Shown here piece by piece: positions 1 through 53,614 of a DNA stretch of 53,614 nucleotides. The stretch comes from a virus. The translations under genes were made by a program, and so were the position numbers. The stretch is from positions 1-53,614 of the IMG/VR virus record IMGVR_UViG_3300034120_000351. One strand, written 5' to 3'. Every line of letters begins with the position of its first letter. Within the stretch, counting starts at the first letter, position 1. The notes under the pieces are model-generated. The model saw nothing but the letters and a program-made list of their open reading frames with translations, was not told the origin of the DNA and searched no databases.

Positions 1-263
1 CGGCAGTAGTTCCAAAGCTGAAGCGTATCAACCGGCAGGTCACCGTGCTCTGCCTGCCAGACGTAGGCGTGGATGGGTAGCTTGTCGTACAACGCGCCGT
101 AGGCGGGCAGCAGCGACTCAATGCGGAACACCTGACCACGCAGGGCTTTCAAGCTCACCCATACTGCAGGTTCAAGCTCGCCGTGTCCCTTTTGAAAGTT
201 GTACAAAAACTCCTTGCGCACGAAGCACTTGACCGGAGGTAGCGAGGCAACAATGTAGCTCAT
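1..263 (-). CDS. conserved phage hypothetical protein, 3' end cut by window edge
   Basis: An open frame reads leftward from an ATG at 263 to the window edge without a stop, giving 87 residues of an incomplete protein. It starts MSYIVASLPPVK and contains FRIESLLPAYGALYDKLP. The start overlaps the stop of the preceding gene in an ATGA junction, and AGGAG lies about 8 bases upstream. The sequence looks like a small conserved phage protein, but no function can be assigned. It is the last visible gene of the leftward operon that begins at the helicase. Confidence 0.7.
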   Translation of the reverse strand, partial: MSYIVASLPPVKCFVRKEFLYNFQKGHGELEPAVWVSLKALRGQVFRIESLLPAYGALYDKLPIHAYVWQAEHGDLPVDTLQLWNYC

Positions 264-487
264 GTGTTCTTCTCCTTAAGGGTTGACTGAGCCATAAGGA
301 TCGCCCACTCTACGGTCTGAGCATTGGCACGAATGGTGTCGACTTCTTTGTCGGTCAGATTTTGCCAGCCTTTAGATTTGCTAAGTGTTGGTTGAGTCAG
401 CACCGACATGATCTGGTAGTTCTGCTTTACGACCTGCTCATTCACTGCAAACATGCGGTGCAAAAACTCTATTTGGTCTTCAGTCAT
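260..487 (-). CDS. small hypothetical protein (75 aa)
   Basis: This 75-residue protein is probably helical, with no recognisable catalytic motif and no membrane segment. It is chained to both neighbours by 4-base ATGA overlaps, which supports translation as part of the leftward operon. Function unknown. Confidence 0.65.
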   Translation of the reverse strand: MTEDQIEFLHRMFAVNEQVVKQNYQIMSVLTQPTLSKSKGWQNLTDKEVDTIRANAQTVEWAILMAQSTLKEKNT

Positions 488-684
488 TTGTCTTCCTTAG
501 GTTTGACGGGCAGCGGAGCCCAGTGCGTCCACCATGGGTCTTTGCCGTGGTATTGACCGTACACGGCGACCCCACCCGCGCCGAGCAGCTGAACCTTTAC
601 TCCTCTGGGGCAGGTGTCCATCGGTTGCCAGTAGTACTCGCGGTCAACGGCTACGGTACGAGCGCTGTTGATCTCTACGGTCAT
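484..684 (-). CDS. small hypothetical protein (66 aa)
   Basis: A 66-residue protein rich in aromatic residues. The motif YWQPMDTCPRG, followed by a WW-T-W-APLP stretch, resembles the small DUF551-like proteins of many phages (WxPMxxxPxxG ... W-P-P). It overlaps both neighbours by 4 bases. The family assignment is tentative and no activity is known. Confidence 0.65.
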   Translation of the reverse strand: MTVEINSARTVAVDREYYWQPMDTCPRGVKVQLLGAGGVAVYGQYHGKDPWWTHWAPLPVKPKEDK

Positions 685-935
685 GCTTGTCCCCTTGCTC
701 GGATGGTGTCACGGTTATCAATACAAGCCGCCCATGCCGACTGCGTTGTTGAGTTTTGTTCAAGCCCCGCATATACATCAGCATGTTTCTTACAAACTTC
801 AGCACACGCCTCACGCTCATGTTGTGCTACTAGCTTGGCAAAGGCAGTTAACAATTCAACATTGCGCCCGAGCGTCATGACTTCGCGGTACATTCCCGCT
901 TGTACAGCCAACTCAATTATTTCATCTTTTGTCAT
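681..935 (-). CDS. small hypothetical protein (84 aa)
   Basis: An 84-residue protein starting MTKDEIIELAVQAG, with a central helix containing EREACAEVC. This layout (short N-terminal helix, then ALV-HEREACAEVC-K) is very common among small phage proteins of unknown role. It is in the leftward operon with ATGA-type overlaps at both ends. Confidence 0.65.
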   Translation of the reverse strand: MTKDEIIELAVQAGMYREVMTLGRNVELLTAFAKLVAQHEREACAEVCKKHADVYAGLEQNSTTQSAWAACIDNRDTIRARGQA

Positions 936-1123
936 GATTTCATGTCCCTCACGTAGCGGGCAAAGCTGGCAGCGGTATCGCCGAACGGCATGCGGTCGAA
1001 CTCACGCGCCACCTCCTCAAGCACCTCGTTGCGGTGCGCTGAGTTGTAGCACTTTGCGGGGGTCGGGCACTCAGCATGGTAACATCCTGGGCACACGAAG
1101 TCGAGCTTCAGTTGATCGGTCAT
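932..1123 (-). CDS. small Cys-rich hypothetical protein (63 aa)
   Basis: The chosen start is the ATG at 1123, which overlaps the stop of the upstream gene in an ATGA junction. The frame is open further upstream, but that extension lies inside the neighbouring gene. The 63-residue product carries a cysteine/histidine cluster (CPGCYHAECPTPAKC) that could bind zinc. The rest looks helical. Function unknown. Confidence 0.6.
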   Translation of the reverse strand: MTDQLKLDFVCPGCYHAECPTPAKCYNSAHRNEVLEEVAREFDRMPFGDTAASFARYVRDMKS

Positions 1124-1422
1124 TGTATTCTCCCCCGCATAGCGGCGACCTGCGCCCGCTGTTGATCCATCAACTCGTCGCGCTGACTGCACACCAGCTT
1201 GTACATCTCGTACAGGGTGTCAATTTCATCTTGCGCCTTCTCACGCTCGGCTTTGACAGCCGCCTGCACCAACACTTGGATGTTGTGACCAATCGCATTT
1301 AATACAAACTTTGCGGCGTCGTTAGCAGGAATATCAGGGTTAACCCAAATACCGTCTTTAGACAAGCGCAAAACTTCTACGCTTGGCTCGTTGCTGAAAA
1401 ATCGAATAGAGTCAGTTGTCAT
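1120..1422 (-). CDS. hypothetical protein (100 aa)
   Basis: A 100-residue protein with an N-terminal segment including SKDGIWVNPD and a C-terminal half predicted to be a long, possibly coiled-coil helix. It is chained to its neighbours by 4-base overlaps. Function unknown. Confidence 0.65.
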   Translation of the reverse strand: MTTDSIRFFSNEPSVEVLRLSKDGIWVNPDIPANDAAKFVLNAIGHNIQVLVQAAVKAEREKAQDEIDTLYEMYKLVCSQRDELMDQQRAQVAAMRGRIQ

Positions 1423-1598
1423 ATTGTCGCCCTTCTTTGCGTGCGCGTTGTAGGTTCAAATTTTTCAGGCGGCGGGGGTGTCATCTTCTCGCTAGGCGGG
1501 GTCCAGCCGTACTTGCGCCAGAGCGCTTGCACGTCTGCGCCGGTTGTCCACTTGAAGTCAGGGTGACCTACAGGTATCCAAGGTATTGTCTTTTTCAT
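1419..1598 (-). CDS. small hypothetical protein (59 aa)
   Basis: The frame opens at a TTG at 1622, but the ATG at 1598 (MKKTIPWIP) is preferred because GAGG lies about 12 bases upstream and just after the stop of the primase gene. The product has W and P residues in a pattern like WxPxxxPD-W-G-D-Q-L-RKYGW-PP and a basic tail. The stretch ADVQALWRKYGWTPP is typical of short phage proteins of unknown function. Confidence 0.6.
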   Translation of the reverse strand: MKKTIPWIPVGHPDFKWTTGADVQALWRKYGWTPPSEKMTPPPPEKFEPTTRTQRRATI

Positions 1599-1618
1599 TT
1601 CTAAGTTATCCTCTATTT

Positions 1619-3757
1619 TCAAATGCCGAACTTACCGCGTTCGATTGCGGCAACCACTTCTTCATTCACACGCAGGTAGTGGTTGGCTCGTCCCTGCGGC
1701 TTCTCTAACTCAATGCGCTCGAGCGATCCGTCGTTCAGCAAACTGGTGACGGCGCGTTCTTTGCGCTCTTGAGATGCTTTGACACCGCCCTGTGCCACGG
1801 GCAGACGTTCGTAGTAGGAGCGGCTCTTGCCCGCGTCACGGCGTACGAGTTCAATAATGTCGTCGCAGATCCGTGACCATTGCTCCTGCTCTTTTTGTTC
1901 TTTGCGGTCTTCCTTCATTTGCGTGCGCTCTCCTGGTTTGAGAGGACGGGCAACGGAGTGGCTGAACCAGATCTCCTTGTCGTAGCCTAGCACGTCTTTG
2001 TGGTTCTCTCGGTTTGACACGAGGTCAAAGGTGAGTTCAGCAAAGGCGGTGGGGAACCTGACCTTTGTCGCTTTGAGCACGCGGGGTGCGTCGGCATGCT
2101 CGCCGTCTTTGAACACAGTGTACACACCTTGCGCATCGCCCGTCCACGCTGATGCACCGCGAGGTGAGAGGAAGTCTGACTCAGATGAGCCGAGCGCCTT
2201 TGCTGTATGGCTGACGATGATTATAGGGAAGGTGGCAAACGCCTGTTTGATGTACGCCATGGCTCGCCCGACCTCAGCGTTGTCGTTTTCATTTTCCAAA
2301 TCAAATACCGCGTTCGCAGTATCAAACACCACCAACGGCAGCGCCGCGTGATACGTCCCATCAGCCTTCTCATTGTCCACTGTCCATTCTTTGTACTCGT
2401 CAGCCACTTGGGCGACTATCTTGGGGTCTAACCTCTGCGCGTTAACGACTCGCACTCGCTCGTTGAAGTCATTAACGGACAAGCCAGTGTAACCCCACGA
2501 GTAGAGCGAGTAAATGACGCGTTGAACCTGCACGACCGACTCGGTGATGATGATCACGTTGCGACGCACGGCGGGCTTGAGCACGTAGTCATGCGGGCAG
2601 AGGTGCGCAGTGGCTAACGCCATAGGCACGATGAGGGTTGTCTTACCGACTCCAGGAGAACCGGCGACTACGTTGACACCGGTTGACATAAAGTCCTCGT
2701 ATACGTACTCAAAGACGTTGACTTCACCCGCGCCTGAGGCGACTGAGTTTTTGAGACTGAGCGGATGAACTGCGGGTTTGCCGTCAGGGGTTGTAGCGGC
2801 GGCTTGCGGAGCCTCGTGAGTGTTACCCGCCCAGCCGTTATCAATCGCCATGCGGAAGATTGAGCGGTAGGTGATTGAGTGAGGGGTGCTGATGTCACGC
2901 TCCCACTTACGCCTCTGCGCGGCGGCATCAAACTTCTCACTGGTCGCCGCCCACTCGGTCCAGATCTTGTAGCCGTTCTCGCCGTACGGCTTGAGCACCA
3001 TACCGACGTTGACCCACGTTGTGTAGTCGTCAGCGTCAACATGTTTGAGCGCGGAGCGCAGGTCATCAAAGGTTTGAGCCGTGGCCACCGGAACACCGCC
3101 ACGCTCGGTGAGGCTATAATTGACCGGAGGTCGTGCTTTACTCGCTATCAGCTGAGGCAAGGGAGAGGGCTTTGCCGGACGGGTTTGACTGAGCGGCGAG
3201 CGCCCTTGTTGCCATTTGTAATCACCGGACGGTCCGAGCGTAGGCGCGACGCAGATATAGCCATGGTGCTTCAGGTCAAGACCTTTGCCGAGCGTGCCAG
3301 GATACGTCATGTCCTCATCAGCGGTGAACAGCCGATGCTCCCCGCCGCCTTGAGTCACTGCCGTACAGTCAGAGTGCATGACGCCGTGTTCGGCTTCTAG
3401 CTCTGCCAGCGAGTCAACACCGCCGTTCTGCGGGTCAATGTCCAGCGCCAGCAAACCTGACTCGGCGAGCGAAATACCGATGCCCGCGTTGGGGTCAGTT
3501 GCCCACCAGTCTTTGATGATTTGTTCGTCAACAGTAGCGTCTTGATGTCCGTGCGGAACTAACTCAGACTGAGGGTGCTTACCCGCCTTGTGACCTTTCT
3601 CAGTGTTAGGGCGACCGCACCGGCATTGACCGTGATCATCCACTGACCACACCGGTAACACGTACCAACCGAGCTTTGCGTAGGCTAACGCATAGTCTAG
3701 GGTTTTTGGTCCGTCAGTGTCTACTGCCCAGACATGCTTAGGCGTCTTGCTCGTCAT
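1619..3757 (-). CDS. bifunctional primase-polymerase / RepA-like ATPase (712 aa)
   Basis: This probably makes primers and unwinds DNA at the phage replication fork. Residues 18-200 look like a Prim-Pol domain: LDIDPQNGG gives the paired acidic residues D106 and D108, and QGGGEHRLF at 136-144 carries the conserved histidine. Residues 230-310 resemble the primase C-terminal (PriCT-2) helical domain, ending in YRSIFRMA. Residues 340-600 form a RecA/RepA-type ATPase with Walker A GSPGVGKTT at 366-374 and a later LVVFDTAN Walker B-like strand. The C-terminus looks like a winged helix. The start overlaps the helicase stop in TAATG, so the two genes are translationally coupled. Confidence 0.88.
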   Translation of the reverse strand: MTSKTPKHVWAVDTDGPKTLDYALAYAKLGWYVLPVWSVDDHGQCRCGRPNTEKGHKAGKHPQSELVPHGHQDATVDEQIIKDWWATDPNAGIGISLAESGLLALDIDPQNGGVDSLAELEAEHGVMHSDCTAVTQGGGEHRLFTADEDMTYPGTLGKGLDLKHHGYICVAPTLGPSGDYKWQQGRSPLSQTRPAKPSPLPQLIASKARPPVNYSLTERGGVPVATAQTFDDLRSALKHVDADDYTTWVNVGMVLKPYGENGYKIWTEWAATSEKFDAAAQRRKWERDISTPHSITYRSIFRMAIDNGWAGNTHEAPQAAATTPDGKPAVHPLSLKNSVASGAGEVNVFEYVYEDFMSTGVNVVAGSPGVGKTTLIVPMALATAHLCPHDYVLKPAVRRNVIIITESVVQVQRVIYSLYSWGYTGLSVNDFNERVRVVNAQRLDPKIVAQVADEYKEWTVDNEKADGTYHAALPLVVFDTANAVFDLENENDNAEVGRAMAYIKQAFATFPIIIVSHTAKALGSSESDFLSPRGASAWTGDAQGVYTVFKDGEHADAPRVLKATKVRFPTAFAELTFDLVSNRENHKDVLGYDKEIWFSHSVARPLKPGERTQMKEDRKEQKEQEQWSRICDDIIELVRRDAGKSRSYYERLPVAQGGVKASQERKERAVTSLLNDGSLERIELEKPQGRANHYLRVNEEVVAAIERGKFGI

Positions 3758-5310
3758 TATTCTGTTTCTCCGTTGAAATACTCCTCAAGCACATTCCAAT
3801 AGCGCCCAGACTTGCGTACAGTAACCGCGACCGGTTGTCGAGCGCCTTTCAGTTGCCACGTGAGTGAACGAGCAGGGGAGGGTAAGTTTACCGCAAGTGC
3901 GCGTCTTTTGAAAAACGCCACCGATTGCGATGTGGGTGTTTCGGTGCTGATGAAAGTAGAAGCGTCAATACGCGCCCCCTCATCCGTGACGCATGCGTAC
4001 TGCACGAGCAACACCGGTTGATTAGGGTTACGCCGCGTGGGTAGCGCGACGCAGTTAACACCGCTGACTGTGACTTTGATGATTGAGTCATCGGTCGCCT
4101 CGAGTCCGGTCATAGGGTCGATAGGCTTCAAAGTGCGCACACCAGGATAGACCTTGCGCTCTTTCTTGACGTAAGGCTTAGTGGGCACGGCGGGAAGCTC
4201 CTCCGGTTCAGCGTCAAGGCTCTGCCGGTAGAAGTTGTCGTACATGTCGACGCCGCCCAGCCGTTGCAGGTTACCGACGAAGTCAAGCACGAGGCAGTTC
4301 TTTTTGCTGTCGTGTAGGCGCGTGCCCCGACCTTGAATCTGAACCCACAGAGAGGAGGAAAGAGTTGGTCTCAGGCACACGATGCAGTCGAGCGCGGGGA
4401 AGTCAAAACCGGTGGTAATCATATCAACCGAGCAGAGCACACGGCTTGCGCCGCTCAGGAACCGATCCAAAATGTAGTCCCTGTCCGCGCCCTTCAGGTT
4501 GCCCGCCATGACTTCCGTTGACCAGCCGGTGACCTTGGTGATTGCGTTAGCGGCTCGCATAGCGGCGGTAATCGTTGGGCAGTACACCGCAATATGTTTC
4601 CGGTTGCCGGCGAGAGTGACTAACGATTCAGCCATTGACTCAAGCCAATCGTTCATCTGCTTGTCACCGACCTCGGTTTGCACAAAGTCGCCGCTCACGC
4701 TCACGTCCTCGAGGTCAAGTTGAAACGCGGTCTCAACGCCCACTAGCGGGCAGAGCCAGCCGTCGTGAACGGCGCGGGGTACAGGGTAGTTATAGGCGAG
4801 GCGGTCAAACCAGAACTGCTCTCCGTCACCGTAAATGATTCCGTTGTCCATGCGCCACGGCGTAGCGGTCATAGCGACGCGTTGAGCAGCGGGGTAACGG
4901 CGTAGGATTGATTCGTAGAGCGTCGGTTCACCCTCGTTGTGCGGGACGCGGTGGGCTTCGTCTATGATGATGAGGTCAGGCGCTTGCATTTCAGCTAGGA
5001 CACCCATCATGCTTTGAATGGTACCGAAGGTAACGTCGCCGTCAACGTCCTTGCGGTTCAGTCCCGCGCACACTATGGACGGCTTGAGTCCGCTATAGCG
5101 CGTGTAGGTGGAAGCGTTTTGCTTGACGAGTTGCTGAACGTGGGTGAGTACCCAAGTGTTTTTGCCGAGGTCTCTATAGAGGCTAGCTATAGCGGCGATG
5201 ATGAGAGACTTGCCCGTACCGGTGGCGAGTTGAAGCACAGGGTTGACGCCTTTCCCTAGCGCGGCTATAGCGGCTTGGGTTGCTTCGTCTTGGTAGGGTC
5301 TGAGTTGCAT
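3757..5310 (-). CDS. superfamily 2 DEAH-type helicase (517 aa)
   Basis: An ATP-dependent helicase or translocase of the UvsW/type III restriction-helicase kind, probably acting in replication initiation or fork repair. Motif I is TGTGKS (30-35), motif II DEAH (117-120), motif III TATPW (148-152) and motif VI QIQGRGTRLH (about 330). A C-terminal region of about 130 residues is unassigned. It is the first gene of the leftward operon, and its ATG is preceded by the repeated leader ATAACTGGAGAAT and by a candidate promoter at 5345-5373. Confidence 0.9.
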   Translation of the reverse strand: MQLRPYQDEATQAAIAALGKGVNPVLQLATGTGKSLIIAAIASLYRDLGKNTWVLTHVQQLVKQNASTYTRYSGLKPSIVCAGLNRKDVDGDVTFGTIQSMMGVLAEMQAPDLIIIDEAHRVPHNEGEPTLYESILRRYPAAQRVAMTATPWRMDNGIIYGDGEQFWFDRLAYNYPVPRAVHDGWLCPLVGVETAFQLDLEDVSVSGDFVQTEVGDKQMNDWLESMAESLVTLAGNRKHIAVYCPTITAAMRAANAITKVTGWSTEVMAGNLKGADRDYILDRFLSGASRVLCSVDMITTGFDFPALDCIVCLRPTLSSSLWVQIQGRGTRLHDSKKNCLVLDFVGNLQRLGGVDMYDNFYRQSLDAEPEELPAVPTKPYVKKERKVYPGVRTLKPIDPMTGLEATDDSIIKVTVSGVNCVALPTRRNPNQPVLLVQYACVTDEGARIDASTFISTETPTSQSVAFFKRRALAVNLPSPARSLTWQLKGARQPVAVTVRKSGRYWNVLEEYFNGETE

Positions 5311-5316
5311 TAAATA

Positions 5317-5329
5317 ATTCTCCAGTTAT
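5317..5329 (-). promoter_or_regulatory. repeated RBS leader ATAACTGGAGAAT
   Basis: This minus-strand copy of the TAACTGGAGAA translation leader lies directly before the helicase ATG. The same element precedes several plus-strand genes, so both divergent operons use one leader type. Confidence 0.6.
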
Positions 5330-5344
5330 ACGTTATCACTGCGA

Positions 5345-5373
5345 ATTATGCCTGAGAATTTCAGAAAAAGCAA
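5345..5373 (-). promoter_or_regulatory. candidate sigma70-like promoter, leftward
   Basis: On the minus strand TTGCTT is followed after 17 bases by CATAAT. It points at the helicase gene 35 bases downstream. Found by eye from hexamers and spacing only. Confidence 0.45.
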
Positions 5374-5487
5374 ATTATTTGAAAAAACTTTTTGCGGCGA
5401 CATTGAATTAGCCACTGTGAAAAGCGTGCTTCCCATAGGGGGAATGGCTAATAACCAACTGCGGTGAAGGGTCATTAAAAATATCGC

Positions 5488-5517
5488 TTGGCGTTTCAGA
5501 AAATTTGAAACTATAAT
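5488..5517 (+). promoter_or_regulatory. candidate sigma70-like promoter, rightward early
   Basis: TTGGCG (5488-5493) and TATAAT (5512-5517) are spaced by 18 bases and lie about 33 bases upstream of the first early gene. The -10 box sits inside a short inverted repeat TTGAA-N7-TTCAA. Confidence 0.6.
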
Positions 5518-5532
5518 TCAATCCATACCTTG

Positions 5533-5546
5533 ATAACTGGAGAACT
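5533..5546 (+). promoter_or_regulatory. repeated RBS leader ATAACTGGAGAACT
   Basis: First plus-strand copy of the 14-base leader, 3 bases before the ATG of the first early gene. GGAG is the Shine-Dalgarno core. Further copies are at 5809, 6146, 6375 (one inserted A) and 13125. Confidence 0.65.
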
Positions 5547-5549
5547 TGA

Positions 5550-5801
5550 ATGACACACGACCGCCGCTACGACAAATTAATCGCAGATTGCAGCAAGATT
5601 GAAAGCCGCAGCAATCGTCTCGCCGTTGACGAAATCATTGACAGCGCTCGCATCAACGCTAACGACACCGTCCGCGACGAAAAACTCCCCTTGTCTGACT
5701 GGGATCGTTTCTTCACTGCTACCCTCGCTAGCATTTTGAGCGAAGGCGGTCGTAATCACCACGTAGTTGCTTTTTTCACTAAGCGTGGCATCACTTTTTA
5801 A
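5550..5801 (+). CDS. early hypothetical protein (83 aa)
   Basis: First rightward early gene, with the repeated leader upstream. The 83-residue product is charged and probably helical, without a recognisable domain. Its position right behind a strong-looking promoter suggests a host take-over or regulatory role, but the sequence gives no direct evidence. Confidence 0.7.
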   Translation: MTHDRRYDKLIADCSKIESRSNRLAVDEIIDSARINANDTVRDEKLPLSDWDRFFTATLASILSEGGRNHHVVAFFTKRGITF

Positions 5802-5808
5802 TAACTCA

Positions 5809-5822
5809 ATAACTGGAGAACT
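5809..5822 (+). promoter_or_regulatory. repeated RBS leader ATAACTGGAGAACT
   Basis: Second plus-strand copy, preceded by ATAACTCA so that the ATAACT unit occurs twice in tandem. It drives the gene starting at 5827. Confidence 0.65.
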
Positions 5823-5826
5823 CACC

Positions 5827-6126
5827 ATGAACATCAACAAAACAATCATCGCTCGCATCGAAGAGTACCGCGCTACTAACAAGAATCCTTGCAAGAGCTA
5901 CGCTACTGAAGCCGCTGCTGAGAAGGCTACCGCTCAAATGGCGCAGGACGCCGCTAACTACTTCCACAAAGAGCGCGGTGTTGAGGCTCGTCCCGCTCAG
6001 TACGTCGTCATATATAACGAGGCATGGGGTCGTTGGGTTGGTGCGGTCAACATGACCGAGCTGATTCAGCGCTCATCAAGCACTGGCGGCTACATCGGCT
6101 ACTGTACCGGCTTCTTCGTTTTCTAA
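5827..6126 (+). CDS. early hypothetical protein (99 aa)
   Basis: The ATG at 5827 (MNINKTIIARIEEY) is chosen over an upstream in-frame start because the repeated leader lies directly before it. The product has an N-terminal helix, a segment like ESYATEAAAEKA-type phage proteins (here KSYATEAAAEKATAQ) and a C-terminal strand region ending GYCTGFFVF. This resembles small phage proteins that combine a helix with a short beta domain (...YVVIYNEAWGRWVGAVN). Function unknown. Confidence 0.72.
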   Translation: MNINKTIIARIEEYRATNKNPCKSYATEAAAEKATAQMAQDAANYFHKERGVEARPAQYVVIYNEAWGRWVGAVNMTELIQRSSSTGGYIGYCTGFFVF

Positions 6127-6145
6127 TCGCCCTCTCAATAACTCA

Positions 6146-6159
6146 ATAACTGGAGAACT
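6146..6159 (+). promoter_or_regulatory. repeated RBS leader ATAACTGGAGAACT
   Basis: Third plus-strand copy, again preceded by CAATAACT. It lies 3 bases before the ATG at 6163. Confidence 0.65.
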
Positions 6160-6162
6160 CGC

Positions 6163-6363
6163 ATGTCTCAACCTATCACAAACACCACACTCTTAGTTAC
6201 CGTGAAAAATGTCTACGGTAAAGAGACGATCTACCCTGCTAACAGCACGGCTCAGATCTTTGCTGACCTCGCCCGTCAGTACACTCTGACTCGCGAGACG
6301 CTCAAACTCGCTAAGAGCCTCGGTTACGCCATTGAAGTCAAGCAGACCGAACTGGCTTTTTAA
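6163..6363 (+). CDS. early hypothetical protein (66 aa)
   Basis: A 66-residue protein with the segment TVKNVYGKETIYPAN followed by a helical stretch. The pattern V-NVYG---IYPA resembles short phage/plasmid proteins of unknown function. It is preceded by the repeated leader. Confidence 0.68.
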   Translation: MSQPITNTTLLVTVKNVYGKETIYPANSTAQIFADLARQYTLTRETLKLAKSLGYAIEVKQTELAF

Positions 6364-6374
6364 TCAATAACTCA

Positions 6375-6389
6375 ATAACTAGGAGAACT
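6375..6389 (+). promoter_or_regulatory. variant RBS leader ATAACTAGGAGAACT
   Basis: Fourth plus-strand copy, with one extra A that extends the Shine-Dalgarno core to AGGAG. It lies 3 bases before the ATG at 6393 and is preceded by CAATAACT. Confidence 0.6.
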
Positions 6390-6392
6390 ACT

Positions 6393-6602
6393 ATGAAACG
6401 CAAAGACCAAGGTAAGAAAGAATACGTCGTCATAATTAAAGACGAGGACGGCACACGCCGCGTCTTCTCTCGCCCAGTCACATCTAACCAAGCCGTGTTC
6501 CTGATCTGCGGCTCTAGCTTACCGCTGGACTTCGTCGCTATCCGTCACCTTGAAGAGCTGGGCATCAAGCCCCACGCAACTACGTTCAAGGAGGCAGCAT
6601 GA
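6393..6602 (+). CDS. early hypothetical protein (69 aa)
   Basis: A small basic protein (MKRKDQGKKEYVVIIKDED) with an N-terminal beta segment. It has no recognisable domain. It ends in an ATGA overlap with the next small gene. Confidence 0.66.
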   Translation: MKRKDQGKKEYVVIIKDEDGTRRVFSRPVTSNQAVFLICGSSLPLDFVAIRHLEELGIKPHATTFKEAA

Positions 6603-6757
6603 ACACGTTATTCGCTTTAGAAGAACACTTGTGTATGTTGCTAGTTGAAGACAAGTTTTGTTTTGAAGAGGGCGACTGGGATCGCCTTGAAAGAATTCGT
6701 CTGGCAATCGATGACACCCGCGCTCAAATCGAGTTTTTGAAAGGGGTGAAAGCATGA
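6599..6757 (+). CDS. small hypothetical protein (52 aa)
   Basis: A 52-residue acidic protein starting MNTLFALEEHLCMLLVED. GGAG lies upstream (AAGGAGGCAGC-ATG), and the gene overlaps both neighbours by 4 bases. Function unknown. Confidence 0.6.
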   Translation: MNTLFALEEHLCMLLVEDKFCFEEGDWDRLERIRLAIDDTRAQIEFLKGVKA

Positions 6758-6930
6758 CCTCACGCATCACATTCCTGCTCATCCTGATCGCGCTCGGCGC
6801 GGTTGGGACGTTTGATTACGACAGCGCGGTTGATGAGGAGATCGCGTATTGCGACCGCCTCAAAAACAAAGTGCACACCGACTACAACCGCATCAAGAGC
6901 ACCTGCGCGGCTCGCCACTGGAGCAAATAA
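6754..6930 (+). CDS. small membrane or secreted protein (58 aa)
   Basis: A 58-residue product with an N-terminal hydrophobic segment (ITFLLILIALGAVGTF) and then a polar tail with two cysteines (AYCDRLKNKV and IKSTCAARHW). It could be a single-pass inner-membrane protein or an exported peptide with one disulfide. It starts in an ATGA overlap with the preceding gene. Function unknown. Confidence 0.6.
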   Translation: MTSRITFLLILIALGAVGTFDYDSAVDEEIAYCDRLKNKVHTDYNRIKSTCAARHWSK

Positions 6931-6931
6931 C

Positions 6932-7633
6932 ATGAGAACACGAATTGTTTGGAGCACCGAAGAAAAAGCCGCTCACTATGAGCGCCTTGTGTTGCTGTTC
7001 AAGGGTAATCCCGCTCTTGACTCTAAGACCGCGTTCCGTGAGGCTCAAGACGCCCTGCGCTATGAGCGCCACCGCAAGATCACTGACGGCACGGTCTTCA
7101 CGCATAAGGTGATGATAGCTAAGGCGCGTGCTGAAGCTAAGCGCGACCCTATCCCGCAGCCAGCAGTGACTGCCGCACCGGTCGCCGCTGAACCCGCTAA
7201 CCCGCTGCTCAAGATCTTTGACGACCTGCTTGACTTGTTAGCTGACCGCATAGCGGAACGCCTTCGCCCGCAGATGACGTTCACTGAAGTCAAAGAGCAG
7301 ATTAACACTCAGTTTGACACGCAGTTCAAGCGCTACAAGGCTGAGGTAACACCGCCTAAGCCCCGCAAGCCCACTGTGTTGATCATCGGTTTGAACGGCT
7401 GTCAAATGTCGGTGGTGACCAGCAAGTACCTTGACGTTAAGTTCTCATTCATGACCGGTGAGGAGGCTGTGAGCCGTAACCGGTTTAATGCTGATCACAC
7501 AATCTTGATGACTAAGTTTATCAACCACAGCGCTCAAGCTAAGTACCGCACAGCGCCTAACCTCCATTACTGCAACGGCGGTGTGTCTGACTTGACTACG
7601 CTTATGCACATCATCATGAAAGGTTCAGTATGA
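6932..7633 (+). CDS. hypothetical protein with C-terminal DUF2325-like domain (233 aa)
   Basis: The ATG at 6932 is preferred; the frame also opens upstream, but that region is occupied by the preceding small gene. Residues 1-60 look helical and DNA-binding-like. A Pro/Ala linker follows at about 75-90, and a long amphipathic helix at 90-140. The last 80 residues form a Rossmann-like segment: TVLIIGLNGCQ, then ADHTILMTKFINHS, then NLHYCNGGVSDL. This order resembles DUF2325 (vlIvG..., vi--T-fisH, -g-S-l). The assignment is tentative. It may be an early regulator. Confidence 0.6.
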   Translation: MRTRIVWSTEEKAAHYERLVLLFKGNPALDSKTAFREAQDALRYERHRKITDGTVFTHKVMIAKARAEAKRDPIPQPAVTAAPVAAEPANPLLKIFDDLLDLLADRIAERLRPQMTFTEVKEQINTQFDTQFKRYKAEVTPPKPRKPTVLIIGLNGCQMSVVTSKYLDVKFSFMTGEEAVSRNRFNADHTILMTKFINHSAQAKYRTAPNLHYCNGGVSDLTTLMHIIMKGSV

Positions 7634-7740
7634 ACAACTGGCCATTCCCACCCCCAACCGGTCCCGTGCCTTGGACTGCTAAGCAGATTCGCGAATATGC
7701 ACGTAAGCGCATCGAGCAGACCGAAAAAGCCCCTTTTTAA
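7630..7740 (+). CDS. small hypothetical protein (36 aa)
   Basis: A 36-residue product starting MNNWPFPPPTGPVPW, with an amphipathic helix behind. It is linked to the preceding gene by an ATGA overlap. Short proteins with the P-P-TGPVPW-A-QI pattern recur in phages. Function unknown. Confidence 0.5.
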   Translation: MNNWPFPPPTGPVPWTAKQIREYARKRIEQTEKAPF

Positions 7741-7765
7741 TCAGAATTTTCCTTGGAGATTTGAA

Positions 7766-8194
7766 ATGAATACAGTAAACTTTTCCAGCATGACGACCCC
7801 ACAATTAGTGTCGTTTTATAACCGCCACAGTACAACACCGGTCAAGCGCTTTAGCGACCGCAAAACCGCCGAAAGGCGTTGTGCTGAGGTCTTTGAGAGC
7901 TTGCTCTCCCCTGTACCTACTAGCAAAGTGATTAAACAAGTGGTTGACACCTCTACCCGCCCAGTCATGAAGGACTCGCTCAAGCTCGACCGCACGATCA
8001 TCTGCGTGAACACCGGCGCTACGTGGAAGAATGCGTATCAGATGTGGCGCGACAATCCTGACTGGATGACTAGCGCTCAGCAAGACCGCTTGACCGCCCA
8101 GCTCTACGCCGCCGCTAAGGTCGGTGAGCAGAAGATTATTGAAATCAATGACCGCAGCTTCATGTTGGTTAACATTAAAGGAGTAAAGAAATGA
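7766..8194 (+). CDS. conserved phage hypothetical protein (142 aa)
   Basis: The ATG at 7766 (MNTVNFSSMTTPQLVSFYN) has TTGGAGAT upstream and is preferred to the longer open frame. The N-terminal 45 residues carry a widespread phage motif, T-x-LV-FYN-----PVKRFSDRKTAERR. The middle and C-terminus are unassigned. A DNA-binding role is a guess based on the basic N-terminal domain. Confidence 0.68.
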   Translation: MNTVNFSSMTTPQLVSFYNRHSTTPVKRFSDRKTAERRCAEVFESLLSPVPTSKVIKQVVDTSTRPVMKDSLKLDRTIICVNTGATWKNAYQMWRDNPDWMTSAQQDRLTAQLYAAAKVGEQKIIEINDRSFMLVNIKGVKK

Positions 8195-8415
8195 CTGAGA
8201 ACGCACCTGTGTTGGCGGGCATAAAGTGGTTCACGAGCGGTAAGGGTCTCGTGGGCGTAGCAGCGGTGCGCATTGAGACCGGCGACATCAAGTTCTACAT
8301 CGCCCCCGCTGATGGTTTCAACGAGGTGATCGACTCTAATTTGATCATGTCACACGGAGCGCCTTTCCCCGAGGACGCCGGTTACGCATTATTTGTAAAG
8401 GAAGAGTTAGCATGA
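8191..8415 (+). CDS. small hypothetical protein (74 aa)
   Basis: A 74-residue protein, probably all-beta (IKWFTSGKGLVGVAAVRI, then DIKFYIAPADG). It overlaps the preceding gene (ATGA) and the PLP enzyme gene that follows, so it is co-translated with the modification block. Function unknown. Confidence 0.62.
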   Translation: MTENAPVLAGIKWFTSGKGLVGVAAVRIETGDIKFYIAPADGFNEVIDSNLIMSHGAPFPEDAGYALFVKEELA

Positions 8416-9368
8416 ACACCGTATTTCCCGACCTGTCGCTTGACCGCAACGTCGTCAAGTGGGAGCAGCACCTTGGCACTCAGACGCCGTGGGAGAATCA
8501 CAAGGGCTTGTGGTTCAAGCGTGAGGATTACTTTGCGCCGCTCGGCTATAGCGGTCCCAACGGCTCTAAGATGCGCCAGCTGATTTGGTACGTCAACAAG
8601 TTCCGTCAAGGTAAGACCCACATCGTGACCGGCGCTAGCATTCAGTCCCCTCAGCTGAGCATGAGCGCTATCGTGGGTGCGCACTACGGCTTGCGCGCTC
8701 GGCAGATCGTCTATAGCAAACCTGAGACTGTGTTGCGTCATGAGAACCCTCGCATTGCCTACGGCTTTGATGCTGAGTTTGAGTACGCTTCTGGTCCGTA
8801 CAACCCTATCCTGCAGCGCAAGGTTGTTGACCTGACGCAACCTACCTCGCTCGTCGTAGAGTACGGCATTACCGTGCCACATGACCGCTACCCTGAGGAC
8901 GACGTGCGTAAGTTTCACGAGGTCGGCGCTCATCAGACAGCTAACATCCCGCCCGAAGTCAAGCGCCTCATCGCCCCTGCTGGGTCGTGTAACTCGCTGA
9001 CGAGCATTATGCTCGGCTTGAGCCGTGACTCGCACAATATTGAGGAACTGTTCACGATCGGCATCGGTCCCGACAAGCGCGGCTGGATGCGTGCTCGGTT
9101 AGCCTACATCGGCATTGACATTGACAAGCTGCCGTTCAAGTGGAAGCACTTTAGCCTGCACGACAGCGGCTACAGCAAGTACAGCGATCACTTCACCGGT
9201 GAGAATTTTGACGGCATCCGCTTTCACCCGACCTACGAGGCTAAGATGTGGCGCTGGTTGACACACAACAACCAGTTAGATTATGATGACCATACCGCCT
9301 TCTGGATTGTGGGCAGCGCCCCTGACACGAAGATTGTTGAACCCTTTTACACTAGGAAGTTTTCATGA
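8412..9368 (+). CDS. PLP-dependent fold-type II enzyme, probable DNA hypermodification (318 aa)
   Basis: The protein resembles the tryptophan-synthase-beta / ACC-deaminase fold. KRED at 36-39 and NGSKMRQL at 50-57 match the region with the PLP-binding lysine (K53). GASIQSPQ at 74-81 corresponds to the substrate-binding GS-QSPN loop, and APAGSCNS at 188-195 to the glycine-rich phosphate-cup loop. Known thymidine-hypermodification systems use PLP enzymes to trim an amino acid already attached to the base. This gene opens the block with the transferase-like, kinase and hydroxymethylase genes. The exact reaction (decarboxylation, elimination or other) cannot be read from the sequence. Confidence 0.72.
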   Translation: MNTVFPDLSLDRNVVKWEQHLGTQTPWENHKGLWFKREDYFAPLGYSGPNGSKMRQLIWYVNKFRQGKTHIVTGASIQSPQLSMSAIVGAHYGLRARQIVYSKPETVLRHENPRIAYGFDAEFEYASGPYNPILQRKVVDLTQPTSLVVEYGITVPHDRYPEDDVRKFHEVGAHQTANIPPEVKRLIAPAGSCNSLTSIMLGLSRDSHNIEELFTIGIGPDKRGWMRARLAYIGIDIDKLPFKWKHFSLHDSGYSKYSDHFTGENFDGIRFHPTYEAKMWRWLTHNNQLDYDDHTAFWIVGSAPDTKIVEPFYTRKFS

Positions 9369-9553
9369 GACAACAACAAGCATTCCCAAGTGAAGAATAT
9401 TACGGCATGAATTTGCGTGATTACTTCGCGGCTCAGGCTATGCAATCATTTACAGGAGACGTTGGCTGGAAATCTGACCAGAAATGGTTTGAAGAAATTG
9501 CAGAAGGCGCTTACAAGGTTGCAGACGCAATGATGAAAGCGAGGGAAGCATGA
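9365..9553 (+). CDS. small conserved phage protein (62 aa)
   Basis: A 62-residue protein with the common phage motif GMNLRDYFAAQAMQ, then a helix ending AYKVADAMMKAREA. Such proteins are widespread in phages with no known activity. It overlaps both neighbours by 4 bases. Confidence 0.68.
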   Translation: MRQQQAFPSEEYYGMNLRDYFAAQAMQSFTGDVGWKSDQKWFEEIAEGAYKVADAMMKAREA

Positions 9554-10551
9554 CCGATTATCGTCTACCTGAGAACCGCGCCGCGTATTTCTCGGCGCTG
9601 TACAAGATGAACCTTGAGCATGGTGTTATGCCAGGACTGGTTTATCTGTACATGCCTGAGTTAGCCCGCCGCTGCGAATGGGACGCTGAGCAGAAGCTCT
9701 GGTTCGCCTTTCTGAACGGCTTGACGCAGAACCCGATCACCTCGTTACGCTTGCTCAGCCGACTGCCGAGCGTGCCTCCTGCGGGCGCTCAGTTGACGCA
9801 GTTCAATGATTGGTTCAATGCTGAGTGGGATACGCTTCAGTTTGACACCGACCGCCGCTACCAGAAGCGCGACACCCTTGAAGCCATCAAGACTTACGCT
9901 AAGTTGGTCGAGGAGTTCGGCTCTCAGGAGGCAATGCTGACCGGTAAGCCTTACTCCGAGCTTTGGGATCTTGTGCGTAACCGCTACTACAGCTTCGGTC
10001 GTCTGTCATCGTTCAGCTACCTCGAGTATGTCTACCTGAACGGCTTCGGCGCTGACTGCGATGATCTGATGTTTAGCGACAAGTCGGGCAGCAAGTCACA
10101 CCGCAACGGAATGCTGTTTTTAATCGGCAGAGACGAGCTGGTGTGGGACAAGCGCCTGCCCAACGGACAAGACGGCAGCTACCCTAAGTTCAACCTGATG
10201 TGCGGCTTCCTCGCTGCGGAGGCTGACAAGTACATTGATAGCTTCAACGCCGCCAATCCTGGCATCGCTCACGCGGGTCGCTTCACTATGGAGTCAAACC
10301 TTTGCACGTTCAAGAATCATTTCTTCGGTCGTCGCTACCCAGGAGTTTACGCGGACATGGCGTGGGAGCGGATTGAGTGGGCTGAGGCGCGTGACCAAGG
10401 CGAGTACACCGAGGTGTTCAAGGACATGCGCTCACAGCTCTTGCCTGACTGGTTACGCGCTGAGTGTGAGACCGAGCCGTTGACCGTAAAACAGAAAGCC
10501 GCCGTGTTCCCTGAGACCGGTTCACCCTATAGAGCGGAGTACTTTTTATGA
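9550..10551 (+). CDS. amino acid:DNA transferase / aGPT-pyrophosphorylase-like protein (333 aa)
   Basis: This mostly helical protein resembles the alpha-glutamyl/putrescinyl thymine pyrophosphorylase-like family (aGPT-PPlase, also called amino acid:DNA transferase), which is related to helical DNA glycosylases. Members displace pyrophosphate from phosphorylated 5-hydroxymethyl-dU in DNA with an amino acid. Supporting segments are LWFAFLNGLTQNP near 57, NRYYSFGRLSSFSYLEY near 150 and the SGSKSHRNGM region near 185. It is flanked by a P-loop kinase, an HMUDK-type protein and a thymidylate-synthase homologue, which is the classic arrangement. Its exact clade and amino-acid substrate are unknown. 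Confidence 0.7.
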   Translation: MTDYRLPENRAAYFSALYKMNLEHGVMPGLVYLYMPELARRCEWDAEQKLWFAFLNGLTQNPITSLRLLSRLPSVPPAGAQLTQFNDWFNAEWDTLQFDTDRRYQKRDTLEAIKTYAKLVEEFGSQEAMLTGKPYSELWDLVRNRYYSFGRLSSFSYLEYVYLNGFGADCDDLMFSDKSGSKSHRNGMLFLIGRDELVWDKRLPNGQDGSYPKFNLMCGFLAAEADKYIDSFNAANPGIAHAGRFTMESNLCTFKNHFFGRRYPGVYADMAWERIEWAEARDQGEYTEVFKDMRSQLLPDWLRAECETEPLTVKQKAAVFPETGSPYRAEYFL

Positions 10552-11126
10552 AGCATATCATCCTGCGAATTGCCGGCACGTTCGGCTCGGGCAAGACCAC
10601 CGCGATGCGCGGCTTCTTCAACTACCCGCACACAGTTTTGATGAGCGGTAAAAAGATCGCCGGTTATCAAGTCGACGCCAGCTCTGCCGGAATCAGCGAG
10701 CCGATCTTTGTGGTTGGCAAGTATGACAACACGTGCGGCGGCACAGACGCCATCAAGACACAGGCTGAGATTGCCGAGAAGATCCTGAAAGCACACCCCC
10801 ATGGCCATGTGTTATACGAGGGCGCTTTAGTGTCTGCGAGCGGACTCGCCGGTCAGGTGACGCAAGCCATTCACCCTACCGGCTGCGATGTGTACGCCTT
10901 TCTTGACACTCCGCAAGACCTCTGCGTTGAGCGGGTTAAGGGGCGTCGCCTCGCCGCCGGCAACGACAAAGAGTTTGACCCGAAGAACCTGATTGACAAG
11001 TTTGAGTCGGTTGTCAACTGCTACAAAAACCTGCGCAAAGAAGGCACGTACGACGTGCGTCTGATTGACCACACAGACCCGCACCCCGCGCTAGTAGAAA
11101 TCATAAAGGAGTATGAAAATGCGTGA
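10548..11126 (+). CDS. P-loop kinase, probable 5-hydroxymethyl-dU DNA kinase (192 aa)
   Basis: A small nucleotide-kinase fold. Walker A is GTFGSGKTT at 10-18, a hydrophobic VLYEGALV strand serves as a Walker B-like element, and RVKGRRLAAG is a lid-like Arg-rich segment. In hypermodifying phages, kinases of this kind pyrophosphorylate the 5-hydroxymethyl group of the base in DNA, activating it for substitution. Its place between the transferase-like and HMUDK-type genes argues for that role over a general nucleotide kinase. It overlaps the upstream gene by 4 bases. Confidence 0.72.
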   Translation: MKHIILRIAGTFGSGKTTAMRGFFNYPHTVLMSGKKIAGYQVDASSAGISEPIFVVGKYDNTCGGTDAIKTQAEIAEKILKAHPHGHVLYEGALVSASGLAGQVTQAIHPTGCDVYAFLDTPQDLCVERVKGRRLAAGNDKEFDPKNLIDKFESVVNCYKNLRKEGTYDVRLIDHTDPHPALVEIIKEYENA

Positions 11127-12039
11127 CAATTGCCCTTACCCTATGCCGACGCCGGAGACAGTTTGCTCGATGGCGGGTCTGCTTTACTTCATCTGGGAGC
11201 GGGAGGCTATCCGCATCGCTCGTGAGAACGGTCACAGCGCTCCGTGGACTAAAGACCCTGTACTCGCTAAGTACAAGTTCACCAACATCCACCGCTGCGA
11301 TGATCGCGTTTCGGTTTGGGTGATTGATCGGTTGATTGAGCCAGCGACCGCTCGAGGCGATGAGCACTTGTGGTTCACGCTGTTGATCGCCCGCCTGATC
11401 AACTGGCCGCCCACGCTACAGGCGCTGCTTGACAAGGGGGTCATCCCCTGCGCTCCTGAAAACTTTGATGCTGACTTGTTTGAGCACACGCTTGAGCGTA
11501 TCAAGAAAGACGGCAACAAGGTTTACTCCGGCGCGTACATGCTCTACCCGACTAAGATGGAGCCAGGAGGCAACAAGTCTAAGGCGGTGGCAAAGTACAT
11601 CATCGGCAGCGCGGTTGAGAACGCTGACAATATTAGCGCGGCGCTGTGGAACGATGGCGGGATGATGTCTATTGAGCGGTTCGTAGCTGAACTGAGCAAG
11701 TGCTTCGGCATCAGCACCTTTATTGCCGGACAGGTCGCCGCTGACTTGACGTACACCGGCATGGACGTTGAAGACTTGTTCACTTACGCGCCTATCGGTC
11801 CTGGTAGCTCGCGTGGGCTAAACTATTTGCTCGGCAAGCAGCCGTTCGCCACGTGGAAGCAGAAAGAATTCAATGCCGAGCTGAGCAACATCTTCAGCGA
11901 GATCGTTGATAAATTAGAAATCGTAGACATGACGCTGCATGATGTGCAGAACTGCATGTGCGAGTTCAGCAAGTACTGCCGCGCCGTACTCGGCGAGGGT
12001 AAACCTAAAACAACCTACCAACCAGAAACGGAGTTCTAA
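11119..12039 (+). CDS. HMUDK-type helical DNA base hypermodification protein (306 aa)
   Basis: Two near-adjacent ATGs exist at 11113 and 11119. The second is chosen because AAAGGAG lies 7 bases before it, whereas it almost touches the first. The N-terminal half carries the family pattern LLYFIWEREAIRI, then APWTKDPVLAKYKFTNIHR near 43-61, then LIARLINWP. This resembles the helical domain found with 5-hydroxymethyl-dU DNA kinases and annotated as a DNA base hypermodification protein. It is glycosylase-like and probably acts on modified bases in DNA, perhaps as a second pyrophosphorylase/transferase. The exact step is inferred. Confidence 0.7.
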   Translation: MRDNCPYPMPTPETVCSMAGLLYFIWEREAIRIARENGHSAPWTKDPVLAKYKFTNIHRCDDRVSVWVIDRLIEPATARGDEHLWFTLLIARLINWPPTLQALLDKGVIPCAPENFDADLFEHTLERIKKDGNKVYSGAYMLYPTKMEPGGNKSKAVAKYIIGSAVENADNISAALWNDGGMMSIERFVAELSKCFGISTFIAGQVAADLTYTGMDVEDLFTYAPIGPGSSRGLNYLLGKQPFATWKQKEFNAELSNIFSEIVDKLEIVDMTLHDVQNCMCEFSKYCRAVLGEGKPKTTYQPETEF

Positions 12040-12040
12040 A

Positions 12041-13078
12041 ATGGAGTTAGTCGTACGTAACGTCAATCAGGCTTTCAGTGAGATATTCTGGAAGCTCAAA
12101 GTGCTCAACCTTCAACCTGAGCAGACCCGCAATGGTCCCGCTATCGTGTACCCTGAGATGGTGACCACGGTCTACAAGTGCCCGTCTGAGCGCGTGCTGT
12201 TTCACAAGGGTCGTGATGCTAACCCGATCTTTCACCTCATGGAGTCGATCTGGATGCTGGCAGGGCGTAATGACGTTGCGTTCCTACAGCAGTTCAACAA
12301 GCGCATGGTCGAGTTCAGCGACGACGGCAAGACATTTAACGCCGCCTATGGTCACCGCTGGCGCAAGCACTTCGGTCATGACCAGCTTGACGAGGTCATT
12401 AGAACCCTGCGCCGCGACCCTAACAGCCGTCAGGCGGTTGTTCAGATCTGGGACGACGCTGATTTGAACAAGAAGACCAAGGACAAGGCGTGCAACATGC
12501 AGGTCATCTTTGACACTCGCGGCGGTCGTCTGAACATGACGGTGATCAACCGGTCTAACGATATCTGGTGGGGTGCGTACGGCGCTAACGCTGTGCATTT
12601 CAGTTTCCTGCAGGAGTTTGTAGCCGCTGCGATAGCGCACAGAATCGGCGTGTACCGTCAGGTGAGTAATAATTTCCACTTATACACAGAACTTTATAAC
12701 GCGAACAAATACCTCGTGACCCCGCCGGACGCTAACGACTATGACCATTACTCTAACGGCTCAGTGCGCCCCCTCCCGATCATGCTGAACGGCGAGTACA
12801 AACTGTTCCTAGCGGAGTGTGAGATGTTCTGCCACGACCCGTACAATGAGCGCATTCATTATGCTAACCCTTTCTTTGAGCACATCGCACGCCCCATGGC
12901 TATGATCAGTCGCGTACGCAAGATTCACGCAGGTGACGGTCGTAGCTATGCCGCTAAGATCCGCGCCGAGGACTGGCGTCGCGCAGCGTTTGATTGGATT
13001 GACCGCCGTGACCAAGCACGCAAAATCAAAGAGGAAGATGACGAGATAAATGAGCTGCGGAAGGCTGAGAAAAAATAA
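12041..13078 (+). CDS. thymidylate synthase-fold protein, probable dUMP hydroxymethylase (345 aa)
   Basis: The pyrimidine C5-methylase/hydroxymethylase fold is clear. AYGHRWR lies at 102-108 and RQAVVQIWDDAD at 130-141. The catalytic cysteine is Cys151 in KACNMQVIF, and NRSNDIWWGAYGANAVHFS at 170-188 follows. Asn183 matches the residue that reads uracil; the cytosine-specific T4 enzyme has Asp there. A plain thymidylate synthase would have PCH after the catalytic site and a FN motif, which are replaced here (ACN, GANAVHFS). With the kinase and transferase-like genes upstream, hydroxymethylation of dUMP is the best reading. A basic, charged tail of about 40 residues ends the protein. Confidence 0.75.
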   Translation: MELVVRNVNQAFSEIFWKLKVLNLQPEQTRNGPAIVYPEMVTTVYKCPSERVLFHKGRDANPIFHLMESIWMLAGRNDVAFLQQFNKRMVEFSDDGKTFNAAYGHRWRKHFGHDQLDEVIRTLRRDPNSRQAVVQIWDDADLNKKTKDKACNMQVIFDTRGGRLNMTVINRSNDIWWGAYGANAVHFSFLQEFVAAAIAHRIGVYRQVSNNFHLYTELYNANKYLVTPPDANDYDHYSNGSVRPLPIMLNGEYKLFLAECEMFCHDPYNERIHYANPFFEHIARPMAMISRVRKIHAGDGRSYAAKIRAEDWRRAAFDWIDRRDQARKIKEEDDEINELRKAEKK

Positions 13079-13079
13079 T

Positions 13080-13109
13080 TTGCGTGCTGTGAGAAATGTG
13101 AGCTATAAT
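13080..13109 (+). promoter_or_regulatory. candidate promoter before the HD hydrolase gene
   Basis: TTGCGT (13080-13085) and TATAAT (13104-13109) are 18 bases apart. The next start codon is about 33 bases downstream. This would give the HD/polymerase/recombination genes their own transcript inside the rightward block. Confidence 0.5.
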
Positions 13110-13118
13110 TGCTCACAT
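13096..13118. promoter_or_regulatory. operator-like palindrome over the -10 box
   Basis: ATGTGAGC and GCTCACAT form perfect 8-base arms around the 7-base centre TATAATT, which is the -10 box itself. A dimeric regulator bound here would block the promoter. A hairpin function is less likely because the -10 region is not transcribed from this promoter. Confidence 0.55.
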
Positions 13119-13124
13119 AACTGC

Positions 13125-13137
13125 TAACTGGAGAACT
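13125..13137 (+). promoter_or_regulatory. repeated RBS leader TAACTGGAGAACT
   Basis: Fifth plus-strand copy of the leader, 7 kb from the early cluster, placed before the GTG start at 13142. Confidence 0.6.
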
Positions 13138-13141
13138 TTTT

Positions 13142-13630
13142 GTGAAACATACCCTCGATTTTATTCTGGCTGGAAGCGAAGTGAAGCGCTATCACACAGT
13201 CACCACGCTCGTGTCTGAGACCGTCGGTCATCATTCACACGGCGTTGCTATGCTGTGCTTGATGTTTGACCCGATGGCGAGCCGTCAACTGCTAATGGCT
13301 GCGCTGTTCCATGATTTGGCTGAACACCAAACCGGCGACATCCCCTCCCCTGCTAAGCGTGAGTTCGGCATCGGCGGCAAAGTTGACGAATTAGAGTTGC
13401 GCCTTATGAGCGCTGCCGGAATCGTCACACCGCACCTCTCACCTGAAGACAAGAGAACTCTCAAGCTCGCCGACGTAGCACAGGGTGCGCTGTTTTGCGC
13501 TCGGGAGATCTCACTCGGCAACAAACGCATGCGCCGCGTATTTGACCGCTACATCAGCTACGCGGAAGAGCTGATTCTGGTCGGTCGCGAGCGCGAAATT
13601 TTCAACATGATCAAGGAATACGCAGCATGA
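13142..13630 (+). CDS. HD-domain 5'-deoxyribonucleotidase-like hydrolase (162 aa)
   Basis: Resembles the YfbR family of HD phosphohydrolases, which strip phosphate from deoxynucleoside monophosphates. Visible metal ligands are the H in VGHHSHGVA, the FHDLAEHQTGDIPSP block and a late D in KLADVAQ. It starts with GTG behind the repeated leader. Next to a probable dUMP hydroxymethylase it could remove dTMP or otherwise shape the nucleotide pool so that the modified base is incorporated. That pathway role is inference. Confidence 0.78.
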   Translation: MKHTLDFILAGSEVKRYHTVTTLVSETVGHHSHGVAMLCLMFDPMASRQLLMAALFHDLAEHQTGDIPSPAKREFGIGGKVDELELRLMSAAGIVTPHLSPEDKRTLKLADVAQGALFCAREISLGNKRMRRVFDRYISYAEELILVGREREIFNMIKEYAA

Positions 13631-13899
13631 GCGCGGCAAATCAAAAACAGATCGGTGGTAACCACTACAAGCACGGCGGCGAGGAACACTGGGACCGCGT
13701 CAATCGCTTGCGCCTGAATTACTTTCAAGCGGCGGCTACAAAGTACATTGAGCGTTGCTACCTGAAGGGTAACACTGTTCAAGACCTGCAGAAAGCCGTT
13801 CACTTCCTTGAGAAGCTGATTGAGATCGAGCAGCGTAAGGCTGATGCGGCTTGTGGTGACGGTAGCGAGCCTACCAGCGGCTATGTCAATCAAGACTGA
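13627..13899 (+). CDS. DUF3310 family protein (90 aa)
   Basis: Shows the DUF3310 pattern: an early QIGGNHY motif, then a helix with NYFQAAATKYIERC and a following DLQKAVHFLEKLI helix. The family is common in phages next to nucleotide metabolism or replication genes; its activity is not known. It overlaps the HD gene by 4 bases. Confidence 0.8.
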   Translation: MSAANQKQIGGNHYKHGGEEHWDRVNRLRLNYFQAAATKYIERCYLKGNTVQDLQKAVHFLEKLIEIEQRKADAACGDGSEPTSGYVNQD

Positions 13900-15742
13900 C
13901 ATGGGTACTTGGGTGTTTGATACTGAAACTCTGCCTAACCGGACTCTGTTCTGCGCAAAGAACATTGAGACCGGCGAGTGGTTTGACTTGTGGCGTCATT
14001 CTGACGACGCCCCTGCTCGCCTCACTCGGTTTGTGCAGCAGTCAGACAGCACGTTCATCGGCTTCAACAGCAAGTCGTTTGACAACGCGGTTGTGGCGGC
14101 GTTCTGCCTCGGTAGGACTGAGATTGAGATCAAGCGGATTGCTGATGACATCATCACGAACCGCCTGTCGCCTTGGAACGCGATGCGTAAGCACAACCTG
14201 CGTGACATCATCATTGATGACATTGACTTGATTGAGGTCGCTCCCTCGTTTGTAGGTCTGAAAGCCTACGGCGCTCGCATGCATATGCCTAAGTTGCAGG
14301 ACATGCCGATCGCTCACGACGAGATGATCGCCCCTGATCAAGAGCCGATGCTACTTGAGTATTGCCACAATGACGTTGACACAACTGCTGAGCTGTTGAA
14401 TCAACTCGAAGGCGAGCTTTTGCTGCGCGTTGAGATGAGCCGCCGGTACGGAGCTGACATGCGTAGCAAGTCTGACTCACAAATGGCGGAACAGGCGTAC
14501 ATCACCAGCATGGGTCTCAAACGTCAAGAGAATGAGATCCCTAAGACGGTCAGATATACGCCTCCGGCATTCCTGAAGTTTATGGATGCCGAGCTACAGG
14601 GTCTGCTTGATCGTGTCTCTGAGCACGTGTTCAATATGAACCCTGCCACCGGACACGTCCAGCTTCCAGACTTTCTCGGGCAGCGGACGATTAAATTTGG
14701 CACCGGCGAGTACCAGCTCGGCGTGGGCGGCATTCACAGCGTGCATGATAAACAGGTGTGCCACATCGCCGGTGATGATCACATGTGCGACCTCGACGCG
14801 GCTTCGTTCTACCCGAGTATCATTCTTGAGTGCGGGTTTGTGCCCGCCGCGCTCGGCAAGCGCTTCGTTGAGGAGTACCGCAAGATTTACGAGCGCCGCC
14901 TCGAGGCAAAGCGCAACGGCGACAAGATCACTGACGCGACGCTGAAGATTTCGCTGAACGGCACGTTCGGCAAGCTCGCCAGCCGTTACTCGGTGTTGTA
15001 CTCGCCGGACTTGATGTTGGCGGTGACGCTGACTGGGCAGTTCACCCTGCTCATGTTGATTGAGTGGCTTGAGCGGGCAGGGGCTTTGACCTTGTCAGCT
15101 AATACCGACGGCATCGCGATCAAGTTCACAAAGGAACAGAAGGAGCTAGTTGAGAAGGTTGTCAATAAGTTTAGTGAGGTGTCCGGTTTCGTGTTTGAGT
15201 ACACGCCGTATCGCGCCCTCGCTATGAAGGACGTAAACAATTACATTGCGGTCAAGCCTGACCGGAAGCTGAAAGTCAAGGGCATCTATGCGCCGCTCTC
15301 TCTTAAGAAAAACCCAACGGCTCAGGTATCGTCAGATGCTGTCGGCGCGTGGTTGGCAAGCGGTACTCCGTTCGAAGAGACGATTAAGTCTGCTCCGTTT
15401 ACGCACTTCATTAGCGCAAGGAATGTCACTGGCGGTGGCCAGCAAGCTGGGGTTTACCTTGGCAAAGTCGTACGGTGGTATCAATCAACGGACACTGGCG
15501 GCGAGCCTATCAAGTATGCTACGAATGGCAACAAAGTCCCTAAGACCGAAGGCGCTAAGGCGTGCATGACCGTGCTTGACAAGGTCGCTCACCCTGCTGA
15601 TCTCGACTATGAATGGTATAACAAAGAGGCGATAAAAATCGCCATAGCGGTTGGCTGCTCGCAGTACCTCACCCCTGAGCAACTCGCTTTAGTGGCACCA
15701 CCACCTAAGAAAACTAGGAAAGTTAAAAATGGAACACGGTAA
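13883..15742 (+). CDS. family B DNA polymerase with 3'-5' exonuclease (about 619 aa)
   Basis: The replicative polymerase. The exonuclease motifs are VFDTETLPN (Exo I), FIGFNSKSFDN (Exo II) and YCHNDVDTT (Exo III). The polymerase motifs are CDLDAASFYPSI (motif A), LKISLNGTFGKLASR (motif B) and SANTDGIAI (motif C). Motif C has Asn and Gly where DTDS is usual, but keeps the second Asp. No Shine-Dalgarno sequence stands out; the ATG at 13883 overlaps the preceding gene, and the ATG at 13901, one base after its stop, is the alternative. The frame is also open further upstream. Confidence 0.88.
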   Translation: MSIKTDMGTWVFDTETLPNRTLFCAKNIETGEWFDLWRHSDDAPARLTRFVQQSDSTFIGFNSKSFDNAVVAAFCLGRTEIEIKRIADDIITNRLSPWNAMRKHNLRDIIIDDIDLIEVAPSFVGLKAYGARMHMPKLQDMPIAHDEMIAPDQEPMLLEYCHNDVDTTAELLNQLEGELLLRVEMSRRYGADMRSKSDSQMAEQAYITSMGLKRQENEIPKTVRYTPPAFLKFMDAELQGLLDRVSEHVFNMNPATGHVQLPDFLGQRTIKFGTGEYQLGVGGIHSVHDKQVCHIAGDDHMCDLDAASFYPSIILECGFVPAALGKRFVEEYRKIYERRLEAKRNGDKITDATLKISLNGTFGKLASRYSVLYSPDLMLAVTLTGQFTLLMLIEWLERAGALTLSANTDGIAIKFTKEQKELVEKVVNKFSEVSGFVFEYTPYRALAMKDVNNYIAVKPDRKLKVKGIYAPLSLKKNPTAQVSSDAVGAWLASGTPFEETIKSAPFTHFISARNVTGGGQQAGVYLGKVVRWYQSTDTGGEPIKYATNGNKVPKTEGAKACMTVLDKVAHPADLDYEWYNKEAIKIAIAVGCSQYLTPEQLALVAPPPKKTRKVKNGTR

Positions 15743-16097
15743 TCAACGAACTGTCTACGTAGTACAAGTAGACAACAATAAAGACCTCTCGGACGCGAAG
15801 AAGTACGGCGCGTTGCGTGCGGTCTTCGGTAACCCGCGCAAGCCCTACGACACGATGAGCATGATCGCTAAGGCGCGTCGTGTCATGTCTGAATGGCAAA
15901 ATGGTGACCATTTGTTGATGGTAGGCGACCCCACACTGTGTGCAGTATGCATGGTGGTGGCTAGCGAGCAGGACGACATTATCAATGTGCTGAGCTGGGA
16001 TCGTAACTCGTTCTCGTACATGCCTCAGCGTTGGGACTTTGGTCAGATGGGTCTCGACTACGACGATTTTGAAGCAGCGGATGACAAACCGCTTTAA
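15729..16097 (+). CDS. conserved phage hypothetical protein (122 aa)
   Basis: An alpha/beta protein with strands TVYVVQVD and HLLMVGDPTLCAVCMVVA and an acidic C-terminus (GLDYDDFEAADDKPL). It starts 14 bases inside the polymerase gene. Proteins of this kind accompany phage replication genes; no activity is assigned. Confidence 0.72.
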   Translation: MEHGNQRTVYVVQVDNNKDLSDAKKYGALRAVFGNPRKPYDTMSMIAKARRVMSEWQNGDHLLMVGDPTLCAVCMVVASEQDDIINVLSWDRNSFSYMPQRWDFGQMGLDYDDFEAADDKPL

Positions 16098-16116
16098 CCC
16101 ACGAAAGGAGAAAAAT

Positions 16117-16857
16117 ATGTCAAACTGGCAAGACGCCTTGAGAAAAGGTAAACAGGATGTACCGCCCCGTATTTGCATTTACGGGGGTCACGGTATCGGT
16201 AAATCCACCTTGGCTAGCAAGTTCCCAGCGCCGATTTTCATCAGCACTGAGGACGGTCTAGACTCGTTGGATGTTACCAGCTTCCCGCGTGCAACTAAGG
16301 TTGAGGACGTGGTCGAGAACATCAAGACCCTCATCAAAGAGGAACATGAGTTCAAGACCGTCGTAATTGACTCGGTTGATTGGCTCATCGAGCCGCTCAT
16401 CGTGAGCAACGTGGAATCGTCACACGACGCAAAAGACCTCGCCTACGGTAAAGGTCAGATGCTGGTTGCTGAGGAGTTCCGCGAGATCCTGCAGGGGTTG
16501 GACGTGCTGCGCGTAAAGCGCCGTATGAACATCGTGCTGATCGCTCACGCTGCTGTGGTGAAGTTTGAAGACCCGCGCACCGAACCCTACGACCGCTACC
16601 AGCCGAAGCTGCCTAACCGCTGCAACGCGCTGCTGCAGGAGTGGGCTGATGTGCTTGCGTTTGCCGCATTCAAGGTGATCATTCGCAAGTCTGACTCCGG
16701 TTTCAATAACCAGAAGAACCGAGGCGTAACGACAGGTGAGCGCTTGCTCCACTTTGTTGAGAACCCCGCGTTCGCTGCTAAGAACCGGTATACCTGTCCC
16801 GAAGAGATTGAGATGTCCATCGAAAATCTCGAAAAATTGATTCCCATTGCTAAATAA
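16117..16857 (+). CDS. RecA-like recombination ATPase, Sak4-like (246 aa)
   Basis: Walker A is GGHGIGKST at 23-31, and Walker B-like TVVIDSVDWL follows at about 84-93. The overall order and length match the AAA_24/Sak4 group of phage RecA-core ATPases that act in single-strand annealing and replication. The ATG at 16117 has AAAGGAG 8 bases upstream, so it is preferred to the longer frame. The next gene encodes a DUF669 protein, the usual single-strand-binding partner. Confidence 0.85.
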   Translation: MSNWQDALRKGKQDVPPRICIYGGHGIGKSTLASKFPAPIFISTEDGLDSLDVTSFPRATKVEDVVENIKTLIKEEHEFKTVVIDSVDWLIEPLIVSNVESSHDAKDLAYGKGQMLVAEEFREILQGLDVLRVKRRMNIVLIAHAAVVKFEDPRTEPYDRYQPKLPNRCNALLQEWADVLAFAAFKVIIRKSDSGFNNQKNRGVTTGERLLHFVENPAFAAKNRYTCPEEIEMSIENLEKLIPIAK

Positions 16858-16873
16858 CTGAAGGAGCATTACC

Positions 16874-17374
16874 ATGGCTAAATTTGGATTTGACGTCTCT
16901 GACGTCGCCCCCGACACCGGTACTACCGGTGGTTCTTACGACCCCATCCCTGATGGTGAGTACATTCTGAAAGCGCTCGACGCTGAAGAGAAAACAACTA
17001 GCGCTGGTACGGGTTCGTACATCAAAGCGAAGTTTGAGGTCGTCAAGGGTGAGTTCGCCGGTCGCTTGATCTGGCAAAACTTCAACATCAACAACCCTAG
17101 CGAGAAGGCACAGCGTATCGGTCGTCAACAGCTGGTGGCTTGGTCTACCGCGTGTGGCAAGCCCGATGCCGACGACACTGACAAGCTGCTTGAGAAGCCT
17201 TTCCGCGCAGCGGTCAGCATTGAGAAGGGTACTGGTGGTTATTCTGACAGTAACCGCATCAAAGCGTTCTTGTTTGATCAGGAAGCCGCCACGCCAGCTA
17301 AGGCTGCACCGGCTAAAGCCGCCGCTCCTAAGGCAGCAGCCCCCGCCGCTAAGTCCGCTAACCCTTGGGACTAA
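16874..17374 (+). CDS. DUF669 protein, probable single-strand DNA-binding (166 aa)
   Basis: The N-terminal 120 residues fit DUF669: a YDPIPDGEYI strand followed by GSYIKAKFEVV and then GRLIWQNFNI. The C-terminal 40 residues are a low-complexity Ala/Pro/Lys tail ending NPWD. A short aromatic-acidic C-terminus is a common SSB feature for partner docking. It probably coats single strands together with the upstream ATPase. Confidence 0.82.
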   Translation: MAKFGFDVSDVAPDTGTTGGSYDPIPDGEYILKALDAEEKTTSAGTGSYIKAKFEVVKGEFAGRLIWQNFNINNPSEKAQRIGRQQLVAWSTACGKPDADDTDKLLEKPFRAAVSIEKGTGGYSDSNRIKAFLFDQEAATPAKAAPAKAAAPKAAAPAAKSANPWD

Positions 17375-17377
17375 ACC

Positions 17378-18214
17378 ATGGTAGCCATACCGCCCCGACC
17401 AGAGCAGCAGATCATCAATAGGGTGTACGCTGCTATTGAGAAAGAGAAGTCAAACCCTGACCTCTACCTCGGGCGGCTTGGCTCGTCTTTCATAGGCGAA
17501 GAATGCATACGACAAATCTGGCTTGACTGGCGCGGGTTCGCCCGCGAAGGTTTTGAGGGACGTATGCTTCGCCTATTTGAGACGGGACACCTGCAAGAAG
17601 AGCGGATCGTAGCTGATTTGCGCCGCGCAGGGTTTGCCGTCTGGGATAAGCGGGAGGACGGTCGTCAGTTTGAGTTCATAGATGACACAGGTCACTTTAT
17701 TACTAAGGTGGACGGAGTCATCAAAGATGTGCCAGACTGCGACACACCTCACGTGCTCGAGGTCAAGACGCACAACAAGAACAGCTTCAGCGGAGTCGTC
17801 AAGAAGGGTATTCAGGAGTCCAAGCCGTTACACTATGCTCAGGTGCAAATCAGCATGGCGCTCGGCGGGTTCACCCGCGCCCTCTACGTCGCAGTCTGCA
17901 AAGACGATGAACAGTTCTACGTTGAGCGCGTCAAGGAAGACAAGAGCGAGCAAAAGAAACTGCAACAGAAAATCATCAAGCTGACCGAGGCGCGTCTGCG
18001 CCCTGCCGGTATAAGTGATGACGGTAGCAGCTTCGGGTGTAAGTTTTGTAGCATGAAGGCGGTCTGCACTCGTGAGGCTGAACCCTTACGTCACTGCCGC
18101 ACATGCACTATGGCCACGCCGACCCCAGCAGGGACTTGGACGTGTGAACTCAACAAAGAAACTCTCAGCATGGACGCTCAACGAGCTGGCTGTGAGAATT
18201 ACGAGGCTTTATGA
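17378..18214 (+). CDS. PD-(D/E)XK exonuclease with Cys-rich C-terminus (278 aa)
   Basis: A nuclease core of the PD-(D/E)XK superfamily: a helix with ETGHLQEERI near 67, TKVDGVI near 110 (the D), HVLEVKTHN near 127 (the ExK) and HYAQVQISMAL near 150 (the QxxxY-like helix). The C-terminal 65 residues carry CKFC, a following C, HCRTC, and further C residues, which could hold zinc or an iron-sulfur cluster. It probably resects double-stranded ends for the Sak4/DUF669 annealing pair. Confidence 0.8.
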   Translation: MVAIPPRPEQQIINRVYAAIEKEKSNPDLYLGRLGSSFIGEECIRQIWLDWRGFAREGFEGRMLRLFETGHLQEERIVADLRRAGFAVWDKREDGRQFEFIDDTGHFITKVDGVIKDVPDCDTPHVLEVKTHNKNSFSGVVKKGIQESKPLHYAQVQISMALGGFTRALYVAVCKDDEQFYVERVKEDKSEQKKLQQKIIKLTEARLRPAGISDDGSSFGCKFCSMKAVCTREAEPLRHCRTCTMATPTPAGTWTCELNKETLSMDAQRAGCENYEAL

Positions 18215-18687
18215 TTACAATCGGTATTGATCCAGGACTCAGTGGCGCTATCGGCGTTCTTCGTGATGGCGTGTACGTAGCCGTGGAAGATATGCCGGTC
18301 GTAGCCAAAGGCTCTGGTGCTGTGAAGAACGAAGTCGACCCCGCTGGGTTAATCACCCTGCTCAAGAAGCACGTCCCCGCTGAGGAGGCGGTATGCGTTG
18401 CGCTTGAGCGGGTGAACGCCATGCCTGGACAAGGGTCGTCTTCTATCTTCAGCTTAGGGGACAGCTTCGGCTCTGCCCGAGCCGCTATTGCGGGGTGTCG
18501 GTTTGAGACCGTCTACATGACTCCTTCGCAATGGAAGAAACATTTCAAACTGACCAGCGACAAAGAAATGAGCAGGGCGCTCGCGATTCGCATGTTCCCT
18601 GAAGCGCCGTTGAATCTGAAAAAGCATTCTGATCGTGCAGAGGCGTTGCTCATGGCTCGTTGGCTTTACGAGACGAGGTACAAATGA
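18211..18687 (+). CDS. RuvC-like Holliday junction resolvase (158 aa)
   Basis: An RNase H-fold resolvase. GIDPGLSGAIG at 5-15 carries the first Asp (D7), VALERV near 68 the Glu, and KHSDRAEALLMARW near 140 the terminal acidic residues. It would resolve branched replication intermediates before packaging. It overlaps the nuclease gene by 4 bases (ATGA). Confidence 0.88.
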   Translation: MITIGIDPGLSGAIGVLRDGVYVAVEDMPVVAKGSGAVKNEVDPAGLITLLKKHVPAEEAVCVALERVNAMPGQGSSSIFSLGDSFGSARAAIAGCRFETVYMTPSQWKKHFKLTSDKEMSRALAIRMFPEAPLNLKKHSDRAEALLMARWLYETRYK

Positions 18688-18923
18688 TTGAGACTCAGAT
18701 TAAGGGTATACCCTGCCAAGTCGAAATGACCGGCGGGTATTACCAGAGACCAGACTACAACACGTGGGCTAGCGACTGGGATTATTACGGCGGCTGGTTT
18801 GACGTGGAGTTTGAGGTGTATGACCGTAAAGGTTATAAGGCAAAATGGCTTGAGAAGAAGATGACCGCTGACGACGAGAAGCGTATCATCAGAGAACTAA
18901 CTGAAAACGCAGGAGAACATTAA
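18684..18923 (+). CDS. small hypothetical protein (79 aa)
   Basis: The ATG at 18684 overlaps the resolvase stop (ATGA) and is preferred to an upstream frame start. The product is rich in Trp and Tyr (YYQRPDYNTWASDWDYYGGW) and has a charged C-terminal helix. It looks like a small beta-rich phage protein of unknown function. Confidence 0.66.
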   Translation: MIETQIKGIPCQVEMTGGYYQRPDYNTWASDWDYYGGWFDVEFEVYDRKGYKAKWLEKKMTADDEKRIIRELTENAGEH

Positions 18924-19105
18924 TGGAAAAATTTGAACCCGCATGCCCTTGGCATATTCGAGTCGGTGACTTGTTCATCGCTCCTGGTCGCATACCTAAC
19001 ACCGGCACGGTCTGGATTGGTGAAGTGGAAGGCGGCGAAGGTGGAGAGTTCAAGACTGAAGACCTCGCTGAAGTGCTGCGCAAATTTTATAACGAAAACT
19101 TCTGA
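18923..19105 (+). CDS. small hypothetical protein (60 aa)
   Basis: A 60-residue protein, mostly beta (HIRVGDLFIAPGRI, then GTVWIGEVEGGEGGEF), followed by a short helix. GGAG is upstream. Function unknown. Confidence 0.62.
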   Translation: MEKFEPACPWHIRVGDLFIAPGRIPNTGTVWIGEVEGGEGGEFKTEDLAEVLRKFYNENF

Positions 19106-19512
19106 TGGCTAAACTCGCCCCCACTCGGGTCAAGAAGCAAGTCGGTCTCAATCCGGTTGCTCAGCTGATGGCGCGTCAAACTATGCGTAAGGCTATCCTT
19201 GATCAAAAGATCCAGCTCTACATGCGTGACGAAGGCGCTCCTTGTGTTGACTTCTGCGTGCCGATGTGGATGACGTTTCGCGCCTTAGTTGGTGCGGCAG
19301 CAGCTGACCCGAAAGTGGGTGTTGAGAACTATGAAGTGAGAATCATTCGCGGGGCTATTTCCGCGCTTGAGCAGATGATAACTGATAACGAATACCGCCG
19401 CGTAAATATTATTTCACTTGAGACAGCGCTTGACTGCGCCTACGCACTAGTTAACAAGGTTAACTCCGTGCTGTTCAATCAAGAGTGGAATAGGCTCGCG
19501 GGCGGTGCTTAA
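19105..19512 (+). CDS. hypothetical protein (135 aa)
   Basis: A helical protein with a basic N-terminus (MAKLAPTRVKKQVGL) and three or four long helices. It overlaps both neighbours. No recognisable domain. Its place late in the recombination operon does not define a role. Confidence 0.68.
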   Translation: MAKLAPTRVKKQVGLNPVAQLMARQTMRKAILDQKIQLYMRDEGAPCVDFCVPMWMTFRALVGAAAADPKVGVENYEVRIIRGAISALEQMITDNEYRRVNIISLETALDCAYALVNKVNSVLFNQEWNRLAGGA

Positions 19513-19712
19513 TGCCGTGGGCGTATATTCGCTCACTGCTCGGACCAGGACTTCACTGGGACAGAACCCAGCGAGAGTTGTTAGACGCTATAGCTCGCGC
19601 TGATCGCGAGGGGCAACCTGACGCCGCTGATCACATTCGCATCATACTCAGGTTGCGTAACCGCGTGCTCATGGACGTTGAGCAAAAAGAAACCCCGCCG
19701 GAGCGGGGTTAA
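19512..19712 (+). CDS. small hypothetical protein (66 aa), last gene of the rightward block
   Basis: A helical 66-residue protein. Its last codons (TPPERG-stop) lie inside the terminator hairpin at 19691-19710, so the end of this gene and the terminator of the opposite strand share sequence. Function unknown. Confidence 0.62.
   Translation: MPWAYIRSLLGPGLHWDRTQRELLDAIARADREGQPDAADHIRIILRLRNRVLMDVEQKETPPERG
19691..19710 (-). terminator. intrinsic terminator of the leftward late operon
   Basis: AACCCCGC and GCGGGGTT pair as an 8-base stem with a 4-base loop. On the minus strand the hairpin is followed by TTTCTTTTT, a good U tract, and it lies 40 bases past the last late gene. On the plus strand the following bases are AAAAG, so it is probably one-directional. 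Confidence 0.75.
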
Positions 19713-19750
19713 AAGTGGCAACTGCTCTTGAGGAGACAGTGAGGTGAATT

Positions 19751-21787
19751 TTACTTCATTTTCTTGAGGTCTGCCTCGATGTCCGCATCAATGTCCGGAC
19801 CGGTCATCAAGTTGCCAGGGAAGTTACCGGTTTCAGGCGTGTCGATATCCTCCGGTTTAGCGTTAGGGTCAATGGGCGAAGGCGGGAACGCCGCCGTAGT
19901 ACCCATAATCGCGCCGGTTTCACCCTTACCGAGTCGGGCAGCACCCGCAGCGGCTTTCACGTCATACTGCTCGATCAATTTGACCGCTGCCGCAACTTCA
20001 TGCGGGTCGCTTGACATGAGCAGTTTTCCTACCTTCTCAGCGACTTCGTCAGTCATCGTGGCGCTACGTGCCAGACGCGCTGCCATATTCGTGAGAGACC
20101 CCCAGAATCCTCCCGAGACGGCATCCGCAACCGCTGTGCCCACACCTGAGCCTTCCTCAAAGCGTTCGCGTGCCTGAGTGCGTCTTCCGGTAGCCGCGCC
20201 ACCGAGAATGCGGTTGGATTGTTGGAACAACTGAGCCTCACGCTCAAGCGCGGACTTGAACATGTCAAACTTAGCGGGGCTGTCAAACAGCGGCTGCAAC
20301 TTAGCTTGCATCTCAGGAGAGCCGATGACGCGCTGGGCAGCGTTGATATTGCTTGACGGATCCATGATCTTGCTGTACAAATCGCGCACCACACCTGTGC
20401 GGAATGCGTCTTTCTCAGCGACACCCATTTTGCTGATCATGTCAATGACCTGCTCGTGGTCGAGCTTGTTGAAGTCATTCATACCCGCACGCATCGCATC
20501 AAGCACTTCCATGTCACCGGAGTAGGCTTGACGAGCTTTGAGATAAGGCGAGTTTGCGCCGCCGGTGGCTTCATCAATCGCGTTCACGTAGACGTTACGC
20601 AACTGCTTCAGGGCGTTAGCTTCAGCGCTGCTCATACCCTGAGCGCTCTTGTAACCGGCTTCAATCGTAGCGTCAATACCGCGCTTGATGTAATCAAGAG
20701 TGCGGACATCGGGCAATTTTGTCAACTCAAGGATCTCATTGCCGTTAGCGTCAAATTTACCGCTAGGTTTGTAGATTTCGGGCAGGGCAAACTTGCTGGG
20801 GTCTTCACCGCGCAACTTAGCCGCTTGAGCCTCAGTGTCGGCGATGCTACGCGCCTTACTCCAGAAATCTTGAAAGCGGGGGTTCTTCAAAGCATCGATG
20901 ATGCGGGGATCATCTACGTCACCGAAAGCGTACGCGTCGTCATAGAGCGTATTAGCTTGCTTACGCAGATCTGCCACCATTTTCTGTTCATCAGCGTAGA
21001 AGTTACCAGACTTGATACCTTTACGGGTCTGGGCGTAAGTGCGCTCACGAGCACCCGCTGTCTGCTCGCCGAGCTTCTTCTCAACCAGACGACCGCTGGG
21101 ACCGCTACGCTGGGCGACGGTCTCTGCGAGGTCAACCAGCGCGGGATCAGCGTTGGCGATTGTTGAGGGAATGTTACGAGCGCGATCCTGCAAGACCTTC
21201 TGCTCAATCTGCTGAGGGGTCATCCCTGATTCGTTGAAAGCGCGGGAGACTTTACCTACGGCGGCTTTAGTCACGCTAGCTTCGCTCGGGGCGAGTCTGT
21301 CACGCAGCCACTTAGCAGCCGCACCTGTTCCGCGAATAACTCCTGGAGCCGCTGTGCCGACGCCAGTGCCAATGACCGTGCCGGTCACAGCGCCTGAGCC
21401 GCGCTCATTAGGCTGGGCAGAACCCGCGCCGGAGATGCCGCCGGTTACGCCGCCGGTCACTGCGCCGCGCACATACGGGTTAGCGGCTAAGCGCGACAAC
21501 GCACTCGCGGCAACCGGCGCGGTAGCGCCTCCCGTAGCGGGAGCGGTCAACATCGCCGCCAGCGCGGGAGCAGCCCCGCCGCCGAACTCAAGAGCAGGAG
21601 CTACGAATGGGTTCTCCTTAGAATACTGCGCGTACTCTTGATTGATTCTAGCGAGTTCAGCCTCGTAACCTTTGCTACCGGCGAGCTTGGAGCGGAGCCA
21701 TGCTTCGGCTTCATCACCCCAGCCCATACCGAGACCTTGACCGATAGCGGCGCGAGCACCGCCCAAGTAAGGATTAGCTGTAGCCAT
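19751..21787 (-). CDS. probable DNA ejection / internal virion protein (678 aa)
   Basis: A large Ala/Gly-rich protein. An N-terminal region of about 170 residues is full of small residues (GGVTGGISGAG-like runs) that could enter a membrane. The rest is charged, helical and probably coiled-coil. It is the last of four large proteins behind the gp10-like tail gene, where P22-like phages encode the proteins ejected into the cell with the DNA. No enzymatic motif is seen. The role is inferred from composition and position. Confidence 0.65.
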   Translation of the reverse strand: MATANPYLGGARAAIGQGLGMGWGDEAEAWLRSKLAGSKGYEAELARINQEYAQYSKENPFVAPALEFGGGAAPALAAMLTAPATGGATAPVAASALSRLAANPYVRGAVTGGVTGGISGAGSAQPNERGSGAVTGTVIGTGVGTAAPGVIRGTGAAAKWLRDRLAPSEASVTKAAVGKVSRAFNESGMTPQQIEQKVLQDRARNIPSTIANADPALVDLAETVAQRSGPSGRLVEKKLGEQTAGARERTYAQTRKGIKSGNFYADEQKMVADLRKQANTLYDDAYAFGDVDDPRIIDALKNPRFQDFWSKARSIADTEAQAAKLRGEDPSKFALPEIYKPSGKFDANGNEILELTKLPDVRTLDYIKRGIDATIEAGYKSAQGMSSAEANALKQLRNVYVNAIDEATGGANSPYLKARQAYSGDMEVLDAMRAGMNDFNKLDHEQVIDMISKMGVAEKDAFRTGVVRDLYSKIMDPSSNINAAQRVIGSPEMQAKLQPLFDSPAKFDMFKSALEREAQLFQQSNRILGGAATGRRTQARERFEEGSGVGTAVADAVSGGFWGSLTNMAARLARSATMTDEVAEKVGKLLMSSDPHEVAAAVKLIEQYDVKAAAGAARLGKGETGAIMGTTAAFPPSPIDPNAKPEDIDTPETGNFPGNLMTGPDIDADIEADLKKMK

Positions 21788-24408
21788 TATTCAGTTCCTT
21801 CATCAATAGAGGGTGCTGCCGTGTCACGGTAGAGACCTGAGTTGATTTCGTTCAAGCGTTTGCGATGGCGCTCGCTAACAGTCTTGAGCGCGGCATAGCC
21901 GTTCTTCATGATACGTGCGCGTTCTTCTTTACTCTTAGCGCCCAGACCTTGAACGTCTTGCAGGGCTTTACGCTCGTCGTTAGAGATCGCTCCTGGGAAG
22001 GTTGCTTTCAGCTGAGACAAAGCGGCTTTTTCAAGCAAGTTCTCCATCTCACGAGTCGCAGCAACTTTAGGATCTTTTGACCCACCGGCTTCTAGCAACT
22101 TACGCTGAGCAACATCAACCAATGACGTGTCAAAGGTGTTAGGATTCAGCGCGTAAGCCTTCTTCAAATTGATGAGGGCTTGGTCAGTCTGAGCCAGCGT
22201 TTCTTCTGTTTCAGTTTTCAGCTTCAACTCAGGACCGGTCAGTTTAGCCTGTTGGGTCTTCTGGTTTTGGAACTTTTCTTGAGCCAAAGCCAAATTAGCA
22301 GCAGCTGTATTCACACCCGCCAAGGAAGCCGTAATCTGCGCCAGTTTACTCTCAATATTCATATTACCGAGAGCTTCTACGCGCTTCTGATACTCAGGCG
22401 TTCCTGGCTTCAGACCCTCATCTTTCGCCTGCTTACCCGCCGCAGACTGAGGCTCACCGGACTTGATGTAGTCTTTGATGAGTTCAGTAGCGATGGTACG
22501 CTTGTCTTTCATTTCCTCAGCTGACAGCGCTTGCAGGGTGCGGAGGTCATCCTTAGCCGCACCCATCTTCATCTCCTGACCTTTCAAAGCCAGAGCCAGT
22601 TTCTGTTGTCTAGAGGCGCGTTGCTCCTTAGAGTAATCGCCCAGCTCTTTACCAACCATACTCAGGTTTTCAGCAAAATGACCGGTCTTAGTGGGAGCGC
22701 CGAAAGCGGCTGCTAAACGGAAGTACATCTCCGCTTTAGAACTCTTTGCGTCCTCTGGGGTCTTCATAGAATCTGACAACAGCTTAGCAAAAGCGTCGCT
22801 CTCAGCCTTAGCGCTAGCGCGGGCGGCTTTGAGTTCTGCGCCGTATGCGCCATCTTTCGGACCGTACGCAGCGAGCAGGGCTTGAATGTTACCCATGCGC
22901 TCATCACCGAGCATCGCTGGAGGCTTCGGAATCTGAGGTTGAGCTACAGCTGCCGGAGCCATAGGCGCGGGAGCGGTGTTCATAGCAATAGTCGCCAGAG
23001 GCGCTTTAGCTGGCTCCATCACAACTGGCGGGGGAGGGTTAGCCATGTCAACAGGGCTAATCTCAACTGGGGCGCGGTCGCGCTCTTGGCGAGCGAGAAA
23101 ATCTGCTTCTTCCTCAGCGCTTCCGTAGCCGCTAGGTAAGCTCACGCTACCGGCGGTTTGATAATGTGTTTTCACTTGACCACCTTTAGCGTATGCTGCA
23201 GAACTCCAGTCATCATAACCTTTGATACCTCCGCCACCACCGCCACCGAAGTTGAAGTCGCTTCCGCTGAAATCATAATTACTATCAAATGAACTGCCGC
23301 CGAAATCAGAAGGATCAACGGCGACGAAATCGCTACCGGTATCGGTGGTCACCGCAGGGGTATCCGTTACAAGGTACTTGTCAAACTCTTCTGGCAATTC
23401 TTCTTGATTTTTAATCAATCCTCTTGACGGACCAACTTCTACGAAATCAGGGTCATCCCAGAAAGACTTGTCTTCTTTCGGAGTCTCGACTGTGAAGTCT
23501 GGCAACTCAAGGGGGAACTCAGGAGTGATCAATGGAATATTGTTCGGGTCAACAACGTCGTCAGGGATAGTGCTAATTATCGGTTTCGTGTAAATTGATG
23601 GTGTTTCAACCACCGGATCAACAACTGGGTCAACAACAGGGTCAACGACCGGATCTACCACGGGATCAACAACTGGGTCAGGAATCACGGGATCTACCAC
23701 GGGGTCGACCACCGGATCAATCACCGGATCAACCACAGGATCCACAACTGGATCAATTACCGGTGGTAAAATCGGCGGTAAAACAACCGGAGGCGGGGTT
23801 ACCACAGGAGGTTCAACAACCGGAGGTTGTACAATCGGAGGAACCACGGGAGGAACTACGGGAGGTGTTTGAGTGCCGTACTTAGGCGCTTGCAACACGT
23901 TGCCCCAACGATTCTGAGTTGCGTTGTAAATGTCTTGAGCGCCGATACCGTACTTGTCCGCGTACGCATTGATAGCGCTAGAATAAGCCGTAGGGTTCTG
24001 AGCAGCCCAGTCTTGAATGTTTTTGTTGAACTGCTTAACACCCATCCCTGAGCCGGTCTCAACATTCACGTCAGGTCTAGTTGCCCATTGCAACGCGGCG
24101 GACTTAGGTTCGTTACCGGTCTGGAACTGAGATTGCATGTACATCGGGGTGTTCATCAAACGAGTTTGATATTCCTTCTTGTACGCGTCATACGCCGCGT
24201 TGTCAGCAGGCGCGTTAGCTTTGTCAACATTGTACTTGCTTAGCAGCGCGTCGTAATCAGCTTGCGCAGTAGCTAACTTATCACCCGTCAGCGTGTCTGT
24301 GGCAACTGGGCGCGTGCCAGGATCAACCGGAGTCGCACCTGAGTAGTTGATTCTACCAGGAGTACCAACTCCGTACTGCTGCATTATTCTGTTTAATTCA
24401 AAGCCCAT
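21787..24408 (-). CDS. probable internal virion protein with Asp-Pro-Val repeats (873 aa)
   Basis: In order: residues 1-180 polar; 190-290 a Pro/Val-rich segment with DPVV repeated about a dozen times; 300-390 acidic and Gly-rich; an AAYAKGGQV motif near 405; a Pro/Ala linker at 450-500; and a long charged helical C-terminus of about 350 residues. It sits between two other ejection-type proteins and probably has the same fate. The rigid DPVV rod suggests an extended spacer. Function inferred. Confidence 0.62.
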   Translation of the reverse strand: MGFELNRIMQQYGVGTPGRINYSGATPVDPGTRPVATDTLTGDKLATAQADYDALLSKYNVDKANAPADNAAYDAYKKEYQTRLMNTPMYMQSQFQTGNEPKSAALQWATRPDVNVETGSGMGVKQFNKNIQDWAAQNPTAYSSAINAYADKYGIGAQDIYNATQNRWGNVLQAPKYGTQTPPVVPPVVPPIVQPPVVEPPVVTPPPVVLPPILPPVIDPVVDPVVDPVIDPVVDPVVDPVIPDPVVDPVVDPVVDPVVDPVVDPVVETPSIYTKPIISTIPDDVVDPNNIPLITPEFPLELPDFTVETPKEDKSFWDDPDFVEVGPSRGLIKNQEELPEEFDKYLVTDTPAVTTDTGSDFVAVDPSDFGGSSFDSNYDFSGSDFNFGGGGGGGIKGYDDWSSAAYAKGGQVKTHYQTAGSVSLPSGYGSAEEEADFLARQERDRAPVEISPVDMANPPPPVVMEPAKAPLATIAMNTAPAPMAPAAVAQPQIPKPPAMLGDERMGNIQALLAAYGPKDGAYGAELKAARASAKAESDAFAKLLSDSMKTPEDAKSSKAEMYFRLAAAFGAPTKTGHFAENLSMVGKELGDYSKEQRASRQQKLALALKGQEMKMGAAKDDLRTLQALSAEEMKDKRTIATELIKDYIKSGEPQSAAGKQAKDEGLKPGTPEYQKRVEALGNMNIESKLAQITASLAGVNTAAANLALAQEKFQNQKTQQAKLTGPELKLKTETEETLAQTDQALINLKKAYALNPNTFDTSLVDVAQRKLLEAGGSKDPKVAATREMENLLEKAALSQLKATFPGAISNDERKALQDVQGLGAKSKEERARIMKNGYAALKTVSERHRKRLNEINSGLYRDTAAPSIDEGTE
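23608..23762. repeat. 12-base coding repeat for Asp-Pro-Val-(Val/Ile)
   Basis: About twelve tandem copies of a 4-residue unit, DPVV with occasional DPVI, within the 873-residue protein. Codon variants differ between copies (GATCAACAACTGG, GTCAACAACAGG and so on on the plus strand), so the array is old enough to have diverged silently. Confidence 0.75.
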
Positions 24409-24417
24409 ATTTACTCC

Positions 24418-26187
24418 TTAACCGCCGAGGTTGTTCAGACCTTTGTACGTATAGAGACCGGTGGCCAGCTGAGACAGCGGCGAAGGTGAATACGTAGCGC
24501 CGGTTGTGGTGCCAGTGTTAGTCGTAACTTGCGGTGTGATTGGAGCCATGCCGCGAATCTGCGTATTGAGCCAATCCATTTGCTGCTTAGGATAGTTCTG
24601 CTGGTTGACGAACTGTTGCTGAGCAGCGTTGAGTTGCTGCTGCATTTGATTCTGCTGAGCCGCGCCCGCACCTTCAAGCGCCGCCACATCAGCTGAACGC
24701 ATAGCTTGCTCTTGCTGTTGCATGTTAGCGAAGTTCTGCAACGCAGACATCTGACGCTGGTAATCTTGAGCCTGAGCCGCCTGAGTAGCCTGAGCAGCGG
24801 TGAGACCGAACTGCTGTTGAGCTTGACCCGCACTGGTTTGCATCTGACCCAAGTTACCCAACTGAGACATCTGCTGGGCAGTGAGCTGACCTTGTGTTTG
24901 ACCGAGGTTGGTCAGGTTCTGTTGTTGCTGGCTTGTCAACTGACCGGTGGTCTGACCGAGGTTGGTCAAAGCCGAAGCCTGCTGCCCTGTCAGCTGACCA
25001 GCGGTTTGACCGAGGTTAGCCAACGCAGAAGCCTGCTGGCCAGAAAGTTGACCTTGTGTTTGACCGATGTTAGCTAGCGCTGAAGCCTGCTGACCGGTCA
25101 ACTGACCTTGAGTCTGTGCGAGGTTACCATACTGAGCACCGCCCTGAAGCACGCGAGAGAGGTCTGCGCCGGAAATACTACCGACCGTACCAGCCAACTG
25201 CGCTTGACGTGCGAGGTCTGCCTGAGAAGCACTGAGAGCCTGCCCGTAGCCTTGGTTAGCCAGTTGAGCCTGTTGGTTCAACACAGCTTCCTGAGTGTCG
25301 CGCAGAGCACGACTACCGAACTCGCCCATACGTGAGCCGCCGAACTGACCAGCTTTGATGAATGCGTCGGAGACGTTAGGTAGCAGGTTCTCACTGAGGT
25401 TGCGACCCGCCTGCTTAGCGAGCACATCCATAACCCCGCCTTGGTAGGGTGACATGTATTGGTTGATGCCGCCCGCAGCAGATTGAGCCGCTGCTGTGAG
25501 GTACGGATTAGCCGCGCTCAATGCTCGGTCAGAAAGCGCCTCTGCGGTCGTTTGACCGGCTTGGCTCATGTAAGGTTGAGCAGCGTTATAAATGTTACCC
25601 GCCGCAGTAGCGGCTTGGTTCATGTAAGGTTGAGCCGCGCCCGTGATGTTTCCGGCGGCGGTTCTAGCTTCGCCCAAATAAGGTTGCGCCGCACCCATGA
25701 TGTTGCCCGCCGCTAAGCCCGCTTGCGTCAACGAAGGTTGAGCAGCACCTACGGCATCCATCGCCATCGCTTTTGACAGCGCCGGTTGACCCGCCGCTAC
25801 GATGTCCATCTTACCCGCTCTGTCAAAATACCCTTGACCCGCGTCTAAGTTTTTACCGACTAAATCTTGACGCAAATACTGACTTTGCGCCTGCTTCAAC
25901 GCATCAGCCGTACCTTTACTGCCGAAGTCGTACATTCCGGACTGAGCTTTGTCAAGGTCACCCTGATAGAAACCTTGATTAGCTTGAACCTGCTTGTACG
26001 CTTGCTGTTGCAGAGGTGACAATTCAGCCACAGTGGGCATGTCATACGACTGGTAAGGCGCGTTGGCGATGTTCTGTGCCACTTGAATCTGATTGTAAAT
26101 CGCGTCCTGCATCCACTTAGGAGTCTCAGTGGATGACGTAGTGTAAGACGTAGCGGTCTGAGGCGACCCTTGGAATAAGCTGCCCAT
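24418..26187 (-). CDS. probable internal virion/ejection protein, Gln/Ala-rich with 18-residue repeats (589 aa)
   Basis: A helical protein of very biased composition. The N-terminus (MGSLFQGSPQTATSYTTSSTE ...) looks like that of other phage virion-associated proteins of this type. A first set of 18-residue repeats carries AAQPYxxxAxTAAGNI. A second set of five carries NLGQTQGQLTGQQASALA. The remainder is Q-rich. The composition suits a protein that unfolds and passes through the tail. Function inferred from position beside the other large late proteins. Confidence 0.65.
   Translation of the reverse strand: MGSLFQGSPQTATSYTTSSTETPKWMQDAIYNQIQVAQNIANAPYQSYDMPTVAELSPLQQQAYKQVQANQGFYQGDLDKAQSGMYDFGSKGTADALKQAQSQYLRQDLVGKNLDAGQGYFDRAGKMDIVAAGQPALSKAMAMDAVGAAQPSLTQAGLAAGNIMGAAQPYLGEARTAAGNITGAAQPYMNQAATAAGNIYNAAQPYMSQAGQTTAEALSDRALSAANPYLTAAAQSAAGGINQYMSPYQGGVMDVLAKQAGRNLSENLLPNVSDAFIKAGQFGGSRMGEFGSRALRDTQEAVLNQQAQLANQGYGQALSASQADLARQAQLAGTVGSISGADLSRVLQGGAQYGNLAQTQGQLTGQQASALANIGQTQGQLSGQQASALANLGQTAGQLTGQQASALTNLGQTTGQLTSQQQQNLTNLGQTQGQLTAQQMSQLGNLGQMQTSAGQAQQQFGLTAAQATQAAQAQDYQRQMSALQNFANMQQQEQAMRSADVAALEGAGAAQQNQMQQQLNAAQQQFVNQQNYPKQQMDWLNTQIRGMAPITPQVTTNTGTTTGATYSPSPLSQLATGLYTYKGLNNLGG
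24856..25125. repeat. five 54-base repeats (18 residues each)
   Basis: Five tandem units begin with N-(L/I)-(G/A)-Q-T-x-G-Q-L-x-x-Q-Q and run without a break in the 589-residue protein. An 18-residue period equals five helical turns, so the repeats may stack as one long amphipathic helix. Confidence 0.8.
25510..25740. repeat. second repeat set, AAQPY / AAGNI units
   Basis: Four or five units of about 18 residues share AAQPYxxxAxxAAGNI in the same protein. The period equals that of the other set, which suggests that both grew from one ancestral helix. Confidence 0.65.
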
Positions 26188-27998
26188 TATGCAACTCCTT
26201 TCAAATAGCTGAGTGGTGACTTAGCGTTAGGGCTAAATTTACCCTTTGCCAACGCTTTACCTTTGTGTGAACGGATGCTTCCGCGCATAGCGTCGAGGCG
26301 TTTAGCTCCCTCTTTGTTAGAGCCATCACCGAGCATTGCAACTGTTTCTGCGTCAATCACGTATTCACCATCTGAGAGTTTAGCATCAATGGTGTCTGCT
26401 CGACCAGAACCTGCTCCTTGAGCGAATCGGGCAACAGCTGACAGAGCGCCACCTTGTGCCAGTTTTGGCGGATTGGTGGTCGCGGTTTGCATATTATAAG
26501 CGCCAGAAGTGATTTTTGGCCAACTCCGCGCCATGTATTCAGTCAGGCTCACGTTGTTTGCGTTGGCGTCGCTTTGCAGCTTGTTCCAGTCCCAGCTGAT
26601 TGAGGGGCGGTTAAAGTACTCCTGCTGCTCGGGCGACATCTTACTGACCGCCTGTTGAACCTGCGGAGGAGCGCTACCGAGACTACCTAAAAGCGTAGCG
26701 CCCATCAGCACGTTCTTCATTGATAAGGGGTTGCTAGAACCGGCTGTCGGCGCTGTTGTTTTGAGTTGCGCGAGGGGTGACTGAGGGGTCGTAGAAAGAC
26801 CACTACCCATGTCTTGACCGCCGAAACCTTGCGGTGCTACCGGCGCGGCTGGATTTGTCAAAGAATAATCAACTGCGAAGCTGTCCGGACCTTTGTAACC
26901 GGTCTGCCCTGTCAAATAGTTTGTAGTACCGTAACCGGCTTCGGGCACGCCGCTGTATGAATAATCGCTACCCTTGGGCATCTTCAGACCTTCAACTACC
27001 GCGTCAGAAGGTTTCAGACCCATGTTGCTGTTCTGTGTTTGAGCAGGGCGAGACATGCTGGTCGCCAGACCCGCCAAACCGCCGCCGATGATAGCGGACT
27101 TGGGGTCATAACCGGCAGCAATCATGTTACCGAACTGCTTACCACCCGCACCGAACGCTGCACTGCCCGTCAGATCGCCGAGCTGTTGACCAGCGTAAGA
27201 CCCGAGAGCGCCTGTAGCCGCGCCCTTCAAGAAGCCTTGACCGGTAGCCATACCCATACCGCCGCCCACGAGCGCGTTGCCGAGAACATTTTGGCCAGCT
27301 GTGCCTAAATTTAACCCTAAGCTACTGTTAACCGCTGAACCTGCGGCTTCACCTAGACCGCCGCCTAAACCACCCAACACCGCGCCCTTAAGCGGGTCGC
27401 CGCCAGTCAAAGCAGCCGTACCGCCACCGATAACTGCACCGCCCACCATCGTGGCGGCTGTACCGGTAAAGCCAAGAGAAGCACCAATTGCCGTACCCGC
27501 ACCAGGAACGATGAAGTCCAAAGCGATAGGAAGCGCGACGGCGAGAAACTTTTTGAACCAGCTGTACTCGGGGTATCCTGTTTGTGGATTTATAGTACCC
27601 GCACCACCCATACGCTTGAGCATAGCGGCTTCACGCGGATTGATGTGCGCTAACATGGTGTCGCCGTGGCGACCCATAGAAGCTAGACCGCCTTTAGCAA
27701 AACCTTTCTGCTTAGTACGCTCTTGCATTCCGTACAAAAGAACGAGCAGGGAGATGATAACTATGGGGTCAAACTGCGCAGGGAGATCACCCTCCTCAAC
27801 CATGTCATCTTTGATGGCTGAAGCTAAGATCTCTTCATAATTCTCAGGGTGATTGAGCGCAAACTCGAGCATCTGGACTAATTCATCCAAGCCCTCACCC
27901 GTGATCGGCATATCACCGATTTGATTCTCAAGCGTTAAAACCGCTTTTGAGAACCGAGGGTCGTTCTTCGCAATTTCAAGAATTTGCTGCTTATCCAT
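26187..27998 (-). CDS. probable internal virion protein with Gly-rich membrane-like core (603 aa)
   Basis: The N-terminal 110 residues are helical and include a hydrophobic stretch (IVIISLLVLLYGMQ). A GFAKGGLASM motif lies near 118. Residues 160-330 are a long Gly/Ala-rich hydrophobic region like those of phage ejection proteins. The C-terminus holds KLAQGGALS and a LSDGEYVIDAETVAMLGDGS block, a motif seen at the ends of other phage virion proteins of unknown role. It lies just after the 75-residue WA-repeat gene. Confidence 0.62.
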   Translation of the reverse strand: MDKQQILEIAKNDPRFSKAVLTLENQIGDMPITGEGLDELVQMLEFALNHPENYEEILASAIKDDMVEEGDLPAQFDPIVIISLLVLLYGMQERTKQKGFAKGGLASMGRHGDTMLAHINPREAAMLKRMGGAGTINPQTGYPEYSWFKKFLAVALPIALDFIVPGAGTAIGASLGFTGTAATMVGGAVIGGGTAALTGGDPLKGAVLGGLGGGLGEAAGSAVNSSLGLNLGTAGQNVLGNALVGGGMGMATGQGFLKGAATGALGSYAGQQLGDLTGSAAFGAGGKQFGNMIAAGYDPKSAIIGGGLAGLATSMSRPAQTQNSNMGLKPSDAVVEGLKMPKGSDYSYSGVPEAGYGTTNYLTGQTGYKGPDSFAVDYSLTNPAAPVAPQGFGGQDMGSGLSTTPQSPLAQLKTTAPTAGSSNPLSMKNVLMGATLLGSLGSAPPQVQQAVSKMSPEQQEYFNRPSISWDWNKLQSDANANNVSLTEYMARSWPKITSGAYNMQTATTNPPKLAQGGALSAVARFAQGAGSGRADTIDAKLSDGEYVIDAETVAMLGDGSNKEGAKRLDAMRGSIRSHKGKALAKGKFSPNAKSPLSYLKGVA

Positions 27999-28010
27999 TT
28001 GTCACTCCAA

Positions 28011-28238
28011 TTAAGACAGCGACTGCGCAAATCGCTCAGCCCAGTCACGCCAATCATCAAAGTCGTAAGGTAGAGGAAAGTTCCTACCTAGCGACGTATT
28101 ATTTAAAAACTGCATAGCCCAGTTCTGCCAGTCATCACCGTCCAACCGACTGAGCGCCCCGTAGCTGTCCAGATCGAGCGCGATCTGATCAGCCCAGTCA
28201 TGTAGCGACATGTACGAGGGGCGCGTGATCGTGGTCAT
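28011..28238 (-). CDS. small WA-repeat protein (75 aa)
   Basis: Three similar segments occur in 75 residues: LHDWADQI, DDWQNWAMQF and DWRDWAERFA. The internal repeat suggests a small helical bundle. It lies between the gp10-like tail protein, which it overlaps by 4 bases, and the ejection-type proteins, so a virion role is plausible. Confidence 0.66.
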   Translation of the reverse strand: MTTITRPSYMSLHDWADQIALDLDSYGALSRLDGDDWQNWAMQFLNNTSLGRNFPLPYDFDDWRDWAERFAQSLS

Positions 28239-30070
28239 CCGAGCACCGTCCTGTCGCCGGAATCAACGTGTCCGATGATCTGACCCATCTGGTAATTGCC
28301 ACCCACAGCGTTTGACTCAAAGCGCACGCGCAACTCACGGCGCTGCTCTTTAAGCATCACGATCTGCTGATAAGGCTCTGTGGCGGTTTCAGGGAATGAG
28401 AACACGCTGCTGTAAACTTCAGGCGCTCGGGCGTTAGCGCGACCGGTGACTTGAACTGTCATCGGACCGTTCTGAATGAAGTCAGGCTCAATCTCCGTAA
28501 TACGCAAGTATTCGTTCTTACCCTGCGGCAAAGATGACAAGTCGGCTGTTTCAAAATAAGATTGAATCGGCAGGGTGGACTGACCTTCAACTTCGTCAAC
28601 ACCTTGCTCATGAATCCAGACGCGGTAACCACTTGCCGTCGGAATGCAATCCGTCAGCAGAGGCGCGGCGAAGCCGTTATTGTAACCGCCAGAAGCTCGA
28701 CCGGAAGCGGGCAGCGCCGTGTCATACCAAGAGTTCTCACGCACATTGTAAATAATGGCGTGGGTGCATTCTGTCGCGTCGTCGCGAGGGTAGCACCACC
28801 AGATTTCACCAAAGTGCGGGACTTTGAACGCGAATACTTTTGCCCTCTGACCTTCGTTAATGTTGTCAAAGAAATAGTTCAGATTCATCTGGTTAGGCAC
28901 TTCACGCACCACGCCGTTGAACATCAGGAAGCGGTCAACGCCTGCCCAGAAAAACACGCCATCATAATCAACCACGCAGTCGGGTGACATGATAGAAGTG
29001 TCCGTTGCGATTGTGTCAAACTGGAACACAGTTGCGCCGCCCGTAAAAGTTGCACGAATCACAGCGTCGTAAGCCCAGAACAAACCCGCAGGTGCGGAGC
29101 CTGAACCGGCGCGCAGCGGCATACCTTTGATAATTTTCTGTCCCCAAACTCGGGCGATACCTGATCCGGAGCCGCTCAGGTCAGTGAAGTCGCCGGCAAC
29201 AGACCAGCCGACAATACCCGCTGTACCGTAGTAAAACAGGTAGGGAAACAGCATCACAATACCGCCAGTGGTATTAGCGCCAGCAGGGAGGGGAATTTCA
29301 ACTAAGGGCGCAGTCCCTAGAATATCGCCGTAGAAAATCTGACCGCCGGTGTCGTTACAAATACATTCTAAATTAGGAGCTACGTGCGCGATTAACGAGT
29401 TGTTAGTCGTTGATGCGTCGTACGCGGTCTGGAACATCCATTGATTGTTATCGCTGACCGTCAAAGCGTCTAAGCCACCAGACATGTCGGTCACAGCGGT
29501 CGTGATAGTTGTCGTGTTAGCCACAACGACGAATCCGTTAGTAGCCTGCCCGACAGATGAGGCGGTGATTGTGATGACCGCGCCCACCGCGACTGCCGTG
29601 TAGTCAGGCGTAGACGCGTAAGCGTTGATATTCGCAGCAACGGCGGTGGCGGTCGTCGGTAAGTCAGTCGTGAACGAAACAGAGCCGGAGGTGATTGTTA
29701 CGCCGTTGACGGTGATGTTGTTAACTGATCCCGCGCCACCACCTGTCAGTGTGACAGAGCCGGTCGCGCTGACACCCACAGGTGTACGGTCGCTGATGAC
29801 AGAGCTATTTTTAGTGCTGTCAATCGTGAAGCGCTCAACAGTAGATGACCCCGCTGAGTGGCAATACTGTAAACCTTGTTGAGTAAAGCTGTTAAAACCC
29901 CTAGAGATTTCGGTCAGGTACTTGTTGATTGAACGATACCCTGCGATTTTTCTAGGAAGCCCGCGCTGAAACCGAACCCACTGCCCATCAATGTAGAAGT
30001 CACCTTCATACCTAGTACCGTCCCGCTTGATACCAGGTAGAGATTTTAGGACAATTGTAGATTCAGGCAT
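28235..30070 (-). CDS. tail hub / DNA stabilisation protein, P22 gp10-like (611 aa)
   Basis: The start resembles the P22 gp10 family (LPGIKRDGTRYEGDFYIDGQ, then W-RF-RGLPRKIAGYRSI). This family closes the tail channel and holds packaged DNA. Residues 100-200 look like an inserted Ig-like beta domain (GVTITSGSVSFTTD ...). The remainder has the beta-propeller-like WAG-D--L--NG pattern. Its ATG overlaps the stop of the upstream gene (TGATG). Confidence 0.75.
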   Translation of the reverse strand: MPESTIVLKSLPGIKRDGTRYEGDFYIDGQWVRFQRGLPRKIAGYRSINKYLTEISRGFNSFTQQGLQYCHSAGSSTVERFTIDSTKNSSVISDRTPVGVSATGSVTLTGGGAGSVNNITVNGVTITSGSVSFTTDLPTTATAVAANINAYASTPDYTAVAVGAVITITASSVGQATNGFVVVANTTTITTAVTDMSGGLDALTVSDNNQWMFQTAYDASTTNNSLIAHVAPNLECICNDTGGQIFYGDILGTAPLVEIPLPAGANTTGGIVMLFPYLFYYGTAGIVGWSVAGDFTDLSGSGSGIARVWGQKIIKGMPLRAGSGSAPAGLFWAYDAVIRATFTGGATVFQFDTIATDTSIMSPDCVVDYDGVFFWAGVDRFLMFNGVVREVPNQMNLNYFFDNINEGQRAKVFAFKVPHFGEIWWCYPRDDATECTHAIIYNVRENSWYDTALPASGRASGGYNNGFAAPLLTDCIPTASGYRVWIHEQGVDEVEGQSTLPIQSYFETADLSSLPQGKNEYLRITEIEPDFIQNGPMTVQVTGRANARAPEVYSSVFSFPETATEPYQQIVMLKEQRRELRVRFESNAVGGNYQMGQIIGHVDSGDRTVLG

Positions 30071-31272
30071 CAGAACGTCCCACCTACGACCACATTAGCG
30101 GGTGCGATACCTAGCGCAGCCCATGCCGCCGCTTCGTCAGTCGCGGTGAAAATAGCCGTACCCACGGAAGTCCCGCCGAGGTTGATCAAAGCCGCGCCTG
30201 CGTTTGTAGCCCCTGTACCACCCTGCGCGACAGAAATCGGATAGCTCGCGACTCGTGTGTCCGCGTTAACAACATCACTACCGTTACAATAATAAATTCC
30301 GCGAGAGCCTTGAGTAACGGCGATACCCGCACCGGCTGAAGTTTTAACCGTCAGTGTGTAAGCGCCGGTGGTCGCGTTGTCAACCCAATACTGCTGAACA
30401 GTTGAAGGGACAACCACGTTACGATTACCGGTTAACGTGCCGGTGAATTTATAAACAATACGGTTTAGCTCCGAACCGCTCAGCGTGTAAGTGCCGCTTC
30501 CTGCAATGTCGACCACCGTATAGTCAAAAACAAAAACCGAAGCCTGACCGAACCCTAATGTGTAAAAGTTAGTCCCGTCACTGATAATTACGGATGACTC
30601 ACTGGGTTGGTAATCTTTAGTTGCAGCCCCGTCAATCGTGTTGATGCCTGAAGGGGTGACCGTAACTTGACCGCCACCCGAGTTACGCAGGTACATGAAC
30701 CAGTCGTTACCGACCGTAGCAGCGCTAGGTAGCGTCAACACGCCTGAGCCTGAGCCGGTCCACAAATACATCTTGGCGCGGTCAGCTGTACCCGCCGTGT
30801 AATTCGTGTTGAACTGTGTAATAGGTACGGATTGAGACAACAGCGTACCAACCGCGACAATACCAGTACCCGCGAGAGCAGAAGCGTTGGCGTTAGAAAC
30901 TGTAGCGCCGAACTGGAGCGTTTCCCACAAGCCGTTCGTAGTTGTGTTGCTCGTCAAATAGACTTGCCAAACTGTGCCCGCAGCGATAGAAGCAACCTGC
31001 GTACCGCCCGCGTTTTTGACTATGAAAGTGTAAGCGCCTTGGTTGTTAAACAGGATCGTGTTACCTGTGCCGCTCTTCTGCGCATCTGGCAGGAAGATTG
31101 ACCAACCTGACGTAGATTCCGTCACGTCAATAATGCGGGTTGCTAAGTTCGTGTTAGTAGAGGTTTCCTCTGGCCAACTCAAAACAATATCGGCGGTCAG
31201 CGTGACTGCGCTGTAGCTGATTTCGCTCGGGTAGATGTTCGCTCCACCAAAGACGTCGTTATAGATAGGCAT
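30070..31272 (-). CDS. tail fibre or virion structural protein (400 aa)
   Basis: A beta-rich, Gly/Thr/Ser-rich protein with SVAQGGTGATNAGAA near the C-terminus, a motif common in tail fibres and collar proteins. It ends in VVVGGTF. It lies between an adaptor-like gene and the gp10-like gene, which suggests a fibre or appendage attached at the tail hub. No enzymatic domain is visible. Confidence 0.65.
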   Translation of the reverse strand: MPIYNDVFGGANIYPSEISYSAVTLTADIVLSWPEETSTNTNLATRIIDVTESTSGWSIFLPDAQKSGTGNTILFNNQGAYTFIVKNAGGTQVASIAAGTVWQVYLTSNTTTNGLWETLQFGATVSNANASALAGTGIVAVGTLLSQSVPITQFNTNYTAGTADRAKMYLWTGSGSGVLTLPSAATVGNDWFMYLRNSGGGQVTVTPSGINTIDGAATKDYQPSESSVIISDGTNFYTLGFGQASVFVFDYTVVDIAGSGTYTLSGSELNRIVYKFTGTLTGNRNVVVPSTVQQYWVDNATTGAYTLTVKTSAGAGIAVTQGSRGIYYCNGSDVVNADTRVASYPISVAQGGTGATNAGAALINLGGTSVGTAIFTATDEAAAWAALGIAPANVVVGGTF

Positions 31273-31904
31273 TACGCTTCACTCCTATTTGCTGTGCGAT
31301 CCATGATACGCTTCAAGTCTTCGCCATTCAGCGCCTGCGCCGCACGGTCGTACATGGCTTGCCAAGTCTGAATACGCTCGTCTTTCTTGAGGAACGGAGT
31401 CGCTTCAAGCAGGGTTGCGTACAATAGCACGTCAGGTGCATACTCGGTGAGCCAGTTAGTTTGCAGGTCATCACCCAGCAGGGCGGGCTGCTCGTAGTAC
31501 AAGATTTCAAGGGTCTGCGCTGCGGCGGGTGTCGGGGTAATCAGCCAGTGCTGATAATCGTAGTCGGCGTAAAACTGAGGAGCGGCGGTTTCGGCTTCGT
31601 CTGGCCAGTAGTTACGGCAATACTCGTATGCGCGGGCAAAAATGGGCGAGCCGTTGACCGTCATGCTGATTGTGTCGCGCCAGCGGTCAGGCTTCAGGTA
31701 GACCGCCACTCCGATTGACAAAGGGGTCGTCACAGCGCGGATAAAACCCTGAATTTTAAGTTCGCGGGCGATACGGCGCTCACCTAATGTGATTAGGCGA
31801 GGTAGCTGGTCGTAAACGATTTGGTCGCTCTCTTGCGTGAAACCACGTTCAAGGTAGCGACGCACGTCCACCAGCAAACTGTCGTACGTCATGCTATAGC
31901 TCAT
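31272..31904 (-). CDS. head-tail adaptor-like protein, P22 gp4 type (210 aa)
   Basis: The N-terminus (SLLVDVRRYLERGF) and the following QLPRLITLGERRIARELKIQGF fit the helical core of phage adaptor proteins of the gp4/gp6 type. A central beta insertion has DRWRD and WLITPTP, and a C-terminal helix follows. It would form the ring under the portal. A second adaptor-like gene lies at 40247-41227. Confidence 0.65.
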   Translation of the reverse strand: MSYSMTYDSLLVDVRRYLERGFTQESDQIVYDQLPRLITLGERRIARELKIQGFIRAVTTPLSIGVAVYLKPDRWRDTISMTVNGSPIFARAYEYCRNYWPDEAETAAPQFYADYDYQHWLITPTPAAAQTLEILYYEQPALLGDDLQTNWLTEYAPDVLLYATLLEATPFLKKDERIQTWQAMYDRAAQALNGEDLKRIMDRTANRSEA

Positions 31905-32000
31905 AAATACTCCATGGGTATTAGCAGCTGATTCAGCATGCGCCGTTTTGATGAATTATAACCTTGAAACAGAGTTCAAGGCAAGCAGTTCTAATCCGCG
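31905..32000. other. promoter-bearing gap
   Basis: Short noncoding gap between the lysozyme gene and the adaptor gene. It contains the candidate leftward promoter and a 7-base inverted repeat. Confidence 0.5.
31955..31984 (-). promoter_or_regulatory. candidate leftward promoter with inverted repeat
   Basis: On the minus strand TTGCCT is followed after 18 bases by TATAAT, about 50 bases before the adaptor ATG. Between the boxes CCTTGAA and TTCAAGG form perfect 7-base arms (31962-31981) around 6 bases. Confidence 0.5.
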
Positions 32001-32477
32001 TCATGAAAGGAACACAGCGCGTTCGTCAATCCGGCGCTTCTGAAGCCCCTTCAAGACTTTACCCCCCGCCATGCAATACTTCAAGAGTTCCTCAGCAGCA
32101 CCCTCTTTATCACCGCGTAGCAGCTTCTGACGCAACGTCGAACGCTGGAGTGTTCCCAGACCGACATTAAAAGCAAAAGACACAAGACCGTCAAACATCC
32201 CTTGTGTAAGAGGTACAGGACAGAAGCGTTCCACTCCACGCTCAAACCTGTTAAGATCGCTTCTGAGAATCCCATCTACTTCTTCTTTGGAAAATTGGCG
32301 GTTATCTTCTGCACGAAGCGCGTAAGCGCCTCTTTGATCGATTGGTAACTTGCCTTGATCTGGGTAAAGAACATGTCCAACTCCTATTGTCCACAGCTTT
32401 GCTGGGCACTGGTAAGGTTTAAACCGAACACCCTCATGGTGTTTGATCATCTCAATCGTTTTAGACGAGACGTTCAT
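32001..32477 (-). CDS. T4-type lysozyme endolysin, GH24 (158 aa)
   Basis: A muramidase that would cleave peptidoglycan at lysis. HHEGVRFKPYQCPAKLWTIG spans the active site. Glu15 is the proton donor and Thr30 matches T4 Thr26, while the position of T4 Asp20 is Cys24. This YxCPA variant occurs naturally in a GH24 subfamily. FNVGLGTLQRSTLRQKLLRG and the C-terminal KGLQKRRIDERAVFL helix complete the fold. There is no obvious signal peptide, so it should need a holin; a 3-TM holin-like gene lies directly upstream. Confidence 0.9.
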   Translation of the reverse strand: MNVSSKTIEMIKHHEGVRFKPYQCPAKLWTIGVGHVLYPDQGKLPIDQRGAYALRAEDNRQFSKEEVDGILRSDLNRFERGVERFCPVPLTQGMFDGLVSFAFNVGLGTLQRSTLRQKLLRGDKEGAAEELLKYCMAGGKVLKGLQKRRIDERAVFLS

Positions 32478-32989
32478 TTACCGAACGCCCGACCGCCGAA
32501 GTGGAACGCAATAATGCTAGCAAACAGGGCTTGCGTCTCACTGTCCCAGAGCATCTCTAGCAGGTCATTGAAAGGTACGCTCATGTAGTAGCCGTACCAG
32601 AAACCTGCGATGTCAACAAAAACCAGCAGGAAAAAGAAGCCGTATGTGACCACAGGGCGAACGCTGGCGCGGAGATTCTTCATCCACTGACTGGTTCCCT
32701 CGTTCAAGCTGGCGTCATGGGCGTAGATTGCCTGCATCTCTGCCTGCTGAGCGCCGATGAGGGCTTGGCTAGTGTTAGCTGCGCTTTCCGTTGCGAGCTG
32801 CTCTGAGCGTATATGCTCTACGCGCTCTTGAGCTTCAAAACCGAGCTTACGCATCTCAAGCTCGCGCTGGATCTGGAGTTGGGCAAGGGCTAATTCATGG
32901 GCTTTGTCTTGTTGACCTTGGAAGAATTCAAGAATCTTGGGCAGACCGCCCATCAAGAACGAAATCAGAGTTGAGAGTAGGGTTAGCAT
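32474..32989 (-). CDS. holin-like membrane protein (171 aa)
   Basis: An N-terminal hydrophobic segment (LLSTLISFLMGGLPKILEFF), a long charged coiled-coil-like helix at 25-110, then two hydrophobic segments (PVVTYGFFFLLVFVDIAGFWYGYY and ALFASIIAFHFGGRAF). This matches the layout of the 3-TM holins of phages and gene transfer agents. It overlaps the lysozyme gene by 4 bases. Confidence 0.72.
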   Translation of the reverse strand: MLTLLSTLISFLMGGLPKILEFFQGQQDKAHELALAQLQIQRELEMRKLGFEAQERVEHIRSEQLATESAANTSQALIGAQQAEMQAIYAHDASLNEGTSQWMKNLRASVRPVVTYGFFFLLVFVDIAGFWYGYYMSVPFNDLLEMLWDSETQALFASIIAFHFGGRAFGK

Positions 32990-32998
32990 AGTGATCCT

Positions 32999-33610
32999 TT
33001 ACTGTTTGCTTTTACTTAAAATATTACTCGCAATTTGCAACATGCTAATTGCTTTGTTCAGGTCTTTAGGCTCTTTATCCCAGCCAACAGTGATCTGCCC
33101 GACGAACCGACCTTGTTCCGGCGGCACACTCACACGGCAACCGAACGTCACGCCTTTTTCAATGTACCAAAGTCCAATCTCGCTCTGAGCCGTTGCGTAT
33201 TCACCGCAGGGTATTTCATTCGCCATCAGCGCAATCACATCACGATTATTGGCGGTGCTCTGTGTGAACAACCCCACGTCCAATCCGTCATGAGTTTTGT
33301 CTCTACCTTCTCGGGTGTAAGCGCGAAACAACACTCGCGTGCCGAACAGCGGGTTAACTTTGAATATAGCTATAACGGTCGCATCGGTGTTTTTAAACAA
33401 ATGCGCCGCGACGTCTTCAGCCCTCTCTTCTGCGATTGCCGGCAGCTTCTTGTTTTCCTTGTACGCCTCAAACAAAAACCCTTGGTTCTGCCAGAGGAAG
33501 TATCCGGAGAACGCGAACACTGCCATGAGCAGCAGCGCGAACAGTTTGAACGGACTATCTACGTAAGATAGAACTTTGCTCAAAGCGTCCGCTGGCTTGT
33601 CGTCACTCAT
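32999..33610 (-). CDS. membrane-anchored protein of the lysis cluster (203 aa)
   Basis: One transmembrane segment near residues 21-43 (LFALLLMAVFAFSGYFLW) and a 150-residue soluble domain with FTQSTANNRDVIALMANEI and a CGEYATAQSEIGLWYIEKG stretch. The soluble part may lie in the periplasm and has two cysteines that could pair. It may be a lysis regulator or spanin-like protein, but no known family is recognised. Confidence 0.62.
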   Translation of the reverse strand: MSDDKPADALSKVLSYVDSPFKLFALLLMAVFAFSGYFLWQNQGFLFEAYKENKKLPAIAEERAEDVAAHLFKNTDATVIAIFKVNPLFGTRVLFRAYTREGRDKTHDGLDVGLFTQSTANNRDVIALMANEIPCGEYATAQSEIGLWYIEKGVTFGCRVSVPPEQGRFVGQITVGWDKEPKDLNKAISMLQIASNILSKSKQ

Positions 33611-33780
33611 AACCCGAGCATCCCTAAAAACTTATTCACAATCTTGTCGGACAGGTCGTCCGGCAGGAAGCGTAAAAAGCCAAGCACCCACCAAACAATG
33701 CACAGCCGTACAAAGATTTTGAGAAACAGATCAAATTGCTTCTGGTACTCATTCACCGACCACACCTTGTCTTGGCGCAT
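33607..33780 (-). CDS. small membrane protein (57 aa)
   Basis: Reads MRQDKVWSVNEYQKQFDLFL, then a hydrophobic stretch IFVRLCIVWWVLGFLRFL, then a charged tail. Its stop overlaps the start of the next gene (ATGA), and its start lies 28 bases inside the preceding gene. This kind of packing is typical of real genes here. It may assist the lysis proteins. Confidence 0.6.
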   Translation of the reverse strand: MRQDKVWSVNEYQKQFDLFLKIFVRLCIVWWVLGFLRFLPDDLSDKIVNKFLGMLGL

Positions 33781-34253
33781 AGTTCCATGACTTCAGCAAT
33801 ACCCCAACCAACCGCGCCGAGGAACATGACGATGATCACAATCGCAACCGCCCACATCATTTGCTCTTCTTCAGCTTCTTTGCGCTTTTTCTCTTCAGCT
33901 TTTAACGCCGCCATCTCTTTGGCGTCGTCCCTGTCCATCTCGGCTTGACGGGCTTTGATTTTTTGCCAGACGTCAATCTTACCCGTCTGCATGAAAAGCA
34001 TCTTTAGCTCTTCTTCAAATGCGCGGGCTTGCTCCAACGCCATCTCAATCTGAAGCGCGGTTCCCATGTTGGAACCCTTCTTGTCCCGCTTAGCTTGAAG
34101 CATAGCTTTAGTCGCATTGCTCTTTGCATCAAAGAGCTTCCCAATCATGGGCGCGAGGGAACTTAAATCGTTAGCAACTTTGCTCGCTTTTTTAACGAGT
34201 CCAATCGCCTGATGTAAACCTTCTAGCGCTGTAATCGGGTCGATCGGAATCAT
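33753..34253 (-). CDS. C-terminally membrane-anchored coiled-coil protein (166 aa)
   Basis: The ATG at 34253 is chosen because it overlaps the stop of a 30-residue gene; the longer frame begins with TTG. Residues 1-110 are helical (IDPITALEGLHQAIGL ...). A charged coiled coil (EMAALKAEEKKRKEAEEEQ) runs into a C-terminal transmembrane segment (MMWAVAIVIIVMFLGAVGWG). The topology suggests a tail-anchored protein, perhaps a lysis accessory. No family recognised. Confidence 0.62.
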   Translation of the reverse strand: MIPIDPITALEGLHQAIGLVKKASKVANDLSSLAPMIGKLFDAKSNATKAMLQAKRDKKGSNMGTALQIEMALEQARAFEEELKMLFMQTGKIDVWQKIKARQAEMDRDDAKEMAALKAEEKKRKEAEEEQMMWAVAIVIIVMFLGAVGWGIAEVMELCAKTRCGR

Positions 34254-34342
34254 GGCCACATCCAAACTACTGTAAATGTCCCCCAAACAATGAAGGCAAC
34301 AATCAAGGCTGCGGCAATAATTGCTTCAGCCCAGTCTCTCAT
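34250..34342 (-). CDS. tiny membrane peptide (30 aa)
   Basis: MRDWAEAIIAAALIVAFIVW followed by GTFTVVWMWP. Nearly the whole peptide is hydrophobic. It overlaps the next gene by an ATGA junction. It is too short for standard gene finders but fits the membrane-protein cluster. Confidence 0.55.
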   Translation of the reverse strand: MRDWAEAIIAAALIVAFIVWGTFTVVWMWP

Positions 34343-34344
34343 AC

Positions 34345-34539
34345 TTACAAACCTAAAATCTTTTTAACAAATTCTCCAGCAACTCCTGGACCAAACAATA
34401 CCGCCGCAATGACGATGTAAAGTAGATACTCGATCGTTTTCATACGGTCTTTTCCGCGATCAAGCGCGTCTTGTATTGAGCGATAGCGCTCCGTGCAGAC
34501 CGCCTCATGAACCGCCAACCGAGTATCTACTGATTCCAT
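34345..34539 (-). CDS. small membrane protein (64 aa)
   Basis: An N-terminal soluble helix (DTRLAVHEAVCTERYRSIQDAL) is followed by a C-terminal transmembrane segment (IEYLLYIVIAAVLFGPGVAGEF). The VHEAVC-ERY-SI-xxL pattern is common in small phage membrane proteins next to lysis genes. Function unknown. Confidence 0.66.
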   Translation of the reverse strand: MESVDTRLAVHEAVCTERYRSIQDALDRGKDRMKTIEYLLYIVIAAVLFGPGVAGEFVKKILGL

Positions 34540-34775
34540 TATTGCACCTGCGCGCCAGTAACTGCCTCTTCAGGCTGTGCTTCCAACGCGTCTTTCAACA
34601 TTCTGAAAAAAGCATCTCGACCAACTTGAAGCTGATCCACGTTGAATCTTGCTGAGTCCAATTTACGATCCAAGTCAGCGACGTGGTTGAGCAGCATCTG
34701 CTGTTGCTGGCTCATGTCTTCAAACTTGTACTCTACGCCGTCAATAGTCACAGGGGTTTTTTCGTTTTTTCCCAT
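34539..34775 (-). CDS. DUF6447-like small protein (78 aa)
   Basis: The motif VTIDGVEYKFEDMS followed by a long helix with LNHVADLDRKLDSARFNVDQL resembles the DUF6447-type proteins of phages. No transmembrane segment. It probably forms a helical oligomer. Function unknown. Confidence 0.62.
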   Translation of the reverse strand: MGKNEKTPVTIDGVEYKFEDMSQQQQMLLNHVADLDRKLDSARFNVDQLQVGRDAFFRMLKDALEAQPEEAVTGAQVQ

Positions 34776-34792
34776 GATGTTTCCTTTAATGC

Positions 34793-34814
34793 GCCACCAA
34801 GATCGGGTGGTGGC
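34793..34814. promoter_or_regulatory. stem-loop between late genes
   Basis: GCCACCA and TGGTGGC form perfect 7-base arms around 8 bases in the 45-base gap upstream of the 78-residue gene. No U tract follows on either strand, so a processing or attenuation hairpin fits better than a classical terminator. Confidence 0.45.
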
Positions 34815-34820
34815 TTCCCG

Positions 34821-35120
34821 TTATGATGTTGCCCAAGGTGTTCCTGTAGCAGTCACAGGATTCTTCTGCAAGGCGATGTTAGCCGCTAAAGAGGCTTCAA
34901 TTGTGTCTTTGTCGCTACCGCTAGCCCACACCCACCCGAGCACCATTTCTTGCGTCAACTGATCGTAAGGCACCACGGGAGAGCCTAAAGGCCATGTCGT
35001 TGTTGAAAAAATAGAAGCGTTGTATGTGCCATCCACGGCTACCGCTTGCCAGTACGCTGTCGTGACGAAACCATTGTCAATTTCGTAAACGAGCTTAGAG
35101 ATGCTCCATGTAAAAGTCAT
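34821..35120 (-). CDS. conserved tail-region hypothetical protein (99 aa)
   Basis: A beta-rich start (FTWSISKLVYEIDNGFVTTAYW) and a helical end (GWVWASGSDKDTIEASLAANIAL). Proteins with W-I--L-----NG-V--A-W occur behind phage tail fibres; their role is unknown. It lies between the S74 fibre gene and the small membrane genes. Confidence 0.64.
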   Translation of the reverse strand: MTFTWSISKLVYEIDNGFVTTAYWQAVAVDGTYNASIFSTTTWPLGSPVVPYDQLTQEMVLGWVWASGSDKDTIEASLAANIALQKNPVTATGTPWATS

Positions 35121-35129
35121 AGTAATTCC

Positions 35130-36965
35130 TTAAGGGTGTGATAATTTGTAAGCATCGAACTCAGCTTTAAGCTCTTTGATAGCCGCGACTAAAAGTGGAA
35201 TTGTGTCTGTGTAACCCAACCACATCCGACCATCGTCAGCAATAGACACCGCCTCTGGAAGTACCTTCTGCACGTCCTGCGCAATTAAGAATGCGCGTGA
35301 TGCGCCCTCATTGTCAACAACGTACCGACCAGTTACGGCGCGAAGTGTCATTACTTTAGATAACCCGTTTTCAATAGGGACAAGATTGGTTTTGTGACGT
35401 TCGTCTGAAATCGAAGTCCACGACCCGCTTCCTGCCGTCAACCCCACCCCACCTGTACTACCGTTCATCAGGATTAAGTAACCGCTGTTTGCAGGGTTGC
35501 GAATTATTGGGTTTCCACTCCAACCCACGCCGCCAGCGTCACCAAAATAAAGGTTTGAGCCATCGCTAACATGAAACTTGGCACCAGGAGTTTTAGTCCC
35601 GATAGCTACGTTCATGTTCATAAACGTCATCACCTGCGACCAGCCAGCGGGGTTGAAAAAATTGTTACCCCAAACCAGACCACGAACTGGTGAAGAAGTA
35701 TAGTTCTCTAGCGAGTAGTAATAAGGACCAGTCGTCTCATTGAACCATCTAATCGAATCGGTTGAATTATTAACATACCTAAAGAAATTAAGGGAATTAG
35801 TCGAAGTAGGACTAAAGGTTACAGTTGTCCCGTTGGTTTCCATCATCGATGGCGCGGCGGCAAACGAACCAGCGTTGTTGTACTGGAATTGACCAGTAGA
35901 ACCCGCAGGGCTTCCACCACCGCCGCCACCAGCCGCCCAAATAGGGGGTGAGCCTGAACCTTGTGATGTCAGGACTTGACCGCTTGTGCCGTAGTTAGCA
36001 CCTGATAAGCCGATTGCGCCAGATGAAGCGATGCGAAGACGCTCTGTTGGTTCGGTGTCAGTATTTACACTTCTAGTGTAAAAAGCCAAATCACCATATG
36101 TTGTCCCTGCATTAAAAGTTTCAACAAAACCAAAATATGCAGGGTAATAATTATTTGTGCTTTTATACCCAAAACCAATTAAACGCTTTCCACCAACACC
36201 ATTTTCGGTTGCGCCAAGTCCCAAATATGTTGAACCATTACCAATAGCAGTTGCATTAGATTGAGCAACTTGAAGTTTTACATTAGGCGAACTTGTCCCA
36301 AGACCTAGATTACCTGCGGTATCAAAGGTTGCGCGAGCCGTATCGTTTGTTGTCAGATAAAGCGGGTGATTGCTACGCGCACCCATGTAAACCGCGCTGT
36401 TTGTATTACTAGAAATTGTCTGAGCAATAACAGATGTACCAGTAACAAGGCTAATTGCGTTGCCACTTGAGTTGGCAAGTTCTAAAGTTTTAAATCCGCT
36501 AAATGTAGTAGGCGAATTCGTCCCAATACCCAGATTGCCAGTAGAACCAACAAATCTTGCTTGCTCAGTTCCATTAACCTTGACAATAACATCTCGGTTT
36601 GCACCATTTGCATTTAGCGATAGGTCAGCACCAGATGATGATTGAACAGTAGCAAGAGCTTGTAAAGTTCCACCGCTAGTAATGTTCCCTGTGCACGAAA
36701 GATTAGTACCATCAAAAGTAAGCGCAGAGCCACTTGTCGCTTGGCCTGAGCTGTTGACGTACACAACACCATTAGTGGTGATCGGGGCGATAGCCCCTGT
36801 AGCGCCTGCTAACAGCGTTACCGTGCCAGAGTTGTTTTTGTAGTACAGCTTGCCGTCGGTGATGTTGATCGCCAACTCGCCGTTCTCTAAGCTCGTATTG
36901 ACAGGTACAGCCGACGCGGTCGTGCTGTAGTAGAGTTGGATGGGGGTGTAGCCAATAGCTGCCAT
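35130..36965 (-). CDS. tail fibre/spike with C-terminal S74 chaperone domain (611 aa)
   Basis: The N-terminus (YTPIQLYYSTTASAVP, then NGELAINITDGKLYYK) is a fibre-type attachment module. A long Ser/Thr/Gly-rich central body follows. The last 93 residues match the intramolecular chaperone of peptidase family S74: SISDERHKTN carries the catalytic Ser and the nearby Lys, followed by FLIAQDVQKVLPEAV and PLLVAAIKELKAE. This domain trims itself off after trimerisation, just before SDERHK. Part of the body is unusually AT-rich (see findings). Confidence 0.85.
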   Translation of the reverse strand: MAAIGYTPIQLYYSTTASAVPVNTSLENGELAINITDGKLYYKNNSGTVTLLAGATGAIAPITTNGVVYVNSSGQATSGSALTFDGTNLSCTGNITSGGTLQALATVQSSSGADLSLNANGANRDVIVKVNGTEQARFVGSTGNLGIGTNSPTTFSGFKTLELANSSGNAISLVTGTSVIAQTISSNTNSAVYMGARSNHPLYLTTNDTARATFDTAGNLGLGTSSPNVKLQVAQSNATAIGNGSTYLGLGATENGVGGKRLIGFGYKSTNNYYPAYFGFVETFNAGTTYGDLAFYTRSVNTDTEPTERLRIASSGAIGLSGANYGTSGQVLTSQGSGSPPIWAAGGGGGGSPAGSTGQFQYNNAGSFAAAPSMMETNGTTVTFSPTSTNSLNFFRYVNNSTDSIRWFNETTGPYYYSLENYTSSPVRGLVWGNNFFNPAGWSQVMTFMNMNVAIGTKTPGAKFHVSDGSNLYFGDAGGVGWSGNPIIRNPANSGYLILMNGSTGGVGLTAGSGSWTSISDERHKTNLVPIENGLSKVMTLRAVTGRYVVDNEGASRAFLIAQDVQKVLPEAVSIADDGRMWLGYTDTIPLLVAAIKELKAEFDAYKLSHP

Positions 36966-36969
36966 GATG

Positions 36970-37314
36970 TTACCTCAAATTCTCAAGTTTGTACAAAGTT
37001 TTCATATGCATACCGGTGAGATCATCAACGATGTTCTCTAAGGCTGGGACACCTTTAGCAACTTTGCTACGGTTTTCATTCAGCCAAATTATATCATCAT
37101 GGATCAGTTTTGCGATGCTTTTTTCCTGTTCGCCAACTTCACCGATGATTCCGAAAGTACCTTGGTACGCCTCAATCAGCTCGTCCAGCTGCTCGATGAC
37201 ATCTTCGTAGTAATGACCGAGCGCTTTATGCTCAGAATATGACTTTGTTTTCCAGTGTGCGATGTGGGCTGCGTTTCGGGCGTGGAATAGACGCTCGATC
37301 AGTTCTTCAATCAT
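36970..37314 (-). CDS. DUF5856-like Dps/ferritin-like helical protein (114 aa)
   Basis: The ATG at 37314 overlaps the stop of the upstream fibre gene (TGATG), so the longer frame start is rejected. The product is all helical: ARNAAHIAHWKTKSYSEHKA followed by LGHYYEDVIEQLDELIEAYQ, with the spacing of conserved H/E residues seen in ferritin-like DUF5856 proteins. It could bind metal. Its role among tail genes is unknown. Confidence 0.65.
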   Translation of the reverse strand: MIEELIERLFHARNAAHIAHWKTKSYSEHKALGHYYEDVIEQLDELIEAYQGTFGIIGEVGEQEKSIAKLIHDDIIWLNENRSKVAKGVPALENIVDDLTGMHMKTLYKLENLR

Positions 37315-39947
37315 CAGAATGTGCCTCCAGAGATACCACTCCAAGTCGGAGCGCTTGAACCGGCAGACGTCAATACTTGTCCGGCAGTGCCGTTAGCTAG
37401 GAAAGCCGTTGCGCCTGAGCCGGTTTGGTAAGGAATCTGGCTAGCCGCGCCTCCGGCAAGGTTCGTCGCCGTACCGACAGCCAACGTAGACTGCGCCGCA
37501 TACGTAGGTGCTGTACCGTTAGATGTCAGCACGTAGCCGTTCGCGCCTATCGCTAATTGAGAAAGGGCTGTCGTACCTGATGCGTACAGCAGGTCACCGG
37601 TGGTGTAAGAGCCGATATTTGTACCGCCCTGCGCTACAGCGAGCGTGCCGGAGGTCACCTGCGATGCGGCGATAGCGATATTTGTATCCGCTAGCGCTGT
37701 TAACTGACCTTGCGCATTCACCGTCGCGGTCAGAGTTTTACTAGCGCTACCGTAAGCGGCGGCGGTCACAGCGGTGTTGGTGATGCTGAACTGCGTTCCG
37801 GTCAGCGTCAGACCTGTACCAGCGGTGTAAACCTGTGCGGAACTAATTTGCGCAAATGTGATAGCTGTCGTGCCAAATGTGATCGTGCCAACAGTCGTAC
37901 AGATGTAAGTCTCGCCAATACCTGTCGCACCAGCTTGCACAAAGAACGCATCGCCTTGACCGAGAGAATTTGGACTGAACGGCGCATAAGTGTCTGCGTC
38001 AGTCGCGCGGGTGAGCACCCAGTTAGTTGACCCATCACCAACTACGGTGACCGTGTAGACACCGTTCTCAGCTTGGTTGGTCTGGTTGTAGATCAACACA
38101 CGCATACCGACAGTGGTCAATACACCGTCAATGGTCAACGCTACTTGCGCGCCAGCGTTGGTCAATGTGGCTCCGACGCCTGACGCACCATTGTTGTACG
38201 TTGCGCTGAGATTGCCTACGGAGTCTGGCGACTCGAGATAAACAGGCGCATGATAGTGGATACCTGACGACGCAAGCGTGTCCACGTATTGTTTAGTCGC
38301 CAATTGCAAGGCGGTTGTTGGGTCTTGCGTCACGGCGACAGAAGTTAAGCCGCCGAGGGTCAAGCTAGAAGCGCCCAACGCGATAGCCGTTGTGCCCACA
38401 GTCACCGATGAGTTTGTCAAGCTCGCGTTAGCAATGTTTGTCAGCGTGTTCGCTGAGCCGGAGATAGAAACGCCGTTCAGCGTAGCTAACGTGCCGCCCA
38501 AAGAAAGTGAGTCGCTACCGATAGTGACTGAACTATTGGACAAACTACCATTGCCGATGTTGGTGAGCGTGTTGCTGGCACCGCTGATTGTTTTATTGGT
38601 CAGCGTTTGAGCGCCCGTCAACGTAGCTACGGTAGAGTCAATGCCGATAGTCACAGCAGTAGAACCGTCGTATGACGTGCCGGTCAAACCCGTACCGATT
38701 GTCAAGGGGTTCGTAGCTGTGGCGGTAACTGTAACCGAACTACCGAGGCTCACGGCAGAGCCATTGATAGTGATCGCGCTATTTGACAAACTACCATTAC
38801 CGATGTTGGTGAACGTGTTGTTTGCACCGCTCATTGTCTTACCGGTGAGCGTTTGTGCACCCGTCAACGTGGCGACAGTTGAATCAATCGCGATTGTGAC
38901 GGCAGACGAGCCGTCGTATGATGTGCCTGACAAACCAGTGCCGATGGTCAAAGCGTTTGACGCGGTGGCGGTTACAGTGACTGAACCGCCCAAGCTCACA
39001 GACGAGCCGTTGATCGTGATGGCACTATTGGTCAGGCTCGCATTACCGATGTTGCTGAAAGTGTTAAGCGAGCCGCTCATTGTCTTTCCGGTCAACGTGG
39101 ACGGGATGTCAGCGTTGACCAGCAAACGGAAAGCGGTGGGGGCGTCTACCCCGCTAGTCGGACCCGCATAAACATAGTTTGCAGGTTGGTCTGACACGAT
39201 CAGCGCAGAACCCCAGCTCGGGGCGGCTGTGCCGTTTGAAATTAGAACCTGACCTAGAGCACCGGCAGCACTGACGTACATGCCGTCAGCGCCTGACCAG
39301 ATTACGGCTCCTGGTTGCATCACCAAGCTACGCGCTGTACCACCATTACCTAACCCGAGAATATTGTCAACCTGATCATCGTCAGACAAGTCAAGAGCAG
39401 GGTGCTGGTGATCGCTACGGGCGAGGGTGTTCTCCGAGCCAGCCGAGCCGGTTTGAAAATTCGTTTGCGGCGCACTCGCGCTATAGCTGGCAGCGAGCGT
39501 AACATTACCGCTCAACGCACCACCGCCGGTCAAGCCGTTACCAGCGATAACCTGCGTGCTCGTAGGCACATAACCTGAGATAGCCACAGGGGTCGTAGTA
39601 GCGGCGGTCACGCGACCGGTCGTGTCAACAGTTACCACAGGAATGTTAGTGGCATCACCATAAACACCAGGAGTCACGCCTGAGCTAGCCAGCTGCGTAG
39701 AACCCACGCCGCCGTTAGCAATGCTCAACGTGACGTTGCTTGACAAAGCACCGCCGCCGGTCATACCTGTGCCCGCAATCACTTGGCGGCTCGTAGGAAC
39801 ACCGGCAACGCTGAGCAGGTCACCGACGCGGATCTGGTAGTTGTTACCCTGATACACGATCATCATCAGGCTGTTTTCGTCAGCCACAGGAGCGACGGGT
39901 AACTGCGTGAGTCGTGTCGGTATTAGATTGCTTGGGACATCAGACAT
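37314..39947 (-). CDS. large repeat-containing tail fibre protein (877 aa)
   Basis: A Gly/Ser/Thr-rich beta protein. The N-terminus (SDVPSNLIPTRLTQLPVAP, then VGDLLSVAGVPTSRQVIAG) is a fibre attachment region. The middle contains two 82-residue repeats and a partial third. A unit with QLATKQYVDTLASSGIHYHAP follows, as in many phage fibres. The end has VAQGGTN and finishes GGTF. It would bind the host surface. No chaperone or depolymerase motif is visible. Confidence 0.75.
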   Translation of the reverse strand: MSDVPSNLIPTRLTQLPVAPVADENSLMMIVYQGNNYQIRVGDLLSVAGVPTSRQVIAGTGMTGGGALSSNVTLSIANGGVGSTQLASSGVTPGVYGDATNIPVVTVDTTGRVTAATTTPVAISGYVPTSTQVIAGNGLTGGGALSGNVTLAASYSASAPQTNFQTGSAGSENTLARSDHQHPALDLSDDDQVDNILGLGNGGTARSLVMQPGAVIWSGADGMYVSAAGALGQVLISNGTAAPSWGSALIVSDQPANYVYAGPTSGVDAPTAFRLLVNADIPSTLTGKTMSGSLNTFSNIGNASLTNSAITINGSSVSLGGSVTVTATASNALTIGTGLSGTSYDGSSAVTIAIDSTVATLTGAQTLTGKTMSGANNTFTNIGNGSLSNSAITINGSAVSLGSSVTVTATATNPLTIGTGLTGTSYDGSTAVTIGIDSTVATLTGAQTLTNKTISGASNTLTNIGNGSLSNSSVTIGSDSLSLGGTLATLNGVSISGSANTLTNIANASLTNSSVTVGTTAIALGASSLTLGGLTSVAVTQDPTTALQLATKQYVDTLASSGIHYHAPVYLESPDSVGNLSATYNNGASGVGATLTNAGAQVALTIDGVLTTVGMRVLIYNQTNQAENGVYTVTVVGDGSTNWVLTRATDADTYAPFSPNSLGQGDAFFVQAGATGIGETYICTTVGTITFGTTAITFAQISSAQVYTAGTGLTLTGTQFSITNTAVTAAAYGSASKTLTATVNAQGQLTALADTNIAIAASQVTSGTLAVAQGGTNIGSYTTGDLLYASGTTALSQLAIGANGYVLTSNGTAPTYAAQSTLAVGTATNLAGGAASQIPYQTGSGATAFLANGTAGQVLTSAGSSAPTWSGISGGTF
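38350..39095. repeat. 82-residue (246-base) repeats in the large fibre gene
   Basis: Each unit begins LTGKTMSG and runs through SLTNSAITINGS, VTVTATA and GTSYDG to STVATLTGAQT. Two full copies and one partial copy are visible. DNA identity between copies is high enough to allow unequal recombination. Confidence 0.75.
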
Positions 39948-40250
39948 TTAAAACTCCAAGTAGCCATTACCGTCTTCGGTAATGAAAAACTCATCACCGG
40001 CTTCTTGAATGACGCCCGCAGGATGAGTGTTAATCGGGGTGTCCGGACGATTGAACGGAAGGACGATTTGATCAGGACGACGCGGCGCAAGGCGGTAAGG
40101 GTCGTACTCATCGCGGTCTTCTTCGCAGACCATGAGACCAGGATAGTTCGGGTCAGGAGCCAACTCAGAAAGCAACATCTTACGCGAGCAACGACCGCAG
40201 ATGGCGATACCATACGTCGGTTGTCCGCTCGGGTCAAGAAATACGCTCAT
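39948..40250 (-). CDS. small zinc-ribbon-like virion-region protein (100 aa)
   Basis: YGIAICGRCSRKMLLSEL holds a CxxC pair, and GLMVCEEDRDEYDPYRL a third cysteine with acidic residues, like a rubredoxin-type knuckle. A Pro-rich middle (RRPDQIVLPFNRPDTP) follows. Proteins of this layout recur beside adaptor genes of podophages. It overlaps the adaptor-like gene by 4 bases. Function unknown. Confidence 0.7.
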   Translation of the reverse strand: MSVFLDPSGQPTYGIAICGRCSRKMLLSELAPDPNYPGLMVCEEDRDEYDPYRLAPRRPDQIVLPFNRPDTPINTHPAGVIQEAGDEFFITEDGNGYLEF

Positions 40251-41227
40251 TTGGTGTAAACCCCAATACCAGGATTGATCTGAATAGGCGAGCCGTCATT
40301 GTCACCATCCCACGCACGCTGCAAGCTCATAGCGGCTCGTTGCTCAAGCATAGGGATGAGCTGGGCGTCAACTTGCGGGGTCTCGGAGGCGACCTTAGCG
40401 GTCAGGTTGTCAACAATCGCATTCAACCAGCGCTGAGGCACTTCTACGTCTTGCTGAAGGTTCGCAGTGTCCATGATCTGACGATGGCGCCAGAGGATCA
40501 ACTGAGCCTGCTCAGCAGCAATGAACGGCGCTGGCCAGAGGTATACCACCGGCTCAGGTAGGTCGCGCTGAAAATAATAATTGCTAGGACGACCAGGAAA
40601 CACTTTGTTGCTCTGGTTTACGTAGCTGTCGCGGTTCAGCTGCCCGAGGGGGATCTCTTGAGGCATATTGCCGAGGCTGATTACCGCATAGTTGAAAGTT
40701 GCCGTAGAGGTAATTCTGAAGTACTGGTAGGGCAATGCACCAGAAATGTCTGTCCACGTAATCTCGCCCGCGCTCGCGGTGTCTGAGTACGTCCCTACGG
40801 TAACCCAAACAGTTCCGTTCGTGCTCACCTGAAAGGTCAACGGAGTTGACGCACCGGACCATTCAACACCTACAGTGTCTACAACGGTCTGGGTGGTGAA
40901 GTTTACGGTGTACGAGGTTGACGTCGCTACGGTAGCGCCGGTCACAGGCTGGATGACGCGGTAATTCAGGTTGAGGACTTCGACCGTGCCGTTAGGTAAG
41001 GTGACAATCGGCTGGTTTTCGTACATAGGTAGAATCAGCTTCTCAATACACCAGCTAGGGGTTTTGATGCTCGCTAACTCAGACAGGAACAAATACAGAG
41101 ACTCTAGAGCATAGGTCTGCATTTCGCCTGTGATAGCCTGAGCGGGCAGACGACAACGCCTGAAGGCGTGGTCTACCACCTTCAGCGCGTTAAATGTCGT
41201 TGTGCTCACTGTGCCGGAATATGCCAT
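40247..41227 (-). CDS. head-tail adaptor-like protein with inserted beta domain (326 aa)
   Basis: The N-terminal helices (FNALKVVDHAFRRCRLPAQA, then ALESLYLFLSELAS) and the C-terminal part (WLNAIVDNLTAKVASETP) resemble phage gp4-type adaptor proteins. Residues 95-190 look like an inserted carbohydrate-binding/discoidin-like beta domain (VEWSGASTPLTFQVSTNG). The NRDSYVNQSNKVFPGRP segment and YLWPAP are typical of this family. The insertion could decorate the tail. Confidence 0.66.
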   Translation of the reverse strand: MAYSGTVSTTTFNALKVVDHAFRRCRLPAQAITGEMQTYALESLYLFLSELASIKTPSWCIEKLILPMYENQPIVTLPNGTVEVLNLNYRVIQPVTGATVATSTSYTVNFTTQTVVDTVGVEWSGASTPLTFQVSTNGTVWVTVGTYSDTASAGEITWTDISGALPYQYFRITSTATFNYAVISLGNMPQEIPLGQLNRDSYVNQSNKVFPGRPSNYYFQRDLPEPVVYLWPAPFIAAEQAQLILWRHRQIMDTANLQQDVEVPQRWLNAIVDNLTAKVASETPQVDAQLIPMLEQRAAMSLQRAWDGDNDGSPIQINPGIGVYTK

Positions 41228-41283
41228 ACTAACCCCATTTTGTAGTCAGATGGCTGCTGTCCTAGCACGCCCGATATTGACGA

Positions 41284-41312
41284 ATTATAATTCAATATTG
41301 TTGAAAGACCAA
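41284..41312 (-). promoter_or_regulatory. candidate leftward promoter with inverted repeat
   Basis: On the minus strand TTGGTC is followed after 17 bases by TATAAT, about 57 bases before the adaptor-like gene. ATATTGA and TCAATAT (41274-41298) form 7-base arms around the -10 box. Confidence 0.55.
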
Positions 41313-41317
41313 CCAGC

Positions 41318-41737
41318 TCAGCAATTTTTACTACCGCCTTTGGGCATAACAGCGCCGCCCTTTTTCAGCATCATCTTGCCAGGGAGCTTAGGTGCGGTGT
41401 GCTTCGAGGTTTCGCCAGGATTCTTGTTACCAACAACACCCAACGTGCCTCGGTTTTTCAACATTTCACGACCGCCCGTATTCATGGCACCGCCTTTAGC
41501 CATACCCTTGAGTTCGTTCTTGTCGTAGCGCATTTCAGAACGGACACGAGACATCTCCTTACCGGCGTCGCGCTGCTTAGCGGAAACGCGGTTAATTTCT
41601 TCTCGCTCGTTGCGAATAGTGTCTCTGACTCGAGCCTCGCCACCTTTAGCGTAACCCTTAGCCATACCGCCTCCGCAGTAACCCACGGTCTTACCAGCGG
41701 ATGAGAAATCAAAATCTTTAACTTTTCCGATTGTCAT
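41318..41737 (-). CDS. small basic virion-region protein with AKGG motifs (139 aa)
   Basis: A basic, Gly-rich protein with GYAKGGEAR near residue 30, GMAKGGAMNTGG near 80 and MLKKGGAVMPKGG near the end. The middle is a charged helix. The recurring AKGG motif is shared with several larger late proteins. Function unknown. Confidence 0.62.
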   Translation of the reverse strand: MTIGKVKDFDFSSAGKTVGYCGGGMAKGYAKGGEARVRDTIRNEREEINRVSAKQRDAGKEMSRVRSEMRYDKNELKGMAKGGAMNTGGREMLKNRGTLGVVGNKNPGETSKHTAPKLPGKMMLKKGGAVMPKGGSKNC

Positions 41738-41763
41738 AATTCACTCCTATAAATTTTCAGCGT

Positions 41764-42543
41764 TCACGCTAGCGTGTTTTTGATCAGAACCAAAATGAAC
41801 ATGGACGAAACAGCGTTATTGTTTGCGCTACCTATTGCTGTGGCTTCAATGGTGGTCTTTTCAGGAACCGCCAGAGGATACTCAAATACATAATTCGCCA
41901 CGCCGTTGTTGAGCGTGGTGATCGCGGCAGTCTGCCTAATGTTGTTGGAACCTCTAGTCAGCAATCTACCCTGAACCTGAGTTGACCCGCTGGCTTGACC
42001 GGTAGAAAACAGACCTTGAGCGACATACGCAGTGTAGCCCTCAGGCACCGTATAACTTCCCGTGGTTGTGTTGTTGTAGTCAAACTTGATGATGTCGTAT
42101 GCGGTCGCAGGAACGCCTGCGGTCACAGTGCCGGTGCCGATGTAGATGTCGCCAGCCGCGCTGTTACCAGAGCCTGCTGTAGCCACATAAGCATAGTTCA
42201 CACGAATCAACGCCGCAGTCATCGTCACAGCAGTCTGACCATTCATGGTGACTGTCTCAGTGACTTCGCTGTAGTTTGCGTCAAGACCTTGAACAACAAT
42301 CGTTCGCGCACCGGTACCAGCAGAAGTATCGTTCGCACTCGTTGAGCTGACCGTCATCTGAATAGCAGACGCAGGAAAAGTAATCAGGCTGGGCAAAGGC
42401 CAGACAGACACCTGAGTCGTGTCTACGTCTGGATTAAAACCGAACACTGTTACGTTTCTGTGCCCCTGAATTTGACCGCGAGAAACTTGAAGTTCAAACG
42501 GACCGAACTCTCCGAACTGAGTTACTGATGCAGGTGCGCCCAT
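41764..42543 (-). CDS. virion structural protein, beta-rich (259 aa)
   Basis: A Thr/Ser/Gly-rich beta protein with GEFGPFELQVSRGQIQGH at the start and a GYTAYVAQGLFSTGQASGST segment. It lies between capsid-associated genes and the adaptor-like gene, so a head or tail structural role is likely. No known family is recognised with confidence. Confidence 0.6.
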   Translation of the reverse strand: MGAPASVTQFGEFGPFELQVSRGQIQGHRNVTVFGFNPDVDTTQVSVWPLPSLITFPASAIQMTVSSTSANDTSAGTGARTIVVQGLDANYSEVTETVTMNGQTAVTMTAALIRVNYAYVATAGSGNSAAGDIYIGTGTVTAGVPATAYDIIKFDYNNTTTGSYTVPEGYTAYVAQGLFSTGQASGSTQVQGRLLTRGSNNIRQTAAITTLNNGVANYVFEYPLAVPEKTTIEATAIGSANNNAVSSMFILVLIKNTLA

Positions 42544-42553
42544 ACTACACCCC

Positions 42554-42964
42554 TCACTGAGAAGCGTAGGTTTTCAAGCATTCGAGAATGATCGTATAAC
42601 GATCGCCCGAAGCCGCGCCCACTGTTGAAAACAACACGTCGCCAGTTTTACCCGCGCCCGCGTTATTTGGTAGACCGCCAAAATCTGAAAATGTCATCTG
42701 GTACATTTTGTCCGCAGGGACGGTTTCACAGATCAAATCAGTCGTCGCGTCCCAAAGAATATCCACGCCCATACCTTGTGTCAATGCCCAAATCTTGTTG
42801 ATTTTGACACCATTACACGCGAGATTAAATGAGTTAGGGGTCAGCGTAGAAACGTCAATTTTCAAAACAGCGGTTTCACCAGTGCCATCTGAAATATTGG
42901 TAAATTTGGCGATGAACAGGCGCTCACCGTCAAGAATCGTTTGCGATGTTACTGCATCAGCCAT
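42554..42964 (-). CDS. virion structural protein (136 aa)
   Basis: A beta-rich protein (TILDGERLFIAKFTNISDG, then NKIWALTQGMGVDILWDA). Its position after the capsid and decoration genes suggests a head structural or cement protein. Function inferred from context only. Confidence 0.58.
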   Translation of the reverse strand: MADAVTSQTILDGERLFIAKFTNISDGTGETAVLKIDVSTLTPNSFNLACNGVKINKIWALTQGMGVDILWDATTDLICETVPADKMYQMTFSDFGGLPNNAGAGKTGDVLFSTVGAASGDRYTIILECLKTYASQ

Positions 42965-42987
42965 GTCTATCTCCTGAGGTTAAAAAT

Positions 42988-43007
42988 GAAAGGGGCGAAC
43001 CCCTCTC
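42988..43007 (-). terminator. leftward terminator with UUCG loop
   Basis: On the minus strand GAGAGGGG and CCCCTTTC pair (one G-U) around a TTCG tetraloop and are followed by ATTTTTA. It lies between the 131- and 136-residue genes and probably lowers expression beyond this point. Confidence 0.62.
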
Positions 43008-43013
43008 ATTCAA

Positions 43014-43409
43014 TTAAGCGGCAACAGCGCCGTTCAAGGCAACAATAGCCCAACCTGTAGCGGTGTAGACTAGCATGGCGGACTCACCGACGCCAGTGAA
43101 AGTGATAGTTGTGAAACCGATCTTAGTCGTGGGAGTCAAAACAGCAGAGCCGCCATCAACCACGTGGCTAATAATTTTGATTTGCCCAACAGTACCGTCA
43201 GCCAAGGTCAAAGCCTGTGCCGCACCGGTCGTTGTCAAGCTGGTCAACATGTCTGTGATGTTCACAGCGCCAGCGCCGGAAAGAGCTTGATTAGAAGCGA
43301 AGATATCGCCAGTGACGTTGCCGGTTACGTTACCGGTAATGTTACCAGTGACCGCGCCGATGAAACCATTTGTGGACGTAACTGGTCCGGAGAAGGTAGT
43401 AGAAGCCAT
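43014..43409 (-). CDS. head decoration or fibre-like protein (131 aa)
   Basis: An N-terminal GAVTGNITGNVTGNVTGD repeat typical of beta-helical or collagen-like phage appendages is followed by a compact C-terminal beta domain (LTTTGAAQALTLADGTVG ...). It lies just after the capsid gene behind a terminator, so a decoration protein is likely. Confidence 0.62.
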   Translation of the reverse strand: MASTTFSGPVTSTNGFIGAVTGNITGNVTGNVTGDIFASNQALSGAGAVNITDMLTSLTTTGAAQALTLADGTVGQIKIISHVVDGGSAVLTPTTKIGFTTITFTGVGESAMLVYTATGWAIVALNGAVAA

Positions 43410-43501
43410 TTTAAATTCCTCTCATGCGAGTAAAAGTGAAGTGTCTGTCTGCATGACGTCAGCTGGGACTGTCAGGCACTTCGGGGAAACCCAGAAAAAG
43501 A

Positions 43502-43519
43502 GGGGGACCGAAGTCCCCC
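43502..43519 (-). terminator. strong terminator after the capsid gene, UUCG loop
   Basis: On the minus strand GGGGGAC and GTCCCCC form a perfect 7-base stem around TTCG and are followed by TCTTTTTC. It starts 7 bases past the capsid stop. Confidence 0.78.
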
Positions 43520-43525
43520 GCTTTA

Positions 43526-44440
43526 TTAAACGCCAGCAGTACCGAACACGCCACGTGGGTCAGTCCAACCCAATGTGTAACGCTCAGTAGCCTTGTAGCG
43601 CATAGAGTCAGTCTCGAAGTCGCCTTCCATAGACTTCTCCAAGCCACGACGCATCAACAACTTCAAGCCTTCAGGCGCATCGGTCTGCACCCACCATGCG
43701 GTAGATGAAGTGATACGTGACAAGTTAGCTTGGCCATCAGCCAGCAAGCCCATGGACTTAACTGGGTTGATGTCGTTGTCGGCTGTGCCGGTGCGCAAGA
43801 CGCTCTTCAAGAGGACTTCTGCTTGGAACACGTTAGAAGGACCGGAAACGATCTTCTTAGGTGTCAAACGGATACGCTTACCGTTGTTGTCAACGGCGTT
43901 ACGGATCTGAATCAGCAACTGCTCAAGAGAGGTTTGTGACAAGTTAGCGGGGGTGCTCAGCTGATTGCTGAACGTGCCGTTAACGATTGGGTGGTTAGTT
44001 GCAACCAACGCCACACCGTCACCACCAACATACGCGCCGTTGAAGGCACGATTCAAGATGTTAGCTGCGAGGGTTTCCTTAGTCTCGATCAAAGACTGCG
44101 CCAAGTGCTTGGCGTAAGTCTGACCGATACGGATGTGGTCGCCGTCTTCCACCAAGACTTTGGTCAAGCTGAATGCCAGACCGTAGACTTTGTAGAGGTA
44201 GCGTTGCAAGAACAACACGCCACCAGACTGGTAAGAAACAGCCATACCGTCGGGCAGTTCAGGCGCTGCGCCAAAACCATAAAGAACAGGTTCTTCATGG
44301 TAGTTGCGAGGGATGCCTTTTTGCTCGCGGAAGACCATCTTCCACTCGTCAGCACGTTGGTCATAAACACCATCGAACACTTCGTTGAGGATAGGCTCAA
44401 CAACGGACCGGAAGTCCGTACTACGCATTGGGGTAGCCAT
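43526..44440 (-). CDS. major capsid protein (304 aa)
   Basis: The size, position behind scaffold and portal genes, and flanking strong terminator all point to the major capsid protein. The start (DFRSVVEPILNEVFDGVYDQ) and the segment LAANILNRAFNGAYVGGDG, followed by LVATNHPIVNGTFSNQ, resemble capsid proteins of SU10-type and related podophages with the HK97 fold. Confidence 0.82.
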   Translation of the reverse strand: MATPMRSTDFRSVVEPILNEVFDGVYDQRADEWKMVFREQKGIPRNYHEEPVLYGFGAAPELPDGMAVSYQSGGVLFLQRYLYKVYGLAFSLTKVLVEDGDHIRIGQTYAKHLAQSLIETKETLAANILNRAFNGAYVGGDGVALVATNHPIVNGTFSNQLSTPANLSQTSLEQLLIQIRNAVDNNGKRIRLTPKKIVSGPSNVFQAEVLLKSVLRTGTADNDINPVKSMGLLADGQANLSRITSSTAWWVQTDAPEGLKLLMRRGLEKSMEGDFETDSMRYKATERYTLGWTDPRGVFGTAGV

Positions 44441-44455
44441 AATCTAGCCTCCTTA

Positions 44456-45049
44456 TTATACCGAGTTCACAGCAGCTTTGTAGTGGTGTTCGTTGATACG
44501 AACAGACACAACTACGTAGGCGTCAGTGAGCGAGTCGTTGATCTCATATCCAAAGCCGGTAATCTGGAATTGACCAGATGTGCTCTGAATGGCGGTCAGG
44601 TAAGTGTTTGACAAACCTGTTTGTGTTGAGCCACCAGGAGAGGCGACTGTCCAATCACACTCTTCGCCGACAGCTGTTTGCACAGTTGTACCAGCAGAAG
44701 GGTTGTTGTATTGAACATCAAACAAAGTTTCAGGGTCATCATACACCCATGCTGTGATCTCAGTACCAGTCGTGCCAGAAGGCCAGAAAGGAGAAATCGT
44801 GGGCTTGCCGGAAGCGTCCAAGTACTGAACACCTGCGAAGATGCCCAACAAAGAAACTCCGTCGGTCGTGCCTGAACGAGTACCGTCAGACGTGCCGAGT
44901 TGAATAACACCGTTATCAGTCAACTTTACGGGGTCACCGCTGAAGATGTTGGCTGCATAGGTGCTAGCGATTACATAGGCTTTTGGGCGCATCTGACCAC
45001 TGTTGTGGTAAGACGCACGAAAGCCAAAGGGTGCGCTTGTCGAAGACAT
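44456..45049 (-). CDS. capsid-associated structural protein (197 aa)
   Basis: A beta-rich protein starting MSSTSAPFGFRASYHNSG, with ANIFSGDPVKLTDNGVIQLG in the middle. It lies directly upstream of the capsid gene and has the look of head decoration/stabilisation proteins. Exact role inferred. Confidence 0.66.
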   Translation of the reverse strand: MSSTSAPFGFRASYHNSGQMRPKAYVIASTYAANIFSGDPVKLTDNGVIQLGTSDGTRSGTTDGVSLLGIFAGVQYLDASGKPTISPFWPSGTTGTEITAWVYDDPETLFDVQYNNPSAGTTVQTAVGEECDWTVASPGGSTQTGLSNTYLTAIQSTSGQFQITGFGYEINDSLTDAYVVVSVRINEHHYKAAVNSV

Positions 45050-45078
45050 AGTTGCTCCTAATGGATTAAAAAGTTGCG

Positions 45079-45609
45079 TCAGGAAAGATCAAACTGAGCT
45101 TCCCGCTGTTGCCCTATTTCCATATTACCGTCTCCCATGGTCAAGCGCGACTTAGACGTACGAGCTTGCTGCTCGAGGAACTCTGCCGTGTCGGTGAGTT
45201 TCTCTTCTTCACGCAGGGGTGCATCGTGATGCGCCTCCTTCATGTATTTCTCATAAAGAGAAATAGGCAGCTTAAAAGCCAACATCTCATTCACCCCAAT
45301 GAACCCAACCCAGTCACCCGTCTTAAGGGTTGCGTATTCCCAGCCAGGAACGTCTTCTGGCTTCAAAGGCTCGTAGCCTAAGCGGATCCGCATCTGGATC
45401 GAATCACGAGGGTTAGTCGTGGTCAGCCAGCAACAATGCCAGCCGGAGAGTTTCGGTAAGTCCGGTAAAGAGGACTGAAAAAACTGCTGACGGAACATTT
45501 CAACCCGCTCATCTTCGGTAACCTCTCGGTTTTGTGTGATTGTACGATCTAACATCGCACGATTTTCACGACCGTCTCCTGCGGATTTTTTCAAGCGTTC
45601 GTCTGTCAT
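45079..45609 (-). CDS. conserved phage hypothetical protein (176 aa)
   Basis: Residues 35-135 contain SGWHCCWLTTTNPRDSIQMR, GYEPLKPEDVPGWEYATLKTG and ISLYEKYMKEAHHDAP. This pattern recurs in phage head-gene clusters between scaffold and capsid, with no known activity. A candidate promoter lies upstream. Confidence 0.68.
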   Translation of the reverse strand: MTDERLKKSAGDGRENRAMLDRTITQNREVTEDERVEMFRQQFFQSSLPDLPKLSGWHCCWLTTTNPRDSIQMRIRLGYEPLKPEDVPGWEYATLKTGDWVGFIGVNEMLAFKLPISLYEKYMKEAHHDAPLREEEKLTDTAEFLEQQARTSKSRLTMGDGNMEIGQQREAQFDLS

Positions 45610-45639
45610 AATACTCGCTCCTTTCAGCGATTGAAACCA

Positions 45640-45668
45640 ATTATAGGGTTTGAAAATTAAAAAGCCAA
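45640..45668 (-). promoter_or_regulatory. candidate leftward promoter for head genes
   Basis: On the minus strand TTGGCT is followed after 17 bases by TATAAT, about 30 bases before the 176-residue gene. AAACC and GGTTT flank the -10 box. It would drive the capsid block up to the terminator at 43502. Confidence 0.58.
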
Positions 45669-45682
45669 ATCATTCAAGTGTT

Positions 45683-46654
45683 TCACGCTTTGTTAGCGCG
45701 GTCGTACTCGGAGTAACGCTTAGCGTACTTCATGCGCAGTACGGGGTCATCCCACACACCTGCGTCAATCAGTGCCTGCTTGCGCTCGGGACTGAGGTAG
45801 ATCTCCTTACGTGTTGACGCAGGGGCGTGCTCACGTCCGGAACCTACAGCGGGACCACCGCGTGGAGTGCGTTCCTCCCTAGGCTCGCGAGTGTCGCGGC
45901 GCTCGGTCTTGAACTTCTCGGGTAGGCGGCGGGCAGCACGCTTACGCAATTCATCCCAGTATTCCTCAGACTGTGGATTGTAACCGTCCTTGGCCAATGA
46001 TTGGTCAATAGCGATCACAATGGCTGAATCCTCATCACGACCTTGCGAGTCATACCATGGATTCTCTTTGATGAACTCGTTAGCGTAATGCATGGTCATG
46101 TCATCAAGCTGCTGACCCTGTGGCTGGGGGCGTTGCTGGGCGGCTTGTTGCTTGGCGAACTGGAGCTGCTGCACCTTCTGCATCGCCTGATCGCGATACT
46201 TCAGCGCCTGAGCTACGTCCTTGCCGTTGCCCGCCTCCACCGCCTTAGCGATGACGCGTTCCGCCATCTCGGCTTCCTTCGCCGCGTTGGCAATGTGCGC
46301 ATCATACGTGCCGAGGTCTACCTGATGTGCTCGTTGCTCCTGAGCAGATACGCGGCGCTCAAGGTCATCATTGCGTTTACGCAGGAAGTCCAGCTCGAGT
46401 TTGTCGCGTTTGATGGCTTGATCACGGCGCTCTTTGCGCTCAAGTTTCTCAAGTCGGCGTCTCTCGCGGATCGCCTCTCGCTCGTCGTCATTCCCGTCGC
46501 CGTCATCGTCGGCAGCGGTGGACGCCGTGCGGTCGTCTTCTTCATGATCATCATCCTGTTGATCATCCTGTCTGTCACTTAACTTTGACTCGTCTTCTAC
46601 GATGATGATTTCCTCACCACCGCGCTCGTCGTCTTCTTTCATTACATTAGCCAT
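45683..46654 (-). CDS. scaffolding-like protein (323 aa)
   Basis: A strongly acidic N-terminus (runs of D/E at 8-60), a charged helical middle with ERRRLEKLERKERRDQAI and a Gln-rich segment near 170, and a short conserved end (LSPERKQALIDAGVWDDP). The composition and the place between portal and capsid fit an internal scaffold that is lost or cut during head maturation. Function inferred. Confidence 0.7.
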   Translation of the reverse strand: MANVMKEDDERGGEEIIIVEDESKLSDRQDDQQDDDHEEDDRTASTAADDDGDGNDDEREAIRERRRLEKLERKERRDQAIKRDKLELDFLRKRNDDLERRVSAQEQRAHQVDLGTYDAHIANAAKEAEMAERVIAKAVEAGNGKDVAQALKYRDQAMQKVQQLQFAKQQAAQQRPQPQGQQLDDMTMHYANEFIKENPWYDSQGRDEDSAIVIAIDQSLAKDGYNPQSEEYWDELRKRAARRLPEKFKTERRDTREPREERTPRGGPAVGSGREHAPASTRKEIYLSPERKQALIDAGVWDDPVLRMKYAKRYSEYDRANKA

Positions 46655-46667
46655 AAGTCATCTCCTT

Positions 46668-47081
46668 TCAGATGAATGCTCGGATTGCCAGCGGGTCACC
46701 AGTTACCTGCCCGATGATATCCAAGTCGTTAAAAATAACAAACATCGCAGAGTCGTCAGTGCCAGGAATCTTTACTTCCCAGCGGTCACCGCCGTACTTA
46801 GCCACGCGAACGTATTCACCAGCTTTGCACCACTCGCCCTCTGGCCACGTCTTCATGTCATTGCGGTTCTTGAAAGCCAGCGGACCCAAGGCAATTACTT
46901 TGCCAATTTGAGTGTTCCACTTTTCTGTTTCATTGTTACCCGCGATGTCGAGAATGATGCCCCCAGCGGACTTTTTCTTCGGTGTGCGAATCTGAATCAG
47001 AACACGGCTTCCGAAAGGCTGAATGCCAGCATCTACTGCTGGAAAAGCCTCCGCCATTGCGTTCTCATAAGTCATTGTCAA
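46668..47081 (-). CDS. GroES-like co-chaperonin (137 aa)
   Basis: A beta-barrel chaperonin-10 pattern: PFGSRVLIQIRTPKKKSAGG matches the start of GroES and its mobile-loop region, IGKVIALGPLA the VVAVG strand, and KAGEYVRVAKYGGDRWEV the G--V---YGG strand. The protein is longer than GroES, as is T4 gp31. It probably works with the host GroEL to fold the capsid protein. It lies between portal and scaffold genes. Confidence 0.82.
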   Translation of the reverse strand: MTMTYENAMAEAFPAVDAGIQPFGSRVLIQIRTPKKKSAGGIILDIAGNNETEKWNTQIGKVIALGPLAFKNRNDMKTWPEGEWCKAGEYVRVAKYGGDRWEVKIPGTDDSAMFVIFNDLDIIGQVTGDPLAIRAFI

Positions 47082-47262
47082 GGTTTTTCTCCTGGTCTAC
47101 AAGGTTTAAAAGTACGTTGATTGCCGCCTCATAACCGGCAACCATTCCCACGCGATACCCGTACTCAAAAGTGTCGCGAGTCTGAGGGCGTCTCAAGGCG
47201 TCAACAGCAAAGGACTGCTGTTCTGCCTTCAGACGATTCAGGAGTTGAGACTCAAGGTTCAT
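47065..47262 (-). CDS. small hypothetical protein (65 aa)
   Basis: A helical protein containing RPQTRDTFEYGYRVGMVAGY. It overlaps the co-chaperonin gene at its 3' end and a 45-residue gene at its 5' end. Function unknown. Confidence 0.64.
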   Translation of the reverse strand: MNLESQLLNRLKAEQQSFAVDALRRPQTRDTFEYGYRVGMVAGYEAAINVLLNLVDQEKNLDNDL

Positions 47263-47396
47263 GCAGGAGTCTTAGGTGTAGAAGGCGCAGCGGGCAGGGT
47301 CTGACCGTTCAGCTTCTCACCTGCCGCTAGGCGGTGTTTCTGTTTCACAAATGCGCCAGTCATAGGGACTGTGCCTGGAGTGGGTTTGTCGCTCAT
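47259..47396 (-). CDS. tiny hypothetical protein (45 aa)
   Basis: MSDKPTPGTVPMTGAFVKQK, then a short basic/Pro-rich tail. It starts just behind the portal gene (GAGG upstream) and overlaps the next gene by ATGA. Too short for a domain call; the overlap pattern supports it. Confidence 0.55.
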   Translation of the reverse strand: MSDKPTPGTVPMTGAFVKQKHRLAAGEKLNGQTLPAAPSTPKTPA

Positions 47397-47406
47397 AATG
47401 TTTTCC

Positions 47407-49899
47407 TCAAGGGTTAGGGTTAATTCCGGTTCCGGTGCTCACTGCGACTCGCTCGCCCGTCGCCATCTCGGCAGCGGCTAACAGTTTCGCGGTGTCGTTG
47501 TCAGCCGTGTTCATGCGCTCGCGAGTCTCAAGGTCGGCGGCGGTGCGCTGGTTTTCGGCTTCTTGTCTCATCTGCTCAGCTTGCATCTTCTCAAAGTTGG
47601 CTTGCTGCTGGGCTTGTAACTTAGCGGCTTCAAGTTGCTGTTGTGACTGCATCTTCTGCTGTTCGATTTGCAACTTAGCTTGATCAATCTGACCGCGCTG
47701 CTGGGCGATCTGACCTTGCACCTGAGCGTTGAGCTGGGCAACCTCCATGCTACGGTCAGGCGGCATAGGTGGCTGGGGCTTGAACTGCTGAGCGGCTTGA
47801 TCCAGCTGTGCCAGCTCTTGACCGAAGTTACCGAGCTGTTGCTCGATGAACTTCTGCACTTCCAAGATGACTTTGACCTGCTCTTCGGCTTCTTCCTGAA
47901 TCAACTCCTCACGCTGTGCCTTGTCAACGGCGTTGTGCGCTTCGACGAGGTAGTAATTGAGCAGGTGATCACGCAAGTGCGTAGCGATCGGGTACAGAAA
48001 CGTCTTCGCAATGGCAGGATTTGACCCGAAAAGCGGAGATTTCAAGAAAGGTATGTGCGTCATCAAGTGCGCCATGTGATCTTGCGACGGGAGCACGTAA
48101 ATTGGGCGTCCCATAGCGGCGGCGACGTTCTCGCTCACCGGATCCATGTCCTCGCTTCCTGGCAACGGCTGCAGCACCTCATTCGCAGGCACTTTCATGT
48201 TGCGGAGGAACATTTCCTCTACTTTTCGCACATCATACATCTGCGGCATGGCTTGCGCACGCTGCATAATTGCCTGAGTTTGCGCAAAACGCTGGGTTTC
48301 GCTGAAAATTGCGGGGTCGCTGACAGGAATAACGTCAAGCGGACCATCAAAATCAGACGGATCGATGTCAAGACCCGCCGCTTGTGCCTCAATGTCCTCA
48401 ACAGTCAGGTATGCGCTGTTGATGCGGTGCAAAATCTTGAAGCAACGCGCCATCGAGCCATGCAAACGGCTGTGAATTGAGCTGAACACCACCATGCCCT
48501 GCTCAATGAGCGCCATGGTTGTGCCTACAGGCTGGTTAGGGTTCTGGTCAGAGAGCTTCTCAAAGGACGTTTGCACCACGCCCTTGCCTGCGTCTACGAG
48601 GAAGCCGAGAAGTTGGAACAGAGTTGGGCTGGGACCGTTGAACGGCAGTGGCATCGCCAGCTTGCGCACGTCATCAATCAGCGCTCCACCCTCCATCTCA
48701 ACGACTTCTGTCGGCTGGACGTTGAGGGTTTGCCCTCCTGGACCGCCTTTGAGCTTGAGCAGCGTGGGGACGTTCTGAATGTGAGCCGAGTCAAGCAGGG
48801 CGCGGAGTGCGCCGGTGGCTGCACCGCTCAGACCGCCAATCATGTGCGTCAGACCGATAGGGTACGCACCGCGCCAAGGCACGAATGGGAACTCCACAAT
48901 CCAATCAAGCTCAAGCTGACGGTCGTCATCAGGCTCCCAGTTACGGTACAAGCCCAAGCCGAGGTTGGTCGTCTTGTCAATGCTCAGAATGTACGGCTCG
49001 GGACCATCACCGAAGTCGAGGTATGTGTAAACTTCAAAGATCGTGCGTAAGCCGTCTTCGTTGTAGCTCAGGTCTTTGCGTCCCTCAATCTTGTCGTTAG
49101 CCTGAGTGGACTTGCTGAACTCGGGATCTTCCGGCATACCCAAGTCAACGTCGCGGTACATGCCTGACTTGACACGGCGCTCGTATTCAAACTTCGTAAT
49201 GTACTGCACGTGCGTCTTACGCTCGGCGGTGTAGAAGTTGGTCGCCGCGAACGGCAGGTAGACGTCATCAATAGCGATGAACTCTGCGCAGGGGCGGCGG
49301 TGGAGCGGGTTCCACATGAACTTCATGTACTGACCGCCGCCGAGCGGGAGCTGCGTGCTCAACTGCTCAAGCTCGCCACGGAACTCCACCATCTGCTCAG
49401 TCGTCTGCCAGTTCATGAAGTCCGCTTTACGCTGGGCTTTCTGAACCTTGGACTTGTCTTTCTCGCCGAGGATCTTGCTCTTTACGGGACCATTGGGCGG
49501 GAAGACCTCCTTCATGAAGCGGGCAGAGAAGTCCACGCACGCCTCGACGAGCATTGGGTGCACGACCTTGTTTGCGCCGGTGAACTGAGCACCTCCAGGA
49601 GCATCATCACCTAAGCCGGTGCGACGCAAACCCTCCTCGTACTGCTTGTCGCGCTTCTCACGAGCCTCTTTGTCGTTGCCGATCTTTTCTACGAGGTCGC
49701 TGATGGCGGTCTTGAGCAGGTCTTGATCGACCTCCTCGACGATATTGGCAAAGTGGGCGAGCTTTGTCGCGTGGTCGGTGTCGTTCTTCTCACGCAGGAT
49801 TGCGCCACCGTCCTCAGTGTCCTCGACCTCGTTGTCAACGTCCTCAAGCTGAATCGTTTCGCCTTCAGACATTTCGTCTTCTAATCTTTCAGTAGCCAT
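47407..49899 (-). CDS. portal protein, SU10/P22-like (830 aa)
   Basis: The dodecameric ring through which DNA enters and leaves the head. It has an acidic N-terminal arm, then GLRRTGLGDDAPGGAQFTGA and the VDFSARFMKEVFPPNGPVKS helix typical of SU10/P22-like portals. A long helical C-terminus of about 150 residues is rich in Q/A/E, like the P22 barrel. Length is within the range of large podophage portals. It lies between the 1163-residue protein and the head genes. Confidence 0.85.
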   Translation of the reverse strand: MATERLEDEMSEGETIQLEDVDNEVEDTEDGGAILREKNDTDHATKLAHFANIVEEVDQDLLKTAISDLVEKIGNDKEAREKRDKQYEEGLRRTGLGDDAPGGAQFTGANKVVHPMLVEACVDFSARFMKEVFPPNGPVKSKILGEKDKSKVQKAQRKADFMNWQTTEQMVEFRGELEQLSTQLPLGGGQYMKFMWNPLHRRPCAEFIAIDDVYLPFAATNFYTAERKTHVQYITKFEYERRVKSGMYRDVDLGMPEDPEFSKSTQANDKIEGRKDLSYNEDGLRTIFEVYTYLDFGDGPEPYILSIDKTTNLGLGLYRNWEPDDDRQLELDWIVEFPFVPWRGAYPIGLTHMIGGLSGAATGALRALLDSAHIQNVPTLLKLKGGPGGQTLNVQPTEVVEMEGGALIDDVRKLAMPLPFNGPSPTLFQLLGFLVDAGKGVVQTSFEKLSDQNPNQPVGTTMALIEQGMVVFSSIHSRLHGSMARCFKILHRINSAYLTVEDIEAQAAGLDIDPSDFDGPLDVIPVSDPAIFSETQRFAQTQAIMQRAQAMPQMYDVRKVEEMFLRNMKVPANEVLQPLPGSEDMDPVSENVAAAMGRPIYVLPSQDHMAHLMTHIPFLKSPLFGSNPAIAKTFLYPIATHLRDHLLNYYLVEAHNAVDKAQREELIQEEAEEQVKVILEVQKFIEQQLGNFGQELAQLDQAAQQFKPQPPMPPDRSMEVAQLNAQVQGQIAQQRGQIDQAKLQIEQQKMQSQQQLEAAKLQAQQQANFEKMQAEQMRQEAENQRTAADLETRERMNTADNDTAKLLAAAEMATGERVAVSTGTGINPNP

Positions 49900-49907
49900 T
49901 GCTTACC

Positions 49908-52900
49908 TCACATAAACTGGTTGAGTATTGCGTCCACGCGACTCGGGTCGTACGCTGTGACGCTGCCGCCTTCGGCGTAGTTACGCGGGGCGCTGATGCT
50001 GTTGATGATCTCATCGACTTGGTTCGGGTCGTAAGACACTGAGCCACCCTCGGCAAAACCTTTGCGCGTCAAGAACTCAACGGCTAAAGGGTTCATCGCC
50101 TTGTACACGTCTTTGTTGGACACCTGCGGTGCGATGTTCCTACCGCTGAGTTGCAATTCACCTCTGCCCAATCCTTGCGCTTTGCGCAGGTCAAGCATCG
50201 CCAGCGGCGCTAGGTTCTCAGCGAGATCACCCATAGTGCCACCGGCTTCAAAGTATTGGCGGAACCGAGGGTCATCCATGACCGACTTGAACGTCCCTTT
50301 GCTTCCGGCTCGCTGGAGTTCGTACACGGCGCTGTTCAGCGCTCGGCGGTCAAACACCTTGCTCGGATTGTCAGTAGCAAAGAACGAGTAAGACGTCGGG
50401 ACGCGCTCGGCTAAGTTAGCAGGAGACGCGATAATCGTACGCAACTCCCTGTTCTGTTTTCCTGGGAAGTACTCATTAGCGGCGAACCTGAAGTCTCCCT
50501 CGCTCGGTGCGACGTCAAACGCAGCTTGTGCTGCGCGGGGATGCGTGTGAAAATCTACGATAGGTCTGTCGCCCTTGACAGCGCGTAAGATGTCAAGCTG
50601 GTTCGGGTTTACAGAGTCCCAGTCCCCAGACATGATCGTGCCTGCGGGTCCTCGGTCACTAGAGCCGACGACGGAATGCTCAATGTCTTTTGAAAAAGCC
50701 CTGCCTAACGCTTCCCTGATCGTCTTAGCCTGAGCGGGGGCTTCCCGTGCGACCAGCTTCATCAACGAGGTTATGTTTCCGGCTTGAGCTTCTGCTGGCG
50801 CACCGGAGATGACTGCGGCGGCGAGGGTCTTGCCGACCTTGCCAAACGGGAGCAACATAGAAGCCAAGTCAACTGCGTCCTGCGGCATGAGGCTCGCGTT
50901 CAGCTTGTCGCCGATGTCAGACTTCTGGCTACGCTTACCGGCGTTGGGATAGATGCCAAACGCGGCTTGCTCATCTGCGTCAACCGAACCACCCTCCTTG
51001 TAACCTTGCTTACCCGCGTCAGGGTTGACAAATGCGCGGAACTGGCTCTCACTCATGAAGCGCGGTGCGTCAGGATTGAAGTTCGTGGCGTAGTTGAACT
51101 TGTCCATCCGCTCATGCGGCAGGTCGTAATCCAAAACATCCGCAAGCGCTTTCTGCACGCCAGACGGGTTACGCAGATCTACGATATCGTAGTGGTGCAA
51201 ATCTTTGACCGCACCCCACTCACCAGCGTTTAAAAACTTGAGCACCGACTCGGTAATCTTCTCTTTATACGCAGGGTCGCGCTTTGTGTACTCGCGGGCG
51301 CGTTCACTGCTGAAGGCGTTCTCAACCGGCTTCAACTCGGTGATGTCGAGCGGAGTTACACCTCTTTTAGGTAACATGCGCTCGGCTTGCTCATACACGC
51401 TGTTGAGAATGTCACGAGCGGCTTTAGGTAGCTCGCTCTCAGCGCCCGCCCCCAGCGTCATCGCTAAGTCTTCCGCATCTCCGAAGCCTCGGTCCGACAG
51501 AATCTGCCCCGCGTTGCGGTAGATCTGATCAGCGATGGCGTCTTCTTCGTCAAGCACATCACCTAGCTCTAAACCTTTGTTCTTAGATTTGGTGATCATC
51601 GCCTGAGCATGAGGGCGACCCTCAGCGTCAATCAGAGTTGTCAAGCTGTTTTCACCTGAGCCATAACGCTTGGCGAGACCCTCTCCCTGCGTACACCAAC
51701 CGGCTTGTCGACCGAGCGTTGTGCAGAGCTTCATAGCCGAATCGTCAACAGTCGCGGGAATGTCAATCCACTTCATTCCTGGCTCTTTGACGAATGACAG
51801 CTGCGCGTCAGGGATCTCAAGTTTCGGCGTGGCAGTCAGGTTACCCATCATGTCTTCTAGCTCTGCGTCAGATGCCGATTTGGCTCGCCACTTGTTGACT
51901 GCGTCAACCTTCTCCACCATCTGTTTAACCGATAGTTTGTCAAGCTGTTGAGGCGTCAAGCGTAACGCGGCGGGCAAGCCTGACTCGGGGTCAAGCATGT
52001 TCTGAATCTCATCCGCCATGTGACCGAACCCGAGGTTCTCATTGAGATCCATCGTGTTGTCAATCTTGTAAATCAGCGTCTCTGGGTCGAGCTTCTCAAT
52101 CCACGGATTACGCTCTGCTCGTTGCACAGCCCCCTTAGCGCCTTCCATGCTGGGTTTTTCCCGCGCCATACGAAACTGCTCTTGATAAGCTCCGGCAGGG
52201 CTTGACGTGATCTCCGTGTCCGCGAGGTTCTCCCACAACTCGGCTTTGCGAGTGTTGGCTTCCATATCCTCGGGATAACCCGCGTCGGCGTGCTTTTTAG
52301 CGGCGAACCCTTCCTCAGGGTAGCCCGCCTTGCGGCGCATAGTCGCCGTTTCCTCAGGCAACCATGCACCGAGTTCTTCAGCAGCGTTACCAGGAATGTG
52401 CGAATAGCCTTCCTCGTGTGCGAGACGGATTGGGTCGTCCGGTGTGCCCATCTCGTTACGGATGTACTTTTCGAGCTTGCTGTCAAGCCACTTGTTGACC
52501 GCGCCCCTCTCCTCGCCGACGAGCTTGTTCAAGACGTCAGGTCGGTTTTCCCGCAACCATGGGACAGGGTATTGGTAAACACCTTCGTCAATCATCTTTG
52601 ACCAAAGGTCTTCACCGGCGGCTTGGTTGATCAGATCTCCGCTGATGACTTCAGGATTGCGCTTTAAAGGGTACACCGACATTTTCACGCTATCTCTTGA
52701 ACCGAGCGTCGGTGCCCAATTACCACCCTTAGGCTTCACGGCATACGACTTCAGGGGTGAGGTTACGTTCTGAACAATGTCGCGGGCAACGTAAGGCGCG
52801 GTCTGCACGAGGTTAGTACCCACGCGCTTTGCGAGGCTCGTCAACGGCGGCGCGACCAACATCGCAGCTTCCGCAGTGTCATCGGGCAGCAGGGGGACGT

Positions 52901-53399
52901 TAGCCTTGTTGACGTTAGTGATCGGCTGTCCGTAGCTCAAGCGCTCAGTGGTGCGAGCGAGCGCTGGCACGCCGAGGAACTCCATCGTCCCCTGCATCTG
53001 CTGCGTGCGCTGAGGCGAGTAAGTCTGCTTGAGGAAGTTGGCAATCGCACCCAGTGCTGAGTTCTGCGGCTGTACGCGGACTGAGTCGCCCTTAGCGTAG
53101 TTGGTCCTGACGAACCCGCCGTCCGCCCACTTCACCTTGTTCGCCCAATACGCTGGGCTGCTCGGACCCTTGGCGATGTTCTTTGCGTGACGTGACTTGA
53201 ACGAGGCTCGCTTCGCCTTCATGCGGTCGGACTCGCCCTCCTTAGGCTTACCCGCCGTGCTAGCGCCCTGCTCGCCGAAGCGAATGATCTTCTCCTTGCC
53301 GTCCACCTTCGTCTTGACGATGTGGCTCTTAGTCGGATGATTAGGCGTGCGGCGCGGTTGATTGAGCGGCAAGCTGTCCTTGTCAACGCGGTCTGTCAT
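49908..53399 (-). CDS. multidomain virion-associated protein with JAMM-like metalloprotease motif (1163 aa)
   Basis: Residues 20-92 are a basic module with SFKSRHAKN and SSPAYWANKVKW, like the small DUF6321-type domain seen in many phages. Residues 100-550 are unassigned, helical and probably structural. Residues 551-600 (AMKLCTTLGRQAGWCTQGEG, then SLTTLIDAEGRPHAQAMI) resemble the core of PcfJ-like domains. Residues 905-975 carry IVDFHTHPRAA with H951 and H953, then PSEGD with S966 and D969, and a candidate upstream Glu907: an extended JAMM/MPN metal site. Repeated AEGG motifs mark the C-terminus. It may process virion or host proteins. Confidence 0.6.
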   Translation of the reverse strand: MTDRVDKDSLPLNQPRRTPNHPTKSHIVKTKVDGKEKIIRFGEQGASTAGKPKEGESDRMKAKRASFKSRHAKNIAKGPSSPAYWANKVKWADGGFVRTNYAKGDSVRVQPQNSALGAIANFLKQTYSPQRTQQMQGTMEFLGVPALARTTERLSYGQPITNVNKANVPLLPDDTAEAAMLVAPPLTSLAKRVGTNLVQTAPYVARDIVQNVTSPLKSYAVKPKGGNWAPTLGSRDSVKMSVYPLKRNPEVISGDLINQAAGEDLWSKMIDEGVYQYPVPWLRENRPDVLNKLVGEERGAVNKWLDSKLEKYIRNEMGTPDDPIRLAHEEGYSHIPGNAAEELGAWLPEETATMRRKAGYPEEGFAAKKHADAGYPEDMEANTRKAELWENLADTEITSSPAGAYQEQFRMAREKPSMEGAKGAVQRAERNPWIEKLDPETLIYKIDNTMDLNENLGFGHMADEIQNMLDPESGLPAALRLTPQQLDKLSVKQMVEKVDAVNKWRAKSASDAELEDMMGNLTATPKLEIPDAQLSFVKEPGMKWIDIPATVDDSAMKLCTTLGRQAGWCTQGEGLAKRYGSGENSLTTLIDAEGRPHAQAMITKSKNKGLELGDVLDEEDAIADQIYRNAGQILSDRGFGDAEDLAMTLGAGAESELPKAARDILNSVYEQAERMLPKRGVTPLDITELKPVENAFSSERAREYTKRDPAYKEKITESVLKFLNAGEWGAVKDLHHYDIVDLRNPSGVQKALADVLDYDLPHERMDKFNYATNFNPDAPRFMSESQFRAFVNPDAGKQGYKEGGSVDADEQAAFGIYPNAGKRSQKSDIGDKLNASLMPQDAVDLASMLLPFGKVGKTLAAAVISGAPAEAQAGNITSLMKLVAREAPAQAKTIREALGRAFSKDIEHSVVGSSDRGPAGTIMSGDWDSVNPNQLDILRAVKGDRPIVDFHTHPRAAQAAFDVAPSEGDFRFAANEYFPGKQNRELRTIIASPANLAERVPTSYSFFATDNPSKVFDRRALNSAVYELQRAGSKGTFKSVMDDPRFRQYFEAGGTMGDLAENLAPLAMLDLRKAQGLGRGELQLSGRNIAPQVSNKDVYKAMNPLAVEFLTRKGFAEGGSVSYDPNQVDEIINSISAPRNYAEGGSVTAYDPSRVDAILNQFM

Positions 53400-53560
53400 T
53401 TCTTCCTCGCTGCTCTCATGTTGTCAACGAGGTTGGGGTAAGGGCGTCCGGCGCTCTTTGCTGCCGCCTTTGCTGACGACTTAGCAGACGATGAGAGCGT
53501 CTTGCTCTCGCCGAGGCTCTTTGGTCTCGCTTTATCCCAGATCTGTTTCTTAGGCTGCAT
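53396..53560 (-). CDS. small basic Ala/Ser/Lys-rich protein (54 aa)
   Basis: Reads MQPKKQIWDKARPKSLGESK, then a low-complexity SSAKSSAKAAAKSAGRP segment, and ends NMRAARKK. It overlaps the next gene by ATGA and the upstream partial frame by a few bases. A small nucleic-acid-binding or head-associated protein is possible. No family recognised. Confidence 0.55.
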   Translation of the reverse strand: MQPKKQIWDKARPKSLGESKTLSSSAKSSAKAAAKSAGRPYPNLVDNMRAARKK

Positions 53561-53614
53561 ACGGATTTATCCTCGGCTTGTTTGAGATGCGTGGCTCGTC
53601 AACGTCCCTTGCTT
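53550..53614 (-). CDS. C-terminus of an upstream gene, possibly terminase large subunit
   Basis: One frame on the minus strand is open from the window edge to a TAA at 53550 and ends RISNKPRINPYAA. Its stop overlaps the start of the 54-residue gene, as elsewhere in this operon. The gene upstream of portal in tailed phages is usually terminase, so that is the guess. Only about 20 residues are visible. Confidence 0.4.
   Translation of the reverse strand, partial: ARDVDEPRISNKPRINPYAA

Follow-up and report, generated by a model that had tools for sequence, protein, structure and literature searches.

In Salmonella phage ViI (Vi01, NC_015296), about 40% of T is replaced by the modified base 5-NeOmdU (PMC11721090), and the 5hmdU DNA kinase has been reported to be sequence-specific, preferring TG/TC sites (PMC7653180; PMC6449724). 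Pseudomonas phage M6 (NC_007809) has a 5-NedU operon, gp51-gp59, and Pseudomonas phage PaMx11 has a 5-PmdU glycinyltransferase system, gp46-gp52 (PDB 8z2m/8z2n). Combinatorial permutations of such genes were reportedly described by Lee in 2022. We take the products of ViI orf00247 (Vi01_199), an amino acid:DNA transferase (AADT), and orf00226 (Vi01_182), a PLP enzyme, to be enzymes of the 5-NeOmdU pathway.

Here, we analysed 53,614 nucleotides of viral DNA (IMG/VR record IMGVR_UViG_3300034120_000351; hereafter, the window), in which a sequence-only reading had placed a six-gene thymidine hypermodification cassette acting via 5-hmdU. All six genes were found at the described positions (8412-13630, + strand), and profile searches, synteny, phylogeny and fold comparison support the assignment. 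The genes form a single translationally coupled run, in the order PLP enzyme, AADT, P-loop kinase, helical protein, thymidylate synthase (TS) homologue and HD nucleotidase, followed by genes for a DUF3310 protein and a family-B DNA polymerase (PolB):

7697..8194, +: small upstream gene, cassette membership uncertain (phrog_4730, E 4.1e-9, residues 33-69)
8412-9368, +: PLP enzyme of fold type II (D-cysteine desulfhydrase/ACC deaminase fold; phrog_3650, E 7.3e-74)
9407-9553, +: possible 48-aa ORF between the PLP and AADT genes, overlapping the AADT start
9550-10551, +: AADT, PF18724 (old name aGPT-PPlase2; E 4.6e-18, 66.2 bits against a cut-off of 26.2)
10548-11126, +: P-loop 5-hmdU DNA kinase, class A (GTFGSGKTT; PF18748, E 5.7e-6, 26.4 bits, just missing the cut-off of 27)
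11113-12039, +: HMUDK_hel protein, PF18723 (old name aGPT-PPlase1; E 1.8e-42, 146 bits against 25)
12041-13078, +: TS homologue, predicted dUMP hydroxymethylase (5-hmdUMP synthase; phrog_5131, E 8e-105)
13142-13630, +: YfbR-like HD 5'-deoxynucleotidase, positioned as M6 gp59 (PF12917, E 3.2e-10)
13627-13899, +: DUF3310 protein (PF11753, 2.5e-4, under the cut-off; phrog_236 'nucleotide kinase', 5.6e-14)
13883-15742, +: PolB (phrog_1252, E 2.4e-161)

Profile searches against the hypermodification families, which the sequence-only reading had suggested as a check, thus matched the AADT and the helical protein outright and the P-loop protein marginally. The block extends past the end given in that reading, into the DUF3310 and PolB genes, and holds the possible 48-aa ORF, which that reading did not mention. 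Several neighbouring genes overlap by 4-14 bases or sit 1 base apart, and most junctions have a ribosome-binding-like sequence. The gap between the PLP and AADT genes, site of the possible small ORF, is missing or different in most relatives. Upstream, the N-terminal segment of the 7697..8194 product resembles M6 gp49 by eye, and gp49 too sits just upstream of the M6 AADT; phmmer gave no match between the two at E 0.01.

The same genes travel together in other viruses. Among 80 IMG/VR loci retrieved by the AADT alone, 48 carry the full eight-gene set, with DUF3310 and PolB added to the six, indicating that the grouping is not due to chance; many of the remaining loci are contig fragments. The order and strand of all eight are identical in 46 of those 48 loci, and searching from the helical gene retrieved the same cassette. 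In total, 52 cassettes are distinct at 97%.

The front end of the cassette resembles those of M6 and PaMx11, both in the order of its genes and in three of its proteins: the kinase, the helical protein and the hydroxymethylase. The TS homologue is 44% identical to M6 gp58, has the CMP 5-hydroxymethylase MilA as its best relative in the PDB, and keeps a catalytic Cys (KACN) and a base-selecting Asn (GAN); judged by sequence, these are the features expected of the dUMP hydroxymethylase of a 5-hmdU pathway. An alternative start for this ORF at 11939 (extension 11939-12040) is mechanical, since the ribosome-binding-like sequence belongs to the start at 12041. The DUF3310 protein, whose gene is found in every complete locus, matches M6 gp61 (1.4e-12) and, in PHROG, has relatives that are annotated as nucleotide kinase and resemble T7 gp1.7; it is a candidate 5-hmdUMP kinase. 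The window yielded neither a dCMP deaminase nor an RNR of the M6 kind, which, like the marginal PF18748 score of the P-loop protein, counts against the pathway proposed below.

Two further genes expected in a 5-hmdU pathway, the kinase and a PF18723 protein, lie side by side. The closest named relative of the kinase is PaMx11 gp49 (33% identity, E 4e-19), and its assignment is backed by this similarity, by similarity to M6 gp54 and by gene position. The phrog_800 label 'terminase small subunit' appears to be a misannotation; M6 gp54 and PaMx11 gp49 bear the same label. The helical protein, presumed to be the partner of the kinase, is 30-34% identical to its counterparts in CN2, M6 (gp55, 30%) and TM26. 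It is encoded by its own gene, as in M6, PaMx11 (gp50) and CN2; we rejected a single kinase-helical gene split by frameshift, since there are two genes in M6, CN2, PaMx11 and the relatives.

The back end is related to that of ViI. The AADT, which supplies the PF18724 member expected in such a pathway, is of the ViI type, with DTDRRY and GSKSHRNG motifs; it matches Vi01_199/orf00247 (E 9.5e-32), and a tree places both on the same side. Its AF2 model (pLDDT 92) has the 5-phosphomethyl-dU glycinyltransferase PaMx11 gp46/PUGT (8z2m/8z2n) as its best solved match, with a probability of 1.00, despite sequence similarity to gp46 not being detectable; searches of PDB sequences, whether with the AADT itself or with a profile built on it, returned no genuine match, such that only the fold search found this one. 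The PLP enzyme is homologous to Vi01_182/orf00226 (E 3.4e-56), and its AF2 model (pLDDT 88) matches 4d92 best among PDB entries (E 1.3e-11). K53, within the invariant motif GPNGSKMRQL, is unchanged in 34 sequences and is expected to be the PLP-binding lysine. We propose that this protein is an aminoacyl-dT decarboxylase.

We conclude that the cassette is a hybrid of halves of two known phage pathways. The sequence-only reading had described the set as that used by phages such as ViI and M6; more exactly, a ViI-type AADT and PLP enzyme are joined to an M6/PaMx11-type front end, and the radical-SAM gene of M6 is missing. Because PF04055 alone is a weak detector of radical-SAM proteins that misses the one in CN2, we took the M6 gp53 protein as query. 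Neither gp53 nor PF04055 had a match in the window or in 19 relatives, whereas the CN2 control was found (9.9e-273). Searching the window with PaMx11 and L223 proteins, we found neither an FAD gene nor a GNAT gene of the PaMx11 type. Hence, the window lacks both the gp53 that marks an M6-type back end and the gp47 (FAD) and gp48 (acetyltransferase) that, with a glycine AADT, mark a PaMx11-type one (5-NmdU), while the homologues of Vi01_199 and Vi01_182 point to a back end of the ViI type.

We consider it probable that these genes encode a full pathway by which the phage hypermodifies thymidine with a group derived from an amino acid, ending in 5-(2-aminoethoxy)methyl-dU. In this pathway, the TS homologue would convert dUMP to 5-hmdUMP, and the HD nucleotidase would clear canonical dTMP; the DUF3310 protein or host kinases would then yield 5-hmdUTP, which the phage PolB would insert opposite A. 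Together, the P-loop kinase and its helical partner would phosphorylate those 5-hmdU residues of the DNA that lie in a suitable sequence context, giving 5-phosphomethyl-dU, the phosphate of which the AADT would swap for an amino acid, most likely serine via its oxygen. Removal of the carboxyl by the PLP enzyme would give the final base, which, being bulky and positively charged, would be predicted to hinder restriction endonucleases of the host.

The nature of the final base is where alternatives have to be weighed. It is possible, if rather unlikely, that the same cassette makes an undescribed base, because the AADT loads some other amino acid through N or O (glycine, alanine, threonine or a diamino acid) or because the PLP enzyme carries out a reaction other than decarboxylation. 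The AADT is at least as near the Zemanar (Mycobacterium phage, 36% identity) and Montesquieu (Glutamicibacter phage, 37%) types as ViI (30%). To our knowledge, neither of those two phages has a determined base, and serine is therefore not secured as the substrate. Eliminations and deaminations are also among the reactions of fold type II PLP enzymes, which counts against the decarboxylation step, and the window enzyme lacks a segment found between the 'LPF' and 'SLH' motifs of the ViI and Vibrio 207E48.1 enzymes. On the other hand, the AADT and PLP enzyme are found together, as in ViI, and the PLP motifs GSK, PAGSCNS, YGIT and HP-YE-K are common to the window and ViI enzymes.

Other readings fare worse. 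M6-type 5-(2-aminoethyl)-dU would suit the front end and gene order, but we reject it as extremely improbable, given that the radical-SAM gene is missing from the window and 19 relatives and that the AADT and PLP enzyme are not of the M6 type. An alpha-putrescinyl or glutamyl-type modification, in the style of phiW-14 or SP10, is very improbable: phiW-14 has relatives of PF18724 and PF18723, but its AADT lies across the tree, where it groups with that of M6 (100/100), and pairwise comparison with the window AADT detects no similarity. We consider it highly improbable that the TS homologue and nucleotidase are nucleotide-pool genes beside decayed hypermodification genes, in DNA with plain T or 5-hmdU, since each of the six genes encodes an intact protein whose motifs are strongly conserved (about 60-80 sequences each), and the set has held together over wide divergence. 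We conclude that the ViI-type base, 5-(2-aminoethoxy)methyl-dU, is the likely product.

The kinase gene, alone in the cassette, comes in two classes, A (GTFGSGKTT) and B (GCNGSGKTT), with identities of 36-52% between classes and 57-99% inside a class. The gene has been exchanged as a unit, five to eight times or more, among cassettes that are otherwise 85-95% identical, with the drop in identity confined to the kinase gene. To our reading this dimorphism with repeated exchange is a new observation. We rejected an assembly artefact, since 32 distinct class A and 19 distinct class B cassettes come from many metagenomes and there are no intermediates. Given the reported sequence specificity of the kinase, swapping it may redirect the modification to other thymines. 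Back ends differ too: the relative L223 has a PaMx11-type back end (glycine AADT, FAD enzyme and GNAT) in place of the PLP enzyme and ViI-type AADT. We tentatively suggest that the kinase gene, with its two old allele classes, serves as an exchangeable module that sets specificity, and that back ends are also swapped whole while the front end is kept. If so, kinase swaps would change the modified thymines, akin to specificity-subunit swaps of type I restriction systems, and back-end swaps would change the chemistry on a constant front end.

These data add a widespread lineage of uncultivated phages, with structural genes like those of HTVC023P-type podoviruses, to the predicted users of amino-acid-based thymidine hypermodification, and indicate that the front and back halves of known pathways recombine, with the kinase standing out as the sole gene under repeated exchange. 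Because nature offers both kinase classes in cassettes that are otherwise nearly identical, these phages would allow a clean test of pattern switching, beyond chemistry, in DNA protection.

The structural module of the window is related to those of HTVC023P-type podoviruses and Caulobacter phage RW (portal 32-58%). Some HTVC023P clades have been reported with TS and aG/PT-PPlase1 (PMC9599517); the AADT and helical gene are absent from the isolates that we searched (RW, HTVC023P and CRP-902), from DSL-LC04 and from MW202545, an assembled genome. ViI, a 157-kb myovirus, shares the back end, and its PLP enzyme, like its AADT, falls on the same side of the tree as that of the window; it also has PF18723 and PF18748 relatives, but its kinase and helical proteins are of a more distant type, and its genes are scattered (38, 87, 140 and 151 kb) rather than in one operon. 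Montesquieu (OV696619) has adjacent AADT and PLP genes, the latter 30% identical to that of the window, but in the order AADT-PLP, with the TS and PF18723 genes several kb off and an actinobacterial host. M6 differs in its AADT type, a distant PLP enzyme, its radical-SAM gene and a family-A polymerase where the window has PolB. PaMx11 offers the closest named kinase and the AADT fold match, with a different back end. The order kinase-helical-TS-HD-polymerase is common to the window, M6, CN2 and PaMx11.

The sequence-only reading described a six-gene block for thymidine hypermodification at 8412-13630 of the window, a virus record of 53,614 bases, and this was borne out: the genes for a PLP enzyme, an amino acid:DNA transferase (AADT), a P-loop kinase, a helical protein, a thymidylate synthase (TS) homologue and an HD nucleotidase are all intact and lie on the + strand. 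Profile searches of Pfam, PHROGs and NCBIfam concurred with the proposed protein families, the P-loop protein alone falling slightly under a Pfam cut-off (26.4 bits versus 27), and support the interpretation of the block as a hypermodification cassette. Genes for a DUF3310 protein and then a family-B polymerase (PolB) adjoin the HD gene without interruption. Since starts overlap the preceding stops or sit one base off at the AADT/kinase, kinase/helical, helical/TS, HD/DUF3310 and DUF3310/PolB junctions, the arrangement suggests one coupled operon. The DUF3310 protein (13627-13899), a candidate 5-hmdUMP kinase, is encoded in every complete cassette and also in phages M6 and CN2; its PHROG relatives are named nucleotide kinase. 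The gap between the PLP and AADT genes is filled by a 48-aa ORF (9407-9553) that most relatives lack or replace with a different small ORF.

Scanning IMG/VR with AADT by itself yielded 80 loci, and with the PLP enzyme 60. The full set of eight genes occurs in 48 of the 80 AADT loci, with the same order and strand in 46; the PLP gene is on the opposite strand in loci L028 and L029. An independent search starting from the helical gene recovered the same cassette. The grouping of these genes exceeds chance. Active-site motifs are nearly invariant in the PLP enzyme (GPNGSKMRQL, PAGSCNS), AADT (DTDRRYQK, GSKSHRNG, FKNHFFGRRYPGVY), the TS homologue (KACN, GAN) and the nucleotidase (HD, GDIPSP). Some loci (L079:7204-8001, L066-L071, L076, L082 and L083:2406-3206) encode a conserved protein of ~250-265 aa, placed either between the PLP and AADT genes or immediately ahead of the latter. 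It had no match in Pfam, one motif appears Rossmann-like by eye, and it is possibly an extra tailoring enzyme.

AADT had no sequence match in the PDB. The structure nearest to its AlphaFold2 model (pLDDT 92) is the PaMx11 gp46 5-phosphomethyl-dU glycinyltransferase (8z2m/8z2n; Foldseek probability 1.00, TM 0.55, although E is just 0.06); 8-oxoguanine glycosylases come next. The PLP enzyme model (pLDDT 88) has fold type II and is nearest to D-cysteine desulfhydrase (E 1.3e-11). For the TS homologue, the nearest PDB entry is the CMP 5-hydroxymethylase MilA, which ranks ahead of thymidylate synthases; the protein retains the catalytic Cys, and an Asn at the base-specificity position, as carried by dUMP-specific enzymes of the TS family.

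In ViI DNA, 5-(2-aminoethoxy)methyl-dU (5-NeOmdU) replaces ~40% of thymidines, and DNA of this kind resists ~60% of commercial endonucleases (PMC11721090). Given that AADT and the PLP enzyme are of the ViI type and that there is no radical SAM gene, the most economical prediction is that the window phage would also carry 5-NeOmdU. However, its AADT is somewhat nearer to types other than ViI, whose base is not known to have been determined, and its PLP enzyme lacks an insert found in that of ViI; a different amino acid may therefore be transferred.

The kinases of relatives fall into class A (GTFGSGKTT, as in the window) or class B (GCNGSGKTT), with identities of 57-99% within and 36-52% between classes, ranges that never overlap. 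One supported branch separates the classes in the kinase tree. On the tree of the remaining cassette genes, however, the kinase switches class eight times, and supported branches force five or more of these switches. Between the window and relative L020, identity is 91% for PLP, 85% for AADT, 90% for helical, 88% for TS, 98% for HD and 93% for PolB, but 49% for the kinase. DNA identity drops from 75-95% to ~47-68% solely at ~10,520 to 11,100 and recovers immediately, whereas there is no drop across the kinase gene against class-A L022. Of 66 close pairs, 12 show the kinase as an outlier, compared with 0-3 for each other gene. Sequence specificity, with a preference for TG/TC, has been reported for the 5-hmdU DNA kinase (PMC7653180; PMC6449724), and a natural reading is therefore that kinase exchange would change the pattern of modified sites. 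The kinases of L088, L093 and L133 have neither P-loop motif and are possibly further types.

Exchange also extends to the other end of the pathway. Locus L223 shares the class-B kinase, helical, TS, HD, DUF3310 and PolB genes with the cassette family; upstream (L223:3-1691) it has the same set as PaMx11: an AADT fragment of the M6/PaMx11 type, cut by the contig end, plus genes for a GNAT acetyltransferase and FAD oxidoreductase. In other phages, the window-family AADT is paired with different P-loop kinases, in loci comprising AADT, a dioxygenase and the kinase:

L082:894-5672, window-family AADT, dioxygenase and P-loop kinase
L083:1132-4774, window-family AADT, dioxygenase and P-loop kinase
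L084:5937-9579, window-family AADT, dioxygenase and P-loop kinase

The dioxygenase is Tet/JBP by Pfam (PF12851) in L082 and L083, with a near-identical protein in L084. Its presence, with no TS or helical gene in the vicinity of these AADT loci, suggests that 5-hmdU is formed in DNA by T oxidation. A further AADT, of the M6 type, is present in L082.

The window portal protein is 57.7% identical to that of Caulobacter phage RW and 32-37% identical to those of HTVC023P-type and Roseobacter phages. The cassette was absent from the related genomes tested, and hence no cultured close carrier was found. The structural gene block encodes a GroES-like co-chaperonin (46668-47081; phrog_3188, 9.6e-10), and relative MW202545 is likewise annotated with a chaperonin-10 gene.

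The cassette's affinities are divided among known phages. Maximum-likelihood phylogeny places the window AADT with ViI, Zemanar and Montesquieu, across a 100/100 branch from M6, CN2, PaMx11, TM26 and phiW-14; pairwise BLAST against M6 AADT gave no meaningful similarity. The PLP enzyme is 31-34% identical over its whole length to those of ViI and Vibrio 207E48.1, and similarity to M6 gp52 is barely detectable. The ViI homologues of AADT and PLP are annotated with the notes orf00247 and orf00226, which we take to be gp247 and gp226, reportedly an amino acid transferase and a PLP decarboxylase. By contrast, the TS homologue shares 44% identity with those of M6 and CN2, the helical protein is 30-34% identical to those of CN2, M6 and TM26 with weak similarity to ViI, and the kinase is nearest to PaMx11 gp49. 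Gene order follows M6 and PaMx11, while the M6 radical-SAM gene and the PaMx11 FAD and GNAT genes are absent from the window. We conclude that its hybrid make-up and the exchange of kinase alleles set this cassette apart as a variant of the known pathways.

Follow-up and report, generated by a model that had tools for sequence, protein, structure and literature searches.

The locus considered here raises the question of what a PLP enzyme does in a viral thymidine-hypermodification cassette when it appears to be the only tailoring enzyme present. The window, that is the whole stretch of DNA analysed, corresponds to an entire virus record from IMG/VR, 53,614 bases long and classed as linear, and the features relevant to the question are collected in Table 1. 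The source is an uncultured virus of bacteria, and its PLP gene most likely codes for an enzyme that trims an amino acid already linked to the viral DNA; since well-known Salmonella viruses possess the same set of two enzymes, the gene joins a known scheme as a new member and does not announce a new one. The open reading frame is a real coding gene: in all seven relatives compared, which were picked from 60 relative loci, it is under purifying selection (pN/pS 0.06-0.21) and third positions hold most of the differences. The possibility of an artefact, or of a shadow of the minus-strand ORF 8382-9035, was ruled out, as the concentration of differences at third positions speaks for the plus frame. 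A cellular origin of the enzyme was also rejected, the single relative from the genome_contigs set being a phage contig inside an Actinomycetota MAG.

Table 1. Features of the cassette and of the PLP enzyme (positions in the window; ADDT, amino acid:DNA transferase).
Feature	Position	Strand	Remarks
Conserved ORF 5' of the PLP gene	7697-8194	+	ORF list, relatives
Fold type II PLP enzyme gene, phrog_3650, predicted O-aminoacyl-DNA decarboxylase	8412-9368	+	318 aa, ATG start
Codon of K53, the lysine predicted to bind PLP (Schiff base)	8568-8570	+	opposite Lys51 of E. coli DcyD in hhalign
S79 codon, position of Ser78 in ACC deaminase/DcyD	8646-8648	+	40/40 sequences; profile alignment
GSCNS (191-195), predicted PLP phosphate loop	8982-8996	+	aligns with GSAGT loop of DcyD
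Codons of Y275 and E276; the latter is predicted to lie opposite the PLP ring nitrogen, like Glu295/296 of ACC deaminases	9234-9239	+	alignment
62-aa ORF between PLP gene and ADDT, without family	9365-9553	+	ORF list
ADDT (PF18724), ViI side of ADDT tree	9550-10551	+	
P-loop 5-hmdU DNA kinase (PF18748)	10548-11126	+	E 5.7e-6, 26.4 bits vs cut-off 27
5-hmdU DNA kinase helical domain protein (PF18723)	11113-12039	+	
Thymidylate-synthase-like (TS-like), predicted dUMP hydroxymethylase	11939-13078	+	PF00303/phrog_5131

The cassette continues downstream of the TS-like gene with those of an HD-domain protein, a DUF3310 protein and a DNA polymerase; because the family match of the TS-like ORF starts at residue 38, its true start is probably the ATG at 12041. 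The order PLP enzyme, ADDT, kinase, helical part, TS-like enzyme and polymerase is kept in most of the 60 relatives as far as the contigs extend, the exceptions being the rearranged L024 and L025. Several relatives, e.g. L011-L013 and L015-L017, carry a P-loop kinase about 48% identical to that of the window between flanking genes that are 78-97% identical, as if the kinase alone had been exchanged. Genes lying between the PLP gene and the ADDT in a few relatives were judged by eye to be DHH-phosphoesterase-like (L040 10954-13926, L055 6857-7795) or methyltransferase-like (L054 3726-4493, L059 10954-11721, the latter without a Pfam match). Elsewhere in the record, a 32-base leader occurs in three copies (5800-5831, 6137-6168, 6366-6397), the later ones 75-78% identical to the first, and these extend into the ATG region of three small ORFs that follow one another. 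Long minus-strand ORFs, which probably encode virion proteins, contain tandem-like repeats of 12 and 54 bases at 23606-23755, 24845-25125 and 25557-25718.

Searched alone against Pfam, the PLP protein gives no match at E<=0.01. The PALP entry PF00291 is matched by 10 of the 39 members of the PLP enzyme alignment, and the NCBIfam matches of the window enzyme to XcbE and ACC deaminase are weak and far under cut-off, the scores staying below the cut-offs for ACC deaminase and D-cysteine desulfhydrase equivalogs (TIGR01274, 19.7 bits vs 392; NF003032, 15.5 vs 469). An AlphaFold2 model built from the 39-sequence alignment (pLDDT 89.1, pTM 0.89) has the tryptophan-synthase-beta fold, and an N-terminal PLP lysine and a phosphate loop are recognized in the protein, which is, on the strength of the model and the alignments, a PLP enzyme of fold type II. 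The closest solved structure is D-cysteine desulfhydrase 4d99 (Z 21.7, rmsd 3.3, 267 residues aligned), followed by the ACC deaminase homologue 1j0a (Z 21.5, rmsd 3.0, 264 aligned), with TrpB (tryptophan synthase beta) at Z ~18; the best Foldseek rows reach TM-scores of only 0.60-0.67. The first-pass annotation had placed this fold type II enzyme nearer to ACC deaminase and its kin than to classical decarboxylases and had located the PLP site at K53, and both propositions are borne out. Indeed, profile-profile alignment of the phage family with five cellular enzymes (hhalign, E 4.4e-6, 263 columns) brings K53 onto the PLP lysine of DcyD, and this residue is invariant in 40/40 sequences compared, including three M6-type enzymes.

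The surroundings of the PLP ring nitrogen deserve particular attention. In the profile alignment to the desulfhydrase, Y275 corresponds to Tyr287, E276 to Thr288 and V300 to Thr315. According to work on solved enzymes of this kind (PMC3344862), Thr315 touches the ring nitrogen in the desulfhydrase, whereas in ACC deaminases a Leu replaces it and a Glu at the Thr288 position (Glu295/Glu296) contacts the nitrogen; the same source describes an acidic residue facing the ring nitrogen as unusual in fold type II, and a carboxylate there as one that should make the ring draw electrons more strongly and might stabilise a quinonoid. E276 and V300 would thus reproduce the ring-nitrogen arrangement of the ACC deaminases in the phage enzyme. 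Position 276 is Glu in 37/37 ViI-type and Asp in 3/3 M6-type enzymes, and an acidic residue at this place in all 40 phage enzymes compared would suit decarboxylation by an otherwise elimination-prone fold.

By sequence comparison the PLP enzyme and the ADDT of the window are both of the type found in Salmonella phage ViI, and not of that found in Pseudomonas phage M6. The PLP enzyme is assigned to phrog_3650 (7.3e-74) and matches ViI Vi01_182 over its full length (3.4e-53), vs 35 residues of M6 gp52 (0.08); the ADDT matches ViI Vi01_199 (7.9e-27) and leaves M6 gp51 unmatched. In the trees, both of which carry long-branch warnings, ViI-type and M6-type PLP enzymes (40 rows) split at 100/100 with the window in the ViI type, and a 100/100 split likewise sets the ADDTs of the window and ViI apart from those of M6, PaMx11, Stenotrophomonas and Rhizobium phages. 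On the latter side stands PDB 8z2m, which carries the name Glycinyltransferase and is closely related to M6 gp51; the PDB match of M6 gp51 itself is 25qc. A weak M6-type ADDT match (24%) was obtained in L164. The ViI record notes orf00226 as the PLP gene and orf00247 as the ADDT, which we take to correspond to gp226 and gp247 of Lee 2022, where the enzymology of ViI is reportedly treated. An M6-type pathway that has simply lost its radical SAM enzyme was rejected, as the PLP enzyme and the ADDT fall in other clades. The window thus has none of the M6-type 5-NedU features (a radical SAM gene in the cassette, an M6-clade PLP enzyme, a glycine-side ADDT) and contains a ViI-clade PLP enzyme with its predicted PLP lysine, a ViI-side ADDT, a 5-hmdU source and a kinase, with no radical SAM gene found in the record. 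This suggests that the tailoring type in thymidine hypermodification can be read from two markers, the side of the ADDT and the clade of the PLP enzyme.

The view that the PLP enzyme is the sole detectable tailoring enzyme, already expressed from the first inspection of the sequence, holds. The entries PF04055 (radical SAM), PF01266 (DAO flavoenzyme) and PF00583 (GNAT) are each without a match in the record of 53,614 bases, which ends short of the terminases, and 0/16 in the records of relatives of 43-59 kb, G007 included, that were hand-picked as mostly long and diverse. The same entries recover M6 gp53 (PF04055, 1.1e-6) and the flavoenzyme and acetyltransferase of PaMx11 (PF01266 and PF00583) as positive controls. 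The missing part of the genome, where a radical SAM gene had been envisaged, was inspected through relatives: the record stops (53399-53614) just at the place where they encode the large terminase, and in G007 (59,107 bases) the roughly 5 kb beyond the gene homologous to the last one of the window hold the large and small terminases and small ORFs, with no radical SAM gene found. A known tailoring gene at some other place, radical SAM included, was rejected as an explanation, these searches having brought none to light.

A broader comparison follows the two types. Phage ViI has no PF04055 match, and neither have most other records with a ViI-type PLP enzyme, the matches amounting to 3/50 (0/1 for the window, 0/16 for the relatives above, 0/1 for ViI, and 2/7 and 1/25 for two further sets, the 25 again hand-picked as mostly long and diverse; the total becomes 49 if G018 and W05 are one phage), as against 3/3 of the M6-type records (M6, RHph_I65, Bhz59). 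Two of the three positive ViI-type records are Vibrio phages in which the matching frames, of 164-166 aa and tens of kilobases away from the PLP gene, were taken for candidate NrdG-like activases. The remaining one, G025 (L213), belongs to the 25 diverse records and carries radical SAM genes close to its cassette, the nearer one about 1.8 kb past the ADDT; it is a real exception, and a PLP enzyme without radical SAM is accordingly not universal in the family. The region concerned (L213 7917-13436) contains a ViI-type PLP enzyme and ADDT, a radical SAM gene at 11997-13436 and ParB-like genes nearby, a combination that might represent a longer pathway.

The pairing of the two enzymes was followed in metagenomic and named phages. 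The searches for relatives took the best 80 of 343 and the best 80 of 339; once 49 contained and 9 exact-core copies had been removed, 216 loci came down to 158 distinct ones. Among the matches listed, at E 1e-4, a ViI-type ADDT lies near the PLP gene in 143/158, and the M6-type radical SAM enzyme, the PaMx11 flavoenzyme and its acetyltransferase in 0/158. For the 15/158 in which a ViI-type ADDT was not detected by the same measure, five are Ackermannviridae-like, eight end less than 140 bases from the PLP match on the side where the ADDT is expected, L165 offers 1,053 bases on that side, and L169 (6428 bases) has a window-like PLP gene followed by 4,443 bases with no ADDT detected at E 1e-4. 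In named phages the PLP enzyme matches 346 records and the ADDT 374, and 27 Mycobacterium records appear in the ADDT list only; the counts per genus differ slightly (Salmonella 158 vs 162, Vibrio 61 vs 62, for PLP enzyme and ADDT), so that a few records carry one of the two without its partner.

The distinct loci also divide according to the accompanying genes. Among the matches listed, the 79 loci nearest to the window include a TS-like enzyme in 67 and a Tet/JBP-like match in 1, and the 58 more distant loci outside Ackermannviridae have a TS-like enzyme in 0, a Tet/JBP-like match in 31 and a different P-loop kinase in 50; the Tet/JBP assignment rests on a Pfam score above cut-off for L172 and on similarity for all others. 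L172 (5366-9583; relatives L174-L200), a phage contig in an Actinomycetota MAG, displays the row ParB-like protein, Tet/JBP oxygenase, ADDT, ViI-type PLP enzyme and Ploopntkinase3, i.e. a cassette like that of Coopervirus with the PLP gene inserted between ADDT and kinase, and no TS-like hydroxymethylase was seen nearby. A speculative extension, which we put forward at rather long odds, is that ADDT and fold type II decarboxylase would form a mobile two-gene module fed by two sources of 5-hmdU, TS-like or Tet/JBP, and that part of its range, possibly with the window, would use an amino acid other than serine and so yield a new base. This second group tied to a Tet/JBP-like protein, the tight pairing of PLP enzyme and ADDT, the clade assignment and the argument from E276 go beyond what the first-pass annotation contained.

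The notion that a cassette with a PLP enzyme alone lies outside the known pathways is not supported: ViI and other Ackermannviridae share the PLP family and the ADDT type, have no radical SAM gene nearby and possess a known base, and the lack of other tailoring enzymes is explained by the ViI scheme. According to PMC6449724 and PMC11721090, the DNA of ViI carries 5-(2-aminoethoxy)methyl-dU (5-NeOmdU). Given that the PLP enzyme and the ADDT are both of ViI type, that ViI lacks a radical SAM match and that its base is 5-NeOmdU, we consider it likely that the window enzyme acts as an O-aminoacyl-DNA decarboxylase giving the same base in a ViI-type pathway. In such a pathway dUMP would be hydroxymethylated and the resulting 5-hmdU incorporated in DNA, where the two-part 5-hmdU kinase would activate it. 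The ADDT would then exchange the activated group for an amino acid held through its side chain, most likely serine via O-gamma, as the aminoethoxy group is an O-linked serine without its carboxylate. The alpha-amine and carboxylate of the DNA-linked amino acid would stay free; the former could therefore form an external aldimine with the PLP enzyme, and CO2 would be lost by way of a quinonoid, which E276 would stabilise from its place near the ring nitrogen, leaving 5-NeOmdU. By analogy with the ViI base, which is O-linked serine minus CO2 on 5-hmdU, the decarboxylated amino-acid adduct proposed at the outset is indeed the likely product. In M6, an N-linked glycine would have no free alpha-amine, which would fit a radical SAM step that presumably precedes the PLP step. 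The open question of what a lone PLP enzyme does is thereby turned into a testable assignment.

Identities to the ViI enzymes of only about 30%, and the closer BLAST identity of the window ADDT to Mycobacterium phage ADDTs (37%), count against a ViI-type product, and they feed its main rival. The same chemistry might act on another side-chain nucleophile (e.g. threonine, cysteine, lysine or ornithine) and give a base not yet described. This is rather unlikely in our judgement: the window ADDT does form a clade of its own on the ViI side, and ADDTs of Mycobacterium phages without a PLP enzyme branch on that side too, yet PLP enzyme and ADDT alike group with the ViI type and are conserved as a pair.

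More remote is the idea that the PLP enzyme eliminates, deaminates or racemises the DNA-bound amino acid instead of decarboxylating it. Elimination and deprotonation, not decarboxylation, are the usual reactions of fold type II enzymes, which counts against our proposal; the closest solved folds are those of D-cysteine desulfhydrase and ACC deaminase, and a Glu at the ring nitrogen is the state seen in ACC deaminase. However, beta-elimination would take the adduct off and strip the base back to 5-hmdU, undoing the modification, so that the enzyme should favour CO2 loss, a step that its acidic residue next to the ring nitrogen would assist; the same reasoning speaks against loss of the side chain, an outcome raised earlier for this enzyme. 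Moreover, ViI has the same type of PLP enzyme and no radical SAM match, and its product keeps the amine without the carboxylate (PMC6449724). Just as improbable, we think, is a further tailoring gene working after the PLP enzyme, either absent from the linear record or of an unrecognised family. The record does lack its terminase region, and in some relatives additional genes, among them the one without a Pfam match that looks methyltransferase-like, separate the PLP gene from the ADDT; on the other side stand the uniform lack of radical SAM, DAO and GNAT matches in the 16 relatives and the content of G007 beyond the window edge, where the small ORFs next to the terminases have no assignment. 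Decarboxylation of an O-linked serine in the ViI manner thus remains the reading we prefer.

Set beside known systems, the phage enzyme shares with ACC deaminase and D-cysteine desulfhydrase the fold, the PLP lysine and the Ser79 and Tyr275 positions, and with the former the Glu at the ring nitrogen, whereas its identity to them is about 15-20%, its family occurs near an ADDT, and its predicted substrate and reaction are a DNA-bound amino acid and decarboxylation. Pseudomonas phage PaMx11 has ADDT, kinase, helical part and TS-like gene clustered in the same way, but with an FAD oxidoreductase and an acetyltransferase in place of the PLP enzyme and an ADDT on the glycine side. The Coopervirus mycobacteriophages (Lolalove) have an ADDT of the same side, 37% identical, in a different cassette of ParB-like protein, Tet/JBP-like hydroxylase, ADDT and another kinase family, with no PLP gene; the Tet/JBP-linked relatives, placed beside these PLP-less cassettes, provide a natural comparison with and without the enzyme. 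Pseudomonas phage M6 (5-NedU) resembles the window in genome size and in the order ADDT/PLP enzyme, kinase, helical part, TS-like enzyme, HD-domain protein and polymerase, but a radical SAM gene adjoins its PLP gene, its PLP enzyme is of another clade (20% identity) and its ADDT of the other side. In Salmonella phage ViI (Kuttervirus) the genes are scattered and not clustered, the PLP enzyme has 424 aa vs 318 in the window and shows a single insertion of about 55 extra residues as well as an extension at its N-terminus that the window enzyme lacks, a second P-loop kinase (Vi01_196) is without match in window-like loci, and the window kinase and TS-like enzyme score nearer to M6 in BLAST. ViI and other Ackermannviridae nevertheless agree with the window in the PLP family, the side of the ADDT and the families of kinase and hydroxymethylase, with no radical SAM match in ViI and no radical SAM gene near the PLP and ADDT genes in other Ackermannviridae, and it is this scheme that the window enzyme appears to join.
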